In this document: positions 1-64,000 of the stretch, piece after piece
How positions within the stretch are numbered: the stretch's first letter is position 1
How the letters are laid out: every line of letters begins with the position of its first letter
DNA from: Streptomyces sp. AC555_RSS877
Lineage (GTDB): Bacteria; Actinomycetota; Actinomycetes; Streptomycetales; Streptomycetaceae
Reading direction: 5' to 3'
NCBI RefSeq assembly: GCF_019049245.1
Contig: NZ_JAGMUK010000221.1
Coordinates: forward strand, 192,607 to 256,606
Length of the DNA stretch: 64,000 nt
Position numbers and translations under genes: made by a program
Notes under the pieces: generated by a model
Seen by the model: the letters and a program-made list of their open reading frames with translations, nothing else
Databases searched by the model: none
Told to the model about the DNA's origin: nothing

Positions 1-1
1 G

Positions 2-1237
2 GTGGAGACGCCGGTCGCGGAGGCCACTCCCGAGCCCGAGCCGGTGGCGGCCGAGGAGCCGGTCGCGGCCACGAAGGTCACGCCGGAGCCGGAGCAGGTC
101 GCGGAGGTTGCGCCCGAGCCCGAGCCGGTGGCGGCCGAGGAGCCGGTCGCGGCCACGAAGGTCACGCCGGAGCCGGAGCCGGTCGTCGAGCCGGAGCCTG
201 AGCCGGTCGCGGAGCCGACCGCCGAGGTGACGCCCGAACCCGCGCCCGAGCCGGTAGCGGAGGTCAGCCCCGAGCCGGAGCCCGCCGCCGAACCGGTCGC
301 GGTCACGGAGGTTGCTCCCGAACCCGAGCCCGAGCCGGTCGCGGAAATCGCTCCCGAGCCCGAGCCCGAGCCGGTGGCGGAGGTCAGCCCCGAGCCGGAG
401 CCCGAGCCCGTCGTCGAACCGGTCGCCGCCGCAGACCCGGAGCCGGTCGCGGAGGAGACCCCGGCCCCCGAGCCGGTCCCCACCCCCGAACCGTCGGCCG
501 CCGACGGCGAGGACGCCCCACAGGTGCCACCCGCAGTCGACGACGAAAGCAGCACGGGTGGTGCGGGTGGGAACACCGAGGCCGAAGGCGAAGCCGAGGC
601 CACCGTCCCCGCCACCCTCCGAACCGCCTACGAGGCCGCCGACACCACCCTCAAGGACAGGAACCTCACCGGCACCCGTGCCAAGGTCTACCTCGTCCTC
701 GACCGCTCCGCGTCCATGCGCCCGTACTACAAGGACGGCTCCGCCCAGGCCCTCGGCGAGCAGACCCTCGCCCTCGCGGCCCACCTCGACCCCGAGGCCA
801 AGGTCCACGTGGTCTTCTTCTCCACGGAACTGGACGGCACCGGCGAGCTGACCCTCACCGACCACGACAACAAGATCGACGAGCTGCACGCCGGCCTCGG
901 CCGCATGGGCCGTACCAGCTACCACGCCGCGGTCGAGGCAGTCGTCACCCACCACGCGCAGGAAGCGGCCCCCGGCACCCCCGCCCTCGTCGTCTTCCAG
1001 ACGGACGGCGCCCCCGACGCCAAGACCCCGGCCACCCAGTCCCTCACGGACGCCGCGAAGAGCCACCCCACCGTCTTCTTCTCCTTCGTCGCCTTCGGTG
1101 AGCAGGACAACAAGGCCTTCGACTACCTCCGCAAGCTGAAGACGGGCAACACGTCCTTCTTCCACGCGGGCCCGACCCCGCGCGAGCTCACGGACGCCGA
1201 GCTCTACGAGGGCGTACTGGCCACCTGGCGCCCGTAG
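2..1237 (+). CDS. vWA-domain protein with Pro/Glu-rich repeat region (5' end cut by window)
   Basis: The reading frame is open at the left window edge, so the true start is probably upstream. About 185 visible residues are low-complexity repeats of PEPEPVAE type, followed by a Gly/Ala/Glu linker. From about residue 215 there is a von Willebrand factor A domain with the MIDAS motif DRSASM (DxSxS) and a conserved TDG segment (FQTDGAPD), a metal-dependent protein-protein interaction fold. The repeats also show at DNA level (67 identical bases at 29-95 and 113-179). Family resemblance is to the vWA proteins found with tellurium-resistance-type (Ter) genes in actinobacteria; the exact function is unknown. 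A strong hairpin follows the stop. Confidence 0.8.
29..179. repeat. Direct repeat, 67 bp, offset 84 bp
   Basis: Bases 29-95 and 113-179 are identical and lie in frame within the vWA gene. They encode two copies of [20 protein letters not shown]. Shorter degenerate Pro-Glu units continue to about base 500. Confidence 0.85.
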
Positions 1238-1250
1238 CCCCGCAGCGACC

Positions 1251-1285
1251 TCGGGGGGTGGACCGATCTCCGGTCCACCCCCCGA
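1251..1285. terminator. Hairpin after the vWA gene
   Basis: Perfect 15-bp stem (1251-1265 with 1271-1285) around a 5-base loop, 13 bases after the vWA stop codon. No T-tract follows, as is common in Streptomyces. Confidence 0.75.
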
Positions 1286-1293
1286 AACGCATG

Positions 1294-1322
1294 TGAGTCG
1301 ATCTTCGCGAGCCCAGTAGGAT
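1294..1322 (+). promoter_or_regulatory. Candidate metG promoter, possibly leaderless transcript
   Basis: TAGGAT at 1317-1322 resembles a -10 box and lies 7 bases before the metG ATG. TGAGTC at 1294-1299 is a weak -35 with 17-base spacing. There is no ribosome binding site before the ATG, so a leaderless mRNA is plausible. Confidence 0.4.
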
Positions 1323-1329
1323 TTCGGGC

Positions 1330-2946
1330 ATGGCGGCCACTGGATCCGAGAAGCAGGGGGCGAAGGCGTACTACGTCTCGACCCCCATTTACTACGTCAA
1401 CGACGCTCCTCACCTGGGCCACGCCTACACGACCGTCGCAGGGGACGTGCTCACGCGCTGGCACCGTCAGCGCGGCGAGAAGGTGTGGTACCTCACCGGC
1501 ACGGACGAGCACGGTCAGAAGATCATGCGCACCGCGGACGCGAACGGGGTGAGTCCGCAGGAGTGGTGCGACAAGCTCGTGGAGGAGGCCTGGAAGCCCC
1601 TCTGGGAGCACCTGGAGATCGAGAACGACGACTTCATCCGCACCACGCAGAAGCGGCACACCGACCGCGTCCAGGAGTTCGTCCAGGACCTGTACGACAA
1701 GGGCGAGATCTACAAGGGCGGCTACGAGGGCCCGTACTGCGTCGGCTGCGAGGAGTACAAGCTCCCGGGCGAGCTGCTCGACGGCGAGGGTGACTTCGCG
1801 GGTCAGAAGCTGTGCCCGATCCACAAGAAGCCGGTGGAGATCCTCAGCGAGGAGAACTACTTCTTCAAGCTGAGCGAGTACGGCGAGAAGCTGCTCGCCC
1901 ACTACGAGGCGAACCCCGGCTTCATCCAGCCGGAGTCCGCGCGCAACGAGGTCGTGAACTTCGTCCGCCAGGGCCTGCAGGACCTGTCGATCTCCCGCTC
2001 GACCTTCGACTGGGGCATCCCGATCCCGTGGGACCAGAAGCACGTGATCTACGTGTGGGTCGACGCGCTGCTGAACTACGCCACGGCGGTCGGTTACAAC
2101 GAGAACCAGCAGAAGTTCGAGGAGACCTTCCCGGCCGACGTCCACCTGGTCGGCAAGGACATCCTCCGCTTCCACGCGGTGATCTGGCCCGCGATGCTGA
2201 TGGCACAGGGCCTCCCGCTGCCCGGCAAGATCGCCGCGAACGGCTGGCTGATGGTCGGCGGCGAGAAGATGTCGAAGTCGAACCTGACCGGCATCAAGCC
2301 GCAGGACCTGACCTCGCACTTCGGCGTGGACGCGTACCGCTGGTACTTCCTGCGCGCGATCGCCTTCGGCCAGGACGGCTCCTTCTCCTGGGAGGACTTC
2401 TCGGCCCGCTACACCAGCGAGCTGGCCAACGACTACGGCAACCTCGCCTCCCGCGTGGCGGCCATGGTCGGCAAGTACTTCGGCGGCGCCCTGCCCGAGG
2501 CGACGGCGTCCGGCGAGGCCGAGAAGGCGGTCCAGGACGGCCTGGCGAAGGCGGTGGCGGAAGCCGACCGGAAGATCGGCGAGGAGCTGGACTTCCAGGG
2601 CGGCATCCTGGCGGTCTTCGACTTCGTCAAGCAGGTCAACGGCTACATCACGGAGCAGGAGCCGTGGAAGGTCGCGAAGGACACCTCTGACGAGGGCAAG
2701 GCCCGCCTGGCCACGATCCTCTACACGGCCGCGGAGTCCCTCCGCGCGGCCGCGGTCCTCCTGAACCCGGTCATGCCGGACACCTCCCAGAAGCTCTGGG
2801 ACTCGCTCGGCGCCGGGACCTCCCTCGGCGCCCTCGCGGACCAGAAGGTCCAGGAGGCCGGCGAGTGGGGCAGGCTGCCGGTCGGCACGACGGTCACCAA
2901 GGGCGCGGTCCTCTTCCCGCGTCTGGAGGAGAAGCCGACGGCGTGA
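1330..2946 (+). CDS. metG: Methionyl-tRNA synthetase
   Basis: Class I aminoacyl-tRNA synthetase that charges tRNA-Met. The 538-residue product shows the HIGH-type signature HLGH at residues 28-31, the KMSKS loop at 313-317, and a zinc-knuckle insert (CVGCEEY and, later, CPIHKKP). The anticodon-binding helical domain follows from about residue 390. The protein lacks the C-terminal tRNA-binding (EMAP-like) domain found on longer bacterial MetRS, as is usual for the short form. The ATG is preceded by a -10-like TAGGAT rather than a Shine-Dalgarno sequence. Cytoplasmic housekeeping enzyme. Confidence 0.98.
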   Translation: MAATGSEKQGAKAYYVSTPIYYVNDAPHLGHAYTTVAGDVLTRWHRQRGEKVWYLTGTDEHGQKIMRTADANGVSPQEWCDKLVEEAWKPLWEHLEIENDDFIRTTQKRHTDRVQEFVQDLYDKGEIYKGGYEGPYCVGCEEYKLPGELLDGEGDFAGQKLCPIHKKPVEILSEENYFFKLSEYGEKLLAHYEANPGFIQPESARNEVVNFVRQGLQDLSISRSTFDWGIPIPWDQKHVIYVWVDALLNYATAVGYNENQQKFEETFPADVHLVGKDILRFHAVIWPAMLMAQGLPLPGKIAANGWLMVGGEKMSKSNLTGIKPQDLTSHFGVDAYRWYFLRAIAFGQDGSFSWEDFSARYTSELANDYGNLASRVAAMVGKYFGGALPEATASGEAEKAVQDGLAKAVAEADRKIGEELDFQGGILAVFDFVKQVNGYITEQEPWKVAKDTSDEGKARLATILYTAAESLRAAAVLLNPVMPDTSQKLWDSLGAGTSLGALADQKVQEAGEWGRLPVGTTVTKGAVLFPRLEEKPTA

Positions 2947-2966
2947 CGCGCGCGCTCGACAGCGCG

Positions 2967-2997
2967 GGGCCCGGGAAGCACACCGCTTCCCGGGCCC
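2967..2997. terminator. metG terminator hairpin
   Basis: Perfect 13-bp GC-rich stem (2967-2979 with 2985-2997) and loop ACACC, about 20 bases after the metG stop. Confidence 0.85.
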
Positions 2998-3054
2998 TTG
3001 CCTGTACCCCTACCCCCTGCCGGAATGTCCCCGACCACCCGTATGGTTTCCGCC

Positions 3055-3537
3055 ATGGCAATGGCAGTACCCGAGGTCATTCCGATCGCCTACGCGCCCA
3101 GGCGTCACACCGAGTCCATCGGCCGGTACGCGGACGGCCAGTTCCTGGCGTCGATCACGTACGCCTTCCCCGAGGGCTTCCGTCCCGACGAGGGCTGGGA
3201 AGAGCACAAACGCCTCTACGTGGCACTGCACACCTTCGACGCGGACGGCCACTACCGCGACTCGGAGATCTGGTGCGCGGGCACCTGGGCGGACCAGCAG
3301 CGCGCCCCTGACGGCAACGACTCGGTCCTCGGCCGCGCCCGCATCCACCTGTCGAAACTCCTGCGCAGCCTGCCGCGCCGCTCCTACACCGACATCGCCG
3401 TCCGCCCCTTCCAGCTCACCGTCGACGGAGTCCGTTTCGGCCTGGTGATCCGCAAGGAGGAGGACGAGTCCTGGGCCGAGCTCTACCCGGACCGCCTGGA
3501 ATTCGGCGAACCCTGGGACGGCCGGTACGTCACCTGA
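3055..3537 (+). CDS. Conserved hypothetical protein, 160 aa
   Basis: Soluble 160-residue protein beginning MAMAVPEVIPIAY. It has no signal peptide, membrane segment or recognised catalytic motif. The sequence is mixed alpha/beta with many aromatic residues (GWEEHKRLYVALHTFDADG). It follows metG after a strong terminator and is convergent with the pectate lyase gene. An in-frame TTG at 2998 would add 19 residues but lies in the metG terminator loop region, so ATG 3055 is preferred. Function unknown. Confidence 0.75.
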   Translation: MAMAVPEVIPIAYAPRRHTESIGRYADGQFLASITYAFPEGFRPDEGWEEHKRLYVALHTFDADGHYRDSEIWCAGTWADQQRAPDGNDSVLGRARIHLSKLLRSLPRRSYTDIAVRPFQLTVDGVRFGLVIRKEEDESWAELYPDRLEFGEPWDGRYVT

Positions 3538-3634
3538 CCCGCAGCCGGTGCAGGAGGGCGGCGAGGCCGCTCTGGATGAGCACGGCCTGACCGCCCTCGC
3601 GCAGGGTGCCGGCCCCGCCGGCCTCGGCGGTGCC

Positions 3635-5005
3635 CTACAGCACCCCCGCCCCCGTCGTCGTCGCCAGCGACGTCAGCAGGTTCTTCGCCGACGGCTCCAG
3701 CCCCGCCGTGAGCGACGGCGTCCAGTTCACCGTCGTCTTCAGCTTCTTCGAGTTCGCGGCGTTGTACGCGGCGACGACATCCGTCGCCGTGCCGTTGACG
3801 AGGTTGCCGCCGCCCGCGACCGAACCCGTGCCGTCGCCGCTGAGCAGCTTGGCGACCTTGCCGCCGGCCGGCACCGTCCAGTAGTTGTTCTCCGCGACGA
3901 CCTGAGCCTTGGCGCGGGAGTCGATGCTGTACTTCGGCGCGTAGCCGTTCAGCGTCGTCGTGTCGTAGACGTTGTTGTAGATGTGGATCTGGCCGATGCG
4001 GGCCAGCGGGGCCCGCTGGGTGATGCCCTTCCACACGTTGTGGTGGATGGAGACACGCAGCTTGCCGACGCTGTCGGTGTCGCTGCTGCCGATCAGCATC
4101 GTCTTGTCGTGGTTGGTGAACTGGTTGCGCTCGACGGTCACCAGGTCCGAGCCGTTGGTGATGTCGAGGGCGCCGTCGTGGATCTGGTACTTCCGGCCGA
4201 AGTACGTCTTCTCCGCACTGTCGAAGAACGGCGCGTCGGTGAAGGTGTTGTGGTCGGCCCAGACGTGGGTCGCCCCGCGCAGGGTGACGGAGTCGTAGTT
4301 GGAGTTCCACTCGCCCGCCGAGCCGTCGGTCGGGTCCCATTGCGGGAAGCAGTCCTCGGTGGCGGCGAAGGTGAGGTTGCGGATGATGACGTTGTCGACG
4401 CTCTTGACCTGGAGACTGCCGCCGGTGATGCCGGCCTTGGTGCCGGGGACGCCGACGAGCGTCGTGTTGGCGGGCACCTTGAAGACGATGTTCTTCGCCT
4501 GCTTGGCCTGGGCGGCGGCGCGGGCGCTCTCCTGGGTGCCGGAGGGCAGCTTCGAGGTGCCGTACGTCGCCGGGTCGAACGCCTTCAGATAGGCCGACAG
4601 CGAGTAGCCGGTGCCCGACGCGTAGTCCGCGCAGGTCAGTTTCTTGCCCGCGGCGTCGGTGTTGGCGTCGATCGTGCCCTTGACCTTGATGATCCGCGGC
4701 GTGGTGTCGGAGGCGGAACCGAGCGCCTTCACTAATTCGGCGCGGGTGGAGACGGTGAAGGTGTGCGCGGAGTCGGCCTTCGCGCCACCGGTCGTGCCGG
4801 TGCCGGAGGCCGCCCAGCCGTTCTTGGCGGCGAGCGACTGGTGGTACAGGTCCACGGCATCGGCGTTCGCGTTCATCACGAAGACACCGGCGCCGGCCCC
4901 GGCGGCCAGGGCGGCGACGGAGACGACGAGGATGCGCCGCGAGCGGAGGGACCGGCGGTGGGAGGGTGCTGCCACGGAGGAGTCCTTACGTGGGTGTGTG
5001 CGCAT
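3635..5005 (-). CDS. Secreted pectate lyase, polysaccharide lyase family 1
   Basis: The 456-residue product has a long actinobacterial signal peptide: a basic N-terminus, hydrophobic ILVVSVAALAAGAGAG, and probable cleavage near residue 50 after NADA. The body is a right-handed beta-helix with PL1 signatures: HVWADHNTF, DGALDITNGSDLVTVE, HDKTMLIGSSD and HHNVWKGITQRAPLAR, where the last arginine matches the catalytic Arg of pectate lyases. The expected reaction is eliminative cleavage of polygalacturonate outside the cell, supporting use of plant debris. It stands alone, convergent with the gene at 3055. Confidence 0.92.
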   Translation of the reverse strand: MRTHPRKDSSVAAPSHRRSLRSRRILVVSVAALAAGAGAGVFVMNANADAVDLYHQSLAAKNGWAASGTGTTGGAKADSAHTFTVSTRAELVKALGSASDTTPRIIKVKGTIDANTDAAGKKLTCADYASGTGYSLSAYLKAFDPATYGTSKLPSGTQESARAAAQAKQAKNIVFKVPANTTLVGVPGTKAGITGGSLQVKSVDNVIIRNLTFAATEDCFPQWDPTDGSAGEWNSNYDSVTLRGATHVWADHNTFTDAPFFDSAEKTYFGRKYQIHDGALDITNGSDLVTVERNQFTNHDKTMLIGSSDTDSVGKLRVSIHHNVWKGITQRAPLARIGQIHIYNNVYDTTTLNGYAPKYSIDSRAKAQVVAENNYWTVPAGGKVAKLLSGDGTGSVAGGGNLVNGTATDVVAAYNAANSKKLKTTVNWTPSLTAGLEPSAKNLLTSLATTTGAGVL

Positions 5006-5161
5006 GTGTTGTGTGCTGCGCGTGTTGTCCGTGAAGCTCCGGTGAACGGGGCTTCCGACTCCTCAGTGGCCGCCGGGATCACAAGGGTTGCCGTGAAGAG
5101 AGAAATTGACGGAACGCCAGGTGCGGCAAAAAACTACAGACCCTCCCGAACCTCCGGATCT

Positions 5162-6745
5162 CTACCTCCGCCCGCCCCCGAAGCCGCCCTCCGGTGCCTC
5201 CCCCGCCGTCACCGTCGCGAGCTCCTCCGCCGAGCCGAGGTCGCCCGACGTCGCCAGACCGCCCGTGCTCGCGCCGGACGCCGAGCCGCCGGAGTGGATC
5301 CGGTACTCCTCGCCGCTGCTGACCGCGGCGGAGGAGAAGACGACGTTCTGGATCGCCTTCGAGGTGACGTACGTCGCCACCACCTTGCCGTCGGCGTCCA
5401 CCACGTGCAGCGTCGTACCCGCATCGACCGTCGTGTCGAGCGTCGCCGACACCCAGCCCTGCCCGGACTCGGTGTCGGGGGCGACGGCCATGCCCGCGCT
5501 CCCGGCGGCCATCACCACCCCGCCGCTGACGGTGAAGCTGCCGTTGACGTCGAGTGCGCCGTTGCCGCCCTGTTCGGGGCCGTTGACGACGAGGGTGCCG
5601 CCGGTGATCTCGGCGGTGCCGTTGGAGTCGAAGCCGTCGCCGTCGGCGTTGATGACCAGGGTGCCGCCGGTGACCTTCAGGGTGAAGTCCCCCGCGGGCT
5701 CGCCCCCGCCGCCGCCCGGGCCGCGGCCTGCGCCGCCGCTCTCCTCCGTCGTCGTACCGCCGGACGCGTTCACCCCGTCGTCGGAGGAGGTGATCTCCGT
5801 CGAGCCGCCGGCGACCGTGATGTCCTTGCCCTCCAGGCCCTCGTTGGACCGCGTGAGCTTCACCGTGCCGCCGTCGACGACCAGATCGCCCTCGGCGTGC
5901 ACGCCGTCGTCGCCGGCGGCGATCGTCACCGCGGCCCCGCCCAGGTGCACCGCCGCGTCGCTGTGCACGCCGTCGGCGGAGGAGTCGACGGCGACGGTGC
6001 CGTGCTCCAGGACGGTGATGACGCCCGACTTCAGTCCGTGCGCGGAGCTGTCGTCGGCGGCCTCGCTGTGCACGTCCAGGGAAACGCCGCCGGTGACGAC
6101 GAGGTCGGTGGCCGCGTCGACGCCGTCGCCCGTGGAGGTCACCTCGACCGTGCCGCCGTCGACGGCGACGTAACCGGCATCCGCCTTCTCGGTGTTGTCG
6201 GCCTTGAGTCCGTCGCCCTCGGCGGTCACGGCGAGGTCGACGCCCCTGACCGACAGGTTCACCACCCGACCGCCCAAGAGCATGTCGAGGTGTGCGCGCA
6301 GGGCGTCCTCGTCGGTGTAGGCGGAGTCGAGGCGAAGGCTGCGCGTGCGGTGCCGGGCGAACAGGCGGGGGTGGTCACCGAGGTACATCGTGCCGACGAT
6401 CAGCAGGGTCAGCGCGGTGGTCAGCACGGTCGCGTGTTGCGGCAGTCCGCCGAGCAGTCCGATCGCCAGGGCGGAGAAGTAGTACGCGATCTCGTGCTGG
6501 GCGATCTCGTACGACCGCAACCGGATGATCGACAGCACCCCGAACAGGCCCATGCCCAAGCCGATCCCGACCGACGTGGAACTGAGCGTCATCGCCACGG
6601 AGAGCACGCCGACGTTGACACCGAGGAACGCGGCGACGAGGTCCCGGCGGTGATGACGCGGGAAGAAGACGCCGAAGGTGAGTACGGAGACTGCGACGAG
6701 GTCGCAGGCGACCAACACCAGTTGGTTCACGGCCGTTGAGGTCAT
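5162..6745 (-). CDS. DUF4956 membrane domain fused to the C-terminal part of a Cthe_2159-type beta-helix protein
   Basis: Chimeric 527-residue protein. Residues 1-130 carry about five membrane segments and the DUF4956 core (GLFGVLSIIRLRSYEI, YYFSALAIGLLGG). The usual cytoplasmic tail (LDSAYTDEDALRAHLDMLLG) runs to about residue 168 and then changes, within LSVRGVDLAVTAEGDG, into the repetitive Gly/Asp beta-helix typical of carbohydrate-binding domain (Cthe_2159) proteins. The DUF4956 C-terminal strand pair and both the signal peptide and first half of a normal Cthe_2159 protein are missing. In related genomes (from memory) the two are separate neighbours, often beside a VTC-type polyphosphate polymerase. 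A fusion by deletion is inferred. The junction is near base 6250. Confidence 0.85.
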   Translation of the reverse strand: MTSTAVNQLVLVACDLVAVSVLTFGVFFPRHHRRDLVAAFLGVNVGVLSVAMTLSSTSVGIGLGMGLFGVLSIIRLRSYEIAQHEIAYYFSALAIGLLGGLPQHATVLTTALTLLIVGTMYLGDHPRLFARHRTRSLRLDSAYTDEDALRAHLDMLLGGRVVNLSVRGVDLAVTAEGDGLKADNTEKADAGYVAVDGGTVEVTSTGDGVDAATDLVVTGGVSLDVHSEAADDSSAHGLKSGVITVLEHGTVAVDSSADGVHSDAAVHLGGAAVTIAAGDDGVHAEGDLVVDGGTVKLTRSNEGLEGKDITVAGGSTEITSSDDGVNASGGTTTEESGGAGRGPGGGGGEPAGDFTLKVTGGTLVINADGDGFDSNGTAEITGGTLVVNGPEQGGNGALDVNGSFTVSGGVVMAAGSAGMAVAPDTESGQGWVSATLDTTVDAGTTLHVVDADGKVVATYVTSKAIQNVVFSSAAVSSGEEYRIHSGGSASGASTGGLATSGDLGSAEELATVTAGEAPEGGFGGGRR

Positions 6746-6929
6746 GGGACGACAGTCGGGGAGTCGTCTGTGAAGCGTCTTTGAGCTGCCTTAAATGGGC
6801 GTTCCCCATGTCCAGCGTCACAGGCTCATCGCGACTTGCTGAGAGATTTCCGCTTTTTCGTGATTTTCCGCTTTTGCCACGGCAGCGAGTGGTTACGCGT
6901 AAGGAACGACAGAAGCAAGGAGAGCGCCA
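6746..6929. other. Divergent intergenic region between the fusion gene and the PRC-barrel gene
   Basis: This 184-base spacer is less GC-rich than its surroundings in the middle (about 6840-6900, with TTTCCGCTTTTTCGTG and TTTTCCGCTTTTGCC as near-repeats). It must hold both divergent promoters. No convincing consensus boxes could be assigned. Confidence 0.5.
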
Positions 6930-7751
6930 ATGATCACTCGCGACCAGATTGCCACCGTTCTGGATCATCCCGTCCACGACGCGGAGGGCGTCAAGATCGG
7001 TGACGCCAAGCACGTCTTCTTCGACGATGTGACCGGTGAGCCCGAATGGGTGAGCGTGAGGACCGGCCTGTTCGGGACCAGCGAGTCGTTCGTGCCGATC
7101 CACGACGGGACAGTGGTGGAGGACCACTTGGAGGTGCCCTACGCCAGGGACACGGTCAAGGACGCGCCGAACGTCGACGTCGACGCCGGCGGACACCTGT
7201 CCGAACAGGAAGAGCACCGCCTCTACGAGCACTACGGCATCGACTGGGACACCGCTTGGCAACAGGCCAACCAGCCCCCCGAAGGCGGCCGGGCACGCCT
7301 CGGCACCGACACCACCGGGCAGGACATGACCGCTACCGGGACGCGGCCTGGAGGCGACGACGCGATGACGCGCTCCGAGGAGCAGATGCACGTCGGTGTC
7401 GAACGCCGAGAGACCGGCCGGGCGCGCCTGCGCAAGTACGTGGTCACCGAGGAGGTCCAGCGGACCGTTCCCGTGCGCCACGAAGAAGTCCGCGTCGAGC
7501 ACGAGCCGATCACCGACGCCAACCGGGACGCGGCCATGTCCGGCCCCGACATCACCGAGGCCGAGCACGAGGTGATCCTCCACGAGGAGCGCCCCGTCGT
7601 GGAGACGGAGGCCGTCCCCGTCGAACGCGTCCGGCTGAGCACCGAGGAGCGTACCGAGGAGGAAACCGTTCATGGCGAGGTCCGCAAGGAGCGGATCGAG
7701 ACCGATCGCACCGACGAGACCGAGACCGAGACCGGCCAGGGTGACCGATGA
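6930..7751 (+). CDS. PRC-barrel and DUF2382 domain protein
   Basis: The 273-residue soluble protein has an N-terminal PRC-barrel (about residues 1-100, beginning ITRDQIATVLDHPVHDAEG) and a C-terminal DUF2382 domain (from about residue 150: HVGVERRETGRARLRKYVV, then VEHEPI and EVILHEERPVVETEAVPVE), separated by a hydrophilic linker. The tail is very acidic and repetitive (TDETETETGQGDR). Proteins of this build are common in actinobacteria and are often linked with envelope or osmotic stress responses, but the biochemical role is unknown. An AAGGAG ribosome binding site precedes the ATG. Confidence 0.88.
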   Translation: MITRDQIATVLDHPVHDAEGVKIGDAKHVFFDDVTGEPEWVSVRTGLFGTSESFVPIHDGTVVEDHLEVPYARDTVKDAPNVDVDAGGHLSEQEEHRLYEHYGIDWDTAWQQANQPPEGGRARLGTDTTGQDMTATGTRPGGDDAMTRSEEQMHVGVERRETGRARLRKYVVTEEVQRTVPVRHEEVRVEHEPITDANRDAAMSGPDITEAEHEVILHEERPVVETEAVPVERVRLSTEERTEEETVHGEVRKERIETDRTDETETETGQGDR

Positions 7752-7832
7752 CCGGATCCTCGTGGACCCGCCGGACCCACCCGGACACGCACTGCGGGAT
7801 CTTCTCGTTGATCAGCGCATGAGGAGGACGTC

Positions 7833-8102
7833 ATGGGCACCATCAGCCAGCCCCTCACCGACGAAAGCATCAAGGTCCGCCAGCTCAGCCACTACCAGTT
7901 CAGCTGGGTCGCCGGCGACGCAGGCGCACGCGGCACGTTCACCCTGCAGCTCGTTCTCGACGAGGGCGCCTGGGAGGAAGTGCTGACCATCGACGTCGAC
8001 GACGCCGATGTCCTGGACGACCTGCTGAAGACCACCGGCACCGTCCACTACGACGTCGGTCGCCGCACCCTGATCTTCGGCGTCACCCGCGTCGCCGGCT
8101 AG
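7833..8102 (+). CDS. Small conserved hypothetical protein, 89 aa
   Basis: An 89-residue acidic protein (MGTISQPLTDESIKVRQLS) predicted to be mostly beta strand, with no membrane segment or signal peptide. A strong GAGGAGG ribosome binding site lies 6-7 bases before the ATG. It is 81 bases downstream of the PRC-barrel gene on the same strand, so co-transcription is plausible and would suggest a role in the same stress response. The family was not recognised. Confidence 0.75.
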   Translation: MGTISQPLTDESIKVRQLSHYQFSWVAGDAGARGTFTLQLVLDEGAWEEVLTIDVDDADVLDDLLKTTGTVHYDVGRRTLIFGVTRVAG

Positions 8103-8214
8103 ACCAGGCTTAGCACCCGCCCTGCCCCTCCACCTGCGCGGACACACCCCCGCCCCCTGATAGCATCCGGCCACTTGTGCGAGGGCGGGGGCCCTCGTGG
8201 GGAGGGAACTTCAC

Positions 8215-11200
8215 GTGGGCAGACACGCCCCGAGACGGGGCGGTCGTGCCGCTCTCGTCTCCGTGCTCGCGGTCGCCGTGGCGGCCGGATCCATCACCCT
8301 GTTCTCCGGTACGGAGGACGGCGGCGGCGCGGCGCAGGCCGCCACCACGGCCGCGGCGGCCGGAACCACCGAGATCGTCCTGGACGATCCGCGCCTTGAG
8401 CTGCGGCGCGCCGAGCGGCTGCTGGCGGCGGGCGAGACCGGCTTCCTGCACCGCCAGGCGGGGGCCGCCGGCCTGTTCTGGACGGACTACGAGGACGGCA
8501 GCACCGTCACCGTCGAGGGACCGTCCGGGGTCTACTCGCCGACCACCACCAGCTGCTACGACGAGCAAAGGCGCTGTGCCTCGGGCGTGTTCGGGCAGGC
8601 CGCCGACACGGTGGCGCTGCCGAACAGGACCGACGGCGGCGACCCCGTGTCGCTGTGGAGCCCGGACGGCGGCGCCCTGCGGACCCTGGACCTGAGCCAG
8701 TCGGCCGACCGCGTGGGCACGTACGGCGAGACCACCGTCACCGTCGAGTACAACGGCGTCGTCGACGGCACCGAACTGGACGGACACGTGCTGCACCTGG
8801 TCGACCTCGTCGACGGCAAGCAGCGAGACCGCCTGGTCACCGGCTACCCGGCCGACGTGTTCTGGGAGTGGAACTTCGCGCGCACCGGCGACGAGAACGG
8901 CGCCCTGCTGACCCACCCCGCCCGCGACGAGAACGGCGCCCTCACGTCGTACACCGTCGGCTACCTCGACTTCGCCACCGCGCGGCTCACCCCGGTCTTC
9001 ACCGGTCTGTCCAAGGAGACGGTGCCGGAGGTCGTGCTGAGCGACGACCGCGTCGGCTGGTACACGCAGGCCGCCGGTCTGCACCTCAAGCCGCGCACCG
9101 ACCTCGCCGCCGAGGAGACGGTCCCGGTGGCCGGGGAGGAGACCACCGTCTCCCCCGTTCCCGTCCTCGTCGGTGACTGGCTGGTCCTGACCGGCGCCCC
9201 CGGCGTCAAGGCCGTCTCCCTGGCCGACGGCACCACCAAGACCCTGCTGCCCGGGTCGTACGGCACCCCGCTGGCCACCCCGGACGGCGGCGCCCTCGTC
9301 ACCGGCGGCACCACCACGACCGACTGGTGGGTGCAGCGCGTGAGCCTCGGCGCCGACGGCACCCCGCAGGTGGCGAAGCTGACCAAGGTCCCTCCGTACG
9401 AGAACAAGAAGACCGGGCTCGCGCTCAGCCGCGGCAGCCTGCGCGTCGCGGAGGACACCACGAGCAGCACCTCGGACACCACGTCCGTCCGCAGGCTCAC
9501 CACCAACGGCAGCACCCTGCTGACCGCGTCCGCCGCCACGGAGAGCAGTTCGGTCAGCCCGACGTGCCCGTACCCGAACACCACCTGCTCGGCGATGTGG
9601 GGCAACTTCGACGGCACCGACCCCGAGGACGTCTACCTCGACACGTTCTACGACGGCGACGAGGGCGGCAGCGGCCTGGAGAACGCGGACCGGCTGGTCT
9701 CCATCGGCTACAACCCCCTGTCGTTCTTCGGCACCACGGGCGGCTCGATCGTCGACGTCTCCGACGACTACGCCGTCTACAACTCGGGCGGCTCCGCCCC
9801 GGCGCAGTACGTCGGCGAGTTCGGCTACGCGCAGAAGCTGAAGCGCTCGGTGCGCGCCGCCGCCCTGAACGGCTCCACGCTCTGGAGCGCCGCCGGCACC
9901 GGCAGGCTCACCTCCTACAGCCTCACCGAGGACAAGACCCTCGCCACGCTGACGGTCCCCTCGCTCGCCTGTACGCCGAGCGAGCTCCAGGCGGCGGGCC
10001 GCTGGGTGTACTGGTCCTGCGGGACGGCCTCGGCGGGCGTCTACGACACCAAGGCCGGTACGTCCCGCGCCGTGCAGCCCGGTGACGTGCTGCTCGGCGA
10101 CGGCTTCACCGTCCGCCACGACCACGACGCCGACCGGCTGGTCCTCACCGACGCGGCCACCGGCACCACCCGCGTGATCGCCTCCGGCCTGCCGGACAGC
10201 GGCCTCGCGGTGGACCGCCGCTACCGCTGGACGGTGGACGAGTACACGGGCCTGGTCGCCTGGTTCGACTCGTTCGAGCAGACGCACGTGGCCACCACCG
10301 GCGTCACGCCGTCCACGCCGACGGCCTTCTCCACGGAGACCGAGGGCATCATGGAGCCGCCCTCGGCGGAGCCGTGGAGCGGTCACTGGCTGCTCTCCCG
10401 CCCCGTCACCTCCTGGTCCCTCACCCTCACCTCGGTGCAGAGCGGCGCGAGCGGCAGGGCGACCCGCACGATCACCGGCGGTGCGACCTCGGCCTGGGTG
10501 TCGGCGACCTGGAACGGCAGGACGGCGAGCGGGGGTTACTTCCCCAACGGCGCGTTCACGTGGACGCTGAACGCGACCGGCCTGGGCACCTCGACCCCGG
10601 CCACGGTGAAGTCCGGAGAGGGGTTCGTCCTCCGGGGCGCGCCCGCACTCCGCGACTTCACCAGCCCCGACGGCCCGGACGGCAGGGGCGACCTGCTCAC
10701 CCTCAACGCCTCCGGCGGCCTGACCTTCCACAGCGGCACCGGGACCGGAAAATTCGGCGAGAAGACCACCGGCACCGGCTGGCCGACGACCGCGAGGCTC
10801 GTGCCCTTCGGCGACCTCAGCGGCGACCGCTGCAACGACGTCCTGGTCCGCCTGAGCAGCGGCGCCCTGCGCCTGTACAAGCCGGGCTGCAACGCGGCGG
10901 TCAGGCCGTCGACGTCGTACACGACGCTGTCGACCGGCGGCTGGACCCAGTACGACGTCCTGACCTCCCCCGGTGACGTCAGCGGCGACGGCCGCCCGGA
11001 CCTGATCGCCCGCAACACGTCCACCGGGACGGTCTACCTCTACAAGGGCACCAGCACCGGCAAGCTGTCCGCCCGCGTGAAGCTCTACGACAACTGGAAG
11101 ACGTACAAGAAGATCGTGGGCGTCGGCGACCTCAACGGCGACGGCATCGGCGACCTGCTCGCCCAGGACAAGGCGAACACCCTGTACCGCTACTACGGCA

Positions 11201-11424
11201 AGGGCAACGGCACCTTCGGCGCCCGCACCCAGCTGTTCGCGAACTGGGGCGGCTCGTACAACGTGATCGTCGGCGTCGGCGACATCACCGACGACGGCAA
11301 GGCCGACATCGTCTCCCGCGACAGCAGCGGCAACCTGTTCCGCAACAGCGGGGACGGCAAGGGGTCGTTCGGGGCGCGGGCGACGATCGCCACCGGCTGG
11401 AGCGGCTACAAGTCGCTTTCGTGA
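8215..11424 (+). CDS. Large exported beta-propeller-like protein with FG-GAP/VCBS repeats
   Basis: The 1069-residue product starts at GTG 8215, about 8 bases after GGGAGGGAA; GTG 8197 would add six residues but lacks a good site. It has a signal peptide (basic start, then AALVSVLAVAVAAGSITLF). The middle is an Ala/Gly/Thr-rich beta-propeller-like region. The last 250 residues contain at least four FG-GAP/VCBS-type calcium-binding repeats with DxDGxxD-like loops (GDVSGDGRPDLIAR, GDLNGDGIGDLLAQ, GDITDDGKADIVSR). Such proteins are secreted or surface-held in Streptomyces. Substrate or partner unknown. A hairpin follows the stop. Confidence 0.85.
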   Translation: MGRHAPRRGGRAALVSVLAVAVAAGSITLFSGTEDGGGAAQAATTAAAAGTTEIVLDDPRLELRRAERLLAAGETGFLHRQAGAAGLFWTDYEDGSTVTVEGPSGVYSPTTTSCYDEQRRCASGVFGQAADTVALPNRTDGGDPVSLWSPDGGALRTLDLSQSADRVGTYGETTVTVEYNGVVDGTELDGHVLHLVDLVDGKQRDRLVTGYPADVFWEWNFARTGDENGALLTHPARDENGALTSYTVGYLDFATARLTPVFTGLSKETVPEVVLSDDRVGWYTQAAGLHLKPRTDLAAEETVPVAGEETTVSPVPVLVGDWLVLTGAPGVKAVSLADGTTKTLLPGSYGTPLATPDGGALVTGGTTTTDWWVQRVSLGADGTPQVAKLTKVPPYENKKTGLALSRGSLRVAEDTTSSTSDTTSVRRLTTNGSTLLTASAATESSSVSPTCPYPNTTCSAMWGNFDGTDPEDVYLDTFYDGDEGGSGLENADRLVSIGYNPLSFFGTTGGSIVDVSDDYAVYNSGGSAPAQYVGEFGYAQKLKRSVRAAALNGSTLWSAAGTGRLTSYSLTEDKTLATLTVPSLACTPSELQAAGRWVYWSCGTASAGVYDTKAGTSRAVQPGDVLLGDGFTVRHDHDADRLVLTDAATGTTRVIASGLPDSGLAVDRRYRWTVDEYTGLVAWFDSFEQTHVATTGVTPSTPTAFSTETEGIMEPPSAEPWSGHWLLSRPVTSWSLTLTSVQSGASGRATRTITGGATSAWVSATWNGRTASGGYFPNGAFTWTLNATGLGTSTPATVKSGEGFVLRGAPALRDFTSPDGPDGRGDLLTLNASGGLTFHSGTGTGKFGEKTTGTGWPTTARLVPFGDLSGDRCNDVLVRLSSGALRLYKPGCNAAVRPSTSYTTLSTGGWTQYDVLTSPGDVSGDGRPDLIARNTSTGTVYLYKGTSTGKLSARVKLYDNWKTYKKIVGVGDLNGDGIGDLLAQDKANTLYRYYGKGNGTFGARTQLFANWGGSYNVIVGVGDITDDGKADIVSRDSSGNLFRNSGDGKGSFGARATIATGWSGYKSLS

Positions 11425-11442
11425 ACTGTGAGTTCGAATGCG

Positions 11443-11472
11443 GGCGCCCGGGGTTCGGTCACCCCGGGCGCC
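11443..11472. terminator. Convergent hairpin terminator
   Basis: Perfect 11-bp GC-rich stem (11443-11453 with 11462-11472), extended by one T-A pair, between the convergent FG-GAP and MFS genes. It can serve both strands. Confidence 0.8.
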
Positions 11473-11482
11473 TTCGCGCTTC

Positions 11483-12835
11483 TCAGGACACGACAGGCCG
11501 CTGTGCGCTCGCCTCCGGCGCGGTCCGCGGCAGGGCGCCGGACGTCCCGCGGGTGTTCCTGATGAAGACCACCCCGATCACCGCGAGGAGCGACGCGGCG
11601 GAGAGCGTGTACAGGCCGCCGTTCGTGCTGCCGGTCGTGTCCTTGAGGTAGCCGAAGAGCGTGGGGGAGACGAAACCGCCCAGGTTTCCGATGGAGTTGA
11701 CCACGGCGAGTCCCGGCGCGGCGACCTTGAGGTCGAGTCCGGACTGGGCCATCGGCCAGTACAGGGTGGCCGCGCACTTCCCGCCGACCGCGGCGAGCGT
11801 GAGGGCGGCGAGCCCGAACCAGGGGGAGCCCAGGGTGGCGAGGAAGGTGCCCACGGCCGACAGGACCAGGGCGATCGCCAGGAAGGGGCGGCGGTCCGGG
11901 GCGGCGTCGGTGAAGTGGCTCACGGTGTACATCGCGATCACGGCGCAGATCCACGGTACGGCGGTGAGCAGCCCGACCTGGAAGGACGACAGCCCGCCGA
12001 TGTCGTCGACCAGGCTGGGCAGCCAGAAGGTGATCGCGTACCCGGTGAGCGCCATGGCGAAGAAGACGCCGGTCAGCAGGGCGACCTGGGGGTGGAACAG
12101 GAGCTTGAGCCGGGAGACCCTGGGGGCTCGGCTGCGGGCTTCCTTGTCGCGGTCGACCGCCGCGCTCAGTGCCGCCTTCTCTTCGACGGTGAGCCAGCGG
12201 GCGTCCTCGATGCGGGAGACGAGGAAGAACCCGGCGACGATCCCGACGAGGATCGAGAAGGCGCCCTCCAGCGCGAACATCCAGCGCCAGCCGGCGAATC
12301 CGCCCGCCCCGTGCAACTCCAGCAGGGCTCCGGTGATCGGTCCCGTCACGATGTACGCCGTGGCCGAACCGCCGAGGAAGATCGCGCTCGCCCGGCCCCG
12401 GCTGGAGTCGGGCAGCCACTGGGTGAAGTAGAGGAGCACGCCGGGGAAGAAGCCGGCCTCCGCGACGCCGAGGAGGAAACGGAGGGCGTAGAACATCGCG
12501 ACGTTGTGGATGAAGCACATCGCCACGATCACCACGCCCCAGGTGATCATGATGCGGGTGAGCCAGACCCGGGCGCCGAACCGCTCCAGGAGCATGTTGC
12601 TCGGCACCTCGAACAGCGCGTACCCGATGAAGAACAGGCCGGCGCCGAGACCGTACGCGGTGGCACTCACCCCCACATCGGCCCGCAACTCGTCCTGGAC
12701 GAAGCCGACGTTCGTCCGGTCCATCTGGTTGACCAGCAGCATCAGGACCAGGATCGGCAGCATGCGACGCAGGAACTTGCCGACTGCTCGGCTTTCGGCG
12801 TCGGGTGTCACGACCTCTGACACGACTTCTGACAT
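11483..12835 (-). CDS. MFS permease, anion:cation symporter (ACS) family
   Basis: A 450-residue membrane protein with about 12 predicted helices. The N-terminal part matches the ACS (phthalate/tartrate/glucarate permease) family: NQMDRTNVGFVQDEL after helix 1, then YALFEVPSNMLLERFGAR and GVAEAGFFPGVLLYFTQW. It most likely takes up an organic acid anion with protons. ATG 12835 follows GAGGGAGA, so it is preferred to the upstream start at 12859. A 21-bp palindrome just upstream of the start may be its operator. No catabolic genes adjoin, so the substrate is not predictable, although a secreted intradiol dioxygenase is the next gene. Confidence 0.9.
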   Translation of the reverse strand: MSEVVSEVVTPDAESRAVGKFLRRMLPILVLMLLVNQMDRTNVGFVQDELRADVGVSATAYGLGAGLFFIGYALFEVPSNMLLERFGARVWLTRIMITWGVVIVAMCFIHNVAMFYALRFLLGVAEAGFFPGVLLYFTQWLPDSSRGRASAIFLGGSATAYIVTGPITGALLELHGAGGFAGWRWMFALEGAFSILVGIVAGFFLVSRIEDARWLTVEEKAALSAAVDRDKEARSRAPRVSRLKLLFHPQVALLTGVFFAMALTGYAITFWLPSLVDDIGGLSSFQVGLLTAVPWICAVIAMYTVSHFTDAAPDRRPFLAIALVLSAVGTFLATLGSPWFGLAALTLAAVGGKCAATLYWPMAQSGLDLKVAAPGLAVVNSIGNLGGFVSPTLFGYLKDTTGSTNGGLYTLSAASLLAVIGVVFIRNTRGTSGALPRTAPEASAQRPVVS

Positions 12836-12858
12836 CGTTGTCTCCCTCGCGATGCACA

Positions 12859-12879
12859 TACGTGAACTGCAATCACGTA
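12859..12879. promoter_or_regulatory. Palindromic operator candidate upstream of the ACS permease
   Basis: TACGTGA at 12859-12865 and TCACGTA at 12873-12879 form a perfect 7-bp inverted repeat with a 7-base spacer, 24 bases from the permease ATG. Its position suggests a repressor or activator site. The binding protein is not known. Confidence 0.5.
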
Positions 12880-13010
12880 CGCGGGCACTGGGGGACGTTA
12901 CGGAGGGCGATCTTCCGGGTCAATGGGTTGAGCAAATGTTCATGTACGCGAACGACGTGAACCGCGTGAACCGCGTGAACAACCCATCGACCCGGTAGGT
13001 GCACGGCAGG

Positions 13011-13058
13011 GATCAGGTGCCGTCGTGATCAGGTGCCGTCATGATCAGGTGCCGTCGT
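13011..13058. repeat. Three tandem copies of a 16-bp unit copied from a gene 3' end
   Basis: Units GATCAGGTGCCGTCGT, GATCAGGTGCCGTCAT and GATCAGGTGCCGTCGT lie at 13011-13026, 13027-13042 and 13043-13058. The last overlaps the final codons and TGA of the dioxygenase gene, so the stop-codon region has been duplicated twice downstream. Confidence 0.9.
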
Positions 13059-13968
13059 TCGTCTCGTCAGGCGCGACGCCCACGGTGAGGGAGCCGACGA
13101 CGCCCTTGGCGATGTTCTTCTTGTTGTACTTCAGCCTGAGGAGACCGCCCTGGGTGCCGCTCTGGTCGTAGATCGTGTCCTCGGTGAGCGTGGTGCGCTC
13201 GGTGGTGCTGGTGGCGTACGGCTCGACCTCGGCGGAGGCGAGCACGGACTCCTCGTCGAAGAAGAACTGGCCGGTGTGGCAGGCGTGTCCGCCCTCGTAG
13301 CCGGCGTCGGTCCACTCGCCGTCCACGTGCACCTTGGTGTGGATGTGGACGCAGCGGCCGCGGTACCAGCCCGGGAAGATCGTCTTGAAGGTGACCCGGC
13401 CCTGCTTGTCCGTCTTCCAGGTGCCGCGCAGGTAGCGCTCGTCGTCCGTGGGCTCCTCGTGAACCCCGCCACCGCCGGGGCCGCCGGACGGTGCGCCCGA
13501 CGGCGGTTCTCCCGTCGGCGTGCCCGAGGGGGCGCCGGTCGGGGCGGTGCCGCCACCGCCGGTCGACAGGCTCTCGTAGCCGGAGTAGATGCCCAGCGCG
13601 TCGCAGTGCCAGATGTCGACGGCTGCGTCGCGGATCGGCTTGCAGGTCTCGGAGTCGATCACCTTGAGGGTGAGGGTGAGCGGGATGCCCTCCTTGTCCT
13701 CGGTGATGTCCTGGCGGATCTTGTCGGCGTCGATGTAGTAGGGACCCTCGGTGGTCTCCGAGGTGAGCTTGTAGCAGACCTCCGCGCTGCTCGACGTGCT
13801 CGACGCGGTCGAGGTCGCGCTCGCCGTCGTCTCGTCCGCGGAGGCGGTCATGGCGAGGGCACCGCCCACGCCCACGGCGGCCACCGCCGCGCCGCCCGCC
13901 ACGACGACCTTGCGACGCGTCGGATCCTGCTTGTGTTTCGGCCCTTGGGCCGTCTGGTTTCCCGTCAT
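13045..13968 (-). CDS. Exported intradiol ring-cleavage dioxygenase-like protein (Tat signal)
   Basis: The 307-residue product has a twin-arginine leader (TRRKVVVAGGAAVAAVG) and is therefore probably exported folded. The catalytic core resembles protocatechuate/catechol dioxygenases. The expected non-haem Fe(III) ligands are visible: Tyr in VDIWHCDALGIYSGYE, Tyr in IFPGWYRGRCVHIHTKV, and the two His of HIH. A Gly/Pro/Ser-rich insert (about residues 150-175, including GAPSGTPTGEPPSG) interrupts the domain. A second exported homologue is encoded at 23257. Substrate unknown; lignin- or humus-derived aromatics are a reasonable guess. Confidence 0.88.
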   Translation of the reverse strand: MTGNQTAQGPKHKQDPTRRKVVVAGGAAVAAVGVGGALAMTASADETTASATSTASSTSSSAEVCYKLTSETTEGPYYIDADKIRQDITEDKEGIPLTLTLKVIDSETCKPIRDAAVDIWHCDALGIYSGYESLSTGGGGTAPTGAPSGTPTGEPPSGAPSGGPGGGGVHEEPTDDERYLRGTWKTDKQGRVTFKTIFPGWYRGRCVHIHTKVHVDGEWTDAGYEGGHACHTGQFFFDEESVLASAEVEPYATSTTERTTLTEDTIYDQSGTQGGLLRLKYNKKNIAKGVVGSLTVGVAPDETNDGT

Positions 13969-14035
13969 GAGCAGGGAAGTTAGGTAAGGAGACTGTCAAA
14001 GACATGGGAGCGGACTGTGGCTTCCCCAGGCACGC

Positions 14036-14075
14036 CGAAGGGGCCTGAAACCGACGTCGGTTTCAGGCCCCTTCG
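14036..14075. terminator. Perfect 40-bp palindrome downstream of aspS
   Basis: Bases 14036-14055 are the exact reverse complement of 14056-14075 with no spacer (arm GAAGGGGCCTGAAACCGAC within it). It lies 45 bases beyond the aspS stop and before the dioxygenase gene, so it most likely terminates aspS. A DNA cruciform is also possible. Confidence 0.85.
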
Positions 14076-14120
14076 CGAAGCGAACCACCAAGCGGACTAC
14101 GAAGCGGATTCCGAAGCGGC

Positions 14121-15884
14121 CTACTTCGGCTGCGGCTTGCGCACCGTCAGGTGCAGCTCCCGCAGCCGCGCCTCCTCCAGCTCCGTCGGCGCGCCCATCA
14201 TCAGGTCCTGGGCGTTGCCGTTGAGCGGGAAGGCGATGGTCTCGCGGATGTTCGGCTCGTCGGCCAGCAGCATGACGATGCGGTCGACGCCGGGGGCGAT
14301 GCCGCCGTGCGGCGGGGCGCCGAAGCGGAACGCGCGGAGCATGCCGGCGAACTTCTCCTCGACGGTCTCCCGGTCGTAGCCGGCGATCTCGAAGGCCTTG
14401 AGCATGATCTCCGGCTCGTGGTTCCGGATCGCGCCGGAGGACAGCTCGACGCCGTTGCAGACGATGTCGTACTGCCAGCCCAGGATGTCCAGCGGGTCCT
14501 GGGTCTCCAGGGCCTCCAGACCGCCCTGCGGCATGGAGAACGGGTTGTGCGAGAAGTCGATCGTGCCGCTCTCCTCGTCCTTCTCGTACATCGGGAAGTC
14601 GACGATCCAGCAGAACCGGAAGACGTTCTCCTCGAAGTGCCCGGCGCGCTTGGCGGCCTCGACCCGCACCGCGCCCATGATCTTCGAGGCCTCGTCGAAC
14701 TCGCCCGCGCCGAAGAACACGGCGTGACCGGCGGCGAGCGACAGCCGCTTGGTCAGCTCGGCGACGTTCTCCTCGGTGAGGAACTTCGCGATCGGGCCGG
14801 TCAGCGAGCCGTCCTCGGTCACCCGCACCCAGGCCAGGCCCTTCGCGCCCTGCGAGACCGCGAAGTCACCGAGCTGGTCGAAGAACTTGCGGGGCTGCGC
14901 GGAGACGTCCGGCACCGGCAGGGCACGCACGTGCTTGCCGGCGAAGGCCTTGAACTCCGAGCCCTCGAAGATGTCGGTGATGTCGACGAGCTCCAGCTGG
15001 GCGCGCAGGTCCGGCTTGTCCGAGCCGTACTTGAGCATCGCCTCGCGGAAGGGGATGCGCGGGAAGGGGGACGTCACGTGCCGGCCGTTGCCGAACTCCT
15101 CGAAGAGCTCGGTCATGAGCTTCTCGATCGGCTGGAAGACGTCCTCCTGCTCGACGAAGCTCATCTCGACGTCGAGCTGGTAGAACTCGCCCGGCGAGCG
15201 GTCCGCGCGGGCGTCCTCGTCGCGGAAGCAGGGCGCGATCTGGAAGTAGCGGTCGAAGCCGGAGATCATCAGCAGCTGCTTGAACTGCTGCGGGGCCTGC
15301 GGGAGGGCGTAGAACTTGCCCGGGTTCAGGCGGGAGGGGACGACGAAGTCGCGGGCGCCCTCGGGGGAGGTGGCGGACAGGATCGGCGTCGCCATCTCGT
15401 TGAAGCCCAGCGCCGTCATCTTGTGCCGGATCGCGGAGATGACCGACGTACGCAGCAGGATGTTGCGGTGCATGCGCTCGCGGCGCAGGTCCAGGAAGCG
15501 GTACTCCAGACGCCGCTCCTCGTTGACCCCGTCCTCCGTGTTGATCGTGAACGGCAGCGGGGCGGCCGCGCCGAGCAGCTCGACCTCGCCGACCTCGACC
15601 TCGATCTCGCCGGAGGGGAGGTCCGGGTTCACGTTCTCGGTTCCACGTGAAACAACGCGGCCGTCGACGCGGACCGTGGACTCCTTGGAGACCTTGTCCA
15701 GGGCCTCGTACGCCGGGGTGCCGGGGCGGGCGACCAGCTGGGTGATGCCGTAGTGGTCGCGCAGATCGATGAAGAGGATGCCGCCCAGGTCGCGCCGATT
15801 GTGCAGCCAGCCGCTCAGCCGGACGTCGGTGCCGACGTCAGAGGCGCGGAGCTCGCCGCAGGTGTGGGACCTGTACCGATGCAT
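14121..15884 (-). CDS. aspS: Aspartyl-tRNA synthetase
   Basis: Class II synthetase of 587 residues, the bacterial-type length including the GAD insertion domain (about 300-410). An N-terminal OB-fold anticodon-binding domain begins [17 protein letters not shown]. Motif 2 is seen as [19 protein letters not shown] and motif 3 as [13 protein letters not shown]. It charges tRNA-Asp; whether it is discriminating cannot be decided by eye. A ParB-site sequence (15640-15653) is embedded in its coding region. A strong palindrome follows the gene. Confidence 0.98.
15640..15653. other. parS-type ParB binding site inside aspS
   Basis: GTTCCACGTGAAAC differs at one base from the Streptomyces parS consensus GTTTCACGTGAAAC and matches the TGTTNCACGTGAAACA form known from Bacillus. 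It is AT-richer than the surrounding codons. Confidence 0.75.
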
Positions 15885-16034
15885 CGTCGTTCATCCAGCC
15901 TTCGCTGATCGGGAATCTCCGGGGCCCGGTGCCCGGACCTCCCAAGGGTACCGGCCACCTCGAGATCGCCTCCCCACCATTGAAGAGCCGGTGATCAGTG
16001 GCACTCCTCGTCCTCGTCTTCTTAGAGTGGGGCA

Positions 16035-18152
16035 ATGCGCAATGGCGAGCCTCTGCCCGCCGTGGGGGAGGTTCTCGCCGTCCTCGCGACCGGCCTGTGG
16101 CACTGGGACACCGCCACCGGACTGGTCACGGTCGACGCCGAGGCAGCCCGGCTGCTCGGGCTGCCCGCCGAGCAGACCGTCCTCACGGAAGCCCAGACAC
16201 GGGCCCGTCTCCACCCCGTCGACTGGAACGAGATCACCGGGGTGATCCAGCTCGCCGTCGCCGAGGACACCCTCGCCGAAGTGCGCGTCAGGATCATGGA
16301 CCCCGAGGGGCACGTCGTCCGCGTCGTCCGCAGCCGCTCCAAGCCGTCCTTCGACCCGGCGAGGAAGGTGTACGAGCTGATCGGCACCCTCCAGGAGGTC
16401 ACCGAGCCCAGACCCGGCACGCCCGCCGGACGCACCGCCGTCACGGGCGACTGGCGCCGCTCCCGCGAGGCCTTCCTGCTGGACGCGGGCCGCGCCCTGG
16501 CCGAGGCCCGCTCCACGGCCGAGGTCCTGCGGGTCGCCGCGGGCCTGTCCATGCCCGGCTTCTCCCCGGACGGGCTGGCCGTCTTCGGAGTCGAGGGAGA
16601 CCGCCTGACGATCATCGGCCACCACGGCCACCGGCCCGGTGACGATGGCCCCTTCTCCCAGATGTCCCTCGCGACCGACTACCCGGCCGCCGAGGTGGTC
16701 CGCACCGGCCGCGCCGTCTACCTCTCCGACCCCGAGGACTACAAGTCCCGCTACCCGCTCACCTGGCCGCTCGCCCGGCACTTCGGCCGCCGGTCCTGGG
16801 CCTTCCTGCCGCTGACCGTCGCCGGCCGCACGATGGGCGCGTGGATGGCGGCCTTCACCTATCCGGTGGCGTTCACCCCGGACGAGCGCTCCGTCCTGAC
16901 GACGGTGGCCCGCATGCTCGCCCAGGCCCTCTCCCGGGCGGGCGCGGCGGAGTCGGAGCGGGAACTCACGGACGGCCTCCAACGCTCGATGCTCCCCACC
17001 CTCGGCCCTCGGATACCGGGCATGAGCATCGCCGCGCGGTACGTCCCCACCGGCGGCGGCCTCCAGGTGGGCGGCGACTGGTACGACATGATCCCCCTGC
17101 CGGGCGGCCGCTTCGCCCTGGTCATCGGCGACGTCCAGGGCCACGACGTCCGCGCGGCCGGCCTGATGGGCCAGCTCCGCATCGCGCTCAGGGCGTACGC
17201 CTCGGAGGGCCACCGCCCCGACGCGGTCCTCTCCCGCGCCTCCCGCTTCCTGCACGGCATGACGTACGACGATCCCGAGACCGCCGACCACCGCTTCGCC
17301 ACCTGCCTGTACGTGGAGGCCGACCCCACGACCGGCATCCTGGACGTCGCCCGCGCCGGCCATCCCGACCCCGCGATCCGCATGGCGGACGGCACGGTCC
17401 TGACCCGCCCCACGGCAGGCGGCCTCCCCCTGGGCATCGACCCCGACGCCGACTACCCCACCACCCGGATCACCCTCGAACCCTCCGAGACCCTGCTGCT
17501 GTGCACCGACGGCCTCATCGAGACCGGCGGCCACGACATGGAGACCGGCTGGAAGCGCATCCGCACGATCCTGGAGGACCACGAGGGCGACCTGGAAGCC
17601 CTTGCCGACGCCCTGGTCCAGGCCGTGCACGGGCCCTCCTCGCACCACACCGTCGGGCCCCTGGCCGACCGCCGCGAGGACGACATAGCCGTCCTGCTGC
17701 TGTGCCGGCAGGGCGAGGGCTGCGGCTGCGGCGACACGGTCGCCGTAAGCCCCAGGGTCCGCCGCACGATGCTCTCGGTGGCCCAGGTCGAACCGGAACG
17801 GGTGGCGGTGGCCCGGCAACAGCTGCGGGAGCTGCTGCACGACTGGGCGTCGCAGGACCAGATCGACTCGGCGGTGCTGCTGCTCTCCGAGATGCTGACC
17901 AACGTCCTGGTCCACACCGACGCGGACGCCCTGCTGCTGGCCGAGGTGCGGGGCGAGCCGGGCGCACGCCGGATGCGCGTCGAGGTCACGGACACCAGCG
18001 ACGACCTCCCGCACAAGCGCAGACCGGGTGAGCTGGCGTCGTCCGGCCGCGGCCTGGTGCTCATCGAACTGCTCGCGGACGTGTGGGGGGTGGACCCGCG
18101 GGGCGAGGGGAAGAGCATCTGGTTCGAGTTGTTCGAGGCCGGCAAGTCGTAG
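16035..18152 (+). CDS. PAS-GAF-SpoIIE phosphatase with C-terminal anti-sigma-type ATPase domain
   Basis: The 705-residue cytoplasmic regulator has a PAS fold (about 10-125, LWHWDTATGLVTVDAEAARL), a GAF domain (about 145-305), a PP2C/SpoIIE phosphatase (about 310-560, with GGDWYD at 346-351 and GDVQGHD at 365-371) and a HATPase_c domain (about 590-700, with a LLSEMLTNVLVHT N-box and SSGRGLVLIELLAD). It probably dephosphorylates an anti-sigma-factor antagonist while its ATPase module can phosphorylate or bind one, giving partner switching. Such multi-domain proteins are numerous in Streptomyces. The partner is not encoded nearby. No clear ribosome binding site; TAGAGT at 16024-16029 could give a leaderless start. 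Confidence 0.92.
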   Translation: MRNGEPLPAVGEVLAVLATGLWHWDTATGLVTVDAEAARLLGLPAEQTVLTEAQTRARLHPVDWNEITGVIQLAVAEDTLAEVRVRIMDPEGHVVRVVRSRSKPSFDPARKVYELIGTLQEVTEPRPGTPAGRTAVTGDWRRSREAFLLDAGRALAEARSTAEVLRVAAGLSMPGFSPDGLAVFGVEGDRLTIIGHHGHRPGDDGPFSQMSLATDYPAAEVVRTGRAVYLSDPEDYKSRYPLTWPLARHFGRRSWAFLPLTVAGRTMGAWMAAFTYPVAFTPDERSVLTTVARMLAQALSRAGAAESERELTDGLQRSMLPTLGPRIPGMSIAARYVPTGGGLQVGGDWYDMIPLPGGRFALVIGDVQGHDVRAAGLMGQLRIALRAYASEGHRPDAVLSRASRFLHGMTYDDPETADHRFATCLYVEADPTTGILDVARAGHPDPAIRMADGTVLTRPTAGGLPLGIDPDADYPTTRITLEPSETLLLCTDGLIETGGHDMETGWKRIRTILEDHEGDLEALADALVQAVHGPSSHHTVGPLADRREDDIAVLLLCRQGEGCGCGDTVAVSPRVRRTMLSVAQVEPERVAVARQQLRELLHDWASQDQIDSAVLLLSEMLTNVLVHTDADALLLAEVRGEPGARRMRVEVTDTSDDLPHKRRPGELASSGRGLVLIELLADVWGVDPRGEGKSIWFELFEAGKS

Positions 18153-18281
18153 AACGGGTGGTCCTCGCAGGCGTCGTGAGCCGCGCGGCGAGGAGACGCA
18201 CGTCACATTCGAGCCTGTCACATCTTGGTGAGCTGTTCCGTCAGGGAGGTGTAACCACCAGCCACCACACAGGAGTTCACC

Positions 18282-18755
18282 ATGGACGCTCGACTGAACC
18301 TCTTCGGCAGCCCGGTCGCGGCCAAGTTCCTGAGGCACATCAACTCGGCGGGGAAGGTGGTCGCGGACACGACCCTGCCGGCCGCGACGCAGGAACTGGT
18401 GAAGATCCGCGCCAGTCAGATCAACGGCTGCGGTTTCTGCACCGACATGCACACCAAGGACGCCGCCCACGCCGGGGAGACCTCGACCCGCCTCAACCTG
18501 ATCGCGGCGTGGCGGGAGGCCAAGGTGTTCACCGAGGCCGAGCGCGCCGCCCTGGAGCTGACGGAACAGGGCACTCGCATCGCCGACGCGGCCGGCGGTG
18601 TCACGGACGAGGCCTGGGCGGACGCCGCGAAGCACTACGACGAGGAACAGCTCGCCGCCCTGGCGGCCCTCATCGCCGTCATCAACGCCTACAACCGCCT
18701 GAACGTCATCGTCCAGCAGCCCGCCGGGGACTACCAGCCCGGCCAGTTCGGATAA
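18282..18755 (+). CDS. AhpD-like carboxymuconolactone decarboxylase family protein
   Basis: The 157-residue protein carries the AhpD-type redox signature CGFCTDMHTKDA (CxxC plus His), preceded by VKIRASQINGC. Family members are alkylhydroperoxidase-like peroxidases; this one probably acts in cytoplasmic peroxide defence. AGGAG lies just before the ATG. It is monocistronic, with hairpins and a MITE-like element downstream and the pirin gene convergent. Decarboxylase activity is unlikely with the intact CxxC. Confidence 0.88.
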   Translation: MDARLNLFGSPVAAKFLRHINSAGKVVADTTLPAATQELVKIRASQINGCGFCTDMHTKDAAHAGETSTRLNLIAAWREAKVFTEAERAALELTEQGTRIADAAGGVTDEAWADAAKHYDEEQLAALAALIAVINAYNRLNVIVQQPAGDYQPGQFG

Positions 18756-18774
18756 CGAGAGCCGGGACGGCGGA

Positions 18775-18829
18775 CCGGGGGCCCGAGGCCCCCGGACGAC
18801 GACGGGGCCCGGTCCACCCGGGCCCCGTC
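18775..18829. terminator. Two successive hairpins after the AhpD-like gene
   Basis: A 9-bp stem (18775-18783 with 18787-18795) is followed by a perfect 12-bp stem (18801-18812 with 18818-18829), 20-75 bases after the stop codon. Confidence 0.75.
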
Positions 18830-18839
18830 CGAGCCCTAA

Positions 18840-19040
18840 GGGGTCCTTTCACTATGCCCGTTCGGGTCGCGCGGCCTGGCACCGCACCTCGCCGCGTTGC
18901 CGAAACGCCCACGTGGCTCCTCCCCCCCCACGCTCGAACAACCTCGCGTGGGGGAACCTCCATCGCGGCCGCTCCGGCGCCTTGCGATGCACGGCACCAG
19001 ACCACGCGTCCTGATCGGACGCTCATAGTGAAAGGACCCC
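18840..19040. mobile_element. MITE-like element A, about 200 bp, perfect 17-bp terminal inverted repeats
   Basis: Left end GGGGTCCTTTCACTATG (18840-18856) and right end CATAGTGAAAGGACCCC (19024-19040) are exact inverted repeats. Flanking TAA or CTAA (18836-18839 and 19040-19043) looks like a target duplication. The interior holds a central hairpin of C- and G-runs and shares CCTGGCAC, GCCGCGTTG and CATCGCG segments, in order, with element B at 61697. No coding capacity. The pirin stop codon (TAG, reverse strand) straddles its right end. Confidence 0.8.
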
Positions 19041-20011
19041 TAAAGGCCACCCTCGGACATCCCGTGCACCGCCGGGATCGTCCCCAGCCGCCCCTTCTGG
19101 AAGTCGTCGAAGGCCTGCTGCAGTTCGTCCCGCGTGTTCATCACGAAGGGCCCGTAGTGGGCCATCGGTTCACGGATCGGCTGTCCGCCCAGGACCACGA
19201 CTTCGAGGTCCGGCGTGTGGGAGTCCTGCCTCTCGTCCGCGCGGACGGTCAGCGAGGAACCGGCGCCGAAGACGGCCGTCTGGCCCATGTGGACGGGACG
19301 CCGCTCGGCGCCGACCGCACCCTTGCCCGCCAGGACGTACGCGAGACCGTTGAAGTCCTCCCGCCACGGCAGCGTGAGCTCCGCGCCCGGGGCCAGCGTC
19401 GCGTGGACCATGGTGATGGGGGTGTGGGTGATACCCGGACCCTGGTGACCGTCCAGCTCACCGGCGATCACGCGCATCAGCGCGCCGCCGTCCGGCGAGG
19501 TGAGCAGCTGCACCTGGCCACCGCGGATGTCCTGGTAGCGCGGGGGCATCATCTTGTCCCTGGCAGGCAGGTTGACCCAGAGCTGAAGCCCGTGGAACAG
19601 CCCGCCGGACATGACCAGCGCCTCCGGCGGGGCCTCGATGTGCAGGAGGCCCGAGCCCGCGGTCATCCACTGGGTGTCGCCGTTGGTGATGGTGCCGCCG
19701 CCACCCTGGCTGTCCTGGTGGTCGAAGATGCCGTCGATGATGTAGGTGACGGTCTCGAAGCCGCGGTGCGGGTGCCAGGGCGTGCCCTTGGGCTCACCCG
19801 GCGCGTACTCCACCTCGCCCATCTGGTCCATCATGATGAACGGGTCCAGATGGCGGTAGTTGATCCCGGCGAACGCTCGGCGCACCGGGAAGCCCTCACC
19901 CTCGAAACCGCTCGGCGCGGTCGTGACGGTGAGCACGGGACGGGCCACGGCGTCGGTGGGCGCGGCGACGCGGGGCAGCGTCAACGGGTTCTCGACGGTC
20001 ACTGCAGGCAT
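19040..20011 (-). CDS. Pirin family protein
   Basis: The 323-residue bicupin carries the pirin signature: GFPVRRAFAGINYRHLDPF, then HPHRGFETVTYIIDGIF with His residues for metal binding, and HIEAPPEALVMSGG. Pirins are Fe-binding cupins with reported quercetinase or regulatory activity; the role here is unknown. ATG 20011 follows AGGAGG, so a 53-residue longer reading is rejected. Its TAG stop falls in the flank of MITE-like element A, so the extreme C-terminus may have been altered by insertion. Cytoplasmic. Confidence 0.92.
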   Translation of the reverse strand: MPAVTVENPLTLPRVAAPTDAVARPVLTVTTAPSGFEGEGFPVRRAFAGINYRHLDPFIMMDQMGEVEYAPGEPKGTPWHPHRGFETVTYIIDGIFDHQDSQGGGGTITNGDTQWMTAGSGLLHIEAPPEALVMSGGLFHGLQLWVNLPARDKMMPPRYQDIRGGQVQLLTSPDGGALMRVIAGELDGHQGPGITHTPITMVHATLAPGAELTLPWREDFNGLAYVLAGKGAVGAERRPVHMGQTAVFGAGSSLTVRADERQDSHTPDLEVVVLGGQPIREPMAHYGPFVMNTRDELQQAFDDFQKGRLGTIPAVHGMSEGGL

Positions 20012-20124
20012 GTCGGTACCTCCTTGTGCTCCGAGTTTAGTTGAGCGTTGAACTTTCTGCCACCTCCAACCCCGAAACACGGGAAGCCATTCCCGCCCTT
20101 CGGCCGTGACGGCGGCCAACGCCC

Positions 20125-20156
20125 GAGGCCGGCACCCTTCCCAGGGCACCGGCCTC
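20125..20156. terminator. Hairpin after the DHA2 efflux gene
   Basis: 8-bp arms GAGGCCGG/CCGGCCTC (20125-20132 with 20149-20156) enclose an inner CCCT/AGGG pairing, downstream of the reverse-strand MFS gene. Confidence 0.6.
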
Positions 20157-20175
20157 CCGGCCCAACTCAATCAGG

Positions 20176-21732
20176 TCAGGCGATCAGCTCGGACTCCTTC
20201 ACGGAATCCGAGCCCGAACCCAGGGCCTGACCCGCCTCGGCACCCGAACCCGCCTGCGGCTCCTGCGGCCGCTTCTTCCCGTCCCGCATCACCACCGCCG
20301 CCAGCACCGCCGCCACCAGCACACCGATCGCGCTCACGGTGAAGGTCGTCGACATCGACGCGGTGAAGGCCTCCCGCGCCGCCCGCACCAGCCCGCTGTC
20401 CCCCTGGGCCACCGCCAGCGCCTCCGCGATCGAGTTCCCGGCCCCTTCCGGAGCGTCCGCCGGCATCTCCGCCCTGAAGCCGCTCGACAGCAGCGAGCCG
20501 AGGATCGCGATGCCCAGGGCCGTACCGGCCTGCTGGATGGTGTCGTTCAGGGCCGAGCCGACGCCCGCCTTGTCCGCGGGGATGGTGCTCATCAGCGCGG
20601 CCACCGCGGCCGGCATCGCGAGGCCCGCGCCGAGGCCGAGGAGCCCCAGGGCCACCGCCGGGAGCGTGAAGCCGGAGTCGGCGTCCACCGTGGCCATCAG
20701 GGCGAAGCAGACGACCATGAGCAGCATGCCGCCGAGGATCACGAACCGGTTGCCGATCGCCGCGGAGAGTTTGACGCCGACCCCGTTGCCGATCAGCGCG
20801 GCGACCGCCAGCGGCAGGAAGGCGAGGCCCGCCTCGATCGCCGAGTAGCCGAGCACGAACTGCAGGTACTGGGTGAGGACCAGCAGCAGACCGCCGTTGC
20901 CGATCTGGACGAGGGCGAGGGACAGCGAGCCGCCGCTGAAGTTGCGGTGCTTGAAGAGGACCAGCGGGACCATGGGGGACTTCGTGACGTTCTCCCAGAT
21001 CACGAAGCCTGCCAGGGACAGCACCGCCACCACCAGCGTGAGGGTGGAGCGGCCGCCGAGCGCGCCGTGCTGCGGCAGCTCGATGATCCACCAGACCAGG
21101 GCCGTCATGCCGGTCGCGGACAGCACCGCACCCAGCGGGTCGGCCTTCTGCCAGGGCGCCTTCGACTCCGGCATGAGCGTGACACCGGCGACGAGGGCGA
21201 GCGCGACGACGGGCACGTTGATGAAGAAGATCGCCTGCCAGGAGAAGTGTTCGATCAGTACGCCGCCCAGGACCGGACTGCCGACCAGGCCCAGCATCGA
21301 CACCGAGCCCCAGGCCGCCATCGCCTTGCCGCGCTCGTCCTCGTCGAAGACCGTGATGAGGATCGAGAGGGTCGACGGCATGATCAGCGCCCCTCCGACA
21401 CCCATCGCGGTGCGTACGGCGATCACCTCGCCGGGGCTGGTGCAGAAGGACGCCGCCAGCGAGGCGGCCCCGAACAGCAGCAGGCCGATCAGCATCACCC
21501 TCCGGCGGCCGAAGCGGTCGCCCAGGCTGCCGGAGGTCAGGAGCAGACCGGCGAACACCAGGATGTAGGAGTCGAGGATCCACTGCGTGTCCTGGGCGCT
21601 GGCACCGAGGTCCTCGGTCATCGCCGGCACCGCGACGGTCAGCGCCATGTTGTCGACCACCAGGACCAGCGTGCTCAGGCAGAGCACGACGAGGATCCAC
21701 CAACGACGTGGGTTGCGGGCTTCGGCTTCCAT
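20176..21732 (-). CDS. DHA2-type multidrug efflux MFS transporter (EmrB/QacA family)
   Basis: A 518-residue membrane protein with the 14-helix DHA2 layout. Helix 1 is WWILVVLCLSTLVLVVDNMA; motif A is GSLGDRFGRRRVMLIG; the DTQWILDSYILVFAGLLLT segment is characteristic. It is expected to expel cationic or lipophilic drugs by proton antiport. ATG 21732 is preceded by AGGGGAG; the reading 130 residues longer is rejected because it runs through the divergent promoter. The divergent TetR gene at 21862 and two 19-bp operators between them indicate specific repression. Confidence 0.93.
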   Translation of the reverse strand: MEAEARNPRRWWILVVLCLSTLVLVVDNMALTVAVPAMTEDLGASAQDTQWILDSYILVFAGLLLTSGSLGDRFGRRRVMLIGLLLFGAASLAASFCTSPGEVIAVRTAMGVGGALIMPSTLSILITVFDEDERGKAMAAWGSVSMLGLVGSPVLGGVLIEHFSWQAIFFINVPVVALALVAGVTLMPESKAPWQKADPLGAVLSATGMTALVWWIIELPQHGALGGRSTLTLVVAVLSLAGFVIWENVTKSPMVPLVLFKHRNFSGGSLSLALVQIGNGGLLLVLTQYLQFVLGYSAIEAGLAFLPLAVAALIGNGVGVKLSAAIGNRFVILGGMLLMVVCFALMATVDADSGFTLPAVALGLLGLGAGLAMPAAVAALMSTIPADKAGVGSALNDTIQQAGTALGIAILGSLLSSGFRAEMPADAPEGAGNSIAEALAVAQGDSGLVRAAREAFTASMSTTFTVSAIGVLVAAVLAAVVMRDGKKRPQEPQAGSGAEAGQALGSGSDSVKESELIA

Positions 21733-21763
21733 GGGACTCCCCTTCGCGAACACCGTTCCTTCG

Positions 21764-21782
21764 ATGCGCACACTGTACGCAT
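21764..21782. promoter_or_regulatory. TetR operator candidate, copy 1
   Basis: ATGCGCACACTGTACGCAT is a 19-bp pseudo-palindrome with only one mismatched pair. It lies 31 bases upstream of the efflux gene start. Confidence 0.65.
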
Positions 21783-21822
21783 GACGGAACAGCGTACGCA
21801 ACCGCCTATCGCTGTACGCTCG

Positions 21823-21841
21823 ATGCGAACGACGTACGCAG
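21823..21841. promoter_or_regulatory. TetR operator candidate, copy 2
   Basis: ATGCGAACGACGTACGCAG has the same symmetry and 13 of 19 bases in common with copy 1. It lies 20 bases upstream of the TetR ATG, about 59 bases centre to centre from copy 1. Confidence 0.6.
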
Positions 21842-21861
21842 CAGGTCGCGTGAGGAGTGAC

Positions 21862-22596
21862 ATGGCAGCCAAGACGACGAAGCAGAACCCCATCCCGTCC
21901 GTGTGGGCCCGCCCCCAGCCCAGGGCCGACCAGCCCACCCTCAACCGGAACGCCATCGTCCGTGAAGCCGTCGCCATGCTGGACGCCGACGGCATCGAGG
22001 CCCTGAGCATGCGCAAGCTCGGCGCCCGCCTGAACGCCGGCGCGACCTCCCTCTACCGGCACGTGGCCACCAAGGACGAGCTGATGGAGCTCGCCGTGGA
22101 CGAGGTCGCCGCCGAGATCCACGTACCGGCCGCGGACGGCTCCGACTGGCGTGCCGCCGTCAGCGAGGCCGCGGGATCGTTCCGTACGACGGCGCTACGC
22201 CACCCCTGGCTGTCCTCGGTGCTCGGCCAGGCCGGACTCGCCTACCTCGGCCCGAACCTGATGTCCTTCTCCGAGCGGCTGGCCGCGCTGTTCAAGGGTG
22301 CCGGGTTCCTGGAGCCGGAACGCGCGATCGAGACGGTCATGGCCTACGTCGTCGGCATGAGCACCACCGAGGCGGCCTGGCTCACCACCATCGCCCGCTC
22401 CGGCGAGAGTGAGGCGGACTTCATCGCCCGCCTCCTGCCCGCCGCCCAGCAGGCCGCGGCCGGCCACGCCCACCTCGAAGGCGGCTACGCCGATGCCACC
22501 GCCGCGACCCAGGACCCCGTGGCCGTGCGGGACGGGAAGTTCGCGTACGGTCTGGAGGTCGTCCTCGACGGCCTGGCTCTGCGCCGACCGGAGTGA
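21862..22596 (+). CDS. TetR family regulator of the divergent efflux pump
   Basis: The 244-residue repressor has an N-terminal helix-turn-helix (about residues 30-75: IVREAVAMLDADGIEALSMR, then RHVATKDELMELAVDEV), followed by a TetR_C-type ligand-binding region. It begins with a basic 25-residue extension. GTGAGGAG precedes the ATG. It is divergent from the DHA2 pump with paired palindromes in the 129-base gap, so it probably represses both genes until a drug ligand binds. Its stop lies 6 bases from the convergent SseB-like gene. Confidence 0.92.
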   Translation: MAAKTTKQNPIPSVWARPQPRADQPTLNRNAIVREAVAMLDADGIEALSMRKLGARLNAGATSLYRHVATKDELMELAVDEVAAEIHVPAADGSDWRAAVSEAAGSFRTTALRHPWLSSVLGQAGLAYLGPNLMSFSERLAALFKGAGFLEPERAIETVMAYVVGMSTTEAAWLTTIARSGESEADFIARLLPAAQQAAAGHAHLEGGYADATAATQDPVAVRDGKFAYGLEVVLDGLALRRPE

Positions 22597-22602
22597 GAAC
22601 GA

Positions 22603-23076
22603 TCAGCCGTACATCCGCCGCATCGCGAACTCGACCATCTGTTCCACGGCCTTCGCGTCGAAGACCATGCGATGCTCGCCTTCCATGTCGAGGACGAAGC
22701 CGTAGCCGGTCGGGAGCAGGTCGATGACCTCGGCGCCCGTGATGACGAAGTACTTGGACTCCTTGCCCGCGTACCGGCGCAGTTCCTTGAGCGAGGTGAA
22801 CATGGGGATCACCGGCTGCTGGGTGTTGTGCAGGGCGAGGAAGCCGGGGTTGTCACCGCGCGGGCAGTAGACCTTCGAGGTCGCGAAGACCTGCTGGAAG
22901 TCCTCGGCGGACATCTGCCCGGTGGTGAAGGCGCGCACCGCGTCCGCGAGGGAGGGCGGGGACGGCTCGGGGTAGAGCGGCGGCTGCTGGCCGTAGCCGC
23001 CGACGCCGCCGGACATGGGCTGCTGCGGCGGGGCGTACCCCTGCTGTGCACCGACGTTCTGGTCGTAGCCGTACAT
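22603..23076 (-). CDS. SseB family protein
   Basis: The 157-residue protein has a Gly/Pro/Gln/Tyr-rich N-terminal 40 residues (MYGYDQNVGAQQGYAPPQQP) and then an SseB-like domain (LADAVRAFTTGQMSAEDFQQ, VIPMFTSLKELRRYAG, LLPTGYGFVLDMEG). SseB-domain proteins are widespread and of uncertain role; in Streptomyces they often resemble components near secretion or enhanced-serine-sensitivity loci. ATG 23076 was chosen because it starts the Tyr/Gly-rich segment; a reading 38 residues longer lacks support. Cytoplasmic. Confidence 0.82.
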   Translation of the reverse strand: MYGYDQNVGAQQGYAPPQQPMSGGVGGYGQQPPLYPEPSPPSLADAVRAFTTGQMSAEDFQQVFATSKVYCPRGDNPGFLALHNTQQPVIPMFTSLKELRRYAGKESKYFVITGAEVIDLLPTGYGFVLDMEGEHRMVFDAKAVEQMVEFAMRRMYG

Positions 23077-23256
23077 GCGCGCAAGAGTACCGAGAGCGGC
23101 CGGGGAGCGGGCCGCTACGGGGTGGGTCGGCAAACCGACAGGGGATCGACAGTGACTTGACAGCCGTCGGCCTGGTGTTCTCGCCGCCACGGCTCATAAC
23201 GTCTGCCATGCCAGATAAAAGCACCGGAACGGCACCACACGGGCAAGGGGACAGCC

Positions 23257-24108
23257 ATGCACGGACACCACGGCGACGAGGTCCACGAGCACGACAGGGG
23301 ACTCTCCTACGACCTTCCCGTCCTCGCCCGCCGCCGGATGATCCGGCTGATGGCGGGGGCGAGCCTGGTACCGCTGGTGGGCTGCACCACCGAGGACGCC
23401 CCGTCCACCCCCTCCGCCGCCTCGTCCGGCTCACCCTCCGCCGCCGGGAGCTCCGCCGCCGCGGGAACCTCTCCCGAGTGCGCGACGATCCCCGACGAGA
23501 CCGCCGGCCCCTTCCCCGGCGACGGGTCGAACGGCGTGAACGTCCTGAAGGAGAGCGGGGTCGTCCGCAGCGACATCACCAGCAGCTTCGGCGACTCCGC
23601 GGGCGGCACCGCGCAGGGCGTGCCCCTGACCCTCACGCTCACGGTCGTGGACGCGGCCTCCGGCTGCGGGACCCCGAAGGCGGGCGCCGCCGTCTACGTC
23701 TGGCACTGCGACCGGGACGGCGACTACTCGCTGTACTCGGAGGGTGTCTCCGACGAGAACTACCTGCGCGGCGTCCAGGAGACCGACGACAAGGGGCAGG
23801 TCACCTTCACGAGCATCTTCCCCGGCTGCTACCCGGGACGCTGGCCGCACGTCCACTTCGAGGTCTACGGCAGCCTGGACGACGCCACCGCGGCGACGTC
23901 CATCACGAACACCTCGCAGCTCGCCTTCGCCCAGGACGTCTGCGACACGGTGTACGCCACGGACGGCTACAGCGGGAGCGTGACGAACCTCGGCCGGCTC
24001 TCCCTGGAGACGGACAGCATCTTCAGCGACGGCCACGAGCAGCAGATGGCGACGACGACCGGCAGCGTCGAGAAGGGATACACGGCGACGTTGACGGTTC
24101 CGGTGTGA
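23257..24108 (+). CDS. Intradiol ring-cleavage dioxygenase-like lipoprotein
   Basis: The 283-residue product starts with a His-rich stretch ([15 protein letters not shown]). An Arg-rich Tat-like leader [19 protein letters not shown] then ends in a lipobox (LVGC), which predicts a membrane-anchored exported lipoprotein. A Ser/Ala-rich linker precedes the dioxygenase core with full 2-Tyr/2-His iron ligands: [16 protein letters not shown] and [17 protein letters not shown]. Paralogue of the Tat-exported enzyme at 13045. AAGGGG precedes the ATG. The His-rich head, if real, might bind metal. Confidence 0.87.
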
Positions 24109-24132
24109 CCTGTCACAGATGTCGGATCGGGG

Positions 24133-24159
24133 TTGCTTCTTATTACCGGCGGGTAGCAT
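24133..24159 (+). promoter_or_regulatory. Candidate promoter of the acyl-CoA dehydrogenase gene
   Basis: TTGCTT (24133-24138) and TAGCAT (24154-24159) with 15-base spacing resemble a vegetative sigma factor promoter, in a locally AT-rich stretch 86 bases before the ATG. Confidence 0.4.
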
Positions 24160-24244
24160 CATCAGTAGCTACTTGTTGGTACATGAACTAGGTGCGAGGA
24201 GCCAGTGCCTCGCCGATCCGCCGATCCGCTACGGAGCCGTCGCC

Positions 24245-26071
24245 ATGGGGCACTACAAGTCGAATCTCCGCGACATCGAGTTCAACCTCTTCGAGGTCCT
24301 CGGGCGCGACAAGCTGTACGGGACCGGTCCGTTCGAGGAGATGGACACCGAGACCGCCAAGAGCATCCTCGAGGAGATGACCCGCCTCTCGGAGAACGAG
24401 CTGGCGGAGTCCTTCACGGACGCCGACCGCAACCCGCCGGTCTTCGACCCGGAGACGAACACCGCGCCGGTCCCGCCGTCGTTCAAGAAGAGCTACAAGG
24501 CGTTCATGGAGTCGGAGTACTGGCGCCTCGGACTGCCCGAGGAGGTCGGCGGTACGACCGCTCCCCCGAGCCTGATCTGGGCGTACGCGGAGCTGATCCT
24601 CGGCGCCAACCCGGCCGTGTGGATGTACTCCTCCGGCCCGGCGTTCGCCGGCATCCTCTACGACGAGGGCAACGACGTACAGAAGAAGATCGCGCGGCTC
24701 GCCGTGGAGCGGACCTGGGGTTCGACCATGGTGCTCACCGAGCCCGACGCGGGCTCCGACGTGGGCGCCGGCCGTACCAAGGCGATCCCCCAGGACGACG
24801 GCTCCTGGCACATCGAGGGCGTGAAGCGCTTCATCACGTCCGGTGAGCACGACATGGAGGAGAACATCCTCCACTACGTCCTCGCCCGCCCCGAGGGCCA
24901 CGGCCCGGGCACCAAGGGCCTGTCCCTGTTCCTCGTCCCGAAGTACCACTTCGACGTCGAGACCGGCGAGCTGGGCGAGCGCAACGGCGTGTACGCGACG
25001 AACGTCGAGCACAAGATGGGCCTGAAGGCCTCCAACACCTGCGAGATGACCTTCGGCGACCGGCACCCCGCCAAGGGCTGGCTGATCGGCGACAAGCACG
25101 ACGGCATCCGCCAGATGTTCATGATCATCGAGGCCGCGCGGATGATGGTCGGCACGAAGGCGATCTCCACGCTGTCGACCGGCTACCTGAACGCGCTGGA
25201 GTACGCCAAGGAGCGCGTCCAGGGCCCCGACCTCGCCAACTTCATGGACAAGACCGCGCCCAAGGTCACCATCACGCACCACCCGGACGTCCGCCGCTCG
25301 CTGATCACGCAGAAGGCGTACGCGGAGGGCATGCGCGCCCTGGTCCTCTACACGGCGTCGGTGCAGGACACCATCGTGGTCAAGAAGGCGAACGGCGAGG
25401 ACGCCTCGGCCGAGGAAGCCCTCAACGACCTGCTCCTGCCCATCGTCAAGGGCTACGGCTCCGAGAAGGGCTACGAGCAGCTCGCCCAGTCCCTGCAGAC
25501 CTTCGGGGGCTCCGGCTTCCTGCAGGAGTACCCGATCGAGCAGTACATCCGCGACGCCAAGATCGACACCCTGTACGAGGGCACGACCGCGATCCAGGGC
25601 CAGGACTTCTTCTTCCGGAAGATCGTCCGCAACCAGGGCGCGGCGCTGAACTCCCTCGCCGAGGACATCAAGAAGTTCCTGGCGCTCGGCACCGGCGGCG
25701 AGGCCCTGTCCGGCGCCCGTGAGCACCTCGCCAAGGCGGCCGTGGAGCTGGAGGCGATCGTCGGCCTGATGCTTACGGACCTCGCGGCCACCGAGCAGGA
25801 CGTCAAGAACATCTACAAGGTGGGCCTGAACACCACCCGCCTGCTCATGGCCTCCGGTGACGTGGTCGTCGGCTACCTGCTCCTCAAGGGCGCCGCGATC
25901 GCCGCCGAGAAGCTGGAGACGGCCTCCTCCAAGGACGTGCCCTTCTACACCGGCAAGATCGCGGCGGCGAAGTTCTTCGCGGCCAACGTCCTGCCGGGCG
26001 TCACCCTGGCCCGCAAGGTCGCCGAGGGAGTGGAGCTGGACCTGATGGACCTGGACGAGGCCGCGTTCTAG
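24245..26071 (+). CDS. Acyl-CoA dehydrogenase family flavoenzyme, long form
   Basis: The 608-residue protein is longer than classical acyl-CoA dehydrogenases because it has an N-terminal extension ([20 protein letters not shown]) and a C-terminal helical domain, as in the FadE5-like family. Recognisable parts are the [13 protein letters not shown] flavin-loop motif, [19 protein letters not shown] and the catalytic-Glu segment [13 protein letters not shown]. The expected reaction is FAD-dependent alpha,beta-dehydrogenation of acyl-CoA for electron-transfer flavoprotein. ATG 24245 is preferred; the longer reading runs through the promoter. A 16-bp hairpin terminates it. Confidence 0.93.
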
Positions 26072-26110
26072 GACACATCAGACCAGCCGCCCGGACCTCC
26101 ACACCGTCCT

Positions 26111-26151
26111 TACGAGGGCCCGCTCCGCATCGCCGGGAGCGGGCCCTCGTA
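26111..26151. terminator. Terminator of the acyl-CoA dehydrogenase gene
   Basis: Perfect 16-bp stem (26111-26126 with 26136-26151), loop of 9 bases. Confidence 0.85.
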
Positions 26152-26170
26152 CGTCGTTAAGGTGAACCCC

Positions 26171-27466
26171 ATGAGCGCACCCTCCCGCTTCGACCGCGGC
26201 CACACCGACGACCTCATGACCTTCCTGGCGGCGAGCCCCTCGCCGTACCACGCGGTGGCCAACGCGGCCGAGCGCCTGGAGAAGGTGGGATTCCGACAGG
26301 TCGCGGAGACGGACGCGTGGGACGGGACGACCGGCGGCCGGTACGTGCTGCGCGGCGGGGCGATCGTGGCCTGGCACGTGCCCGAGGGCGCCCAGCCGCA
26401 CACCCCCTTCCGGATCGTCGGCGCCCACACGGACTCGCCGAACCTGCGGGTCAAGCCGCGGCCCGACACGGGGGCGCACGGGTGGCGGCAGGTGGCTGTG
26501 GAGATCTACGGCGGGCCGCTGCTGAACTCCTGGCTGGACCGCGATCTGGGCCTGGCGGGCCGGCTGACCCTGCGGGACGGTTCGACGCGGCTGGTGAACG
26601 TCGACCGGCCGCTGCTGCGGGTGCCCCAACTCGCCATCCACCTGGACCGTTCGGTGTCGGCGGAGGGCCTCAAGCTCGACAAGCAGCGGCACCTGCAGCC
26701 CATCTGGGGGCTGGGCGGCGACGTCCGGGACGGCGATCTCATCGCCTTCCTGGAGGAGGAAGCCGGGATCGGCGCGGGTGAGGTCACCGGCTGGGACCTG
26801 ATGACGCACTCCGTGGAGCCGCCGGCCCACCTGGGCCGGGACGGCGAGCTGGTCGCCGGGCCGCGCATGGACAACCTGCTGTCCGTGCACTCCGGGGTGG
26901 CCGCGCTGGCCGCCCTCGCCGGCGGCGGCGACCTGCCGTACATCCCGGTGCTCGCCGCCTTCGACCACGAGGAGAACGGTTCGCAGTCGGACACGGGCGC
27001 GGACGGGCCGCTGCTCGGGAGCGTGCTGGAGCGTTCGGTGTTCGCGCGCGGCGGGTCCTACGAGGACCGTGCCAGAGCCTTCGCGGGGACCGTCTGTCTG
27101 TCCTCCGACACGGGCCACGCGGTCCACCCCAACTACGCGGAGCGGCACGACCCGACGCACCACCCGCGCGTCAACGGCGGCCCGATCCTGAAGGTCAACG
27201 TCAACAACCGCTACGCCACGGACGGTTCGGGGCGTGCGCTGTTCGCCGCCGCCTGCGAGAAGGCGGACGTGCCCTTCCAGACCTTCGTCTCCAACAACTC
27301 CATGCCGTGCGGCACGACGATCGGCCCGATCACCGCGGCCCGCCACGGCATCACGACCGTCGACATCGGTGTGGCGATCCTGTCCATGCACAGCGCACGG
27401 GAGTTGTGCGGCGCGGACGACCCGCATCTGCTGGCGAACGCGCTGGTGGCGTTCCTGGCGGGGTAG
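26171..27466 (+). CDS. apeB: M18 family aminopeptidase (aspartyl aminopeptidase-like)
   Basis: Zinc metallopeptidase of 431 residues. Family motifs in order: VGAHTDSPNLRVKPRPD (metal His/Asp), GPRMDNLLSVHSG (bridging Asp), FDHEENGSQSDTGADG (catalytic Glu pair), SSDTGHAVHPNYAERH and MHSARELCGADD (metal His). It removes N-terminal, usually acidic, residues from peptides in the cytoplasm. ATG 26171 was chosen because AAGGTG lies 6 bases before it; an in-frame GTG at 26162 would overlap that site. It follows the acyl-CoA dehydrogenase gene but is separated by a terminator. Confidence 0.95.
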   Translation: MSAPSRFDRGHTDDLMTFLAASPSPYHAVANAAERLEKVGFRQVAETDAWDGTTGGRYVLRGGAIVAWHVPEGAQPHTPFRIVGAHTDSPNLRVKPRPDTGAHGWRQVAVEIYGGPLLNSWLDRDLGLAGRLTLRDGSTRLVNVDRPLLRVPQLAIHLDRSVSAEGLKLDKQRHLQPIWGLGGDVRDGDLIAFLEEEAGIGAGEVTGWDLMTHSVEPPAHLGRDGELVAGPRMDNLLSVHSGVAALAALAGGGDLPYIPVLAAFDHEENGSQSDTGADGPLLGSVLERSVFARGGSYEDRARAFAGTVCLSSDTGHAVHPNYAERHDPTHHPRVNGGPILKVNVNNRYATDGSGRALFAAACEKADVPFQTFVSNNSMPCGTTIGPITAARHGITTVDIGVAILSMHSARELCGADDPHLLANALVAFLAG

Positions 27467-27565
27467 CTTCCGAGCTCGAACGGTTCCCTGCGGCATGGGG
27501 GTTGACAGACGGGGTACCCGCAGTTCCGGACCGGATCGACCGGACCGGACAGGGAGGCGACACTC

Positions 27566-27817
27566 ATGGGCCTCGGCGGGTGCATCATCCTCATCGCCGT
27601 GGGCGCCATCCTCACGTTCGCGACCGACTGGGACATGCAAGGGGTCAACCTCGACCTCGTCGGCATCATCCTGATGGTCGTCGGACTGATCGGCGTCAGC
27701 ACCTTCAGCAGCATCGCGCGGCGCAGGCGCGTCGTGATGCCGCCCAACACGCCGGTCGTCGAAGAGGAACGGCCCCACAGCAGGCGGAACGGATACAGCG
27801 ACGGCTACGGCGTCTGA
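27566..27817 (+). CDS. DUF6458-type small membrane protein
   Basis: The 83-residue protein has two hydrophobic helices (about 4-19, GCIILIAVGAILTFAT, and 30-50, VGIILMVVGLIGVSTFSSI) separated by a conserved DWDMQGVNLDL loop, then a basic cytoplasmic tail. This matches the small actinobacterial DUF6458 family, function unknown. A GGGAGG site precedes the ATG. Stands alone. Confidence 0.85.
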   Translation: MGLGGCIILIAVGAILTFATDWDMQGVNLDLVGIILMVVGLIGVSTFSSIARRRRVVMPPNTPVVEEERPHSRRNGYSDGYGV

Positions 27818-28054
27818 CCGGCAGGCTGCATGACGCATCGGCAGGTAGCCCCGATAAAACCCCAATCGGGGCACAGGCACTGCAGCGGCACAGGACCCCC
27901 GGAGCGGTATGCACAGGGCATGCGGAGACAACCTTGAGCATTTCGTAACCGGGGGCATCTTGTGCGCTTGTGTGAATATCGTGAAGAGTGGAGTCTCTGA
28001 GGCCCGGGGGGATGCAGTGCCGGGCCGTTGCACCAGTACCTCGGGGGGCTCCAC

Positions 28055-29218
28055 GTGCTCGACCTCGCTGCCCCGGCGTCCGCTCCGGCACACGATCCGC
28101 GGCAGCGGATCTCCGGCCGCCATGCCGCTCGCCGCGCGCACGCCGCCCCCGAGAACCCCGGCCCCGTACCGCGCGTCGCGGCACTGATACCGGCCCACAA
28201 CGAGCAGGACCGCATCGCGGCCGCCATCCAGGGCCTGTGGAACCAGACCCGGCCCCCGGACCTCGTCGTGGTCATCGCCGACAACTGCACCGACGACACC
28301 GCCCTCGTCGCCGCGTCCCTCGGCGCCCAGGTCTTCCACACGCAGGGCAACACCCACAAGAAGGCCGGCGCCCTCAACCAGGCCATCGCCTGGATGCTGC
28401 CGCACCTGGACGACCGCGACCTGCTGCTCGTGCAGGACGCCGACACCGTGCTCAACCCGTGGTTCGCCGAGACCGCCCTCGCCACCTTCAACCGCAGGGT
28501 CGGCGCCATCGGCGGCGTCTTCTACGGCGAGGAGGGCGGCGGCTTCCTCGGCCTGCTCCAGCGCATGGAGTTCCACCGCTACGCCTGGGAACTGGAGCGC
28601 ACCGGCGGCAAGGCGCAGGTCCTCACCGGCACCGGCACCATGTTCCGCGCCCGGGTCCTGCGCGAGGTGCGCGCCGCCCGCCGCGACGGTGTGATCGGCG
28701 GCGGCACCAGCTACTACAGCCTCGCCTCGCTCACCGAGGACGACGAGATGACCAAGGCGGTCAAGACCCTCGGCTACCGGGCCATGTCCCCGGCCGGCTG
28801 CGCGGTCACCACCGAGGTCATGCCCACCCTGGGCAAGTTGTGGCACCAGCGGCTGCGCTGGCAGCGCGGCGCCCTGGAGAACCTGCGCGACTACGGCTGG
28901 ACCCGGGTCACCGCCCGCTACTTCGCCCAGCAGTTCCTGATGGGCTTCGGCGCGCTGTCCTTCCTCGTCTACATCACCTTCATGATCACGTACACGACGC
29001 TGTACGGCTGGCCCGGCTTCTCTCCGTTCTGGACCGCGATCGGCCTGCTCTTCATGGTCGAGAAGACCGTCTCGGTGCGCCGGGCAGGTCCCCGTGCCGT
29101 CCTGGTCGCGGCGCTGATGATCCCGGAGATGTTCTACGACCTGTTCCAGCACGCCATCTACTTCACGTCGCTGTGGGGCCTGTTGCGCCGCAGCGAGGAG
29201 AAGTGGGTGGCCACGTGA
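28055..29218 (+). CDS. Membrane glycosyltransferase family 2 (processive type)
   Basis: The 387-residue enzyme has a cytoplasmic GT-A domain followed by C-terminal membrane helices (from about residue 300). Catalytic motifs are present: AALIPAHNEQ, ADNCTDDTA, the metal-binding DADTVLNPW (DxD), the LTEDDEMTKA general-base ED segment and QRLRWQRGALEN (Q/RxxRW), as in cellulose, chitin and poly-GlcNAc synthases. It probably makes or extends an extracellular polysaccharide. GTG 28055 follows a G-rich site; TTG 28028 is an alternative. There is no N-terminal helix, unlike BcsA. A 54-residue membrane peptide gene follows immediately. Confidence 0.88.
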   Translation: MLDLAAPASAPAHDPRQRISGRHAARRAHAAPENPGPVPRVAALIPAHNEQDRIAAAIQGLWNQTRPPDLVVVIADNCTDDTALVAASLGAQVFHTQGNTHKKAGALNQAIAWMLPHLDDRDLLLVQDADTVLNPWFAETALATFNRRVGAIGGVFYGEEGGGFLGLLQRMEFHRYAWELERTGGKAQVLTGTGTMFRARVLREVRAARRDGVIGGGTSYYSLASLTEDDEMTKAVKTLGYRAMSPAGCAVTTEVMPTLGKLWHQRLRWQRGALENLRDYGWTRVTARYFAQQFLMGFGALSFLVYITFMITYTTLYGWPGFSPFWTAIGLLFMVEKTVSVRRAGPRAVLVAALMIPEMFYDLFQHAIYFTSLWGLLRRSEEKWVAT

Positions 29219-29263
29219 ACCGCCCCCCACGGACCACCGCACCACACCACTAGGAGAACGACC

Positions 29264-29428
29264 ATGTACGGAAGAGTGATAGGCGTCGGTTCCACCGGTG
29301 CCGGCGGCGCCACCCTGGCCGCCACCGGCCTGTGGGTGAACAGCATGGCGCTGATGGTCACGGCCACCACGCTGGTGGCCGCGGGCGTGGCCCTGTACAA
29401 GCTGGCACCGCGCCCGCGCCGCCGCTGA
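29264..29428 (+). CDS. Small membrane protein, 54 aa, next to the GT2 gene
   Basis: Short gene with an AGGAGA site and ATG 29264. It encodes MYGRVIGVGSTGAGGATLA, then a hydrophobic helix (about 28-46, MALMVTATTLVAAGVALY) and a basic tail ending RPRRR. The first half is Gly/Ala-rich and may form a second short helix. It starts 45 bases after the glycosyltransferase stop on the same strand, so it is probably co-transcribed and may be an accessory to polysaccharide export or synthase assembly. No family was recognised. Confidence 0.7.
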   Translation: MYGRVIGVGSTGAGGATLAATGLWVNSMALMVTATTLVAAGVALYKLAPRPRRR

Positions 29429-29529
29429 CCACGACGACGGGGCCCAGGAGGCGTCCGGCCCGGCGAGCACGAGGGGCAGACGATCCGCCACGCCCTCGGT
29501 GAGGCGGACCGGGACGCCCCAGTTTTGCT

Positions 29530-29566
29530 GCGAGGGTGCGGGAGAGATCACTTCCCGCACCCTCGC
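29530..29566. terminator. Convergent hairpin terminator
   Basis: Perfect 14-bp stem (29530-29543 with 29553-29566) followed by CTTTG, between the GT2 operon and the convergent cupin gene. Confidence 0.85.
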
Positions 29567-29594
29567 CTTTGAGCCTGCCACCGAGCACCGACAG

Positions 29595-29987
29595 TCACGT
29601 CAGCGCGTGGCCCGTGGTCACGTCCACGTGGTCCGGTACGTCGTCGTGACGGTCGCCGACGGTGAGGGTGCCGGTGGGTTCGAGGACGAGGATCGCCGTC
29701 GGCCGCGGGGCGTAGGGCTTGTGTTCGGTGCCGCGCGGGACCGTGAAGACCGAGTCCTTGGGGAGGACGACCGTGCGCTCGCCGTCCGTCTCCCGCAGGG
29801 CGATGTGCAGTTCGCCGTCCAGGACCAGGAAGAACTCGTCGGTGTGGTCGTGGACGTGCCACACGTGCTCGCCCTCGACCTTGGCGATGCGTACGTCGTA
29901 GTCGTTGACGGCGGTGACGATGCGGGGGCTCCACAGGTCGGCGAACGACGCGAGGGCCTGGGGAAGGGAGACGGGTTCGCTGCTCAT
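29595..29987 (-). CDS. Cupin domain protein
   Basis: The 130-residue single cupin has the first cupin motif as GEHVWHVHDHTDEFFLVLDG (metal-binding His/His/Glu) and the second as PKDSVFTVPRGTEHKPYA. Small cupins of this type include isomerases and sugar- or auxin-binding-like proteins; function is not predictable. It is divergent from the GlxA-type regulator gene, whose start is 53 bases away, so the pair may be functionally linked. Confidence 0.85.
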   Translation of the reverse strand: MSSEPVSLPQALASFADLWSPRIVTAVNDYDVRIAKVEGEHVWHVHDHTDEFFLVLDGELHIALRETDGERTVVLPKDSVFTVPRGTEHKPYAPRPTAILVLEPTGTLTVGDRHDDVPDHVDVTTGHALT

Positions 29988-30039
29988 GGGGTCATGGTGC
30001 GGGGTGCCCGGGCCGCCGTACGAGTGCTAGAAATCGCAC

Positions 30040-31029
30040 ATGCCGCAAGGATCCTCTCAGCCGCACACAGTGGTTCTGCTCGTGGACGAGAACTCCAACC
30101 CGTTCGAAATGAGCTGCGCCATCGAGATCTTCGGGCTGCGGCGACCGGAACTGGGCCGGGAGCTGTACGACTTCCGGCTGTGCGCCGCCGAGCCCGCGAC
30201 CCGTATGCGGGACGGGTTCTTCACGCTCACCGGGGTCGCCGGGCTGGAAGCGGCCGAAGAGGCGGACACCCTGATCGTGCCGAACCGGCCCGACACCAAC
30301 GCCCCGCGGTCCCCGCGCGTCCTGGACGTCGTGCGCCGGGCACACGCGCGTGGCGCCCGGCTCGTCGGCTTCTGCTCCGGGGCGTTCACGATCGCGCAGG
30401 CCGGGCTGCTGGACGGTCGCCGGGCCGCCTGCCACTGGATGTGGGCGGACTCCTTCCGGACACGCTTCCCGCGCGTACACCTGGAGTCTGACGTCCTGTT
30501 CGTCGACGACGGCGACATCCTCACCGCGTCGGGCAGCGCCTCGGCCCTCGACCTGGGCCTGCATGTCGTACGGCGCGACCACGGTGCCGAGGTCGCCAAC
30601 CACGTCTCCCGGCGCCTCGTGTTCGCCGCGCACCGGGACGGCGGGCAGCGGCAGTTCGTGGAGCGGCCGGTGCCCGCGGTGCCGGACGAGTCGCTGGGGC
30701 CGCTGCTGGCCTGGGCGCAGGAGCGGCTGGGGGAGCCACTGACGGTGGCCGGCCTGGCGGCGCGGGCGGCGGTGTCGCCGGCGACCCTGCACCGGCGCTT
30801 CCGCGCGCAGCTGGGGACGACCCCGCTGGCCTGGCTGACGGGGGAGCGGGTGGCGCTCGCGTGCCGGCTGATCGAGCGCGGGGAGGAACGGCTGGACGTG
30901 GTGGCGGCCCGCAGCGGGCTGGGGACGGCCGCGAACCTCCGCGCGCGCGTGCGGCGCGAGACCGGACTCAGCCCGTCGGCCTATCGGCGGCGTTTCGGAC
31001 CGGGCGGCGGGGAAGCCCTGGTGTCATGA
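30040..31029 (+). CDS. GlxA family transcriptional regulator (DJ-1/PfpI plus AraC helix-turn-helix)
   Basis: The 329-residue protein has an N-terminal class I glutamine amidotransferase-like (DJ-1/PfpI) domain (about 1-190, with LVGFCSGAFTIAQAGLLDGR containing the nucleophile-elbow Cys) and a C-terminal AraC-type DNA-binding domain (about 225-325: LTVAGLAARAAVSPATLHRR and LDVVAARSGLGTAANLRARV). It is likely a ligand-responsive activator or repressor, perhaps of the divergent cupin gene. TAGAAA lies about 7 bases before the ATG with no ribosome binding site, so the transcript may be leaderless. It overlaps the next gene (ATGA). Confidence 0.93.
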   Translation: MPQGSSQPHTVVLLVDENSNPFEMSCAIEIFGLRRPELGRELYDFRLCAAEPATRMRDGFFTLTGVAGLEAAEEADTLIVPNRPDTNAPRSPRVLDVVRRAHARGARLVGFCSGAFTIAQAGLLDGRRAACHWMWADSFRTRFPRVHLESDVLFVDDGDILTASGSASALDLGLHVVRRDHGAEVANHVSRRLVFAAHRDGGQRQFVERPVPAVPDESLGPLLAWAQERLGEPLTVAGLAARAAVSPATLHRRFRAQLGTTPLAWLTGERVALACRLIERGEERLDVVAARSGLGTAANLRARVRRETGLSPSAYRRRFGPGGGEALVS

Positions 31030-31520
31030 GATTCCTCGTACGCGACCGGATCCTCGGCATCGGTGACGACTACTGGATCGAGGACGACCACGGCAACAGG
31101 GTGTTCCTCGTCGACGGCAAGGCGATGCGCCTGCGGGACACCTTCGAGCTGAAGGACACGCAGGGGCGCGTCCTCATCGACATCCGCCAGAAGATGTTCG
31201 CCGTGCGCGACACGATGGTGATCGAACGGGAGGGTGAACCGCTCGCCACGATCCGCCGCAAACGGCTCTCACTCCTGCGCAACCACTACCGTGTGGCCCT
31301 GGCCGACGGCAGCACCGAACTCGACGTCAGCGGCAAGATCCTCGACCGCGAGTTCGCCATCGAGTACGACGGCGGACTGCTCGCCGTCGTCTCCCGCCGC
31401 TGGCTGCACGTGCGCGAGACATACGGAGTCGACGTCGTCCGGGAGGACGCGGACCCGGCGCTGCTGATCGCGGTGACGGTCTGCGTGATCCACCTGGCGG
31501 AGAAGGAGCGACGGGACTGA
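31026..31520 (+). CDS. LURP-one-related (tubby-like) family protein
   Basis: The 164-residue protein shows the LURP-one/Tubby-C-like beta-barrel pattern: LVRDRILGIGDDYWIEDDHG, FLVDGKAMRLRDTFELKD, IRQKMFAVRDTMVIE and a hydrophobic C-terminal helix (PALLIAVTVCVIHLA). Such bacterial proteins are thought to bind membrane or phospholipid, but no function is proven. The ATGA overlap with the GlxA-type regulator indicates translational coupling. Its last codons and stop are duplicated downstream (31544-31577). Confidence 0.88.
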   Translation: MRFLVRDRILGIGDDYWIEDDHGNRVFLVDGKAMRLRDTFELKDTQGRVLIDIRQKMFAVRDTMVIEREGEPLATIRRKRLSLLRNHYRVALADGSTELDVSGKILDREFAIEYDGGLLAVVSRRWLHVRETYGVDVVREDADPALLIAVTVCVIHLAEKERRD

Positions 31521-31577
31521 ACCCCAGCCCGTCCGGCGCCTGTGGAGCGACGGGGACTGAACCCAGCCCGTCCGGCG
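31505..31577. repeat. Duplicated gene 3' end, 34-bp unit, period about 39 bp
   Basis: 31505-31538 spans the last codons and TGA of the LURP-one gene. 31544-31577 repeats it with one base gained and one lost. Both copies end in AGCCCGTCCGGCG, the start of the dispersed repeat below. Confidence 0.85.
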
Positions 31578-31655
31578 TTTGAGGACGAGGCCGTTCAGGC
31601 CGAAGCGGGGGTCTGGGGGCGGCAGCCCCCAGGGACGGGACGGGAAGGGGCGGCG
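31565..31655. repeat. Streptomyces dispersed intergenic repeat (CAGCCCGTCCGGCGTTTGAG type)
   Basis: The sequence running CCGTCCGGCGTTTGAGGACG, a GGCCGTTCAGGCC hairpin, then a CTGGGGGC/GCCCCCAG hairpin (31613-31620 with 31625-31632) is a family seen, from memory, after genes in many Streptomyces genomes. It probably works as a terminator for both convergent genes. Confidence 0.7.
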
Positions 31656-31704
31656 GGGGCGAAGAAACCCTGGTGGAAACCCTGCGCGCGGCTCCAGGCC
31701 ACCT

Positions 31705-32499
31705 TCACCGACGCGGCGCCGCCACCCCGAGTACCCGGTCCCTGAGCGCCGGGAACTGCTCGCGGGTCGTCGTGACCTTCTCCGGGGCGAACTCCACCGT
31801 GAGGACCTCCTCGTCGGCGCCTGCCTCGGCCAGCACCTCGCCCCACGGATCGACCACGATCGAGTGACCGGCCTGCGGAACCCCGGCGTGCGTCCCGGCC
31901 GTTCCACACGCGAGCACGAACGCCTGGTTCTCGACCGCCCGCGCCTGGGCCAGCAGCGTCCAGTGCGCCCGGCGGCGCTCCGGCCAGCCCGCCGGGACGA
32001 CAAGGGTCTGGGCACCGGCATCGACGAGACCGCGGAAGAGTTCGGGGAAACGGAGGTCGTAGCAGGTCGCAACCCCGACGGTCGTGTCGGGCAGACGCAC
32101 CGTCACCAGGTCCTCGCCCGCACCCATCAGCACGGCCTCGCCCTTGTCGAAGCCGAAGCGGTGGATCTTGCGGTAGGACGCGGCCAGGTCGCCGGAGGGA
32201 GAGAAGACGAGCGAGGTGTTGTAGAGCGTCCCGTCCGGGGCGCGCTCCGGAATCGAACCGGCGTGCAGCCACACGCGCGTGTCACTCGCGGCCTTCGCCA
32301 TGGCCTCGTACGTCGGCCCCTGAAGCGGTTCGGACTCCCGCCCGAACTCCTCGAACGCGAACGCCCCGGTGGTCCACAACTCGGGCAGTACGACGAGGTC
32401 GGCGCCACCTTGATCGCGTACCAGGGAGGCCACGCGCAGCCGCCGGGAAGCGACCGATTCGCCCTCGTCCACGGCGATCTGGATCAAAGAGGCGCGCAC
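31705..32499 (-). CDS. Carbon-nitrogen hydrolase (nitrilase superfamily)
   Basis: The 264-residue enzyme has the full nitrilase Glu-Lys-Cys triad: Glu in VVLPELWTTG, Lys in YRKIHRFGFD and Cys in VATCYDLRFPELFRG. Length and motifs suit omega-amidase, Nit1/Nit2 or deaminated-glutathione amidase types, which clean up damaged metabolites; the precise substrate is open. GTG 32499 starts MRASLIQIAVDEG, the typical family beginning; the ORF extends 67 residues further upstream without homology. Divergent from the maleylpyruvate isomerase family gene. Confidence 0.9.
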   Translation of the reverse strand: MRASLIQIAVDEGESVASRRLRVASLVRDQGGADLVVLPELWTTGAFAFEEFGRESEPLQGPTYEAMAKAASDTRVWLHAGSIPERAPDGTLYNTSLVFSPSGDLAASYRKIHRFGFDKGEAVLMGAGEDLVTVRLPDTTVGVATCYDLRFPELFRGLVDAGAQTLVVPAGWPERRRAHWTLLAQARAVENQAFVLACGTAGTHAGVPQAGHSIVVDPWGEVLAEAGADEEVLTVEFAPEKVTTTREQFPALRDRVLGVAAPRR

Positions 32500-32683
32500 A
32501 CTACCACCGTCCTGGCATTCGAGCCGTCCACACGGGCCTACGATCGTCACACGAAAGCACTGCCGGGGTGCCTCACAGCAGCGTAACTTAGCGTTCCAAG
32601 ACACCCGCCGACAGCCACCTCCCGCTGGCAACGCCGCCGACGCCACCACCGCCCGAGTACCGACCGCCGAGGGGTCCCGTTCC

Positions 32684-33508
32684 GTGAGTCTGCATCCCAC
32701 CCTCCAGCCCTACGCCGACGCCTGGACCCACTCCATCGAAGCGATATCCGAGCTGGTGTTGCCCCTGGTGGAGGGTGAGTGGAACCGCCGCACCCCGTGC
32801 CCGGGCTGGTCGGTCCGTGACGTCGTCTCCCATGTCATCGGCCTGGACTGCGAGATGCTCGGCGACCCGCGTCCCATCCACACGCTGCCGCGCGACCTGT
32901 TCCACGTCACCAACGAGCACCAGCGCTACATGGAGATGCAGGTCGACGTCCGCCGTCACCACACGGCGCCGGAGATGACCTCCGAGCTGGAGTACGTGAT
33001 CATCCGCCGCAACCGCCAGCTGCGCAACGAGTCGCGCGACCCCGGCCACAAGGTGCGCGGCCACGTCGGCACGGAACTCACCCTCGAAGAGTCCATGCGC
33101 GGCCACGCCTTCAACGTGTGGGTGCACGAGCAGGACCTGCGCGCCGCCCTCGGCCGCCCCGGCAACCTCGACTCCCCCGGCGCGCACATCGCCCGGGACG
33201 TGCTCCTCTCCGTCCTCCCGCGCATCGTGGCGGAGGACGCGGGCGCGCCCCGCAGTTCGGCGATCGTCTTCGACGTCCACGGGCCCATCGAGTTCCTGCG
33301 CACGATCCGCGTCGACATCCAGGGCCGCGGCACCCTTGAGACGGCTCCCGCCCTCGGCCCCGCCGCCACCCTCACCCTGGACTGGGAGACCTACGTCCGC
33401 CTCGCCTGCGGCCGCGTCACACCGGAGGCCGTCGCCGACCGGGTCAAGGCGGAGGGCGATCCGCAGCTCACCGGGGCGATTTTGCGGAACTTCGCGGTGA
33501 CGCCGTAG
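32684..33508 (+). CDS. Maleylpyruvate isomerase (mycothiol-dependent) family protein
   Basis: The 274-residue protein has a DinB-like four-helix N-terminus with the family signature WNRRTPCPGWSVRDVVSHVIG, whose His is a metal ligand, and an MDMPI C-terminal domain (about 180-270). Such enzymes use mycothiol, the actinobacterial thiol, for isomerase or S-transferase reactions; most paralogues are uncharacterised. GTG start at 32684. It is divergent from the nitrilase-like gene with 184 bases between. Confidence 0.88.
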   Translation: MSLHPTLQPYADAWTHSIEAISELVLPLVEGEWNRRTPCPGWSVRDVVSHVIGLDCEMLGDPRPIHTLPRDLFHVTNEHQRYMEMQVDVRRHHTAPEMTSELEYVIIRRNRQLRNESRDPGHKVRGHVGTELTLEESMRGHAFNVWVHEQDLRAALGRPGNLDSPGAHIARDVLLSVLPRIVAEDAGAPRSSAIVFDVHGPIEFLRTIRVDIQGRGTLETAPALGPAATLTLDWETYVRLACGRVTPEAVADRVKAEGDPQLTGAILRNFAVTP

Positions 33509-33536
33509 CGGGGGTGCCGCCAACCAGCCGGGTGCC

Positions 33537-34838
33537 CTACGCGGGCACGTGCACCGTCTCCACCCGGCTGGCGACCAACCGCTCCCGCTCCCTGCGGGCC
33601 GTCCGCTTCCGCAACCGCAGAATCTGACTCACCCCGACCGCCTGGAGCACGAACACCGAGGAGAACGCGACGCGATAGTCGTCGCCGGTCGCGTCCAGCA
33701 GCACCCCGATCGCGAACAGCGTCGTCATCGAGGCGACGAAACCCCCCATGTTCGTGATCCCGGACGCGGTCCCCTGCCGCTCCGGCGGATTCGCCGGCCG
33801 GGCGAAGTCGAAGCCGAGCATCGACGCGGGCCCGCACGAACCCAGGACCGTGCACAACACGATCAGCAGCCACATCGGCGCGTGCTCGCCGGGATAGGCC
33901 AGCGTGACGGCCCACATCAGCGCCGTCGTCCCCACGGTCCCCAGAGCCAGCGGCAGCCGCGCCGCGTGATGCCGGGCGACGACCTGCCCGTAGACCAGCC
34001 CGACAACCATGTTGGACAGCACGACCAGCGTCAGCAGCTCCCCCGCCACGGCCCGTGACAGCCCCTGCGCCTCGACCAGGAACGGCATGCCCCACAGCAG
34101 CAGGAACACCATCGCCGGGAACTGGGTCGTGAAGTGCACCCACAGCCCGAGCCGCGTCCCCGGCTCCCGCCAGGACGCGGCGATCTGCCGCCGTACGTAC
34201 GCCGCCCCCTGATGCGGGGACGGCTCCGGCTCGTGCCCCTCGGGGTGGTCCTTCAGGAAGAGCAGCAGCAGAACCAGCACCACGACACCGGCGAGCGCGC
34301 TGCCCGCGAAGGCCGCCGTCCAGCCGACGCCGTGCAGCAGCCGCGCCAGTACGAGGGTGGAGACCAGGTTGCCCGCCATGCCGACCAGCCCCGCGAGCTG
34401 CGCGACCATCGGACCGCGCCGGACCGGGAACCAGCGGGAGCCGAGCCGCAGCACGCTGATGAACGTCATCGCGTCCCCGCAGCCGAGCAGCGCCCGCGAG
34501 GCGAGGGCCATGCCGTACGACGGGGAGAAGGCGAAGCCGAGCTGTCCGGCCGTGAAGAGGACGACCCCCAGGCCCAGCACCTTCTTGGTGCCGAGCCGGT
34601 CCACCAGCAGGCCGACGGGGATCTGCATGCCCGCGTACACGAGGAGCTGGAGGATCGAGAACGTCGACAGGGCGGACGCGTTGACGTGGAAGCGGTCGGC
34701 GGCGTCGAGGCCGGCCACCCCGAGCGACGTGCGGAAGATGACGGCGACGAAGTACACGGAGACGCCGATGCCCCAGACGGCCATGGCGCGCCGCCCGCCC
34801 GGAGGGTCACCCGGCAGGGTGACCGACGCCGAGCTCAT
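33537..34838 (-). CDS. MFS transporter
   Basis: A 433-residue permease with 12 predicted helices and MFS motif A (GLLVDRLGTKKVLG). The first half (AVWGIGVSVYFVAVIFRTSLG) and SRALLGCGDAMTFISVLRLGSRWF resemble the nitrate/hexuronate-like permease group, so a small anionic solute is likely. It overlaps the upstream GntR gene by 4 bases (ATGA), making a two-gene operon in which the regulator probably senses the permease substrate. Confidence 0.88.
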   Translation of the reverse strand: MSSASVTLPGDPPGGRRAMAVWGIGVSVYFVAVIFRTSLGVAGLDAADRFHVNASALSTFSILQLLVYAGMQIPVGLLVDRLGTKKVLGLGVVLFTAGQLGFAFSPSYGMALASRALLGCGDAMTFISVLRLGSRWFPVRRGPMVAQLAGLVGMAGNLVSTLVLARLLHGVGWTAAFAGSALAGVVVLVLLLLFLKDHPEGHEPEPSPHQGAAYVRRQIAASWREPGTRLGLWVHFTTQFPAMVFLLLWGMPFLVEAQGLSRAVAGELLTLVVLSNMVVGLVYGQVVARHHAARLPLALGTVGTTALMWAVTLAYPGEHAPMWLLIVLCTVLGSCGPASMLGFDFARPANPPERQGTASGITNMGGFVASMTTLFAIGVLLDATGDDYRVAFSSVFVLQAVGVSQILRLRKRTARRERERLVASRVETVHVPA

Positions 34839-35485
34839 CGGACGTCCCCCCGGGCCAGATGGGAGAACCAGCCGACGTGCCGGTGGACGACACCGACGGC
34901 GGCCTCCGCGTCCCCGGAGCGCAGCGCCTCGAGGATCTCCTCGTGCTCGACGAGGGTCTTGGCGATGCGGTCGGGGTGGGAGTGCAGGATGGCGACGCCC
35001 ATGCGCAGTTGGCGGTCGCGGAGCTGGTCGTAGAGCCGGGAGAGGATTTCGTTGCCGCCGCTGCGGACGATCTCGGCGTGGAAGCAGCGGTCGGTGACGG
35101 CGGCTTCGGCGAGGTCTCCGGCGGCGGCCTGCGCCTTCTGCTTGGCCAGCAGTCCCTCGAGCCGTTCGATGAGTCCGGCGGGGGCGGGTACGGCCTTGCG
35201 CGCCGCGTGCTCCTCGACCAGCAGCCGGGTCTCGACCACGTCCTTGATCTCCTGGGCGGAGACGGGCAGGACGAGCGCTCCCTTTTTCGGGTAGAGCTTG
35301 ATCAGCCCTTCCACCTCCAGCCGCAGCAACGCCTCCCGCACAGGTGTGCGGGAAACCCCCACGGCGTCGGCGAGTTCACCCTCGGTCAGAAGAACGCCGC
35401 CCTCGTAACGGCGGTCCAGGACGCCCTGCTTGACGTGCGCGTACACGCGGTCGGCGGCGGGCGGGTGCTTGACTGCCAGGCTCAT
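34835..35485 (-). CDS. GntR (FadR/FCD subfamily) regulator
   Basis: The 216-residue regulator has an N-terminal winged helix (about 8-75, with LADAVGVSRTPVREALLRLE) and a C-terminal all-helical FCD ligand domain (about 90-205) whose metal-binding His residues are visible (FHAEIVR, HEEILEAL, HRHVGWF). First gene of an operon with the MFS transporter, so it probably controls its own operon. The start is uncertain: ATG 35485 or GTG 35491. Neither has a good ribosome binding site, and a TTGTAT box lies just upstream, so a leaderless mRNA is possible. Confidence 0.9.
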   Translation of the reverse strand: MSLAVKHPPAADRVYAHVKQGVLDRRYEGGVLLTEGELADAVGVSRTPVREALLRLEVEGLIKLYPKKGALVLPVSAQEIKDVVETRLLVEEHAARKAVPAPAGLIERLEGLLAKQKAQAAAGDLAEAAVTDRCFHAEIVRSGGNEILSRLYDQLRDRQLRMGVAILHSHPDRIAKTLVEHEEILEALRSGDAEAAVGVVHRHVGWFSHLARGDVR

Positions 35486-35705
35486 GCCCACAACTTAGAT
35501 ACAACACGTACGCATGATGGCGACCGTCCACCATGCGGACCTGGAGGGCATCTCCGGTAAAGGCTGCGGCAAATAACGGGAACCCGCCCCAGCAGCCGCA
35601 CAACCTTCTGTGCTAGTTACGAGTCACACACCTGCGGCCCCACCTTCTTTGCACCTCAACTCGGCCGCACCTCCAGGGGCATTCGACACAATCGGGGTAT
35701 CTCAG

Positions 35706-36620
35706 TTGATAACCGGCATCAAGGACGGCTTCCAGGTTGTCCGCTTCCGCCGAGCCGCCGCCGTCACCGTGACCGCAGGCGCCATGCTCGCGTCCGGAGC
35801 CCTCGCCGCGGCACCCGCACAGGCCGTCACCGCGCCCACGATCGTCGCCAAGGGCGGCTACGTGATGAACAACGCGAACGGCGCGGGGCTGTACGGCAAG
35901 GCCGCGAACACCAAGCGCTCCACCGGCTCCACCACGAAGATCATGACCGCCAAGGTCGTGCTCGCGCAGTCGAACCTCAACCTCGACGCGAAGGTCACGA
36001 TCCAGAAGGCGTACAGCGACTACATCGTGTCGAAGGGCGCCTCCTCGGCCCGCCTGATCGTCGGCGACAAGGTCACCGTCCGCCAGCTGCTGTACGGGCT
36101 GATGCTGCCGTCCGGCTGTGACGCCGCGTACGCGCTCGCCGACAAGTTCGGCTCGGGCACCACGCGTGCGGCACGCGTGAAGTCGTTCATCGGCAAGATG
36201 AACAGCCAGGCGAAGAGCCTCGGCCTGACGAACACGCACTTCGACTCGTTCGACGGCATCGGCAACGGCGCCAACTACTCGACGCCGAAGGACCTGACGA
36301 AGCTCGCCAGCAGCGCGATGAAGAACTCCACGTTCCGCACGGTCGTCAAGACGAAGTCGTACACCGCCAAGACGATCACCAAGACCGGCAGCACGCGCAC
36401 CATGCCGACGTGGACGAACACCAACACCCTGCTCAGCAGCTACAGCGGCACGATCGGTGTCAAGACCGGCTCCGGCTCCGAGGCGGGCTACTGCCTCGTC
36501 TTCGCCGCCACCCGTAACGGCAAGACGGTCATCGGCACGGTCCTGTCCTCCACGAGCGCAAGCCAGCGCGCGACGGACGCGACGAAGCTGCTCAACTACG
36601 GCTTCGCCAGGCTCGGCTGA
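35706..36620 (+). CDS. Serine-type D-Ala-D-Ala carboxypeptidase (peptidase S11, DacA-like)
   Basis: The 304-residue penicillin-binding protein has a signal peptide (VVRFRRAAAVTVTAGAMLA, then PAQA cleavage). Active-site motifs: STTK (SxxK) in KRSTGSTTKIMTAK, SGCDAAYAL (SxN position occupied by Cys) and VKTGSGSEAG (KTG). It trims peptidoglycan stem peptides outside the membrane. No C-terminal anchor is visible, so it may be released. TTG 35706 is the likely start; the ORF upstream has no signal-like features. An 18-bp hairpin follows. Confidence 0.9.
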   Translation: MITGIKDGFQVVRFRRAAAVTVTAGAMLASGALAAAPAQAVTAPTIVAKGGYVMNNANGAGLYGKAANTKRSTGSTTKIMTAKVVLAQSNLNLDAKVTIQKAYSDYIVSKGASSARLIVGDKVTVRQLLYGLMLPSGCDAAYALADKFGSGTTRAARVKSFIGKMNSQAKSLGLTNTHFDSFDGIGNGANYSTPKDLTKLASSAMKNSTFRTVVKTKSYTAKTITKTGSTRTMPTWTNTNTLLSSYSGTIGVKTGSGSEAGYCLVFAATRNGKTVIGTVLSSTSASQRATDATKLLNYGFARLG

Positions 36621-36648
36621 TCCGGCCTTCGACCGGCCGCACCTGTGA

Positions 36649-36685
36649 GTGAAGGGCCCTCCGCCGTCGGCGGAGGGCCCTTCAC
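36649..36685. terminator. Convergent terminator, 18-bp arms
   Basis: 36649-36666 and 36668-36685 are exact inverted repeats with a single base between. It lies between the carboxypeptidase and the end of the first bkd operon. Confidence 0.85.
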
Positions 36686-36734
36686 CATGTCGGCCGTGAC
36701 AATGCCGGGGGCCGGCCTTCGCCCCCGCCGCCCC

Positions 36735-38174
36735 CTACGCCCAGGTGATCAGCCGCTTCGGCTGCTCCAGGATCGCCGCCACGTCCGCCAGCACCTTGGA
36801 GCCCAACTCCCCGTCGACCAGGCGGTGGTCGAAGGACAGGGCCAGTGTCGTGACCTGGCGGGGCTTCACCTTGCCCTTGTGGACCCACGGCTGGAGCTTG
36901 ATCGCACCGACCGCGAGGATCGCGGACTCACCCGGGTTGAGGATCGGTGTGCCGGTGTCGACGCCGAAGACGCCGACGTTGGTGATGGTCACCGTGCCGC
37001 CCTGCATGGCGGCGGGGGAGGTCTTGCCCTCCCTCGCCGTGGACACCAGTTCGCCCAGCGACTGGGCCAGTTGCGGGAGGGTCTTGGCGTGCGCGTCCTT
37101 GATGTTCGGGACGATCAGGCCGCGCGGGGTGGCGGCCGCGATGCCCAGGTTGACGTAGTGCTTGAGCACGATCTCCTGGTTGGCCTCGTCCCAGGAGGCG
37201 TTGATGTCAGGGTTGCGCCTGATCGCAACCAGCAGGGCCTTGGCGATCAGCAGCAGCGGGTTGACCCGCAGGCCCTGCATCTCGTGCTTCTCGGGGGCCC
37301 GCTTGATCTCCTCGATCAGCTTCATCGTGCGGGTCACGTCGATCGTCACGAACTCGGTGACATGCGGGGCGGTGAAGGCCGAACCGACCATCGCCGCGGC
37401 CGTCGCCTTGCGGACGCCCTTCACCGGGATACGGGTCTCGCGGGAGGTGTCGTACGCCGCCACAGCCACGGCGGCGGGAGCGGCGGGCACGGGCGCGGGC
37501 TCCGCGACCGGGGTCTGCGTCACCGGCTCGGACACCGGTGCCGCCGCCGCGTGCACGTCCTCCCGGGTGATGATGCCGTCCGGGCCGGAGGGCACCACCG
37601 TCGCCAGGTCGACGCCCAGGTCCTTCGCCAGCTTGCGCACCGGCGGCTTCGCCAGCGGGCGCGGCTTGGCGGTCCCGGTGCCCGTCCCGTGCCCGTTCAG
37701 CTCCGCCTGGATCGCTGACGACGCCTCCTGGGCCGGGATCTCCGGGCCCTTGCGGGGGCGGCGCTTGGTGGAGGAGGTCGCCACGCCGTAGCCCACCAGG
37801 ACCGGCTGGCGGCCGGAACCCGCCGTCTTCGGCTCCTCGGGCTTCGGTTCGGCGGGAGCCGGCGCCGTCGCGGGGGCGGTCGCCTCCGCGGAAGCGGCGG
37901 CAGCGGGGCCCCCGCCGGACACGTTCACCGCGATGATCGACGTGCCCACGTCCACCGTGGTGCCCTCGGCGAAGTGCAGCTCCTGTACGACTCCGTCGTA
38001 CGGGATGGGCAGTTCCACCGCCGCCTTGGCCGTCTCGACCTCGCACACCACCTGGCCGTCGGTGACCGTGTCGCCGGGCTTGACGTACCACTTGAGGATC
38101 TCGGCCTCGGTGAGCCCCTCGCCCACGTCCGGCATCTTGAACTCGCGTACGGACGCTTCCGTCATCGTCGTCAC
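36735..38174 (-). CDS. bkdC: Branched-chain keto acid dehydrogenase E2, operon 1
   Basis: Dihydrolipoamide acyltransferase of 479 residues. One lipoyl domain (about 10-85, lipoyl-Lys in CEVETAKAAVELP), an Ala/Pro/Glu-rich linker, a peripheral-subunit-binding domain (KPPVRKLAKDLGVDLATVVP) and a catalytic domain ending with LSFDHRLVDGELGSKVL (His/Asp active site). It transfers branched acyl groups to CoA, giving primers for iso/anteiso fatty acids and building blocks for polyketides. Last gene of the E1alpha-E1beta-E2 operon. GTG 38174, overlapped by a GGAGAGGG site, is preferred; ATG 38165 is possible. E3 is not encoded here. Confidence 0.94.
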   Translation of the reverse strand: MTTMTEASVREFKMPDVGEGLTEAEILKWYVKPGDTVTDGQVVCEVETAKAAVELPIPYDGVVQELHFAEGTTVDVGTSIIAVNVSGGGPAAAASAEATAPATAPAPAEPKPEEPKTAGSGRQPVLVGYGVATSSTKRRPRKGPEIPAQEASSAIQAELNGHGTGTGTAKPRPLAKPPVRKLAKDLGVDLATVVPSGPDGIITREDVHAAAAPVSEPVTQTPVAEPAPVPAAPAAVAVAAYDTSRETRIPVKGVRKATAAAMVGSAFTAPHVTEFVTIDVTRTMKLIEEIKRAPEKHEMQGLRVNPLLLIAKALLVAIRRNPDINASWDEANQEIVLKHYVNLGIAAATPRGLIVPNIKDAHAKTLPQLAQSLGELVSTAREGKTSPAAMQGGTVTITNVGVFGVDTGTPILNPGESAILAVGAIKLQPWVHKGKVKPRQVTTLALSFDHRLVDGELGSKVLADVAAILEQPKRLITWA

Positions 38175-38184
38175 GACCCTCTCC

Positions 38185-39186
38185 TCAGTACGCCAGGGCA
38201 CGGTCGACGGCGTCGAGTACCCGGTCCAGGCCCGGCAGGTACTCCTCCTCCAGGCGGGCCGGCGGATACGGGGCGTGGTAGCCGCCGACCCGCAGCACCG
38301 GGGCTTCCAGGTGGTAGAAGCAGCGCTCGGTGATCCGGGCGGCGATCTCCGCGCCCGAGCCGAAGAACACCGGTGCCTCGTGGACCACCACCAGGCGGCG
38401 GGTCTTCTCCACCGAGGTCTGGATGGAGTCGAAGTCCAGGGGAGACACCGAACGCAGGTCCAGGATCTCCAGGGACCTGCCCTCCTCGGCGGCCACGTCG
38501 GCGACCTCCTTGCAGAGCTTCACCATCGGGCCGTAGGCGGCGAGGGTGAGGTCCGTGCCCTCGCGGACGACCTGCGCCTTGTGCAGCGGGCCGGGGATCG
38601 CCTCCCTGTTCACCTCGCCCTTGTCCCAGTAGCGGCGCTTCGGCTCGAAGAAGATCACCGGGTCGTCGCTCTGGATGGCCTGCTGCATCATCCAGTAGGC
38701 GTCCGACGGGTTCGACGGGGAGACCACCTTCAGGCCCGCCACATGCGCGAACAGCGCCTCCGGGGACTCCGAGTGGTGCTCCACCGCGCCGATGCCGCCG
38801 CCGTACGGGATGCGGACGACGACCGGCATCTTGACCTTGCCCAGCGAACGCGCGTGCATCTTCGCGAGCTGCGTGACGATCTGGTCGTACGCGGGGAAGA
38901 CGAAACCGTCGAACTGGATCTCCACCACCGGGCGGTAACCGCGCAGGGCGAGGCCGATCGCCGTGCCCACGATGCCGGATTCGGCGAGGGGGGTGTCGAT
39001 GACCCGGCTCTCGCCGAAGTCCTTCTGCAGGCCGTCCGTCACACGGAAGACACCGCCTAGCTTGCCGACGTCCTCACCCATGACGAGGACCTTGGGGTCC
39101 GCGTCCAGGGCCGTGCGCAGCGATTCGTTGATCGCCTTCGCCAGCGCCATGTTCTTGACCGGCTCGGAAGCCATCGTCTGGGCCAT
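38185..39186 (-). CDS. bkdB: Branched-chain keto acid dehydrogenase E1 beta, operon 1
   Basis: The 333-residue subunit has the transketolase-type fold. Signatures: VMGEDVGKLGGVFRVTDGL, RVIDTPLAESGIVGTAIG, VRIPYGGGIGAVEHHSESPE and the C-terminal transketolase domain RSVSPLDFDSIQTSVEKT. It pairs with the alpha subunit encoded upstream to make the ThDP-dependent decarboxylase of valine-, leucine- and isoleucine-derived keto acids. One base separates it from the alpha stop codon; E2 follows after 10 bases, so the three genes are one operon. 61 residues longer readings at the 5' end are shadows. Confidence 0.95.
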   Translation of the reverse strand: MAQTMASEPVKNMALAKAINESLRTALDADPKVLVMGEDVGKLGGVFRVTDGLQKDFGESRVIDTPLAESGIVGTAIGLALRGYRPVVEIQFDGFVFPAYDQIVTQLAKMHARSLGKVKMPVVVRIPYGGGIGAVEHHSESPEALFAHVAGLKVVSPSNPSDAYWMMQQAIQSDDPVIFFEPKRRYWDKGEVNREAIPGPLHKAQVVREGTDLTLAAYGPMVKLCKEVADVAAEEGRSLEILDLRSVSPLDFDSIQTSVEKTRRLVVVHEAPVFFGSGAEIAARITERCFYHLEAPVLRVGGYHAPYPPARLEEEYLPGLDRVLDAVDRALAY

Positions 39187-39187
39187 C

Positions 39188-40387
39188 TCAGTTTCCCCCC
39201 TCTGCCTCGGCGAACGACGCCTGGTAGGCGGCGAACTGCGCCCGCTCCTCGTCCACCAGCGCGTGTCCGTCCGCGTACGCGTGCTCGAACATGGCGAAGT
39301 GGTCCGGGTCCGGCATGGCACGGACCGCTTCGCGCACTCGCCTGCCCAACGCCTCGCTCTCGGCCTCGAGTTCCGCGAAGAATCCCTCGTCCGCGTGGTT
39401 TGCGGCCTCCAGGAAACGGCGAAGGCGCAGGATCGGGTCCTTCGCCTCCCAGGCGGCCCGCTCGTCGTCGTGGCGGTAGCGGGAGGGGTCGTCGGAGGTG
39501 GTGTGGGCGCCCATGCGGTACGTGTACGCCTCGACGAGCGTGGGGCCCTCGCCGCTGCGGGCGCGCTCGAGCGCCCACTTGGTGACGGCCAGGCAGGCCA
39601 GTACGTCGTTGCCGTCGACCCGGACGCCCGGGAAGCCGTAGCCCTGCGCGCGCTGGTAGAGCGGGACCCGGGTCTGCCTCTCGGTCGGCTCGGAGATCGC
39701 CCACTGGTTGTTCTGGCAGAAGAACACCACGGGGGCGTTGTAGACGGCCGAGAAGGTGAAGGACTCGGCGACGTCGCCCTGGCTGGAGGCGCCGTCGCCG
39801 AAGTAGGCGATGACCGCCGAGTCCGCGCCGTCCTTGGCCACGCCCATCGCGTAGCCGGTGGCGTGCAGGGTCTGCGAGCCGATGACGATCGTGTACAGGT
39901 GGAAGTTGTTGCTGTTCGGGTCCCAGCCGCCGTTGTTCACGCCGCGGAACATGCCGAGCAGGTTGGTCGGGTCCACCCCGCGGCACCAGGCGACGCCGTG
40001 CTCGCGGTAGGTGGGGAAGACGTAGTCGTCGTCGCGCAGGGCCCGGCCGGAGCCGATCTGGGCGGCCTCCTGACCGAGGAGCGACGCCCACAGACCCAGC
40101 TCACCCTGGCGCTGCAGGGAGGTGGCCTCGGCGTCGAAGCGGCGGGTGAGCACCATGTCGCGGTACAGGCCGCGGAGCTCGTCGGGGGTGATGTCGGCGA
40201 CGTACTTGTCGTACGCGGCGTTCTCCGCGCTCTCGATCCGCTCGCCCTCGGGCGTCAGCAGCTGGACGAGTTCGGGCTTGGTGCTTGGCGCTTTCTTTGC
40301 GGTCGGGCGCTTGCCGGCCGTGCTCTTCGCACCGGTCGTACCTGCGCTGCGTCGCGGTTTGCGCGGGGCAGTGCTCTCCACGGTCAC
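39188..40387 (-). CDS. bkdA: Branched-chain keto acid dehydrogenase E1 alpha, operon 1
   Basis: The 399-residue ThDP-binding subunit has the GDG...NN motif FGDGASSQGD...FFCQNN and phosphorylation-loop-like sequence MGAHTTSDDPSRYRHDDE. It has an unusual basic, Ala/Lys/Pro-rich N-terminal tail of about 45 residues (TTGAKSTAGKRPTAKKAPST) before the conserved domain. GTG 40387 is preceded by GGAGGAG; the 76 residues upstream in the open frame are rejected. First gene of the operon. A 32-bp palindrome lies about 185 bases upstream and may control it. Confidence 0.94.
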   Translation of the reverse strand: MTVESTAPRKPRRSAGTTGAKSTAGKRPTAKKAPSTKPELVQLLTPEGERIESAENAAYDKYVADITPDELRGLYRDMVLTRRFDAEATSLQRQGELGLWASLLGQEAAQIGSGRALRDDDYVFPTYREHGVAWCRGVDPTNLLGMFRGVNNGGWDPNSNNFHLYTIVIGSQTLHATGYAMGVAKDGADSAVIAYFGDGASSQGDVAESFTFSAVYNAPVVFFCQNNQWAISEPTERQTRVPLYQRAQGYGFPGVRVDGNDVLACLAVTKWALERARSGEGPTLVEAYTYRMGAHTTSDDPSRYRHDDERAAWEAKDPILRLRRFLEAANHADEGFFAELEAESEALGRRVREAVRAMPDPDHFAMFEHAYADGHALVDEERAQFAAYQASFAEAEGGN

Positions 40388-40962
40388 GTGTGCTCCTCCG
40401 TCGGTCCGGCTACCCGGGTTCGCCGGGTGCCAGTGCGGCTCACCTGTGGTCCTCCGGACGCACGGGGTGGGTGCGGCTCGTCGGCGACAGGCGTGACAGG
40501 TGCCCCGGCGAGCGCCCTGCAACAGGCACGTTACCCAGTGCTCCACATTTCTGTGAAACCCCTTCTGACCTGCGTTTTTGCTTGGATTTCCAAGTAAAAT
40601 CGCGAAATCGGACACCGTCCCTGGTCACAGCCTTGCAGGGGGCCGGAACAACGGCACGTTATCCCGGTGACCCAGGTCACGGGAAGAGTCTCCCCGGCGC
40701 GGGTCTCGCGGGCGTGTACGACACCGCCTTGTGGGCGAAAACGGGGATTTCCCGCTGAGCCGCCGCGGCCGGGACGGACACCGAGGCGCCGGCCGAGCAG
40801 GAACGGCCGCCGACGCGTCGGCACGGATTCCAGCCACCCGGGCCCCCTTCACGGGGCTCGACCACGCGGGCGCGCAACTTCCGGCACCTCACGTGATCGA
40901 AAGCGACTGTCTGTGACAACCCCCAGCTCAGAGGCCTGGATTCTGCCCTAGCATCGGGTAGC
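40388..40962. other. 575-base intergenic region upstream of bkd operon 1
   Basis: Longest gene-free stretch in the window. It contains an AT-rich palindrome at 40572-40603, a perfect GTGACC/GGTCAC inverted repeat at 40667-40680, and presumably the divergent promoters for the bkd operon and the phosphotransferase. No convincing coding sequence: the open frames lack start sites with ribosome binding sequences and show no family resemblance. Confidence 0.6.
40572..40603. promoter_or_regulatory. AT-rich 32-bp palindrome upstream of bkd operon 1 (operator candidate)
   Basis: Arms 40572-40586 (ending TTTTTGCTTGGA) and 40589-40603 (starting TCCAAGTAAAAT) match in 13 of 15 pairs around a TT centre. 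The AT content is strikingly high for this genome. The shape suits an Lrp/AsnC- or LacI-type regulator. Confidence 0.65.
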
Positions 40963-42027
40963 GTGCCGCGCTCTTGTGTACCACCCCTCATGCCCCACGC
41001 GCCCCCGCTGGGAGCCCTCCTCCGCCAGTACTCCGCCGGATCCGCCCTCGCCTGCGAGCCCGTCGACCAAGGGCTTCTCAACCGCGGCTACCGGCTCTGT
41101 ACGACCCGCGGCCGCTACTTCCTCAAGCACCACTTCGACCCCGAGACCGCCGACCCCGCCGCGATCGCCCGCCAGCACCGGGCCACCCAGCGCCTGGCCG
41201 ACCTCGGCGTCCCGGTCGCACCTCCGCTGACCGGCCGCGACGGGCGCACGGTCGCGGTCGTCGGCGGCCACGCCTACGCCCTGCACCCCTGGATCGACGG
41301 CCGGCACCGCCACGGCGGCCAGCTCAGCACCGCCCAGTGCGGACGGCTCGGGGGCCTTCTGGGCGTGGTGCACGCGAGCCTGGAACGCGTGATGCAGATG
41401 CAGTCGCACGCGCGGGCGCACGCGAAGTCGCCCAGAACAGCCGAAACGCCCGAGACAGCCGAGACGGCCAAGGCGGCCGACACCTTCGCCCTCATCGACG
41501 CCCTGCTCGCCCACGTACACCGCCACCGCCCCGCCGACTCCTTCGACGAACTGGCCCGGCACCGGCTCCTGGAGCGGCGCGCGCTCCTGGAACAGCACGC
41601 CGACCGGCGTCCGCCGCGGGGCGGCTCGGTGGGCTGGGTGCACGGCGACTTCCACCCGTTCAACCTGCTCTACAAGGGGGACGCCCCCGCCGCGATCGTC
41701 GACTGGGACCGGCTCGGCGTGAAGCCCCGCGCGGAGGAGGCCGTACGCGCCGCAGCGATCTTCTTCGTACGGCCCGCGGGGGCACTCGACCTGCCGAAGG
41801 TGCGGGCCTACGCGCGCGCGTACCGGCGGAGGGCCGGCGCCACGCCCTCCGAACTCGCGGCGGCCGTGCACCGCGTGTGGTGGGAGCGGCTCAACGACTT
41901 CTGGATGCTGCGCTGGCACTACGAGCGGGGCGACACCCGCGCGGATCCCCAGTTCCCGGCGGCCTCGGCGCTCGCGGTGTGGTGGACGCGGGAGTACGAC
42001 GCGGTGTGCGGCGCGTTCACCGACTGA
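40963..42027 (+). CDS. Aminoglycoside phosphotransferase-fold (APH) kinase
   Basis: The 354-residue protein of the APH/choline kinase fold has the catalytic loop VGWVHGDFHPFNLLYKGD (Brenner motif HGDxxxxN) and the metal-binding AIVDWDRLG (DxD). An Ala/Thr/Glu-rich insertion (about residues 145-170, KSPRTAETPETAETAKAA) is unusual. It phosphorylates a small hydroxyl compound; homoserine-kinase-like, choline or maltose kinase-like roles are all possible. GTG 40963 lies about 8 bases after TAGCAT with no ribosome binding site, suggesting a leaderless mRNA; ATG 40990 is an alternative. Confidence 0.87.
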   Translation: MPRSCVPPLMPHAPPLGALLRQYSAGSALACEPVDQGLLNRGYRLCTTRGRYFLKHHFDPETADPAAIARQHRATQRLADLGVPVAPPLTGRDGRTVAVVGGHAYALHPWIDGRHRHGGQLSTAQCGRLGGLLGVVHASLERVMQMQSHARAHAKSPRTAETPETAETAKAADTFALIDALLAHVHRHRPADSFDELARHRLLERRALLEQHADRRPPRGGSVGWVHGDFHPFNLLYKGDAPAAIVDWDRLGVKPRAEEAVRAAAIFFVRPAGALDLPKVRAYARAYRRRAGATPSELAAAVHRVWWERLNDFWMLRWHYERGDTRADPQFPAASALAVWWTREYDAVCGAFTD

Positions 42028-42053
42028 GCGTCCTGGAGAGAGCTGACAAACAG

Positions 42054-42094
42054 CACGCGCGCGTGCAGCCCGTTTCCGGGTGCACGCGCGCGTG
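42054..42094. terminator. Convergent hairpin terminator
   Basis: 14-bp perfect stem (42054-42067 with 42081-42094) plus four further pairs after a one-base bulge. The arms include ACGCGCGCGTG, itself self-complementary. It separates the APH kinase and the Ser/Thr kinase. Confidence 0.8.
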
Positions 42095-42117
42095 GACGCG
42101 CTGCGGTCAGCCGATGA

Positions 42118-43692
42118 TCAGCCGCCGGTGGTGCCGCCGTCGCTCGTGCCGCCCACGAGCGCCTCGCCCGTCGGGTCCGGGCTCACCGGGTCGTCCGGCG
42201 GCTCCGAGGTCGTCGGCTCGTCCGACGGCTCCGAGGTCGTCGGCTCGTCCGACGGCTCGTCCGACGGCTCCTCGCTGAACGACTGCGACGGCGTGCTGGA
42301 AGGACTGGACGAGGGCGTGTAGTCCGGGTCGGGCCCCGTACCGGTGCCGTTGTCCGTGGACGTGTCCGTCGGCTGCTCGCTGGTGTCGCTGCTCGGCGTC
42401 TCGCTGGCCGTCTCGTCCGCGGTGGTCTGCGAGGGGGTCGGCGACTTCGTGGGGTTCGTGCCGCCACCGTTCGCGCCATCGCCGTTGAGGGCGAGCGCGA
42501 CACCCGCCGCGATGGCGATCACCGCGAGCACGGCGAGGATCCACAGCTTGCCGCGGCCGCCGCCCCGGTTGCCCCGTCCCTCGAAGCCGCCGTCGTCCCC
42601 GCCGCCGTAGCGGTTGGGCAGGATCGGCTGCGGGATCTGCGTGGTGCCGGAGGAGTCACCGGGGTGCGGCATCACGCTGGTGCCCGCGAAGCCCCCCGCC
42701 GGGGTGTGCCGGCCCTCGTGCATGTCGACGGGCCCGGTGTTCCAGGTGCCGGTGTGGCCGCCCTGCTCGTACAGCATCTGCAGGCCGTACTGGACCAGCC
42801 CGCGCATCTCCTCGGCCGTCTGGAAACGGTCGTCCGGCTCCTTGGCCAGCGAGCGCATGACAAGACCGTCGAGCTCCGGCGGGACGGCGTCGGAGACCTC
42901 GGACGGAGGCGTCGGGATGTCCTGGACGTGCTGGTAGACGACCGACAGGGGCGTCTCGCCGGTGAAGGGCGGGCGCAGCGCGAGGAGTTCGTAGAGGAGA
43001 CAGCCCGTGGCGTACAGGTCGGAGCGGTGGTCGACCGCCTTGCCGAGGGCCTGCTCCGGGGAGAGGTACTGCGGGGTGCCCATGACCATGCCGGTTTGAG
43101 TCATCGTCGTGGACGCGCCGTGCAGGGCGCGGGCGATGCCGAAGTCCATCACCTTCACGGCGCCGTTGTGCGTGATGATGACGTTGGCCGGCTTGATGTC
43201 ACGGTGCACGATGCCGTGCTGGTGCGAATAAGCAAGCGCTTCCAGCACACCGGAGACGATGATCAGGGCCTGCTCGGGGCCCGGGGCCTCGGCGTTGAGG
43301 AGCAGGTCGCGGATGGTGCGCCCCTCGACGATCTCCATCACGATGTACGGCACGGACTGGCCGCCCACGAAGTCCTCGCCGGAGTCGTACACGGCGACGA
43401 TCGCGTGGTGGTTGAGTCCGGCGACCGACTGCGCCTCGCGCGTGAAGCGGGCCTTGGAGACGGGGTCCTCGGCGAGGTCGGCGCGCAGCAGCTTGACCGC
43501 GACGGTGCGCCCGAGGCGCACGTCCTCGGCCGCGAAGACCTCGGCCATGCCGCCCCGGCCGAGTCTGCGGGTCATCCGATATCGGCCGTCTCCGACCAGT
43601 CCGCCGTTCCCCCACAGTTCCGGCGCATCTGACATTCCGCCGCCAGTCGCCTCGGGGTCGGACGGGCCCTGAGCGCGCTGCTGCTGTGCCAT
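42118..43692 (-). CDS. Membrane Ser/Thr protein kinase with Asp/Ser/Pro/Thr-rich extracellular tail
   Basis: The 524-residue PknB-type kinase has the Gly-rich loop LGRGGMAEVF (44-53), Lys67 in VAVKLL, HRDIKPAN with catalytic Asp165, DFG at 183-185 and MGTPQYLSPEQ. A linker leads to one membrane helix (about 383-402, LWILAVLAVIAIAAGVALAL). The outer tail of about 120 residues is low-complexity and acidic (SDEPTTSEPSDEP), without PASTA domains. Two 27-bp tandem repeats encode part of the tail. It is divergent from a second kinase gene at 44028, and the two kinase domains are clearly related, probably an ancient duplication. Confidence 0.94.
   Translation of the reverse strand: MAQQQRAQGPSDPEATGGGMSDAPELWGNGGLVGDGRYRMTRRLGRGGMAEVFAAEDVRLGRTVAVKLLRADLAEDPVSKARFTREAQSVAGLNHHAIVAVYDSGEDFVGGQSVPYIVMEIVEGRTIRDLLLNAEAPGPEQALIIVSGVLEALAYSHQHGIVHRDIKPANVIITHNGAVKVMDFGIARALHGASTTMTQTGMVMGTPQYLSPEQALGKAVDHRSDLYATGCLLYELLALRPPFTGETPLSVVYQHVQDIPTPPSEVSDAVPPELDGLVMRSLAKEPDDRFQTAEEMRGLVQYGLQMLYEQGGHTGTWNTGPVDMHEGRHTPAGGFAGTSVMPHPGDSSGTTQIPQPILPNRYGGGDDGGFEGRGNRGGGRGKLWILAVLAVIAIAAGVALALNGDGANGGGTNPTKSPTPSQTTADETASETPSSDTSEQPTDTSTDNGTGTGPDPDYTPSSSPSSTPSQSFSEEPSDEPSDEPTTSEPSDEPTTSEPPDDPVSPDPTGEALVGGTSDGGTTGG
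42200..42265. repeat. 27-bp tandem repeat in the kinase tail
   Basis: 42200-42226 and 42227-42253 are identical; 42254-42265 is a partial third copy. They encode repeated SDEPTTSEP in the extracellular tail. Confidence 0.85.
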
Positions 43693-44027
43693 CAGTCCTC
43701 GCCGTCGTTTCTGCCCGCGGTGCGCGCGGTGTTGTTACGGTCTCCGTCGGCCACGCTACAGCCTCCGCGCAAGCCTCCGATCCGGGAAGACCCCGGGAAC
43801 CGGCCCGAAGACGGACCGGCCATCAAACCTGCAGTCCGTACCGGCGTGCAAATTGTGTGTACCGGCCGTACGTCTGCTGTAACGCTTGCGCGACCTTTCT
43901 TTCGCGTACGGTCACGGATCGGGCACCGCGCTTGACGTGTCAGTGCCCTCCGGCAGACTTGGCCGGGAATAGCACTTTGGATCAATGGCACGCACGGCGC
44001 CTGAAGGCCTACGGGGGACGCAGAGAC
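43693..44027. other. 335-base divergent promoter region between two kinase genes
   Basis: No gene-like ORF was found. Promoters for both kinases should lie here. GTACGGTCACGG-type and CGTACG motifs recur (around 43840-43920) but no clear -10/-35 pair could be assigned. A GGGGGACG site precedes ATG 44028. Confidence 0.5.
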
Positions 44028-45662
44028 ATGAGCCAGGACGGCGCACAGGGCCGGTACGCGGGGCGGGCGCTCGCCGGCGGCCGCTATCAGCTGCGCGACT
44101 TGCTCGGCGAAGGCGGTATGGCCTCGGTGCATCTCGCGTACGACGCCGTGCTCGACCGACAGGTCGCGGTCAAGACGCTGCACACCGAGCTGGGCCGGGA
44201 GCAGGCCTTCCGCGAGCGCTTCCGCCGCGAGGCCCAGGCCGTGGCCAAGCTCACGCACACCAACATCGTCTCCGTCTTCGACACCGGCGAGGACGAGCTG
44301 GACGGCACGACGATGCCGTACATCGTCATGGAGTACGTCGAGGGCCAGCCGCTCGGCTCGGTGCTGGGCGCGGACGTCCGGCAGTACGGCGCGATGCCCG
44401 CCGACAAGGCGCTGAAGATCACCGCGGACGTGCTCGCCGCGCTGGAGATCAGTCACGAGATGGGCCTGGTCCACCGGGACATCAAGCCGGGCAACGTGAT
44501 GATGACCAAGCGCGGCGTGGTCAAGGTGATGGACTTCGGCATCGCCCGCGCCATGCAGTCCGGTGTCACCTCGATGACCCAGACCGGCATGGTCGTCGGC
44601 ACCCCGCAGTACCTGTCGCCGGAGCAGGCGCTGGGCAGAGGCGTCGACGCCCGCTCCGACCTCTACTCGGTCGGCATCATGCTGTTCCAGCTCGTGACCG
44701 GCCGGCTGCCGTTCGACGCGGACTCGCCGCTGGCGATCGCGTACGCGCACGTGCAGGAGGAGCCGGTCGCTCCTTCGTCGATCAACCGCGCCCTGCCGCC
44801 CGCGGTGGACGCGCTGATCGCCCGCGCGCTGAAGAAGAACCCCAACGAGCGCTTCCCGAGCGCCGAGGTGATGCGCGACGAGTGCCTGCGCGTGGCCGCC
44901 TCCTTCCAGCCCGCCGCGCCGAGCATCGTGCCGGGTGCGCCGTCGCAGAGCGGCGCGGGCGTCGGCTCCGCCGTGTTCCCGCCGGTCGACCAGGCGACCC
45001 CGGGGCCCATGGGCAACGTACAGACGCCGTACCAGCCGGCCCCGACGCCTAATCCGTACGGCACCCCGCATGCGTCGGCGCCTTCCCCGGCGTACGGCTA
45101 TCCGCAGCAGGCCGGCTACCAGACGCCCGGTCCGTCCGGGTACGCGCCGCAGCACCCGTCGACTCCACCGCCGTACAACCTGACGCCCCAGACCGCCCCG
45201 GTCTCCTCCGGCGGCGGCAAGGGCAACAAGCCGGTGATCATCGGGTCGGTCGTGGTGTCGCTGCTCGCGGTCGGCGGGCTGATCGCGGCGCTGATGATGA
45301 ACAGCGGCGGGACCGAGGACCCGAACGCCGGCAACAGCCCCAGCGCGTCGACATCGACCAAGGCGGCGGGCTACCGGGGGCCGGACACCTCCAAGACGGT
45401 CGAGAAGACCGAGTGCACCGAGCCGGACGAGTCGTACAACGACCCGGCCCAGGTGCGGATGCCGGACTTCGCGTTCAAGAACTGGGACTCCGTCCTGGAC
45501 TGCCTCAAGGCGGCCGGGTGGAACTACGACAAGACCTCCGTCGACGAGAACACCTACGGCGACGGCACGGTCATGAAGCAGTACCCGACGGCGGGCACGG
45601 ACTTCGACCCGAAGAAGCCGCCGGAGATGCAGTTCGAGATCTCGACCGGCAATCCGTCGTGA
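44028..45662 (+). CDS. Membrane Ser/Thr protein kinase with one PASTA-like domain
   Basis: The 544-residue PknB-type kinase has LGEGGMASVH (27-36), Lys49, HRDIKPGN with Asp151, DFG at 169-171 and VGTPQYLSPEQ. A 110-residue Pro/Tyr/Gly/Ser-rich linker precedes one membrane helix (about 402-424). The outer part ends with a single PASTA-like fold (about 477-541: VRMPDFAFKNWDSVLDCLKA, VMKQYPTAGTDFDP). PASTA domains bind cell-wall fragments or beta-lactams, so envelope sensing is likely. ATG 44028 is supported by the ribosome binding site and by homology with the divergent kinase. Confidence 0.95.
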   Translation: MSQDGAQGRYAGRALAGGRYQLRDLLGEGGMASVHLAYDAVLDRQVAVKTLHTELGREQAFRERFRREAQAVAKLTHTNIVSVFDTGEDELDGTTMPYIVMEYVEGQPLGSVLGADVRQYGAMPADKALKITADVLAALEISHEMGLVHRDIKPGNVMMTKRGVVKVMDFGIARAMQSGVTSMTQTGMVVGTPQYLSPEQALGRGVDARSDLYSVGIMLFQLVTGRLPFDADSPLAIAYAHVQEEPVAPSSINRALPPAVDALIARALKKNPNERFPSAEVMRDECLRVAASFQPAAPSIVPGAPSQSGAGVGSAVFPPVDQATPGPMGNVQTPYQPAPTPNPYGTPHASAPSPAYGYPQQAGYQTPGPSGYAPQHPSTPPPYNLTPQTAPVSSGGGKGNKPVIIGSVVVSLLAVGGLIAALMMNSGGTEDPNAGNSPSASTSTKAAGYRGPDTSKTVEKTECTEPDESYNDPAQVRMPDFAFKNWDSVLDCLKAAGWNYDKTSVDENTYGDGTVMKQYPTAGTDFDPKKPPEMQFEISTGNPS

Positions 45663-45686
45663 CGCCGGTGCGGTGAGACGACGTGG

Positions 45687-45719
45687 AAGGGCCCGGCAGC
45701 CATCGGCCGCCGGGCCCTT
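45687..45719. terminator. Convergent hairpin terminator
   Basis: 11-bp perfect stem AAGGGCCCGGC/GCCGGGCCCTT (45687-45697 with 45709-45719) between the PASTA kinase and bpa genes. Confidence 0.8.
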
Positions 45720-45746
45720 GTGCGTAGGGGGTGGGGTGACTCGGCC

Positions 45747-46289
45747 CTACAGGTACGGGCCGCCCGAGCGGCCGACCGTACGCGGGTCGTCACCGTCCTC
45801 GTGACCGCCGACGCCCGGCGGAAGGGCGCGGCGCATCTGTTCCAGCTGGGCGCGCGCGGCCATCTGCTGGGCGAACAGGGTGGTCTGGATCCCGTGGAAG
45901 AGACCCTCCAGCCAGCCGACCAACTGCGCCTGCGCGATCCGCAGTTCCGCGTCACTCGGGGTCGCCTCGTCCGCGAACGGCAGCGACAGCCGCTCCAGCT
46001 CCTCCACGAGCTCCGGGGCCAGACCGTCCTCCAGCTCCTTCACCGAGCTGGAATGGATCTCCTTGAGCCGGACCCGGCTCGCCTCGTCCAGGGGAGCCGC
46101 GCGAACCTCTTCGAGCAGCTGCTTGATCATGCTTCCGATCCGCATGACCTTCGCCGGTTGTTCCACCATCTCCGTCACGGGAACCTCGCGGGAGTCCTCG
46201 TCTCCTCCGCCGCCGAGAGCCATCCCGTCCTGCCCAACGACCAGGATCTGTGGGTTCTCCGGCGACCGTTCGTTCCTCGGCATCTCCAT
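45747..46289 (-). CDS. bpa: Bacterial proteasome activator (Bpa/PafE family)
   Basis: The 180-residue helical protein matches the DUF2587/Bpa family: QPAKVMRIGSMIKQLLEEVR, LKEIHSSSVKELEDGLAPEL and AQAQLVGWLEGLFHGIQTTL form the four-helix ring-building domain. The C-terminus ends GGPYL, equivalent to the HbYX-like GQYL end of mycobacterial Bpa that docks into the 20S proteasome alpha ring. It opens the proteasome gate without ATP for degradation of unfolded or heat-shock-regulated proteins. ATG 46289 (MEMPRNERS) is preferred; GTG 46307 is possible. Confidence 0.9.
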   Translation of the reverse strand: MEMPRNERSPENPQILVVGQDGMALGGGGDEDSREVPVTEMVEQPAKVMRIGSMIKQLLEEVRAAPLDEASRVRLKEIHSSSVKELEDGLAPELVEELERLSLPFADEATPSDAELRIAQAQLVGWLEGLFHGIQTTLFAQQMAARAQLEQMRRALPPGVGGHEDGDDPRTVGRSGGPYL

Positions 46290-46436
46290 GCCGCCATTCT
46301 CTCGCACCCCTACACCTCATCACCGTCGTGCCCCCGGTAAGGGCTGATCCACCGTTCACGACGACATCGACCCGGATATGGCCCCTCCGGACCAGTCCAC
46401 AATGCCCTGTGTACGGGTGAATGCCAGGCTTGTTCC

Positions 46437-46973
46437 GTGACTTCATGGCTGCGATCGTTGCGCGTGACAGGGGTGCTGATCGTGGTGTCCGCCGGGGTGG
46501 TCGTGTCGCCGTACGGGAGTGAGTGGACGTACGGGAATGAGGGAGCGTACGCGGCCGAGTCCTCGCCCCCCGCGTCTCCGCCTGGCTCCGCGTCCGCGTC
46601 GGCGTCCTCCGCGTCCTCGTCGTCCGACCCCGCATCCGCCTCCCCGTCCGCCGTCGAGCCCTCGCGGGCCGGGAGCCGGCCGGGTGAGGGGCGGGAGCGG
46701 CCAGGGCGGAGGTTCGAGGCGGAGGAGGCGGAGCGGGTGGACACCGAAGCCGCGGTGCCGGAGGACGAGGGCGGTGTCACCGCCGTACCGGAACCGCCGC
46801 GCGAGACCGCTGCCCCGCCCCCCGGACATCCGACACGCTCCGCGAAGGACAGCGCCGCCCGCCCCGCCGAGCCCGGACTGCGGATCATGCCCCTGGGCGG
46901 CGGGCTGATCCTCGTCGGACTCGGGCTGGGGCTCGCCTTCGTGGCGCTACGGGTGCGGCGGACCGCCTCCTGA
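46437..46973 (+). CDS. Hypothetical exported membrane-anchored protein, 178 aa
   Basis: The GTG start gives a signal peptide (WLRSLRVTGVLIVVSAGVVV), a Ser/Ala/Pro- and then Arg/Glu-rich low-complexity middle, and a C-terminal hydrophobic helix preceded by Gly-rich PLGGGLILVGLGLGLAF and followed by LRVRRTAS. The layout (signal peptide, disordered outer region, C-terminal anchor with basic tail) resembles small cell-surface proteins, but no LPXTG sortase motif is present. Function unknown. Confidence 0.75.
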   Translation: MTSWLRSLRVTGVLIVVSAGVVVSPYGSEWTYGNEGAYAAESSPPASPPGSASASASSASSSSDPASASPSAVEPSRAGSRPGEGRERPGRRFEAEEAERVDTEAAVPEDEGGVTAVPEPPRETAAPPPGHPTRSAKDSAARPAEPGLRIMPLGGGLILVGLGLGLAFVALRVRRTAS

Positions 46974-46994
46974 GATCTACGGCGTGACGGGCAG

Positions 46995-47975
46995 CTACGG
47001 CGTGACGAGCAGGACCTTGCCGATGTGGCCGCTCTCCTCCACCACCCGGTGCGCGGCGGCCGCGTCACTCATAGGGTGCTCGCAGTCGACGACCGGGCGG
47101 ACGTGACCGGCGTCCAGCAGCGGCCAGACGTGCTCGCGCACGGCCGCGACGATCGCCGCCTTCTCGCCGAGGGGCCTGGCCCGCAGGGAGGTCGCGCTGA
47201 TCGCGGCCCGCTTGCGCAGAAGGGCGGCGATGTTCAGCTCGGCCTTGACGCCGCCCTGCATGCCGATGATCGCCAGCCGACCGTTGACGGCGAGGGCCGT
47301 GACGTTGCGGTCGAGGTACTTGGCACCCATGTTGTCGAGGATGACGTCGGCGCCGGCCCCGTCGGTGGCCTCCTCGATCTCGGCGACGAAGTCCTGCTCG
47401 CGGTAGTTGACCAGGATGTCGGCGCCCAGTTCGGCGCAGCGGGCCAGCTTCTCCTTGCTGCCGGCCGTGACCGCGACCTTGGCGCCCACAGCCTTGGCGA
47501 GCTGGATCGCCATGGTGCCGATGCCGCTGGAGCCGCCGTGCACGAGCAGGGTCTCGCCGGGACGGAGGTGGGAGATCATGAAGACGTTCGACCAGACCGT
47601 GGCGACCACCTCGGGCAGTGCGGCGGCCTGTGTGAGGCCGACGCCCTTGGGCAGCGGCAGCAGCTGGCCGGCCGGTACGGCGACCTTCTCCGCGTAACCG
47701 CCGCCCGCGAGCAGCGCGCACACCTCGTCTCCGACGCTCCAGCCGGTGACACCGGGGCCGACCTCGGCGATCCGTCCGGAGCACTCCAGCCCGGGGTAGG
47801 GGGAGGAGCCGGGCGGCGGGTCGTAGAAGCCCTGCCGCTGCAGGATGTCGGCGCGGTTGACGGCACTGGCCGCCACCTCGACCAGCACCTCGCCCTCGCC
47901 GGGCACGGGATCCGGGACCTCGTCCCACACCAGCGCCTCGGGTCCACCAGGTTCGGGAATCGTGATCGCATGCAT
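46995..47975 (-). CDS. NAD(P)H-dependent quinone oxidoreductase (zinc-free MDR family)
   Basis: The 326-residue medium-chain reductase of the quinone oxidoreductase/PIG3 group has NRADILQRQGFYDPPPG, the nucleotide-binding motif LLVHGGSSGIGTMAIQLAKA and a C-terminal catalytic segment. It lacks the zinc ligands of alcohol dehydrogenases. Expected to reduce quinones or enones with NADPH in the cytoplasm. ATG 47975 was chosen (MHAITIPEPGGPEAL, the family start); the 72 residues upstream in the open frame come from a tandem repeat array. Confidence 0.92.
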   Translation of the reverse strand: MHAITIPEPGGPEALVWDEVPDPVPGEGEVLVEVAASAVNRADILQRQGFYDPPPGSSPYPGLECSGRIAEVGPGVTGWSVGDEVCALLAGGGYAEKVAVPAGQLLPLPKGVGLTQAAALPEVVATVWSNVFMISHLRPGETLLVHGGSSGIGTMAIQLAKAVGAKVAVTAGSKEKLARCAELGADILVNYREQDFVAEIEEATDGAGADVILDNMGAKYLDRNVTALAVNGRLAIIGMQGGVKAELNIAALLRKRAAISATSLRARPLGEKAAIVAAVREHVWPLLDAGHVRPVVDCEHPMSDAAAAHRVVEESGHIGKVLLVTP

Positions 47976-47991
47976 GAAAGGGACGCTACCT

Positions 47992-48122
47992 CTCGGTCCT
48001 TGGCCGGACCCTCGCCGGTCATCGGTCTGGTCCTCGTCGGCCCTTGGTCGGATCCTCGTCGGTCCTTGGTTCCGGATCCTCGTCGGTCCCTGGTCGGGTC
48101 CCCATCGGTCCTTCGACCGATC
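47992..48122. repeat. Degenerate tandem array of about 22-bp units in a divergent promoter region
   Basis: Five to six units of the form CTCGTCGGTCCTTGGTCGG plus ATC (units at about 48012, 48034, 48056, 48080 and 48102) lie between the quinone oxidoreductase and ABC transporter genes. Spacing is 22-24 bases, about two helical turns. It is not a CRISPR array: there are no spacers. Confidence 0.75.
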
Positions 48123-48213
48123 TCCCGGAAATTCGCTGTGCGGGAGCGATGAGTTTGCGCGACCGTAAAGGTCTCCCCATGCGTAACCCAAGTACGCGGA
48201 AGGACATCACCCC

Positions 48214-49242
48214 ATGAGCCAGCACACGTCCGGCCTGGCCATCGAGACCGCAGGCCTGGTGAAGACGTTCGGCGAGACCCGGGCCGTCGACGGAGTCGAC
48301 CTGTCGGTGCCGGCGGGCACCGTCTACGGCGTTCTCGGTCCGAACGGCGCCGGAAAGACCACCACGGTGAAGATGCTCGCCACGCTGCTCCGGCCGGACG
48401 GCGGTGAGGCCCATGTCTTCGGGCACGACGTCGTACGGGAGGCCGACGAGGTCCGCGCCCGGGTCAGCCTGACCGGCCAGTACGCGTCGGTGGACGAGGA
48501 CCTCACCGGCACCGAGAACCTGGTCCTGCTGGGCCGGCTGCTCGGTCAGCACAAGAAGGCCGCGCGGGAACGTGCCGCGCAGCTGCTGGAGGCCTTCGGC
48601 CTCACGGAGGCGGCCGGCAAGCAGGTCAAGCACTACTCCGGCGGCATGCGGCGGCGCATCGACATCGCCGCCTCCATCCTCAACACGCCCGAGCTGCTCT
48701 TCCTGGACGAGCCGACGACCGGCCTCGACCCGCGCAGCCGTAACCAGGTGTGGGACATCGTGCGGGCGGTCGTCGCCCAGGGCACCACGGTGCTGCTGAC
48801 CACGCAGTACCTGGACGAGGCCGACCAGCTGGCGTCCCGGATCGCGGTCATCGACCAGGGCAAGGTGATCGCGGAGGGCACCAAGGGCGAGCTGAAGGCG
48901 TCGGTGGGCGCCGGGTCCGTACATCTGCGACTGCGTGATCCCGCGCAGCGGCCACAGGCCGAGGAGGTGCTGCGGCTGGCCCTGGGCGTGGACGTGCAGC
49001 TGGAGCCCGACCCGGTCGCGCTGACGGCCCGTGTCGGGGGCGGAGCCGCGAACGGGCAGGGGGCGGCCGAGCAGGCGGCCCGCGCGCTCGCCGAGCTGGC
49101 CCGCACCGGGGTCGTCGTCGACAACTTCTCCCTGGGCCAGCCCAGCCTGGACGAGGTCTTCCTCGCCCTCACCGGACATGACACCCGCGACGCGAAGAAC
49201 TCCCACGACGCGAACGACTCGAAGGACGAGGTGGCGGCATGA
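48214..49242 (+). CDS. ABC transporter ATP-binding protein, DrrA (daunorubicin resistance) family
   Basis: The 342-residue ATPase has Walker [10 protein letters not shown], signature [13 protein letters not shown], Walker [17 protein letters not shown] and the DrrA-type C-terminal domain (about 230-330, [19 protein letters not shown]). It powers export of a hydrophobic drug or lipid with the permease encoded next (ATGA overlap). A His/Asp/Asn-rich tail ([17 protein letters not shown]) ends the protein. A repeat array lies upstream. Confidence 0.95.
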
Positions 49243-50087
49243 GCACCGCGACGACCACGGAGACCAAGGACCTGGCCCCGGTCAGTGCCGAATCCCTCGC
49301 CGCGCTGCTCGTCGCCGGTGAGCGGCCGCCGCGCCCGAGCGCCCTGTCGGCCTCGCTGACCTTCGGCTGGCGGGCCGTCCTCAAGATCAAGCACGTGCCG
49401 GAGCAGCTTTTCGACGTCACGGCGTTCCCGATCATGATGGTGCTGATGTACACGTACCTGTTCGGGGGCGCCCTCGCCGGGTCCCCGAAGGAGTACATCC
49501 AGTTCCTGCTGCCGGGCATCCTGGTGATGTCGGTCGTGATGATCACGATGTACACCGGCGTCTCGGTGAACACCGACATCGAGAAGGGCGTCTTCGACCG
49601 GTTCCGCACGCTGCCGATCTGGCGGCCGTCGGTGATGGTCGGCTATCTCCTGGGCGACGCGCTGCGCTACACCATCGCATCCGTCGTCATGCTCACGGTC
49701 GGCATGATCCTTGGCTACCGCCCGGACGGCGGGGCCGCCGGAGTGCTCGCCGGGATCGCGCTGCTGGTGGTGTTCTCGTTCGCGTTCTCGTGGATCTGGA
49801 CGATGTTCGGACTGATGCTGCGCACCGAGAAGTCGGTGATGGGCGTCAGCATGATGGTGATCTTCCCGCTGACCTTCCTGTCCAACGTCTTCGTCGACCC
49901 GAAGACCATGCCGGGCTGGCTCCAGGCCTTCGTCAACAACAGCCCGGTGACACATCTGGCGTCGGCGGTGCGCGGACTGATGGCGGGCGACTGGCCGGCC
50001 GACGAGGTCGCCTGGTCGCTGGGCTGGGCGGGCCTGTTCGTGCTGGTCTTCGGGCCGATCACGATGCGGCTGTACAACCGCAAGTGA
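49239..50087 (+). CDS. ABC transporter permease, DrrB family (ABC-2 type)
   Basis: The 282-residue membrane protein has six predicted helices of the ABC-2 family ([19 protein letters not shown], then [20 protein letters not shown], and [20 protein letters not shown], the classic DrrB signature). With the overlapping ATP-binding gene it forms an exporter. Streptomyces use such pairs for self-resistance, but no biosynthetic cluster is nearby, so a general or lipid substrate is equally likely. Confidence 0.94.
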
Positions 50088-50105
50088 CCGGCCCCCGTGC
50101 CGTGG

Positions 50106-51203
50106 TCAGTCCTGGGGCAGCGGGCGGACGTCGGGCGCGATCTGCGAGCCCGGCGTCGCCCGCACGATGGTGATCAGCCGGTCCGTCAGCTCCAGTGTGC
50201 CTACGGCGACATCGTCGTAGCCGAGCACCCGGTGCCCGCGTACGACACTCACCACCAGGTCGGCCGTCTCCCGCGGGCTCTTGCCCACCTCGGCCTTTAT
50301 GACCGGCCGTTCGATGATGTCGAGGCCGCTGCCCTGCTGGATCAGGTCCTCCATCACCATGCCGGCCGCGGGGCTCAGCACGGACAGACCGAGGAGCCGC
50401 CCGGCGGCGCTGGCGCTGGTGATCACCGCGTCAGCGCCGGACTGCTTCAGCAGCGGAGCGTTCTCCTCCTCCCGCACCGCGGCCACGATCTTCGCGCCCT
50501 TGTTGAGCTGCCGGGCCGTGAGCGTCACGAGGACGGCCGTGTCGTCGCGCTGGGTCGCGATGATGATCTTCCGGGCCCGGTGCACCTCGGCCCGCATCAG
50601 GACGTCGCTGCGCGTCGCGTCCCCGACGACCCCGGCATACCCGTCCGCGGTCGCCGCGTCGATCACCTTGGAACTGGGGTCGACCACGACGACCTGCTCC
50701 TTCTTCAGCCCCGTCGCACAGACGGTCTGGATCGCCGAACGCCCCTTGGTGCCGAAGCCGATGACGACGGTGTGGTCGCGCAAGGTGGACCTCCAGCGGT
50801 TGAGTCGCCACTCCTCACGTGTGCGTTCGGTGAGGACCTCGAGCGTGGTGCCGACCAGGATGATCAGGAACAGCACGCGCATCGGCGTGATGACGAAGAT
50901 GTTGGTGAGCCGGGCGGCGTCGCTGACCGGGGTGATGTCGCCGTAGCCGGTGGTGGAGAGGGTGACGGTCGCGTAGTAGCAGGCGTCGAGGAAGTCGACG
51001 GAGCCGTCGGAGTTGTCGTTGTAGCCGTCGTGGTCGGCGTAGACGATCACCGCGGTGGCCACGAGCAGGAACAGGGCCATGAGCACCCTCTTGGCGACCT
51101 GCCGGAACGGGTGCTCCACCACCTTGCGGGGGAGCAGCACCCGATGGGTCACGAGATGCTCGTCCGCCTGCCGAGCGATCGCGTCCTGGCCGGGAAGTTT
51201 CAC
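50106..51203 (-). CDS. Two-helix potassium channel with RCK/TrkA-N domain
   Basis: The 365-residue channel subunit has TM1 (VLMALFLLVATAVIVYA), a pore loop with selectivity filter TTGYGD (in TVTLSTTGYGDITPVSD), TM2 (IFVITPMRVLFLIILVG), then a cytoplasmic Rossmann RCK domain (VVIGFGTKGRSAIQTV) and a TrkA-C-like end. It likely forms a ligand-gated tetrameric K+ channel. GTG 51203 overlaps the moeA stop (GTGA), suggesting coupling; GTG 51212 is an alternative. The parS at 51197-51210 covers this start. Confidence 0.92.
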   Translation of the reverse strand: MKLPGQDAIARQADEHLVTHRVLLPRKVVEHPFRQVAKRVLMALFLLVATAVIVYADHDGYNDNSDGSVDFLDACYYATVTLSTTGYGDITPVSDAARLTNIFVITPMRVLFLIILVGTTLEVLTERTREEWRLNRWRSTLRDHTVVIGFGTKGRSAIQTVCATGLKKEQVVVVDPSSKVIDAATADGYAGVVGDATRSDVLMRAEVHRARKIIIATQRDDTAVLVTLTARQLNKGAKIVAAVREEENAPLLKQSGADAVITSASAAGRLLGLSVLSPAAGMVMEDLIQQGSGLDIIERPVIKAEVGKSPRETADLVVSVVRGHRVLGYDDVAVGTLELTDRLITIVRATPGSQIAPDVRPLPQD

Positions 51204-51210
51204 GTGAAAC
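51197..51210. other. Perfect parS site (ParB binding)
   Basis: GTTTCACGTGAAAC matches exactly the 14-bp palindrome described for Streptomyces parS. It spans the 3' end of moeA and the start codon of the potassium channel gene, so both proteins' ends are constrained by it (moeA ends VCFT; the channel begins with Val-Lys codons). Confidence 0.9.
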
Positions 51211-52579
51211 ACACCCCGATCCCGGCGCTGGCCCAGGGCAGGTCGAGCAGTTCCGTCTCCTGACCGGGCCGTGCCCCGCCCGGAGGGACGACGGCCAGGG
51301 CGTCGGCCGCCGCGATGCCCCGCAGCATCGCCGGGCCGTTGTAGTGCAGCGGCACGGCACAGTCACCGCGCAGGACCACGGGAATGAGCCGGGTGTCGTG
51401 CGGGTGCCCGTGCGCCTCGTCCCGCAGCGGCAGCGTGTACTGCTCCGGGGCGGGACGGGCCGCGAGGATGCGCAGCAGCGGCTCGGCGAGCGTGAGCAGT
51501 CCGGAGACGGCCGCGAGGGGGTTGCCGGGCAGTCCGACGAGGTGCTGGTTGCCCTTGGTGCGGGCCAACAGCATGGGGTGGCCGGGGCGCACCTTGACGC
51601 CGTCGACCAGGAGCTCGGCGCCGATGCGCTGAAGGGTGGGGTGGACGTGGTCGACGGGGCCGGAGGCGGTGCCGCCGGTGGTCACGATCAGGTCGGCACC
51701 GGAGGTGGTGATCGCCTTGTGGAGCGCCTTGGCGTCGTCACCGAGCCGGCGTACGGCGGTGACCTCGGCGCCGAGCGCGCGCAGCCAGGGCGGGAGCATC
51801 GGGCCGAGTGCGTCCCTGATCAGCCCGTCGTGCGGCCTGCCCTCGGTGAGCAGTTCGTCGCCGAGGACGAGGACCTCGACGCGGGGGCGGGGCACGGCGG
51901 TGACGGTGTCGTATCCGGCGGCCGCGGCCAGGCCGAGCACCGCCGGGGTGACGAGGGTGCCGGCCGGCAGGAGCTGGTCACCGCTGCGGCACTCCTGTCC
52001 GCGCGGGCGGATGTCCTGGCCGTGGGCCATCTCGCGGGTCGGGTGGAGGTGGCCCTTGGCGTCCGCGCGGCCGTGCTCGCTGCGCAGGACGGCGGTGGTG
52101 TCGAGGGGGATGCGGGCGCCGGTGGCGATCCGGACGGCCTCGCCGTCGGTGAGCGGATCGGGCTCCGCTTGCCCGGCGAGTACGCCCTCGTCCCGTACGG
52201 CCCAGGGGCCGGGGCCGGCGACCGCCCAGCCGTCCATCGCCGAGGTGTCGAAGGAGGGCAGGTCGGTGAGGGCGGTCAGGGGGGCGGCCAGCGTCAGTCC
52301 CAGGGCGTCGCCGAGCGTGACGGAGACGGGGGCCCGGTGGGCGCCGCGGCCGGCGGACCGGGCAGCGCGCTCGGCGATCTCGCGGGCCTTGGGCCAGGGG
52401 GTGGCCCGGTGGCGGGGGTCCGGTCGGTGGGAGGCCTCGGGGGGGCCGGCCTGCGGGGCGGGCACGTGATCACCGGCGGGGTGGCCGTTGCCTTCCTTCA
52501 CGAGGGCGAGCACCTCCTCGACGTCGAAGTCCTCCGCGTCGTCGGCGTCCTCACCGGTCCGGGCGGCGCGGGCGATCAT
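51200..52579 (-). CDS. moeA: Molybdopterin molybdenumtransferase (MoeA family)
   Basis: The 459-residue protein carries MoeA landmarks: LPSFDTSAMDGWAV, IATGARIPLDTTAVLRSEHG, the MoCF domain VLVLGDELLTEG...RDALGPMLPP and TTGGTASGPVDHVH, GVKVRPGHPMLLA and GLPGNPLAAVSG. It inserts molybdate into adenylated molybdopterin. A non-conserved 65-residue N-terminal region (acidic, then Pro/His-rich) precedes the domain. It overlaps the MobA-like gene (ATGA) and the potassium channel gene. Confidence 0.93.
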   Translation of the reverse strand: MIARAARTGEDADDAEDFDVEEVLALVKEGNGHPAGDHVPAPQAGPPEASHRPDPRHRATPWPKAREIAERAARSAGRGAHRAPVSVTLGDALGLTLAAPLTALTDLPSFDTSAMDGWAVAGPGPWAVRDEGVLAGQAEPDPLTDGEAVRIATGARIPLDTTAVLRSEHGRADAKGHLHPTREMAHGQDIRPRGQECRSGDQLLPAGTLVTPAVLGLAAAAGYDTVTAVPRPRVEVLVLGDELLTEGRPHDGLIRDALGPMLPPWLRALGAEVTAVRRLGDDAKALHKAITTSGADLIVTTGGTASGPVDHVHPTLQRIGAELLVDGVKVRPGHPMLLARTKGNQHLVGLPGNPLAAVSGLLTLAEPLLRILAARPAPEQYTLPLRDEAHGHPHDTRLIPVVLRGDCAVPLHYNGPAMLRGIAAADALAVVPPGGARPGQETELLDLPWASAGIGVCFT

Positions 52580-53493
52580 CCGGCGTCCGGTCGGGTGTCG
52601 GGCGTGGCGTCGGGGGCCACGTCCGGCTTGGCGTCGGCGGTGTTCTCGTCGGCCCAGCGGAGGGCGAGGGCGGCCGCCTTGCGGGACGCCTCCGCCACCG
52701 CCTCGGGGCCTCCCCCGGCCCGTGCTGCCGCGTAGCCGACGAGGAAGGTGGTCAGCGGTGCCGCCGGCCTCGCCACGCCGTGGGCGGCGTCACGGGCTAG
52801 GTCGAGCAGCACACCGGTGTCGACGTCGAGGTCGATGCCCAGCTCGTCCTTGACTGCGGAAATCCATTCATCCAACACGAGCCCATGCTCCCTGATACGT
52901 GCCCTGGCGGTGGCGATGTCGTCCCAGGTGTCGCAGTCGAACGACGCGACGGGGTCGGGGACGCGGGTGAGGTCGAGACCGGCGGTGAGCCGGCGCAGGG
53001 GCAGCCCCGTGGCGCTGCCGTGCGCTGCGACGAGGCCGGTCAGTTCCCGGCGCAGTGCGGGCGCGCGGTAGGCGGCCACCAGTGGCTGGTCGCGGCCGTC
53101 GCCGTCGGTGAGCAGCGCGCCCTCGGTGCCGGTGGCCCGCAGGGCGGCCAGCAGCCGCCGTACCGTCGCCTCGCCGAGGAACGGCAGGTCGGCCGAGAGG
53201 ACGACGACCTCGTCGGCCGTGGTGCGGCGCAGACCGGCGTCGAGTGCGGCCACCGGCCCGCCGCCGGGCGGGTCCTCACGCGCCCACGTCACCGGGCGCG
53301 CGGTCGGGCGCGGATCGGCGACGACGACGGTGCCGCGCGCGTCGGCGCAGGCGGCCAGCACTCGGTCGAGCAGTGCCCGCCCGCCCACCCGCACCCCGGG
53401 CTTGTCCGCACCGCCGAGCCGCCGGGCGGCACCGCCCGCGAGTACGACGGCGTCGTACGCGGCGACAGCGGCGGGCGGCTGGTTGGCGGTCAC
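52576..53493 (-). CDS. MobA-like nucleotidyltransferase fused to a DUF6457 domain
   Basis: The 305-residue product has an N-terminal NTP transferase (about 10-200: VVLAGGAARRLGGADKPGV, the GTP-binding loop, and VVVLSADLPFLGEATVRRL), typical of molybdenum cofactor guanylyltransferases, and a C-terminal helical DUF6457 domain (about 207-275: LDEWISAVKDELGIDLDVD, PAAPLTTFLVGYAAA). The two are separate genes in some actinobacteria. It probably makes the guanine dinucleotide form of the cofactor. The start is uncertain: GTG 53493 has a G-run touching it; GTG 53547 gives 18 more residues. Confidence 0.88.
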   Translation of the reverse strand: MTANQPPAAVAAYDAVVLAGGAARRLGGADKPGVRVGGRALLDRVLAACADARGTVVVADPRPTARPVTWAREDPPGGGPVAALDAGLRRTTADEVVVLSADLPFLGEATVRRLLAALRATGTEGALLTDGDGRDQPLVAAYRAPALRRELTGLVAAHGSATGLPLRRLTAGLDLTRVPDPVASFDCDTWDDIATARARIREHGLVLDEWISAVKDELGIDLDVDTGVLLDLARDAAHGVARPAAPLTTFLVGYAAARAGGGPEAVAEASRKAAALALRWADENTADAKPDVAPDATPDTRPDAG

Positions 53494-53574
53494 CCCCCGA
53501 GTATGCGTGCCGCCGCGATCACAGGGAACGCCGATCAAGGGGAACACGGCAGGGGCGGCGCGGTCACGACGTGA

Positions 53575-54906
53575 TCAGAGGGTGCGCAGCAGGACCGCCG
53601 GCTGTTCCACACAGTCCGCCACGTAGCGCAGGAAGCCGCCCGCCGTGCCGCCGTCGCACACCCGGTGGTCGAAGGTGAGCGACAGCTGGACCACCTGGCG
53701 CACCGCCAGCTCGCCCTCGTGCACCCACGGCTTGGGGACGATACGGCCGACGCCGAGCATGGCCGCCTCGGGGTGGTTGATGATCGGCGTGGAGCCGTCG
53801 ACGCCGAACACGCCGTAGTTGTTCAACGTGAAGGTGCCGCCGGTGAGCTCCCGGGGAGTGAGGGTGCCCTGGCGGGCCGACTCGGTCAGCCGGGCGAACT
53901 CCGCGGTCATCGACTGGGCGTCCCGTGCGTGCGCGTCCCGTACGACGGGCACGACGAGCCCCCGCTCGGTCTGCGCGGCGAACCCGAGGTGCACGGCGTC
54001 CAGCCGGACGATCTCCCTGGCCTCCAGGTCCACGGTGGAGTTGAGCTCGGGGTGGCGGGCCAGGGCGGCGGTGCAGATGCGGGCCAGCAGGGCGAGGAGG
54101 GAGATCTTCGGCCCGTCGGCGGCGTTCATCGCCGCACGTGCGTTCATGAGTTCCGTGGCGTCGGCGTCCACCCAGCAGGTGGCGTCCGGAATCTCGCGGC
54201 GGCTGCGGGAGAGCTTGTCGGCCGTGGCACCCAGGATGCCCTTGAGGGGGATGCGGGTGCCTCCGGCGGTCGCCGCGGAGGGGGCCGGGGTGGTGGCGGG
54301 CGCCACGGGCGCGTGCGTGTCGGCGGCCGGAACCGTCGTACGCCCTTGGGCCGCCGCCGCCCGCAGCGCGTACTCCACGTCGGCCCGCAGGATCAGGCCG
54401 TCGGGGCCGGAGCCGGTCAGTTCCCTGAGGTCGAGGCCGTTCTCGCGGGCGAGGCGCCGCACCAGCGGCGAGATCACCGGGATCGGGCCGTCCGCCGGCT
54501 CGGGGGCGTCGACGTGGCCGTCGGCCGCGGCGGTCGTCGGGGCCGGCTGTCCCGGCCGCACCCTGCCCCTGCGGGCCGGCGCCTGTGAGGTGCCGTAGCC
54601 GACCAGCACATTGCCCGAGCCCTCGCTCCGACCGCCGGAGGCCGGCGTGCCCACCGCGACCGTCAGCAGCGGGGCGCCGACGGGCAGTTCCGTGCCCTCC
54701 TCGCCGAAGCGGGCGGTGACGACACCGCCGTAGGGGCAGGGCACCTCGACCATCGCCTTGGCCGTCTCGACCTCGACGACCGGCTGGTCGACGACGACGA
54801 GGTCCCCGACCTCGACGAGCCAACGGACGATTCCCGCCTCGGTGAGCCCCTCCCCGAGGTCGGGGAGCCTGAACTCCAGGCTGTGCATGTCAGAAGCGTG
54901 TGCCAT
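53575..54906 (-). CDS. bkdC: Branched-chain keto acid dehydrogenase E2, operon 2
   Basis: The 443-residue acyltransferase has one lipoyl domain (Lys in VVEVETAKAMVEVP), a subunit-binding domain (ISPLVRRLARENGLDLRELT) and a catalytic domain ending LSLTFDHRVCDGGTAGGFL. Its ATG overlaps the E1 beta stop by one base (TGATG), implying coupling. It is only moderately similar to the operon 1 E2: the linker is shorter and the catalytic core differs (TCWVDADATELMNARAAMNA), so the substrate range may differ. E3 is encoded elsewhere. Confidence 0.94.
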   Translation of the reverse strand: MAHASDMHSLEFRLPDLGEGLTEAGIVRWLVEVGDLVVVDQPVVEVETAKAMVEVPCPYGGVVTARFGEEGTELPVGAPLLTVAVGTPASGGRSEGSGNVLVGYGTSQAPARRGRVRPGQPAPTTAAADGHVDAPEPADGPIPVISPLVRRLARENGLDLRELTGSGPDGLILRADVEYALRAAAAQGRTTVPAADTHAPVAPATTPAPSAATAGGTRIPLKGILGATADKLSRSRREIPDATCWVDADATELMNARAAMNAADGPKISLLALLARICTAALARHPELNSTVDLEAREIVRLDAVHLGFAAQTERGLVVPVVRDAHARDAQSMTAEFARLTESARQGTLTPRELTGGTFTLNNYGVFGVDGSTPIINHPEAAMLGVGRIVPKPWVHEGELAVRQVVQLSLTFDHRVCDGGTAGGFLRYVADCVEQPAVLLRTL

Positions 54907-55910
54907 CAGCCCTCGGCCTCCCATTGCAGACGCCCCACGGCGTCCAGGATCCGGTCCACGCCGGGCAGGTGGTGACGCTCCAGCATCGGCGGCGGGTAGG
55001 GAATGTCGAACCCCGCCACGCGCAGCACCGGCGCCTCCAGGTGGTGGAAGCAGCGCTCGGTGACACGGGCCGCGATCTCCCCGCCCGGGCCGCCGAACCC
55101 GCCCGACTCGTGTACGACGACCGCCCGCCCGGTCCGCCGTACCGAGGCGCAGACCGTCTCGTCGTCGAACGGCACCAGGGAGCGCAGGTCGACGACTTCG
55201 AGGTCCCACCCCTCGTCCCGGGCCGCCTCGGCGGCTTCGAGGCAGACGGGCACGGACGGTCCGTACGTGATGAGTGTGGCGCTCCGGCCCGAGCGCCGCA
55301 CCACCGCGCGGCCTATCGGTTCAACGGTCTGCGGGTCGTCCGGGTTCCAGGAGGCCTTGGACCAGTACAGGCGCTTGGGTTCGAGGAAGACGACCGGGTC
55401 GTCGGAGGCGATGGCGGCGCGCAGCAGGCCGTAGGCGTCGGCGACCGTGGCGGGCGTGACGACGTGGAGCCCGGGGGTCGCGATGTAGTACGCCTCGGAC
55501 GAGTCGCTGTGGTGCTCGACTCCGCCGATGCCGCCGCCGTAGGGGACGCGGATGGTGAGCGGGAGTGGCAGCGCGCCGCGGGTGCGGTTGCGCATCCTTG
55601 AGACATGGCTGATCAGTTGCTCGAACGCCGGGTAGGCGAACGCGTCGAACTGCATCTCCACGACCGGGCGCAGCCCGTACATCGCCATGCCGACGGCCGT
55701 GCCGAGGATGCCGGCCTCGGCGAGCGGGGTGTCCGTGCAGCGGTCCTCTCCGAACTCCTTGGCGAGGCCGTCGGTGACGCGGAAGACTCCCCCGAGGGTG
55801 CCGACGTCCTCGCCCATGACGTGCACGGTCGGGTCGGCGGCCATGGCGTCGCGCATCGCGCGCGTGAGGGCCTGCGCCATGGTGGCCGGCTTGAGGGCGA
55901 CGGTGGTCAT
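54906..55910 (-). CDS. bkdB: Branched-chain keto acid dehydrogenase E1 beta, operon 2
   Basis: A 334-residue transketolase-like subunit with VMGEDVGTLGGVFRVTDGLA, CTDTPLAEAGILGTAVG, IRVPYGGGIGGVEHHSDSSE and DLRSLVPFDDETVCASVRRT. It overlaps the E1 alpha stop (ATGA) and E2 start. With the alpha subunit it decarboxylates branched-chain 2-oxo acids and acylates the E2 lipoyl arm. It is a paralogue of the operon 1 subunit. Confidence 0.95.
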   Translation of the reverse strand: MTTVALKPATMAQALTRAMRDAMAADPTVHVMGEDVGTLGGVFRVTDGLAKEFGEDRCTDTPLAEAGILGTAVGMAMYGLRPVVEMQFDAFAYPAFEQLISHVSRMRNRTRGALPLPLTIRVPYGGGIGGVEHHSDSSEAYYIATPGLHVVTPATVADAYGLLRAAIASDDPVVFLEPKRLYWSKASWNPDDPQTVEPIGRAVVRRSGRSATLITYGPSVPVCLEAAEAARDEGWDLEVVDLRSLVPFDDETVCASVRRTGRAVVVHESGGFGGPGGEIAARVTERCFHHLEAPVLRVAGFDIPYPPPMLERHHLPGVDRILDAVGRLQWEAEG

Positions 55911-57043
55911 CGGTGCGGCCCTTCCTGTTCCGCCGCCAGCTCGGCCCGCAGCTGGGCCTGCTGCTCGCGCAGTTGCGGGGTGGGCTCGGCGTACACGTGG
56001 GCGAACAGGTCCATGGGGTCGAGCGGCGGGTCCTGGTTCATGCGCTCGCGCAGGTCTGCGGCCATGGCCTCGGCGGCGTCGCGCGCGGCCTGGATGCCGC
56101 TGTCGTCGATCAGGCCGCGTTCGGTGAGTTCGTGCTCCAGGAGGACGATCGGGTCGTGGTCGCGCCAGGTGTCGACCTCCGCGTCGCCGCGGTAGCGGGT
56201 CGCGTCGTCGGCGTTGGTGTGGGCCTCGACGCGGTAGGTGATGGCCTCGACCAGGGTGGGGCCGCCGCCCGCGCGCGCGTGCCGTACGGCGTCGGAGAGG
56301 ACCTCGTGCACGGCGGCGGCGTCGTTGCCGTCGACCAGGCGGCCGGGCATGCCGTAGCCGACGGCCTTGTGTGCCAGCGACGGGGCCGCGGTCTGCTTGG
56401 CGAGCGGGACGGAGATCGCGAAGCCGTTGTTCTGGACGAGGAAGACGACCGGGGCCTGCCAGACGGCGGCGAAGTTCAGCGCCTCGTGGAAGTCGCCCTC
56501 GCTGGAGCCGCCGTCGCCGACCATCGCCAGCGCGACCACGTCGTCGCCCTTGAGGCGGGCGGCGTGCGCGAGGCCGACGGCGTGCGGAAGCTGGGTGGCG
56601 AGCGGGGTGCACAGGGGCGCCACGCGGTGCTCGCGCGGGTCGTAGCCGGTGTGCCAGTCGCCGCGCAGCAGGGTGAGGGCCTGCACGGGGTCGAGGCCGC
56701 GGGCGACGGCCGCGAGGGTGTCGCGGTAGCTGGGGAAGAGCCAGTCGCGGTCCTCCAGGACCAGCGCCGCGGCGACCTGACAGGCCTCCTGGCCGGTGCT
56801 GGACGGGTAGACCGCCAGACGGCCCTGCTTGGTGAGGGCGGTGGCCTGCGCGTTGTACCGGCGGCCGCGCACCAGCTCGGCGTGGAGCCGGCGCAGCAGC
56901 CCGGGATCGGCCTGTGCGGCCGCCTCGGTGCCGAGTACGCGGTACGGACGTGCGTCGGGCAGCAGCGGCGCGGGGTCCGTGCGCGGCTGCCAGGCGGGCG
57001 GCGGGGTCGGCTTGTAGGCGCCCCGCTGCTCCATGACCGTCAT
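55907..57043 (-). CDS. bkdA: Branched-chain keto acid dehydrogenase E1 alpha, operon 2
   Basis: The 378-residue ThDP subunit has MVGDGGSSEGDFHEALNFAA...FLVQNN and RVEAHTNADDATRYRGDAE. Unlike its operon 1 paralogue it has no Lys/Ala-rich N-terminal tail. ATG 57043 is preceded by GAGGAGGTG. It heads the operon; an Lrp-type regulator gene is divergent 174 bases away, and the gap contains a PaaR-like operator (57099-57120) and a DnaA-box sequence. Confidence 0.95.
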   Translation of the reverse strand: MTVMEQRGAYKPTPPPAWQPRTDPAPLLPDARPYRVLGTEAAAQADPGLLRRLHAELVRGRRYNAQATALTKQGRLAVYPSSTGQEACQVAAALVLEDRDWLFPSYRDTLAAVARGLDPVQALTLLRGDWHTGYDPREHRVAPLCTPLATQLPHAVGLAHAARLKGDDVVALAMVGDGGSSEGDFHEALNFAAVWQAPVVFLVQNNGFAISVPLAKQTAAPSLAHKAVGYGMPGRLVDGNDAAAVHEVLSDAVRHARAGGGPTLVEAITYRVEAHTNADDATRYRGDAEVDTWRDHDPIVLLEHELTERGLIDDSGIQAARDAAEAMAADLRERMNQDPPLDPMDLFAHVYAEPTPQLREQQAQLRAELAAEQEGPHR

Positions 57044-57098
57044 GACGGCACCTCCTCGTGGGAGCGGCTTCAGGCGCGCCACGGATGTGATGCGCCTC

Positions 57099-57120
57099 AC
57101 CTACCGATTGTTCGGTCGTC
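57099..57120. promoter_or_regulatory. PaaR/TetR-like operator in the bkd2/bkdR promoter
   Basis: The 22-base site contains ACCTACCGATTGTTCGGT followed by CGTC. It matches the site at 59878-59899 at 17 of 22 positions, with the same ACCG/CGGT inverted core. Confidence 0.65.
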
Positions 57121-57150
57121 GGCACATTTTGGCTACCGGCACCCGCAGGC

Positions 57151-57159
57151 TGTGGACAA
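57151..57159 (-). other. DnaA-box match
   Basis: TGTGGACAA is the reverse complement of TTGTCCACA, the DnaA box reported for Streptomyces. It is a single perfect copy in the bkdA2/bkdR intergenic region. One 9-mer could arise by chance. Confidence 0.4.
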
Positions 57160-57217
57160 ACGGTTCTGCACAGCCTCAAATGAACGCAGTACGTCCATGG
57201 CGGAGAGGCGGGGGCAC

Positions 57218-57718
57218 GTGGCATCTGAACAAATGGCCGAGCGCCCGGAAGGCAGCGGCCCCGAGCCACCCGCGCGTCCACTCGACGCGATCGATCTGGA
57301 CATCCTGCAGATGCTTCAGGCGGACGGCCGCGCGTCCATAAGGTCGGTCGCCGAACGCGTCCATGTCTCGCGTGCCAATGCCTACGCCCGCATCAACCGC
57401 CTCATCGAGGACGGCGTGATCCGCGGCTTCGGGGCCCGCGTCAACCACGAACGCGCCGGTCAGGGCACTTCGGCGTACATCACCCTGAAGATCGTCCAGA
57501 ACTCCTGGCGCACGGTGCGGGAACAGCTCAGGCAACTGCCCGGCGCCTCCCACATCGCCCTGGTGGGCGGCGACTTCGACGTCCTGCTGCTGGTACACAC
57601 CTCCGACAACAGGGCGCTGCGCGAGCTGGTGCTGACCCGGCTCCAGGCGATTCCCGAGGTGCTCAGTACGCGCACCCTGCTGGTCTTCGAGGAGGAGGAC
57701 CTGGAGCCGCAGGGCTGA
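57218..57718 (+). CDS. bkdR: Lrp/AsnC family regulator (BkdR-like)
   Basis: The 166-residue regulator has a winged helix-turn-helix (LDAIDLDILQMLQADGRASI, VAERVHVSRANAYARINRLI) and a C-terminal RAM ligand domain (ITLKIVQNSWRTVREQLRQL, HIALVGGDFDVLLLVHT). It is divergent from bkd operon 2, the position of the Lrp-type bkdR of Streptomyces, and likely senses a branched amino acid or keto acid. GTG 57218 lies after a GAGAGGCGGGG site; ATG 57197 is an alternative adding seven residues. It is convergent with the TetR gene, 2 bases apart. Confidence 0.92.
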   Translation: MASEQMAERPEGSGPEPPARPLDAIDLDILQMLQADGRASIRSVAERVHVSRANAYARINRLIEDGVIRGFGARVNHERAGQGTSAYITLKIVQNSWRTVREQLRQLPGASHIALVGGDFDVLLLVHTSDNRALRELVLTRLQAIPEVLSTRTLLVFEEEDLEPQG

Positions 57719-57720
57719 CG

Positions 57721-58311
57721 TCAGCGCTCCTTGCGAAGCCCCGAGAACACCAACCGCGCGACGGCGTCGGCGACCTCGCGCTCGTTCATGCCCCGACCGT
57801 CCGGCCGGTACCACTCCACGATCGAGTTGATCATCCCGAAGACGAGCCTCGTCGCGAGCCGTACCTCCACGTCGCCGCGCACGTCCCCGTCGGCCGCCGC
57901 CGCCTTCAGCAGCTCGGCGACCCGGTGGTCGAAGTCGCGGCGCCGCTCCAGGGCCCACCGCTCGGTGCCGGTGTTGCCGCGCACCCGCAGCAGCAGGGTC
58001 ACGTACGGCAGCTCCGCTATGAGCACCTCGACCATGCGCCGTACGACGTACTCCAGACACTCCGCGGCGCTCCCCACGCGCGCGGGCTCCTCGTCGAGGA
58101 TCCCGAAGAGGCCGTCCAGCGCGCGGCTCACGGCACGGCGCAGCAGCTCCTCCTTGCCTGAGACGTGGTGATAGATCGACGACTTGGAGATGCCGGCCGC
58201 CTTGGACAGGTGCTCCATGGAGGTGCCGTCGTAGCCGCGCTCGTTGAAGACCTGGACGGCGACGGACAGCAGCGTCTGCGGGGTGTACGTGTCGCGCTTG
58301 GCGGTGGTCAT
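57721..58311 (-). CDS. TetR family regulator (PaaR-like)
   Basis: The 196-residue repressor has a TetR N-terminal domain (about 10-60: LLSVAVQVFNERGYDGTSME, AAGISKSSIYHHVSGKEEL) and a helical ligand domain. It is the second gene of an operon with the 3-hydroxyacyl-CoA dehydrogenase (ATGA overlap), next to paaN. Acyl-CoA-responsive TetR proteins are typical there. Matching 22-bp palindromes in the paaN/paaH gap and in the bkd2/bkdR gap suggest that it controls both sets. Confidence 0.92.
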   Translation of the reverse strand: MTTAKRDTYTPQTLLSVAVQVFNERGYDGTSMEHLSKAAGISKSSIYHHVSGKEELLRRAVSRALDGLFGILDEEPARVGSAAECLEYVVRRMVEVLIAELPYVTLLLRVRGNTGTERWALERRRDFDHRVAELLKAAAADGDVRGDVEVRLATRLVFGMINSIVEWYRPDGRGMNEREVADAVARLVFSGLRKER

Positions 58312-59825
58312 GAGGTGCTGCCCTCCCGCTTGTCGGTCGCGTACGCGTGGCGGTACAGCGCGAGGGACGGTGCGTAGCGCCCCGAAGGGTCACGCATGTG
58401 CAGGTCGTCGAGGAGGGCGTAGGCCCAGTTGCGGCCGAGCCTGCGGCTCCACTCGAAGGGGCCGAGGGGGTAGTTGACCCCGAGCCGCATCGCGGTGTCG
58501 ATGTCCTCCTTGGTGGCCACGCCCTTGGCGACGGCGTCGTGCGCGAGGTCGACGATGCGCGCGACCGTCCGGGCGACGATCATGCCGGGGACGTCGCCGA
58601 TGACGCTGACCTGCTTGCCGAGCGCCTGGAAGAGGCCGGTGGCCTCGGCGAGGGTCTGCTGGGAGGTGTCCTGGGAGGCGGACAGGGCGATGCGGGTGGC
58701 GCGCCGGTAGTCGAGCGCGAGGTCGAAGTAGACGACGTCCCGGAACTCGACCGAGGTCTGTCCGTCGGCGAGGGCGAGTTGGCCGCCGCTCGGCAGCACC
58801 AGGCGGGTGCCGTGGTCCTCTTCGTCCTCGCGGACCGGGATGCCCGCCTCCCGGATCAGGTTGAGCAGTTCGGAGGCCGGGCCCAGGTCGCCCTCGGCGG
58901 CGACGTACGCGGGCGGCTGGGCCGGCTCCGCGGTGTGCGGTTCGGGGCGGTCGGCGTCCTCGGAGTGGTCGTACCAGCCGTGTCCGGTCTTGCGGCCGAG
59001 CCGGCCCGACTCGACCAGGCGGCGCTGGGCGAGCGACGGCGCGAAGCGCACGTCCTGGAAGAAGGCCTGCCACACGGAGTGGGTGACCGACTCGTTGACG
59101 TCCTGGCCGATGAGGTCGGTGAGTTCGAAGGCGCCCATCTTGAAGCCGCCGCACTCGCGCAGGACGGCGTCGATGGTGGCCGGTTCGGCGCCCTGGGCCT
59201 CGTGGACCGCGAAGGCCTCGGCGTAGAAGGGCCGGGCGATGCGGTTGACGATGAAGCCCGGGGTGTCGGCGCAGGCGACCGGGGTCTTGCCCCAGGCGCG
59301 GGCCATCTCGTACGCGCGCGTGGCCGACGTGACGTCGGTGGCGAAGCCCGAGACGACCTCCACGAGGGGCAGCAGTGGTGCGGGGTTGAAGAAGTGCAGG
59401 CCCACCAGGCGGCCCGGGTTGCGCAGGGCGCCGCCGATGGCGGTGACCGACAAGGACGAGGTATTGGTGGCGAGCAGACAGTCCTCGCCGACGATGTCCT
59501 CCAGCGCGCGGAACAGCTCCTGCTTGGCGTCCAGCCGCTCCAGGACGGCCTCGACGACCAGGGCGCAGTCGGCGAGGTCGGCGAGGTTCTGTGCGGGCAG
59601 CAGGCGGGCGCGGGCGGCGTCCCGGTCGGCGCCGCCGAGCCGGTCCTTCTCGACGAGCCGGTCCAGGCGTGCGCCGATCGCGTCGGCTGCCTCCTGCGCC
59701 CGGCCGGGGGCGGCGTCGTACAGGCGTACGGAATGGCCGGCGACCAACGCGACCTGGGCGATGCCCTGGCCCATGGTGCCGGTGCCGACGACGGCCACGG
59801 GGCTGCTGAGGTCGAGTGCTGTCAT
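58308..59825 (-). CDS. paaH: 3-hydroxyacyl-CoA dehydrogenase (PaaH-like, two C-terminal domains)
   Basis: The 505-residue NAD-dependent enzyme has an N-terminal Rossmann domain (VAVVGTGTMGQGIAQVALVA), VVEAVLERLDAKQELFRALE, catalytic HFFNPAPLLPLVEVV, FIVNRIARPFYAEAF, then two 3HCDH C-terminal domains (about 190-280 and 410-490). This length and duplicated tail are typical of 3-hydroxyadipyl-CoA dehydrogenase in phenylacetate breakdown, though other beta-oxidation roles are possible. It shares a divergent promoter with paaN. Confidence 0.9.
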   Translation of the reverse strand: MTALDLSSPVAVVGTGTMGQGIAQVALVAGHSVRLYDAAPGRAQEAADAIGARLDRLVEKDRLGGADRDAARARLLPAQNLADLADCALVVEAVLERLDAKQELFRALEDIVGEDCLLATNTSSLSVTAIGGALRNPGRLVGLHFFNPAPLLPLVEVVSGFATDVTSATRAYEMARAWGKTPVACADTPGFIVNRIARPFYAEAFAVHEAQGAEPATIDAVLRECGGFKMGAFELTDLIGQDVNESVTHSVWQAFFQDVRFAPSLAQRRLVESGRLGRKTGHGWYDHSEDADRPEPHTAEPAQPPAYVAAEGDLGPASELLNLIREAGIPVREDEEDHGTRLVLPSGGQLALADGQTSVEFRDVVYFDLALDYRRATRIALSASQDTSQQTLAEATGLFQALGKQVSVIGDVPGMIVARTVARIVDLAHDAVAKGVATKEDIDTAMRLGVNYPLGPFEWSRRLGRNWAYALLDDLHMRDPSGRYAPSLALYRHAYATDKREGSTS

Positions 59826-59848
59826 GTGCGCGATCCTCCCGCACGGGG

Positions 59849-59857
59849 TTTTCCACA
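59849..59857 (+). other. DnaA-box-like 9-mer
   Basis: TTTTCCACA is one base from TTGTCCACA; it lies in the paaH/paaN intergenic region. Weak evidence taken alone. Confidence 0.25.
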
Positions 59858-59877
59858 GATGCGGCGGACCCCCTTGT

Positions 59878-59899
59878 ACCGACCGATCGTTCGGTTACT
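59878..59899. promoter_or_regulatory. PaaR/TetR-like operator between paaH and paaN
   Basis: The 22-base site contains ACCGACCGATCGTTCGGT followed by TACT, with an inverted ACCG/CGGT core. It resembles, from memory, the PaaR consensus of corynebacteria (ACTNACCGNNCGNNCGGTNAGT). It sits in the shared promoter of paaH-tetR and paaN. Confidence 0.75.
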
Positions 59900-59985
59900 C
59901 TAACTCTGACTGGCTGTTCCTGCCCATATTTCTGCCCAGGTCATGAGCTCGACGAAGAGTTCTTGAGACGAGGAGTTGGTCCCGC

Positions 59986-61692
59986 ATGGCCGCCGAACTC
60001 ACCGCGCACGATCTGATCGCCAAGCACCGGCCCACCCTCGACCAGACGCTGGAAGCGATCCGCACCCGCGCGTACTGGTCCCCGCACCCCGAGCACCCCA
60101 AGGCGTACGGCGAGAACGGCAGCCTGGACATGGCGGCGGGCAAGGCGGCCTTCGACGCCCTCCTGGGCACCCGCATCGACCTCGGCCAGCCCGGCACGGA
60201 CGACTGGGTCGGCGGCGAGGTCTCGCCGTACGGCATCGAGCTGGGCGTGAGCTACCCGCACGCGGACGTGGACGAGCTGCTGCCCGCCATGAAGGCCGGG
60301 CAGAAGGCCTGGCGTGATGCGGGCGCGGAGATGCGCGCGGTGGTGTGCGTGGAGATCCTCAAGCGCATCAGCGACCGGACCCACGAGTTCGCGCACGCGG
60401 TCATGCACACCTCCGGCCAGGCGTTCATGATGGCGTTCCAGGCGGGCGGCCCGCACGCGCAGGACCGCGGCCTGGAGGCGGTGGCGTACGCGTACGTGGA
60501 GCAGGTCCGCACCCCCTACACGGCGGAGTGGACCAAGCCCCAGGGCAAGCGCGAGCCGCTGGCGCTGTCCAAGCAGTTCACGCCGGTCCCGCGCGGCATC
60601 GCGCTGGTCATCGGCTGCAACACCTTCCCGACGTGGAACGGCTATCCGGGCCTGTTCGCCTCCCTGGCCACCGGTAACGCGGTCCTCGTCAAGCCCCACC
60701 CGCGCGCGGTGCTGCCCCTCGCGCTGACCGTTCAGGTCGCGCGCGAGGTGCTCGCCGAGACCGGCTTCGACCCGAACCTGGTGGCGCTGACCGCCGAGCG
60801 GCCGGGCGAGGGCATCGCCAAGACCCTGGCCACCCGCCCCGAGATCCGGATCATCGACTACACCGGCTCGACGGAGTTCGGCGACTGGCTGGAGGCCAAC
60901 GCCCGCCAGGCGCAGGTCTACACGGAGAAGGCCGGCGTCAACACGGTGGTGGTCCACTCCACGGACGACTACAAGGGGATGCTGTCCAACCTGGCCTTCT
61001 CGCTGTCCCTGTACAGCGGCCAGATGTGCACCACCCCGCAGAACCTGCTCGTCCCCCGCGACGGCATCCGCACCGAGGAAGGCCCCCGGACCTTCGAGGA
61101 GGTCGTCGCCGACCTCGCCCGCTCGGTCGACGGCCTGCTCGGCGACGACGCGCGCGCGAACGCCCTGCTCGGCGCGATCGTCAACCCGGACGTCAAGGCC
61201 CGCCTGGAGGCCGCCGCCGGTCTCGGCGAAGTCGCCCTCGCCTCGCGGGAGATCAGCAACGCGGAGTTCCCGCAGGCCGTCGTCCGCACGCCCGTCATCG
61301 TGAAGCTGGACGGCGCGCGGAAGTACTGGGAGGGCACCGACGACGAGGCCGCCTACATGCGCGAGTGCTTCGGTCCCGTCTCTTTCGCCGTCGCGGTCGA
61401 CTCGGCGGCGGACGCGGTGGAGCTGCTGCGGCGCACCATCCGCGAGAAGGGCGCGATGACGGTCGGGGCCTACACCACCGACGAGGAGGTCGAACAGGCC
61501 CTTCAGGAGGTCTGTCTGGAGGAGGCGGCCCAGCTGTCGCTGAACCTCACGGGCGGGGTGTACGTCAACCAGACCGCCGCGTTCTCCGACTTCCACGGCT
61601 CGGGCGGCAACCCGGCGGCCAACGCGGCCCTCACCGACGGCGCGTTCGTGGCCAACCGCTTCCGCGTGGTCGAGGTGCGCCGGGAGGCCTAG
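59986..61692 (+). CDS. paaN: Phenylacetic acid degradation protein PaaN (aldehyde dehydrogenase fold)
   Basis: The 568-residue member of the aldehyde dehydrogenase superfamily is specific to PaaN: N-terminal helical part (LIAKHRPTLDQTLEAIRTRA), NAD-binding segment (GIALVIGCNTFPTWNGYPGL), and active-site Cys in LYSGQMCTTPQN. It acts in the ring-opened or late steps of aerobic phenylacetyl-CoA breakdown. The paaABCDE oxygenase genes are absent from the window, so the pathway may be split or this may serve another aldehyde. GAGGAG precedes the ATG. MITE-like element B starts just after its stop. Confidence 0.93.
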   Translation: MAAELTAHDLIAKHRPTLDQTLEAIRTRAYWSPHPEHPKAYGENGSLDMAAGKAAFDALLGTRIDLGQPGTDDWVGGEVSPYGIELGVSYPHADVDELLPAMKAGQKAWRDAGAEMRAVVCVEILKRISDRTHEFAHAVMHTSGQAFMMAFQAGGPHAQDRGLEAVAYAYVEQVRTPYTAEWTKPQGKREPLALSKQFTPVPRGIALVIGCNTFPTWNGYPGLFASLATGNAVLVKPHPRAVLPLALTVQVAREVLAETGFDPNLVALTAERPGEGIAKTLATRPEIRIIDYTGSTEFGDWLEANARQAQVYTEKAGVNTVVVHSTDDYKGMLSNLAFSLSLYSGQMCTTPQNLLVPRDGIRTEEGPRTFEEVVADLARSVDGLLGDDARANALLGAIVNPDVKARLEAAAGLGEVALASREISNAEFPQAVVRTPVIVKLDGARKYWEGTDDEAAYMRECFGPVSFAVAVDSAADAVELLRRTIREKGAMTVGAYTTDEEVEQALQEVCLEEAAQLSLNLTGGVYVNQTAAFSDFHGSGGNPAANAALTDGAFVANRFRVVEVRREA

Positions 61693-61696
61693 CTAG

Positions 61697-61915
61697 GTCC
61701 TGTCCGGCGGATCATGCCGCAGACGCGGGGCCTGGCACGCCGATCTGCCGCGTTGTCGTCGGTTGCCGACTCCCCCACTCTCGACCTCGCTCGAGCGGGG
61801 GGACCCCCATCGCGTCGACGCCCTCCTCCGCCTCGCAGCTCGACGCACCAGGCCCCGCTCACCTGCGTCGACGAGGCGCCGCGGATGTCCTGCGACCTGA
61901 TCCGCCGGGCAGGCC
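61697..61915. mobile_element. MITE-like element B, about 219 bp, imperfect terminal inverted repeats
   Basis: Left GTCCTGTCCGGCGGATCA and the reverse complement of the right end GGCCTGCCCGGCGGATCA match with two differences, and similarity continues for about 25 bp. CTAG flanks both sides (61693-61696, 61916-61919). It shares interior blocks (CCTGGCAC, GCCGCGTTG, a C-run/G-run hairpin, CATCGCG) in the same order with element A. No coding capacity. The right CTAG supplies the TAG stop of the methyltransferase gene. Confidence 0.8.
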
Positions 61916-62677
61916 CTAGGGGACGTGCGGTGCGCTCCCGGTGACGCTCCAGTGGTACAGCGTCATGGCCACACTGGTCGCGAGGTTGTAGCTGGAGACC
62001 TGGGGGCGCATCGGCAGCGCCACCAGATGGTCGGCACGCGCGCGCAGGCCTGCGGACAGCCCGCTGCGTTCCGAGCCGAAGGCGAGGACCGCCTCGTCCG
62101 GGAGCTTGGTGTGGCGGATGTCGTCGCCCTCGGGGTCGAGGGCGAACACCGGCCCGGGCGGCAGGTCGTCGACGGTCAGCCGTTCCACGGCCGTCGCGAA
62201 GTGCAGCCCGGCTCCGCCGCGGACGACCGTGGGATGCCAGGGGTCGAGCGTGCCGGTGGTCACCACACCGGTCGCGCCGAAACCGGCGGCCAGCCGGATC
62301 ACGGCCCCCGCGTTGCCCAGGTTGCGCGGATCGTCGAGGACGACGACGGGCGCGGTGCGGGGGAGGTGCGCGAGCCTGTCCCGGTTGGCCGCGCGGGACG
62401 GCCGTACGGCCAGGGCGGCGACCGCGGTGGGGTGCGGGCGCGGGACCAGGCCCCGGTACGCCGGCTCCGGCACCTCGGCCAGGAGCGCGTCCAGCGTGTC
62501 CCGAACGTCCGGTGCCAGTTCCTCGGCGAGGGCGAGCGCGGCTGCCCGGTCGGCGGTGACCGCCACCGGGACCTCGGCGCCGAAGCGCAGCGCGTGCTTG
62601 AGGGCGTGGAAGCCGTCGAGCAGCACGGAGGTGCCAGCGAGCCGGTGCCAGACGTCGAGGGGATCGGAGGCGCTCAT
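61916..62677 (-). CDS. SpoU/TrmH family RNA methyltransferase
   Basis: The 253-residue SPOUT-fold 2'-O-methyltransferase has the three knot motifs: VVVLDDPRNLGNAGAVIRLA, FALDPEGDDI...LAFGSERSGLS and LPMRPQVSSYNLATSVAMTL (AdoMet-binding, Asn in motif 1 and Ser/Asn in motif 3). It probably methylates tRNA or rRNA; homologues include antibiotic-resistance methylases, but this core location argues for housekeeping. Its ATG overlaps the stop of the upstream HTTM gene. Its TAG stop lies in the flank of MITE-like element B. Confidence 0.92.
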   Translation of the reverse strand: MSASDPLDVWHRLAGTSVLLDGFHALKHALRFGAEVPVAVTADRAAALALAEELAPDVRDTLDALLAEVPEPAYRGLVPRPHPTAVAALAVRPSRAANRDRLAHLPRTAPVVVLDDPRNLGNAGAVIRLAAGFGATGVVTTGTLDPWHPTVVRGGAGLHFATAVERLTVDDLPPGPVFALDPEGDDIRHTKLPDEAVLAFGSERSGLSAGLRARADHLVALPMRPQVSSYNLATSVAMTLYHWSVTGSAPHVP

Positions 62678-63915
62678 GCCCTGGAGCCTACGGGCGTGTC
62701 ACCCACGTCCCCCGCGTCCGTGACGTCCGCCGCGCTCTCCGGGGCGCGCGGCTTCGGCAGCGTCGTACGGCCCGTGCTCGGGACCAGGCGTCCACGCGCG
62801 CGTGCCGCCCAGCCGCCGAGCCGGCGCAGGAACGAGGTCGGCAGGAAGACCGCGTCGGCGGCGATCATCGCCAAGGAGAAGAACGGCAGTCCGAGGAGCA
62901 CGGCGATCGCGGCGTGCTCGATCATCATGACCGCCAGCAGGACGTTCTTGACGCGCCGGTTGAAGAGGGTGAAGGGGAAGGCGACCTGCGCGGCGACCGT
63001 GCCGTAGGTCACCAGCATCACCATCGTGCCGCTGGCCGCCAGTACGTCGGCGAGCGCGGGCCACGGGGAGAAGTAGTCGAGGTGCAGGGGGTAGTAGACG
63101 GCGGTGCCGTCCTGCCAGCGCGAGCCCTGGATCTTGTACCAGCCCGCCGTGGCGTAGATCAGACAGGCCTCGGCCATGATCACGAAGAGGGCGCCGTTGT
63201 GGACGATGTTGGCGACGACGTCGAGCAGGATCCGGGGCTGGCCGGTCTTGGCGCGGCGTCCTGTGAGCCACCACAGGGCCTGCGCCAGCCATATCGTCCA
63301 CAGCAGCAACGGCACGAACTCCTCGCCGTCGAAGAGCCGGCCCGAGAGGGTCACCGCGGTGAGCGCCAGTCCCAGCACGCCCCACAGGGCCGGGCCGACC
63401 CGGTCGGCCACGTGCTCTCCACGCGCGCGTGCCTCGCTTGTGAGCCGGGCCCGCCGCGCGTCCAGCGACCACACCTGGCCGCAGCGCGTGAACACCAGGT
63501 AGACGCACATCAGGTGCAGGACGTTGTCGCCGCCGTCGCCCATGAAGATGCTGCGGTTCTGCATCGACAGCACGCCGACCATGAACAGCACGGACATCGT
63601 GCGGGTGCGCCAGCCCAGCAGCAGCAGGAAGCTCGCCAGGACGGCCAGCGCGTAGACGGTCTCGAACCAGAACCCGCCGTCGGACCACATCAGGGCCGTG
63701 AAGGCGCCATTGTTCGAGATCAGCTGCTGGGCGAGGTCCCAGCTCCAGGGGCCGCCCGGGCCGTACATCTCCTCACGGTGGGGGAACTCGCGCAGCAGGA
63801 ACAGCAGCCACGTCACGCTGAAGCCGATGCGGATCACGGCGGTCTGGTACGGGCCGAGGGCCGACTCGGTGACCCGGGCGATGGCGGCGGAGACGCAGAG
63901 CGCGAAACGGTTCAC
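62674..63915 (-). CDS. HTTM domain membrane protein
   Basis: The 413-residue integral membrane protein of the HTTM (horizontally transferred transmembrane, gamma-carboxylase-like) family has several helices; signatures are ALGPYQTAVIRIGFSVTWLL, FLLLLGWRTRTMSVLFMVG, QNRSIFMGDGGDNVLHLMC and ATAGWYKIQGSRWQDGTAVY. It is likely part of a two-protein unit with the DUF5819-like gene upstream, whose stop overlaps this GTG start (GTGA). Activity is unproven; most bacterial members do not carboxylate glutamate. C-terminal 50 residues are acidic and disordered. Confidence 0.9.
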   Translation of the reverse strand: MNRFALCVSAAIARVTESALGPYQTAVIRIGFSVTWLLFLLREFPHREEMYGPGGPWSWDLAQQLISNNGAFTALMWSDGGFWFETVYALAVLASFLLLLGWRTRTMSVLFMVGVLSMQNRSIFMGDGGDNVLHLMCVYLVFTRCGQVWSLDARRARLTSEARARGEHVADRVGPALWGVLGLALTAVTLSGRLFDGEEFVPLLLWTIWLAQALWWLTGRRAKTGQPRILLDVVANIVHNGALFVIMAEACLIYATAGWYKIQGSRWQDGTAVYYPLHLDYFSPWPALADVLAASGTMVMLVTYGTVAAQVAFPFTLFNRRVKNVLLAVMMIEHAAIAVLLGLPFFSLAMIAADAVFLPTSFLRRLGGWAARARGRLVPSTGRTTLPKPRAPESAADVTDAGDVGDTPVGSRA

Positions 63916-64000
63916 TCGGCGTCCCCCTCGGTGCTCTCGGCCGGTATCGACCACCAGGGCAGCACCCGGTACACAGGCTGGTCCGACACCTTCTCGTCGC
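63912..64000 (-). CDS. C-terminus of a DUF5819-like protein (cut by window)
   Basis: Only 29 codons are visible, ending YRVLPWWSIPAESTEGDAE and TGA. The YRVLPWW end resembles DUF5819 proteins that accompany HTTM genes in Streptomyces. The GTGA overlap with the HTTM gene indicates translational coupling. Confidence 0.6.
   Translation of the reverse strand, partial: DEKVSDQPVYRVLPWWSIPAESTEGDAE

Follow-up and report, generated by a model that had tools for sequence, protein, structure and literature searches.

An in-frame DUF4956 and Cthe_2159 fusion in a Streptomyces genome, most likely the product of a lineage-specific deletion within a three-gene operon

How did one reading frame of Streptomyces sp. 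AC555_RSS877 come to join most of a DUF4956 membrane protein to half of a Cthe_2159-type beta-helix protein, and is the product of this frame still in use? The frame lies within a stretch of 64,000 nucleotides, here called the window, and its features are listed together with those of its surroundings in Table 1.

Table 1. Features of the fused gene and its surroundings (window positions)
Feature	Position	Strand	Remarks
Pectate lyase (PF00544), downstream	3635..5005	minus	syntenic in L009 and L010; locus marker
Fused ORF, 527 aa	5162..6745	minus	ATG at 6745, stop at 5162
Cthe_2159-type beta-helix C-terminal part, without signal peptide or first turns	5162..6231	minus	Pfam PF14262, profile 139-262
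Deletion joint (most likely origin)	6232..6234	minus	homology switch at gene base 512-515 against intact relatives
DUF4956 part, about residues 1-170 (five model helices and start of C-terminal soluble domain)	6235..6745	minus	Pfam PF16316
Remaining copies of the repeats upstream of the operon (TTTAAGG, CTCAAAG, CTTCACAG)	6768..6795	minus	homology to L010 ends at 6794
1.3-kb stretch with PRC-barrel/DUF2382 gene (6930-7751)	6795..8117	plus	absent from syntenic L009 and L010; abuts the upstream region of the fused gene

The fused frame and its joint

The fusion of DUF4956 and Cthe_2159 in the sequence is real. The predicted protein matched the family profiles of both DUF4956 (PF16316) and Cthe_2159 (PF14262), the latter over the C-terminal part of the profile. 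A first-pass annotation made from the letters of the DNA had assigned residues 1-168 to DUF4956 and the protein from about residue 170 onward to the C-terminal part of a Cthe_2159-type protein. Pfam bore out both assignments, placing DUF4956 at residues 15-171 (profile positions 1-158 of 169; score 168.8 bits, cut-off 30.6) and the best Cthe_2159 stretch at residues 164-281 (profile positions 139-262 of 262; score 96.1 bits, cut-off 25.8). The two parts were 82-85% and 86-90% identical to the DUF4956 and Cthe_2159 proteins, respectively, of two intact Streptomyces loci, L009 (sp. MMG1533) and L010 (sp. V4I2).

Both partners had also been described as truncated, and comparison with L010 agreed: about 170 of 203 DUF4956 residues were kept and the last 33 or so were gone, and about 350 of 601 Cthe_2159 residues were kept while about 250 N-terminal residues, signal included, were gone. 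The proposed loss of the secretion signal likewise held, for the hydrophobic N-terminus of the L010 Cthe_2159 protein, with an LAGC motif that we take to be a lipobox, falls within the part lost from the fused gene. A complete Cthe_2159 N-terminal half with its secretion signal was not found in the window, where the L010 N-terminal query gave a weak match of 25% identity to the retained repeats.

BLASTN of the fused gene against intact relatives returned two separate blocks that met at gene base 512-515. The split had been estimated near base 6250 with the frame kept. A single in-frame ORF upheld the second point, but the joint itself lies at 6232-6234, about 16 bases from the estimate. The bases common to both sides of the joint were TCG with L006 as a guide and none with L009, and the number of missing bases, which follows the alignment used, was 1603 against L009 and 1663 against L006. 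This stretch of about 1.6 kb, missing in frame, comprises the DUF4956 tail, the entire gene of a probable, VTC-type polyphosphate polymerase, and the signal and other N-terminal residues, about 250 in all, of the beta-helix lipoprotein. Two separate genes in relatives and a deletion at the joint, as the first-pass annotation had expected, were thus both found, with VTC in the missing stretch.

The intact operon in relatives

We scanned named genomes for this locus and obtained 31 loci. The gene order DUF4956 - VTC - Cthe_2159 was present in 25 of them, one of which (L030) is cut inside the Cthe_2159 gene by a contig end, and likewise in genome G007. The first-pass statement that relatives carry two separate genes with a VTC polyphosphate polymerase nearby could therefore be made more precise, as VTC sits between the two in these 25 loci. 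The identification of the middle gene as VTC is based on a PF09359 match at this place in G007 and on the similarity between that gene and the ones found in the middle of the other loci. The remaining six loci were one with a different deletion (L024, see below) and five from Ruminococcus (L032-L034, L036, L037) that have the beta-helix; DUF4956 or VTC partners were not detected in the covered sequence of these five at E 1e-8 with the Streptomyces DUF4956 and VTC proteins as queries, a search that distant partners would escape.

The operon of L010 and L009 shares with the window its genes, the pectate lyase neighbour and the start region. It differs in consisting of three separate genes, whereas the window is without VTC and the adjoining ends of DUF4956 and Cthe_2159. 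To either side of the locus L010 and the window were syntenic, with a DNA identity of 92-93% in the outer flanks, 89% in the lyase and the beta-helix part, and 85% in DUF4956.

VTC was not detected elsewhere in the genome. Nothing in the assembly of the strain matched PF09359 at E <= 0.001; one loose candidate was scored and failed, and a short VTC fragment could be overlooked by such a search. The same search found VTC in G007, G018 and G003 as positive controls. No VTC match was obtained in the window either, including between the DUF4956 and the Cthe_2159 parts.

Accessory gene sets of cotH, PPP and DUF4956 have been described as adjoining Gram-positive pel clusters (PMC7112168). These sets resemble the Streptomyces operon in having DUF4956 beside a poly-phosphate polymerase. 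They differ in that, in the available text of that source, a CotH kinase is included, Cthe_2159 is not named, the genes are separate, and the hosts are streptococci, clostridia and bifidobacteria. Cthe_2159 itself is described as a beta-helix that binds cellulose and pectin (PMC6712302). In the accessible portions of the literature searched, no function was given for the Streptomyces DUF4956-VTC-Cthe_2159 operon, and the fusion was named nowhere (PMC7112168, PMC9210967, PMC6712302 and PMC10503014 were among the sources).

Occurrence of the joint in other genomes

We searched for the same joint in 40 relatives (E 1e-3), 391 genomes of the genus (E 1e-10) and 393 genomes family-wide (E 1e-60) and found it in none of them. 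These sets exclude the window's own genome (G000) and overlap one another as well as the set of 31 loci, so that the counts are not additive. Another draw from the genus, made up of nearly identical genomes, did not contain the joint either. An architecture shared by most Streptomyces homologues, which would have spoken against a fusion event, was therefore not observed, and a conserved fusion architecture was ruled out for the searched sets. The single match elsewhere that ran past the joint came from the genus search (G318, query residues 12-208, 41% identity) and was rejected as a second fusion because its DUF4956 gene ends normally, overlapping the start of VTC.

The Cthe_2159 part was detected at E <= 1e-60 in 16 of the 391 other genus genomes. 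In fifteen of these, a separate DUF4956 match lay on the contig of the Cthe_2159 part, 1.58-1.81 kb away from it, and the family-wide set at the same threshold added one new genome, G622, with both genes separate. Across the genus, DUF4956 alone or with VTC occurred more often than the operon of three genes.

The sixteenth genome (G255, locus L052) carries the deletion of Streptomyces sporangiiformans and agrees with L024 where the two were compared. In S. sporangiiformans NEAU-SSA 1 (L024:136-1274), the DUF4956 gene is interrupted at about codon 35, where it passes into the beta-helix gene in another frame. As in the window, a deletion joins DUF4956 to Cthe_2159 and VTC is gone from the locus; unlike in the window, the breakpoints are other ones, the frame is lost, the joint is close to a contig end, and a second, distant DUF4956 is kept together with VTC on contig C321 of that genome. 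Since the L024 junction lies 240 bases from the contig start, either a second genuine deletion or a faulty assembly may underlie it. In G366 only the tail of the beta-helix gene was seen, as a 117-aa frame matching residues 444-527 (L059:2594-2947). This tail, from which the VTC match of the genome is separated by about 97 kb, is probably a remnant of the operon. Together with the S. sporangiiformans deletion it indicates that the operon can be lost.

Upstream region and neighbouring genes

Upstream of DUF4956, relatives carry a phased array of CTCAAAG/CTTAAGG/CTCACAG-like repeats spaced 10-11 bases apart (window 6768-6800), which is perhaps an operator. The most distal repeat (TTCTCAA/TTCTTAA) was present in eight of nine aligned relatives, the exception being L024. 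It is missing from the window, in which the proximal copies are kept.

Two neighbours of the fused gene are described here in their own right. The PRC-barrel/DUF2382 gene has a second copy, 73% identical, elsewhere in the window's genome. At 8197-11424 the window encodes a 1075-aa protein with C-terminal FG-GAP repeats, whose dN/dS was 0.69 against L009 (982 codons) and 0.38 against L010; this is perhaps a fast-evolving surface protein.

Constraint on both halves

No stop, frameshift or surplus of replacements was found in the fused gene. Its terminal-branch dN/dS (Nei-Gojobori) was 0.292 (95% 0.167-0.535) in the DUF4956 half and 0.295 (95% 0.150-0.527) in the beta-helix half, and the branches of L009 and L010 gave 0.307 and 0.187 for the former and 0.112 and 0.252 for the latter. 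At codons invariant in 18 other sequences, replacements had occurred at 0 of 97 in the DUF4956 half and at 1 of 154 in the beta-helix half, and intact relatives had no fewer; on an unconstrained branch 56.3 and 37.0 replacements, respectively, would be expected. If the fused gene has been free of constraint at all, this can have lasted no longer than about 5% of its branch, a bound which assumes no import of the DUF4956 half and which becomes 13% from the beta-helix half alone.

With no decay in either half, a long-dead pseudogene was ruled out. Unchanged constraint in both halves leaves three readings, namely that the deletion is very recent, that the assembly is in error, or that the product is still in use. 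For a deletion without use of the product, the limit of about 5% of the branch demands a very recent event.

Predicted product and topology

We predicted the structure of the fused protein from an alignment in which the window protein was combined with 18 DUF4956 and 5 beta-helix sequences to give 24 rows. The model had a mean pLDDT of 73.4 and a pTM of 0.53, with helices at 3-31, 35-55, 62-76, 83-100 and 107-123 and beta strands from residue 170 onward. Confidence was good at 191-320 (block-mean pLDDT 83-95) and low at 330-352, 416-428, 488-501 and 518-527. Around the joint it was mixed, with block means of 66 at 161-170, 87 at 171-180 and 64 at 181-190.

A simple hydropathy scan recovered four of the five model helices (all but 83-100) together with one segment within the beta-helix. 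Basic residues of the fused protein are located in loop 28-35 and also beyond the final helix. By the positive-inside rule and with five crossings, these would place the C-terminal part in the cytoplasm; with four crossings it would face outward. A beta-helix on the cytoplasmic side is plausible on the basis of the model.

Residues 166-219 matched Cthe_2159 of Clostridium thermocellum (4peu) in sequence with E 7.7e-05. A fold search with the model gave no match at E <= 0.001; 4phb ranked first (E 0.02) and 4peu fourth (E 0.1). The fused protein and the C. thermocellum protein (4peu, 4phb) are alike in belonging to the beta-helix family, of which the window keeps the C-terminal part and further repeats. 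The C. thermocellum protein, on the other hand, matches residues 50-303 of the L010 protein, an N-terminal part that is mostly lost from the window.

Origin of the fused frame

The three-gene operon is of a known kind, and the fused frame is most likely a damaged copy of it, specific to this lineage and born of a deletion, and not a novel type of protein. We consider it probable that about 1.6 kb was recently deleted from the operon, that the frame was kept by chance, and that the product is non-functional, so that the locus is a null allele. This reading is supported by the intact operon of relatives, the synteny with L010 and the lack of a VTC match in the genome, and also by the lost distal repeat upstream. 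Two halves as conserved as those of intact relatives are expected for a very recent event. What speaks against a recent null allele is that the frame was kept, for which the chance is 1 in 3, that dN/dS is 0.29 in both halves, and that the model of the half beta-helix still present has good confidence at 191-320.

The deletion probably arose through end joining, a process that fits the 0-3 bases common to the two sites. Lost with it would be the 3' end of DUF4956, the VTC-type polymerase gene in its entirety and a 5' portion of Cthe_2159, and the frame across the joint would have happened to stay open. If made, the product would be held in the membrane by the DUF4956 helices with half a beta-helix in the cytoplasm, and it would be without its enzyme partner, without the exported lipoprotein and presumably non-functional. 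The intact frame may then be a sign of recency and not of use.

It is possible, if doubtful, that the DUF4956 segment was recombined in from another Streptomyces lineage, in which case one boundary of the imported segment would be its joint to the beta-helix gene already in place; such an event would be compatible with the other readings. dS to L009 and L010 was higher in the DUF4956 half (0.34-0.38, window 6232-6794) than in the beta-helix half or in genes nearby (0.105-0.228). The trees of the two halves also placed the window differently, outside L009, L010 and L020 for DUF4956 and firmly with L009 and L010 for the beta-helix. However, the DUF4956 alignment has only 510 columns and a common clade with L009 and L010 was not rejected (AU p 0.126), the nearest DNA relative found for this half was no closer than 86%, and VTC dS between the intact L009 and L010 was also raised (0.36), indicating that the genes of the operon differ in divergence in any case. 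We also looked for a donor in which the PRC gene adjoins DUF4956. In none of 30 other genomes with a PRC match (E <= 1e-70) did a DUF4956 match from the genus search lie next to it, and the nearest were about 70 kb away (G059, G230, G372).

Selection for the fused protein as a chimera appears unlikely. The protein would be made and used, for instance with half a beta-helix anchored to the membrane and facing the cytoplasm, in keeping with the preserved frame, the unchanged purifying constraint and the predicted folding of the half beta-helix. Yet the VTC partner has been lost, the L010 beta-helix protein has a signal which the fused product does not have, the fusion occurs in no second genome searched, model confidence around the joint is mixed (66, 87, 64), and the upstream repeat array is clipped.

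An assembly or library error, in which the strain would have an intact operon and the contig would wrongly join points 1.6 kb apart, is quite unlikely. In favour of an error, the assembly is a draft of 243 contigs, neither half has a signal of decay, and another draft, that of S. sporangiiformans, has a similar joint near a contig end. Against an error, the joint is well inside its contig (fused gene at C163 about 197,771-199,351, with the window reaching 256,606), its sides have 0-3 bases in common, too few for an assembler collapse, and no VTC match was obtained at E 0.001 on other contigs, from which a short fragment might escape. That the fusion is a working new protein, whose DUF4956 helices present a formerly exported half beta-helix to the cytoplasm under purifying selection as in the parents, is very unlikely.

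Among a very recent deletion, an assembly error and a product in use, the very recent deletion leaving a null allele is the likeliest. The loss of VTC, together with the out-of-frame deletion that a second species has in this operon, points to loss of function. The locus is a caution that a deletion can yield a clean and well-conserved "domain fusion" which annotation would take as a two-domain protein. The strain, with its operon lost, and at least one other species would represent natural null strains in which the function of the operon could be asked.
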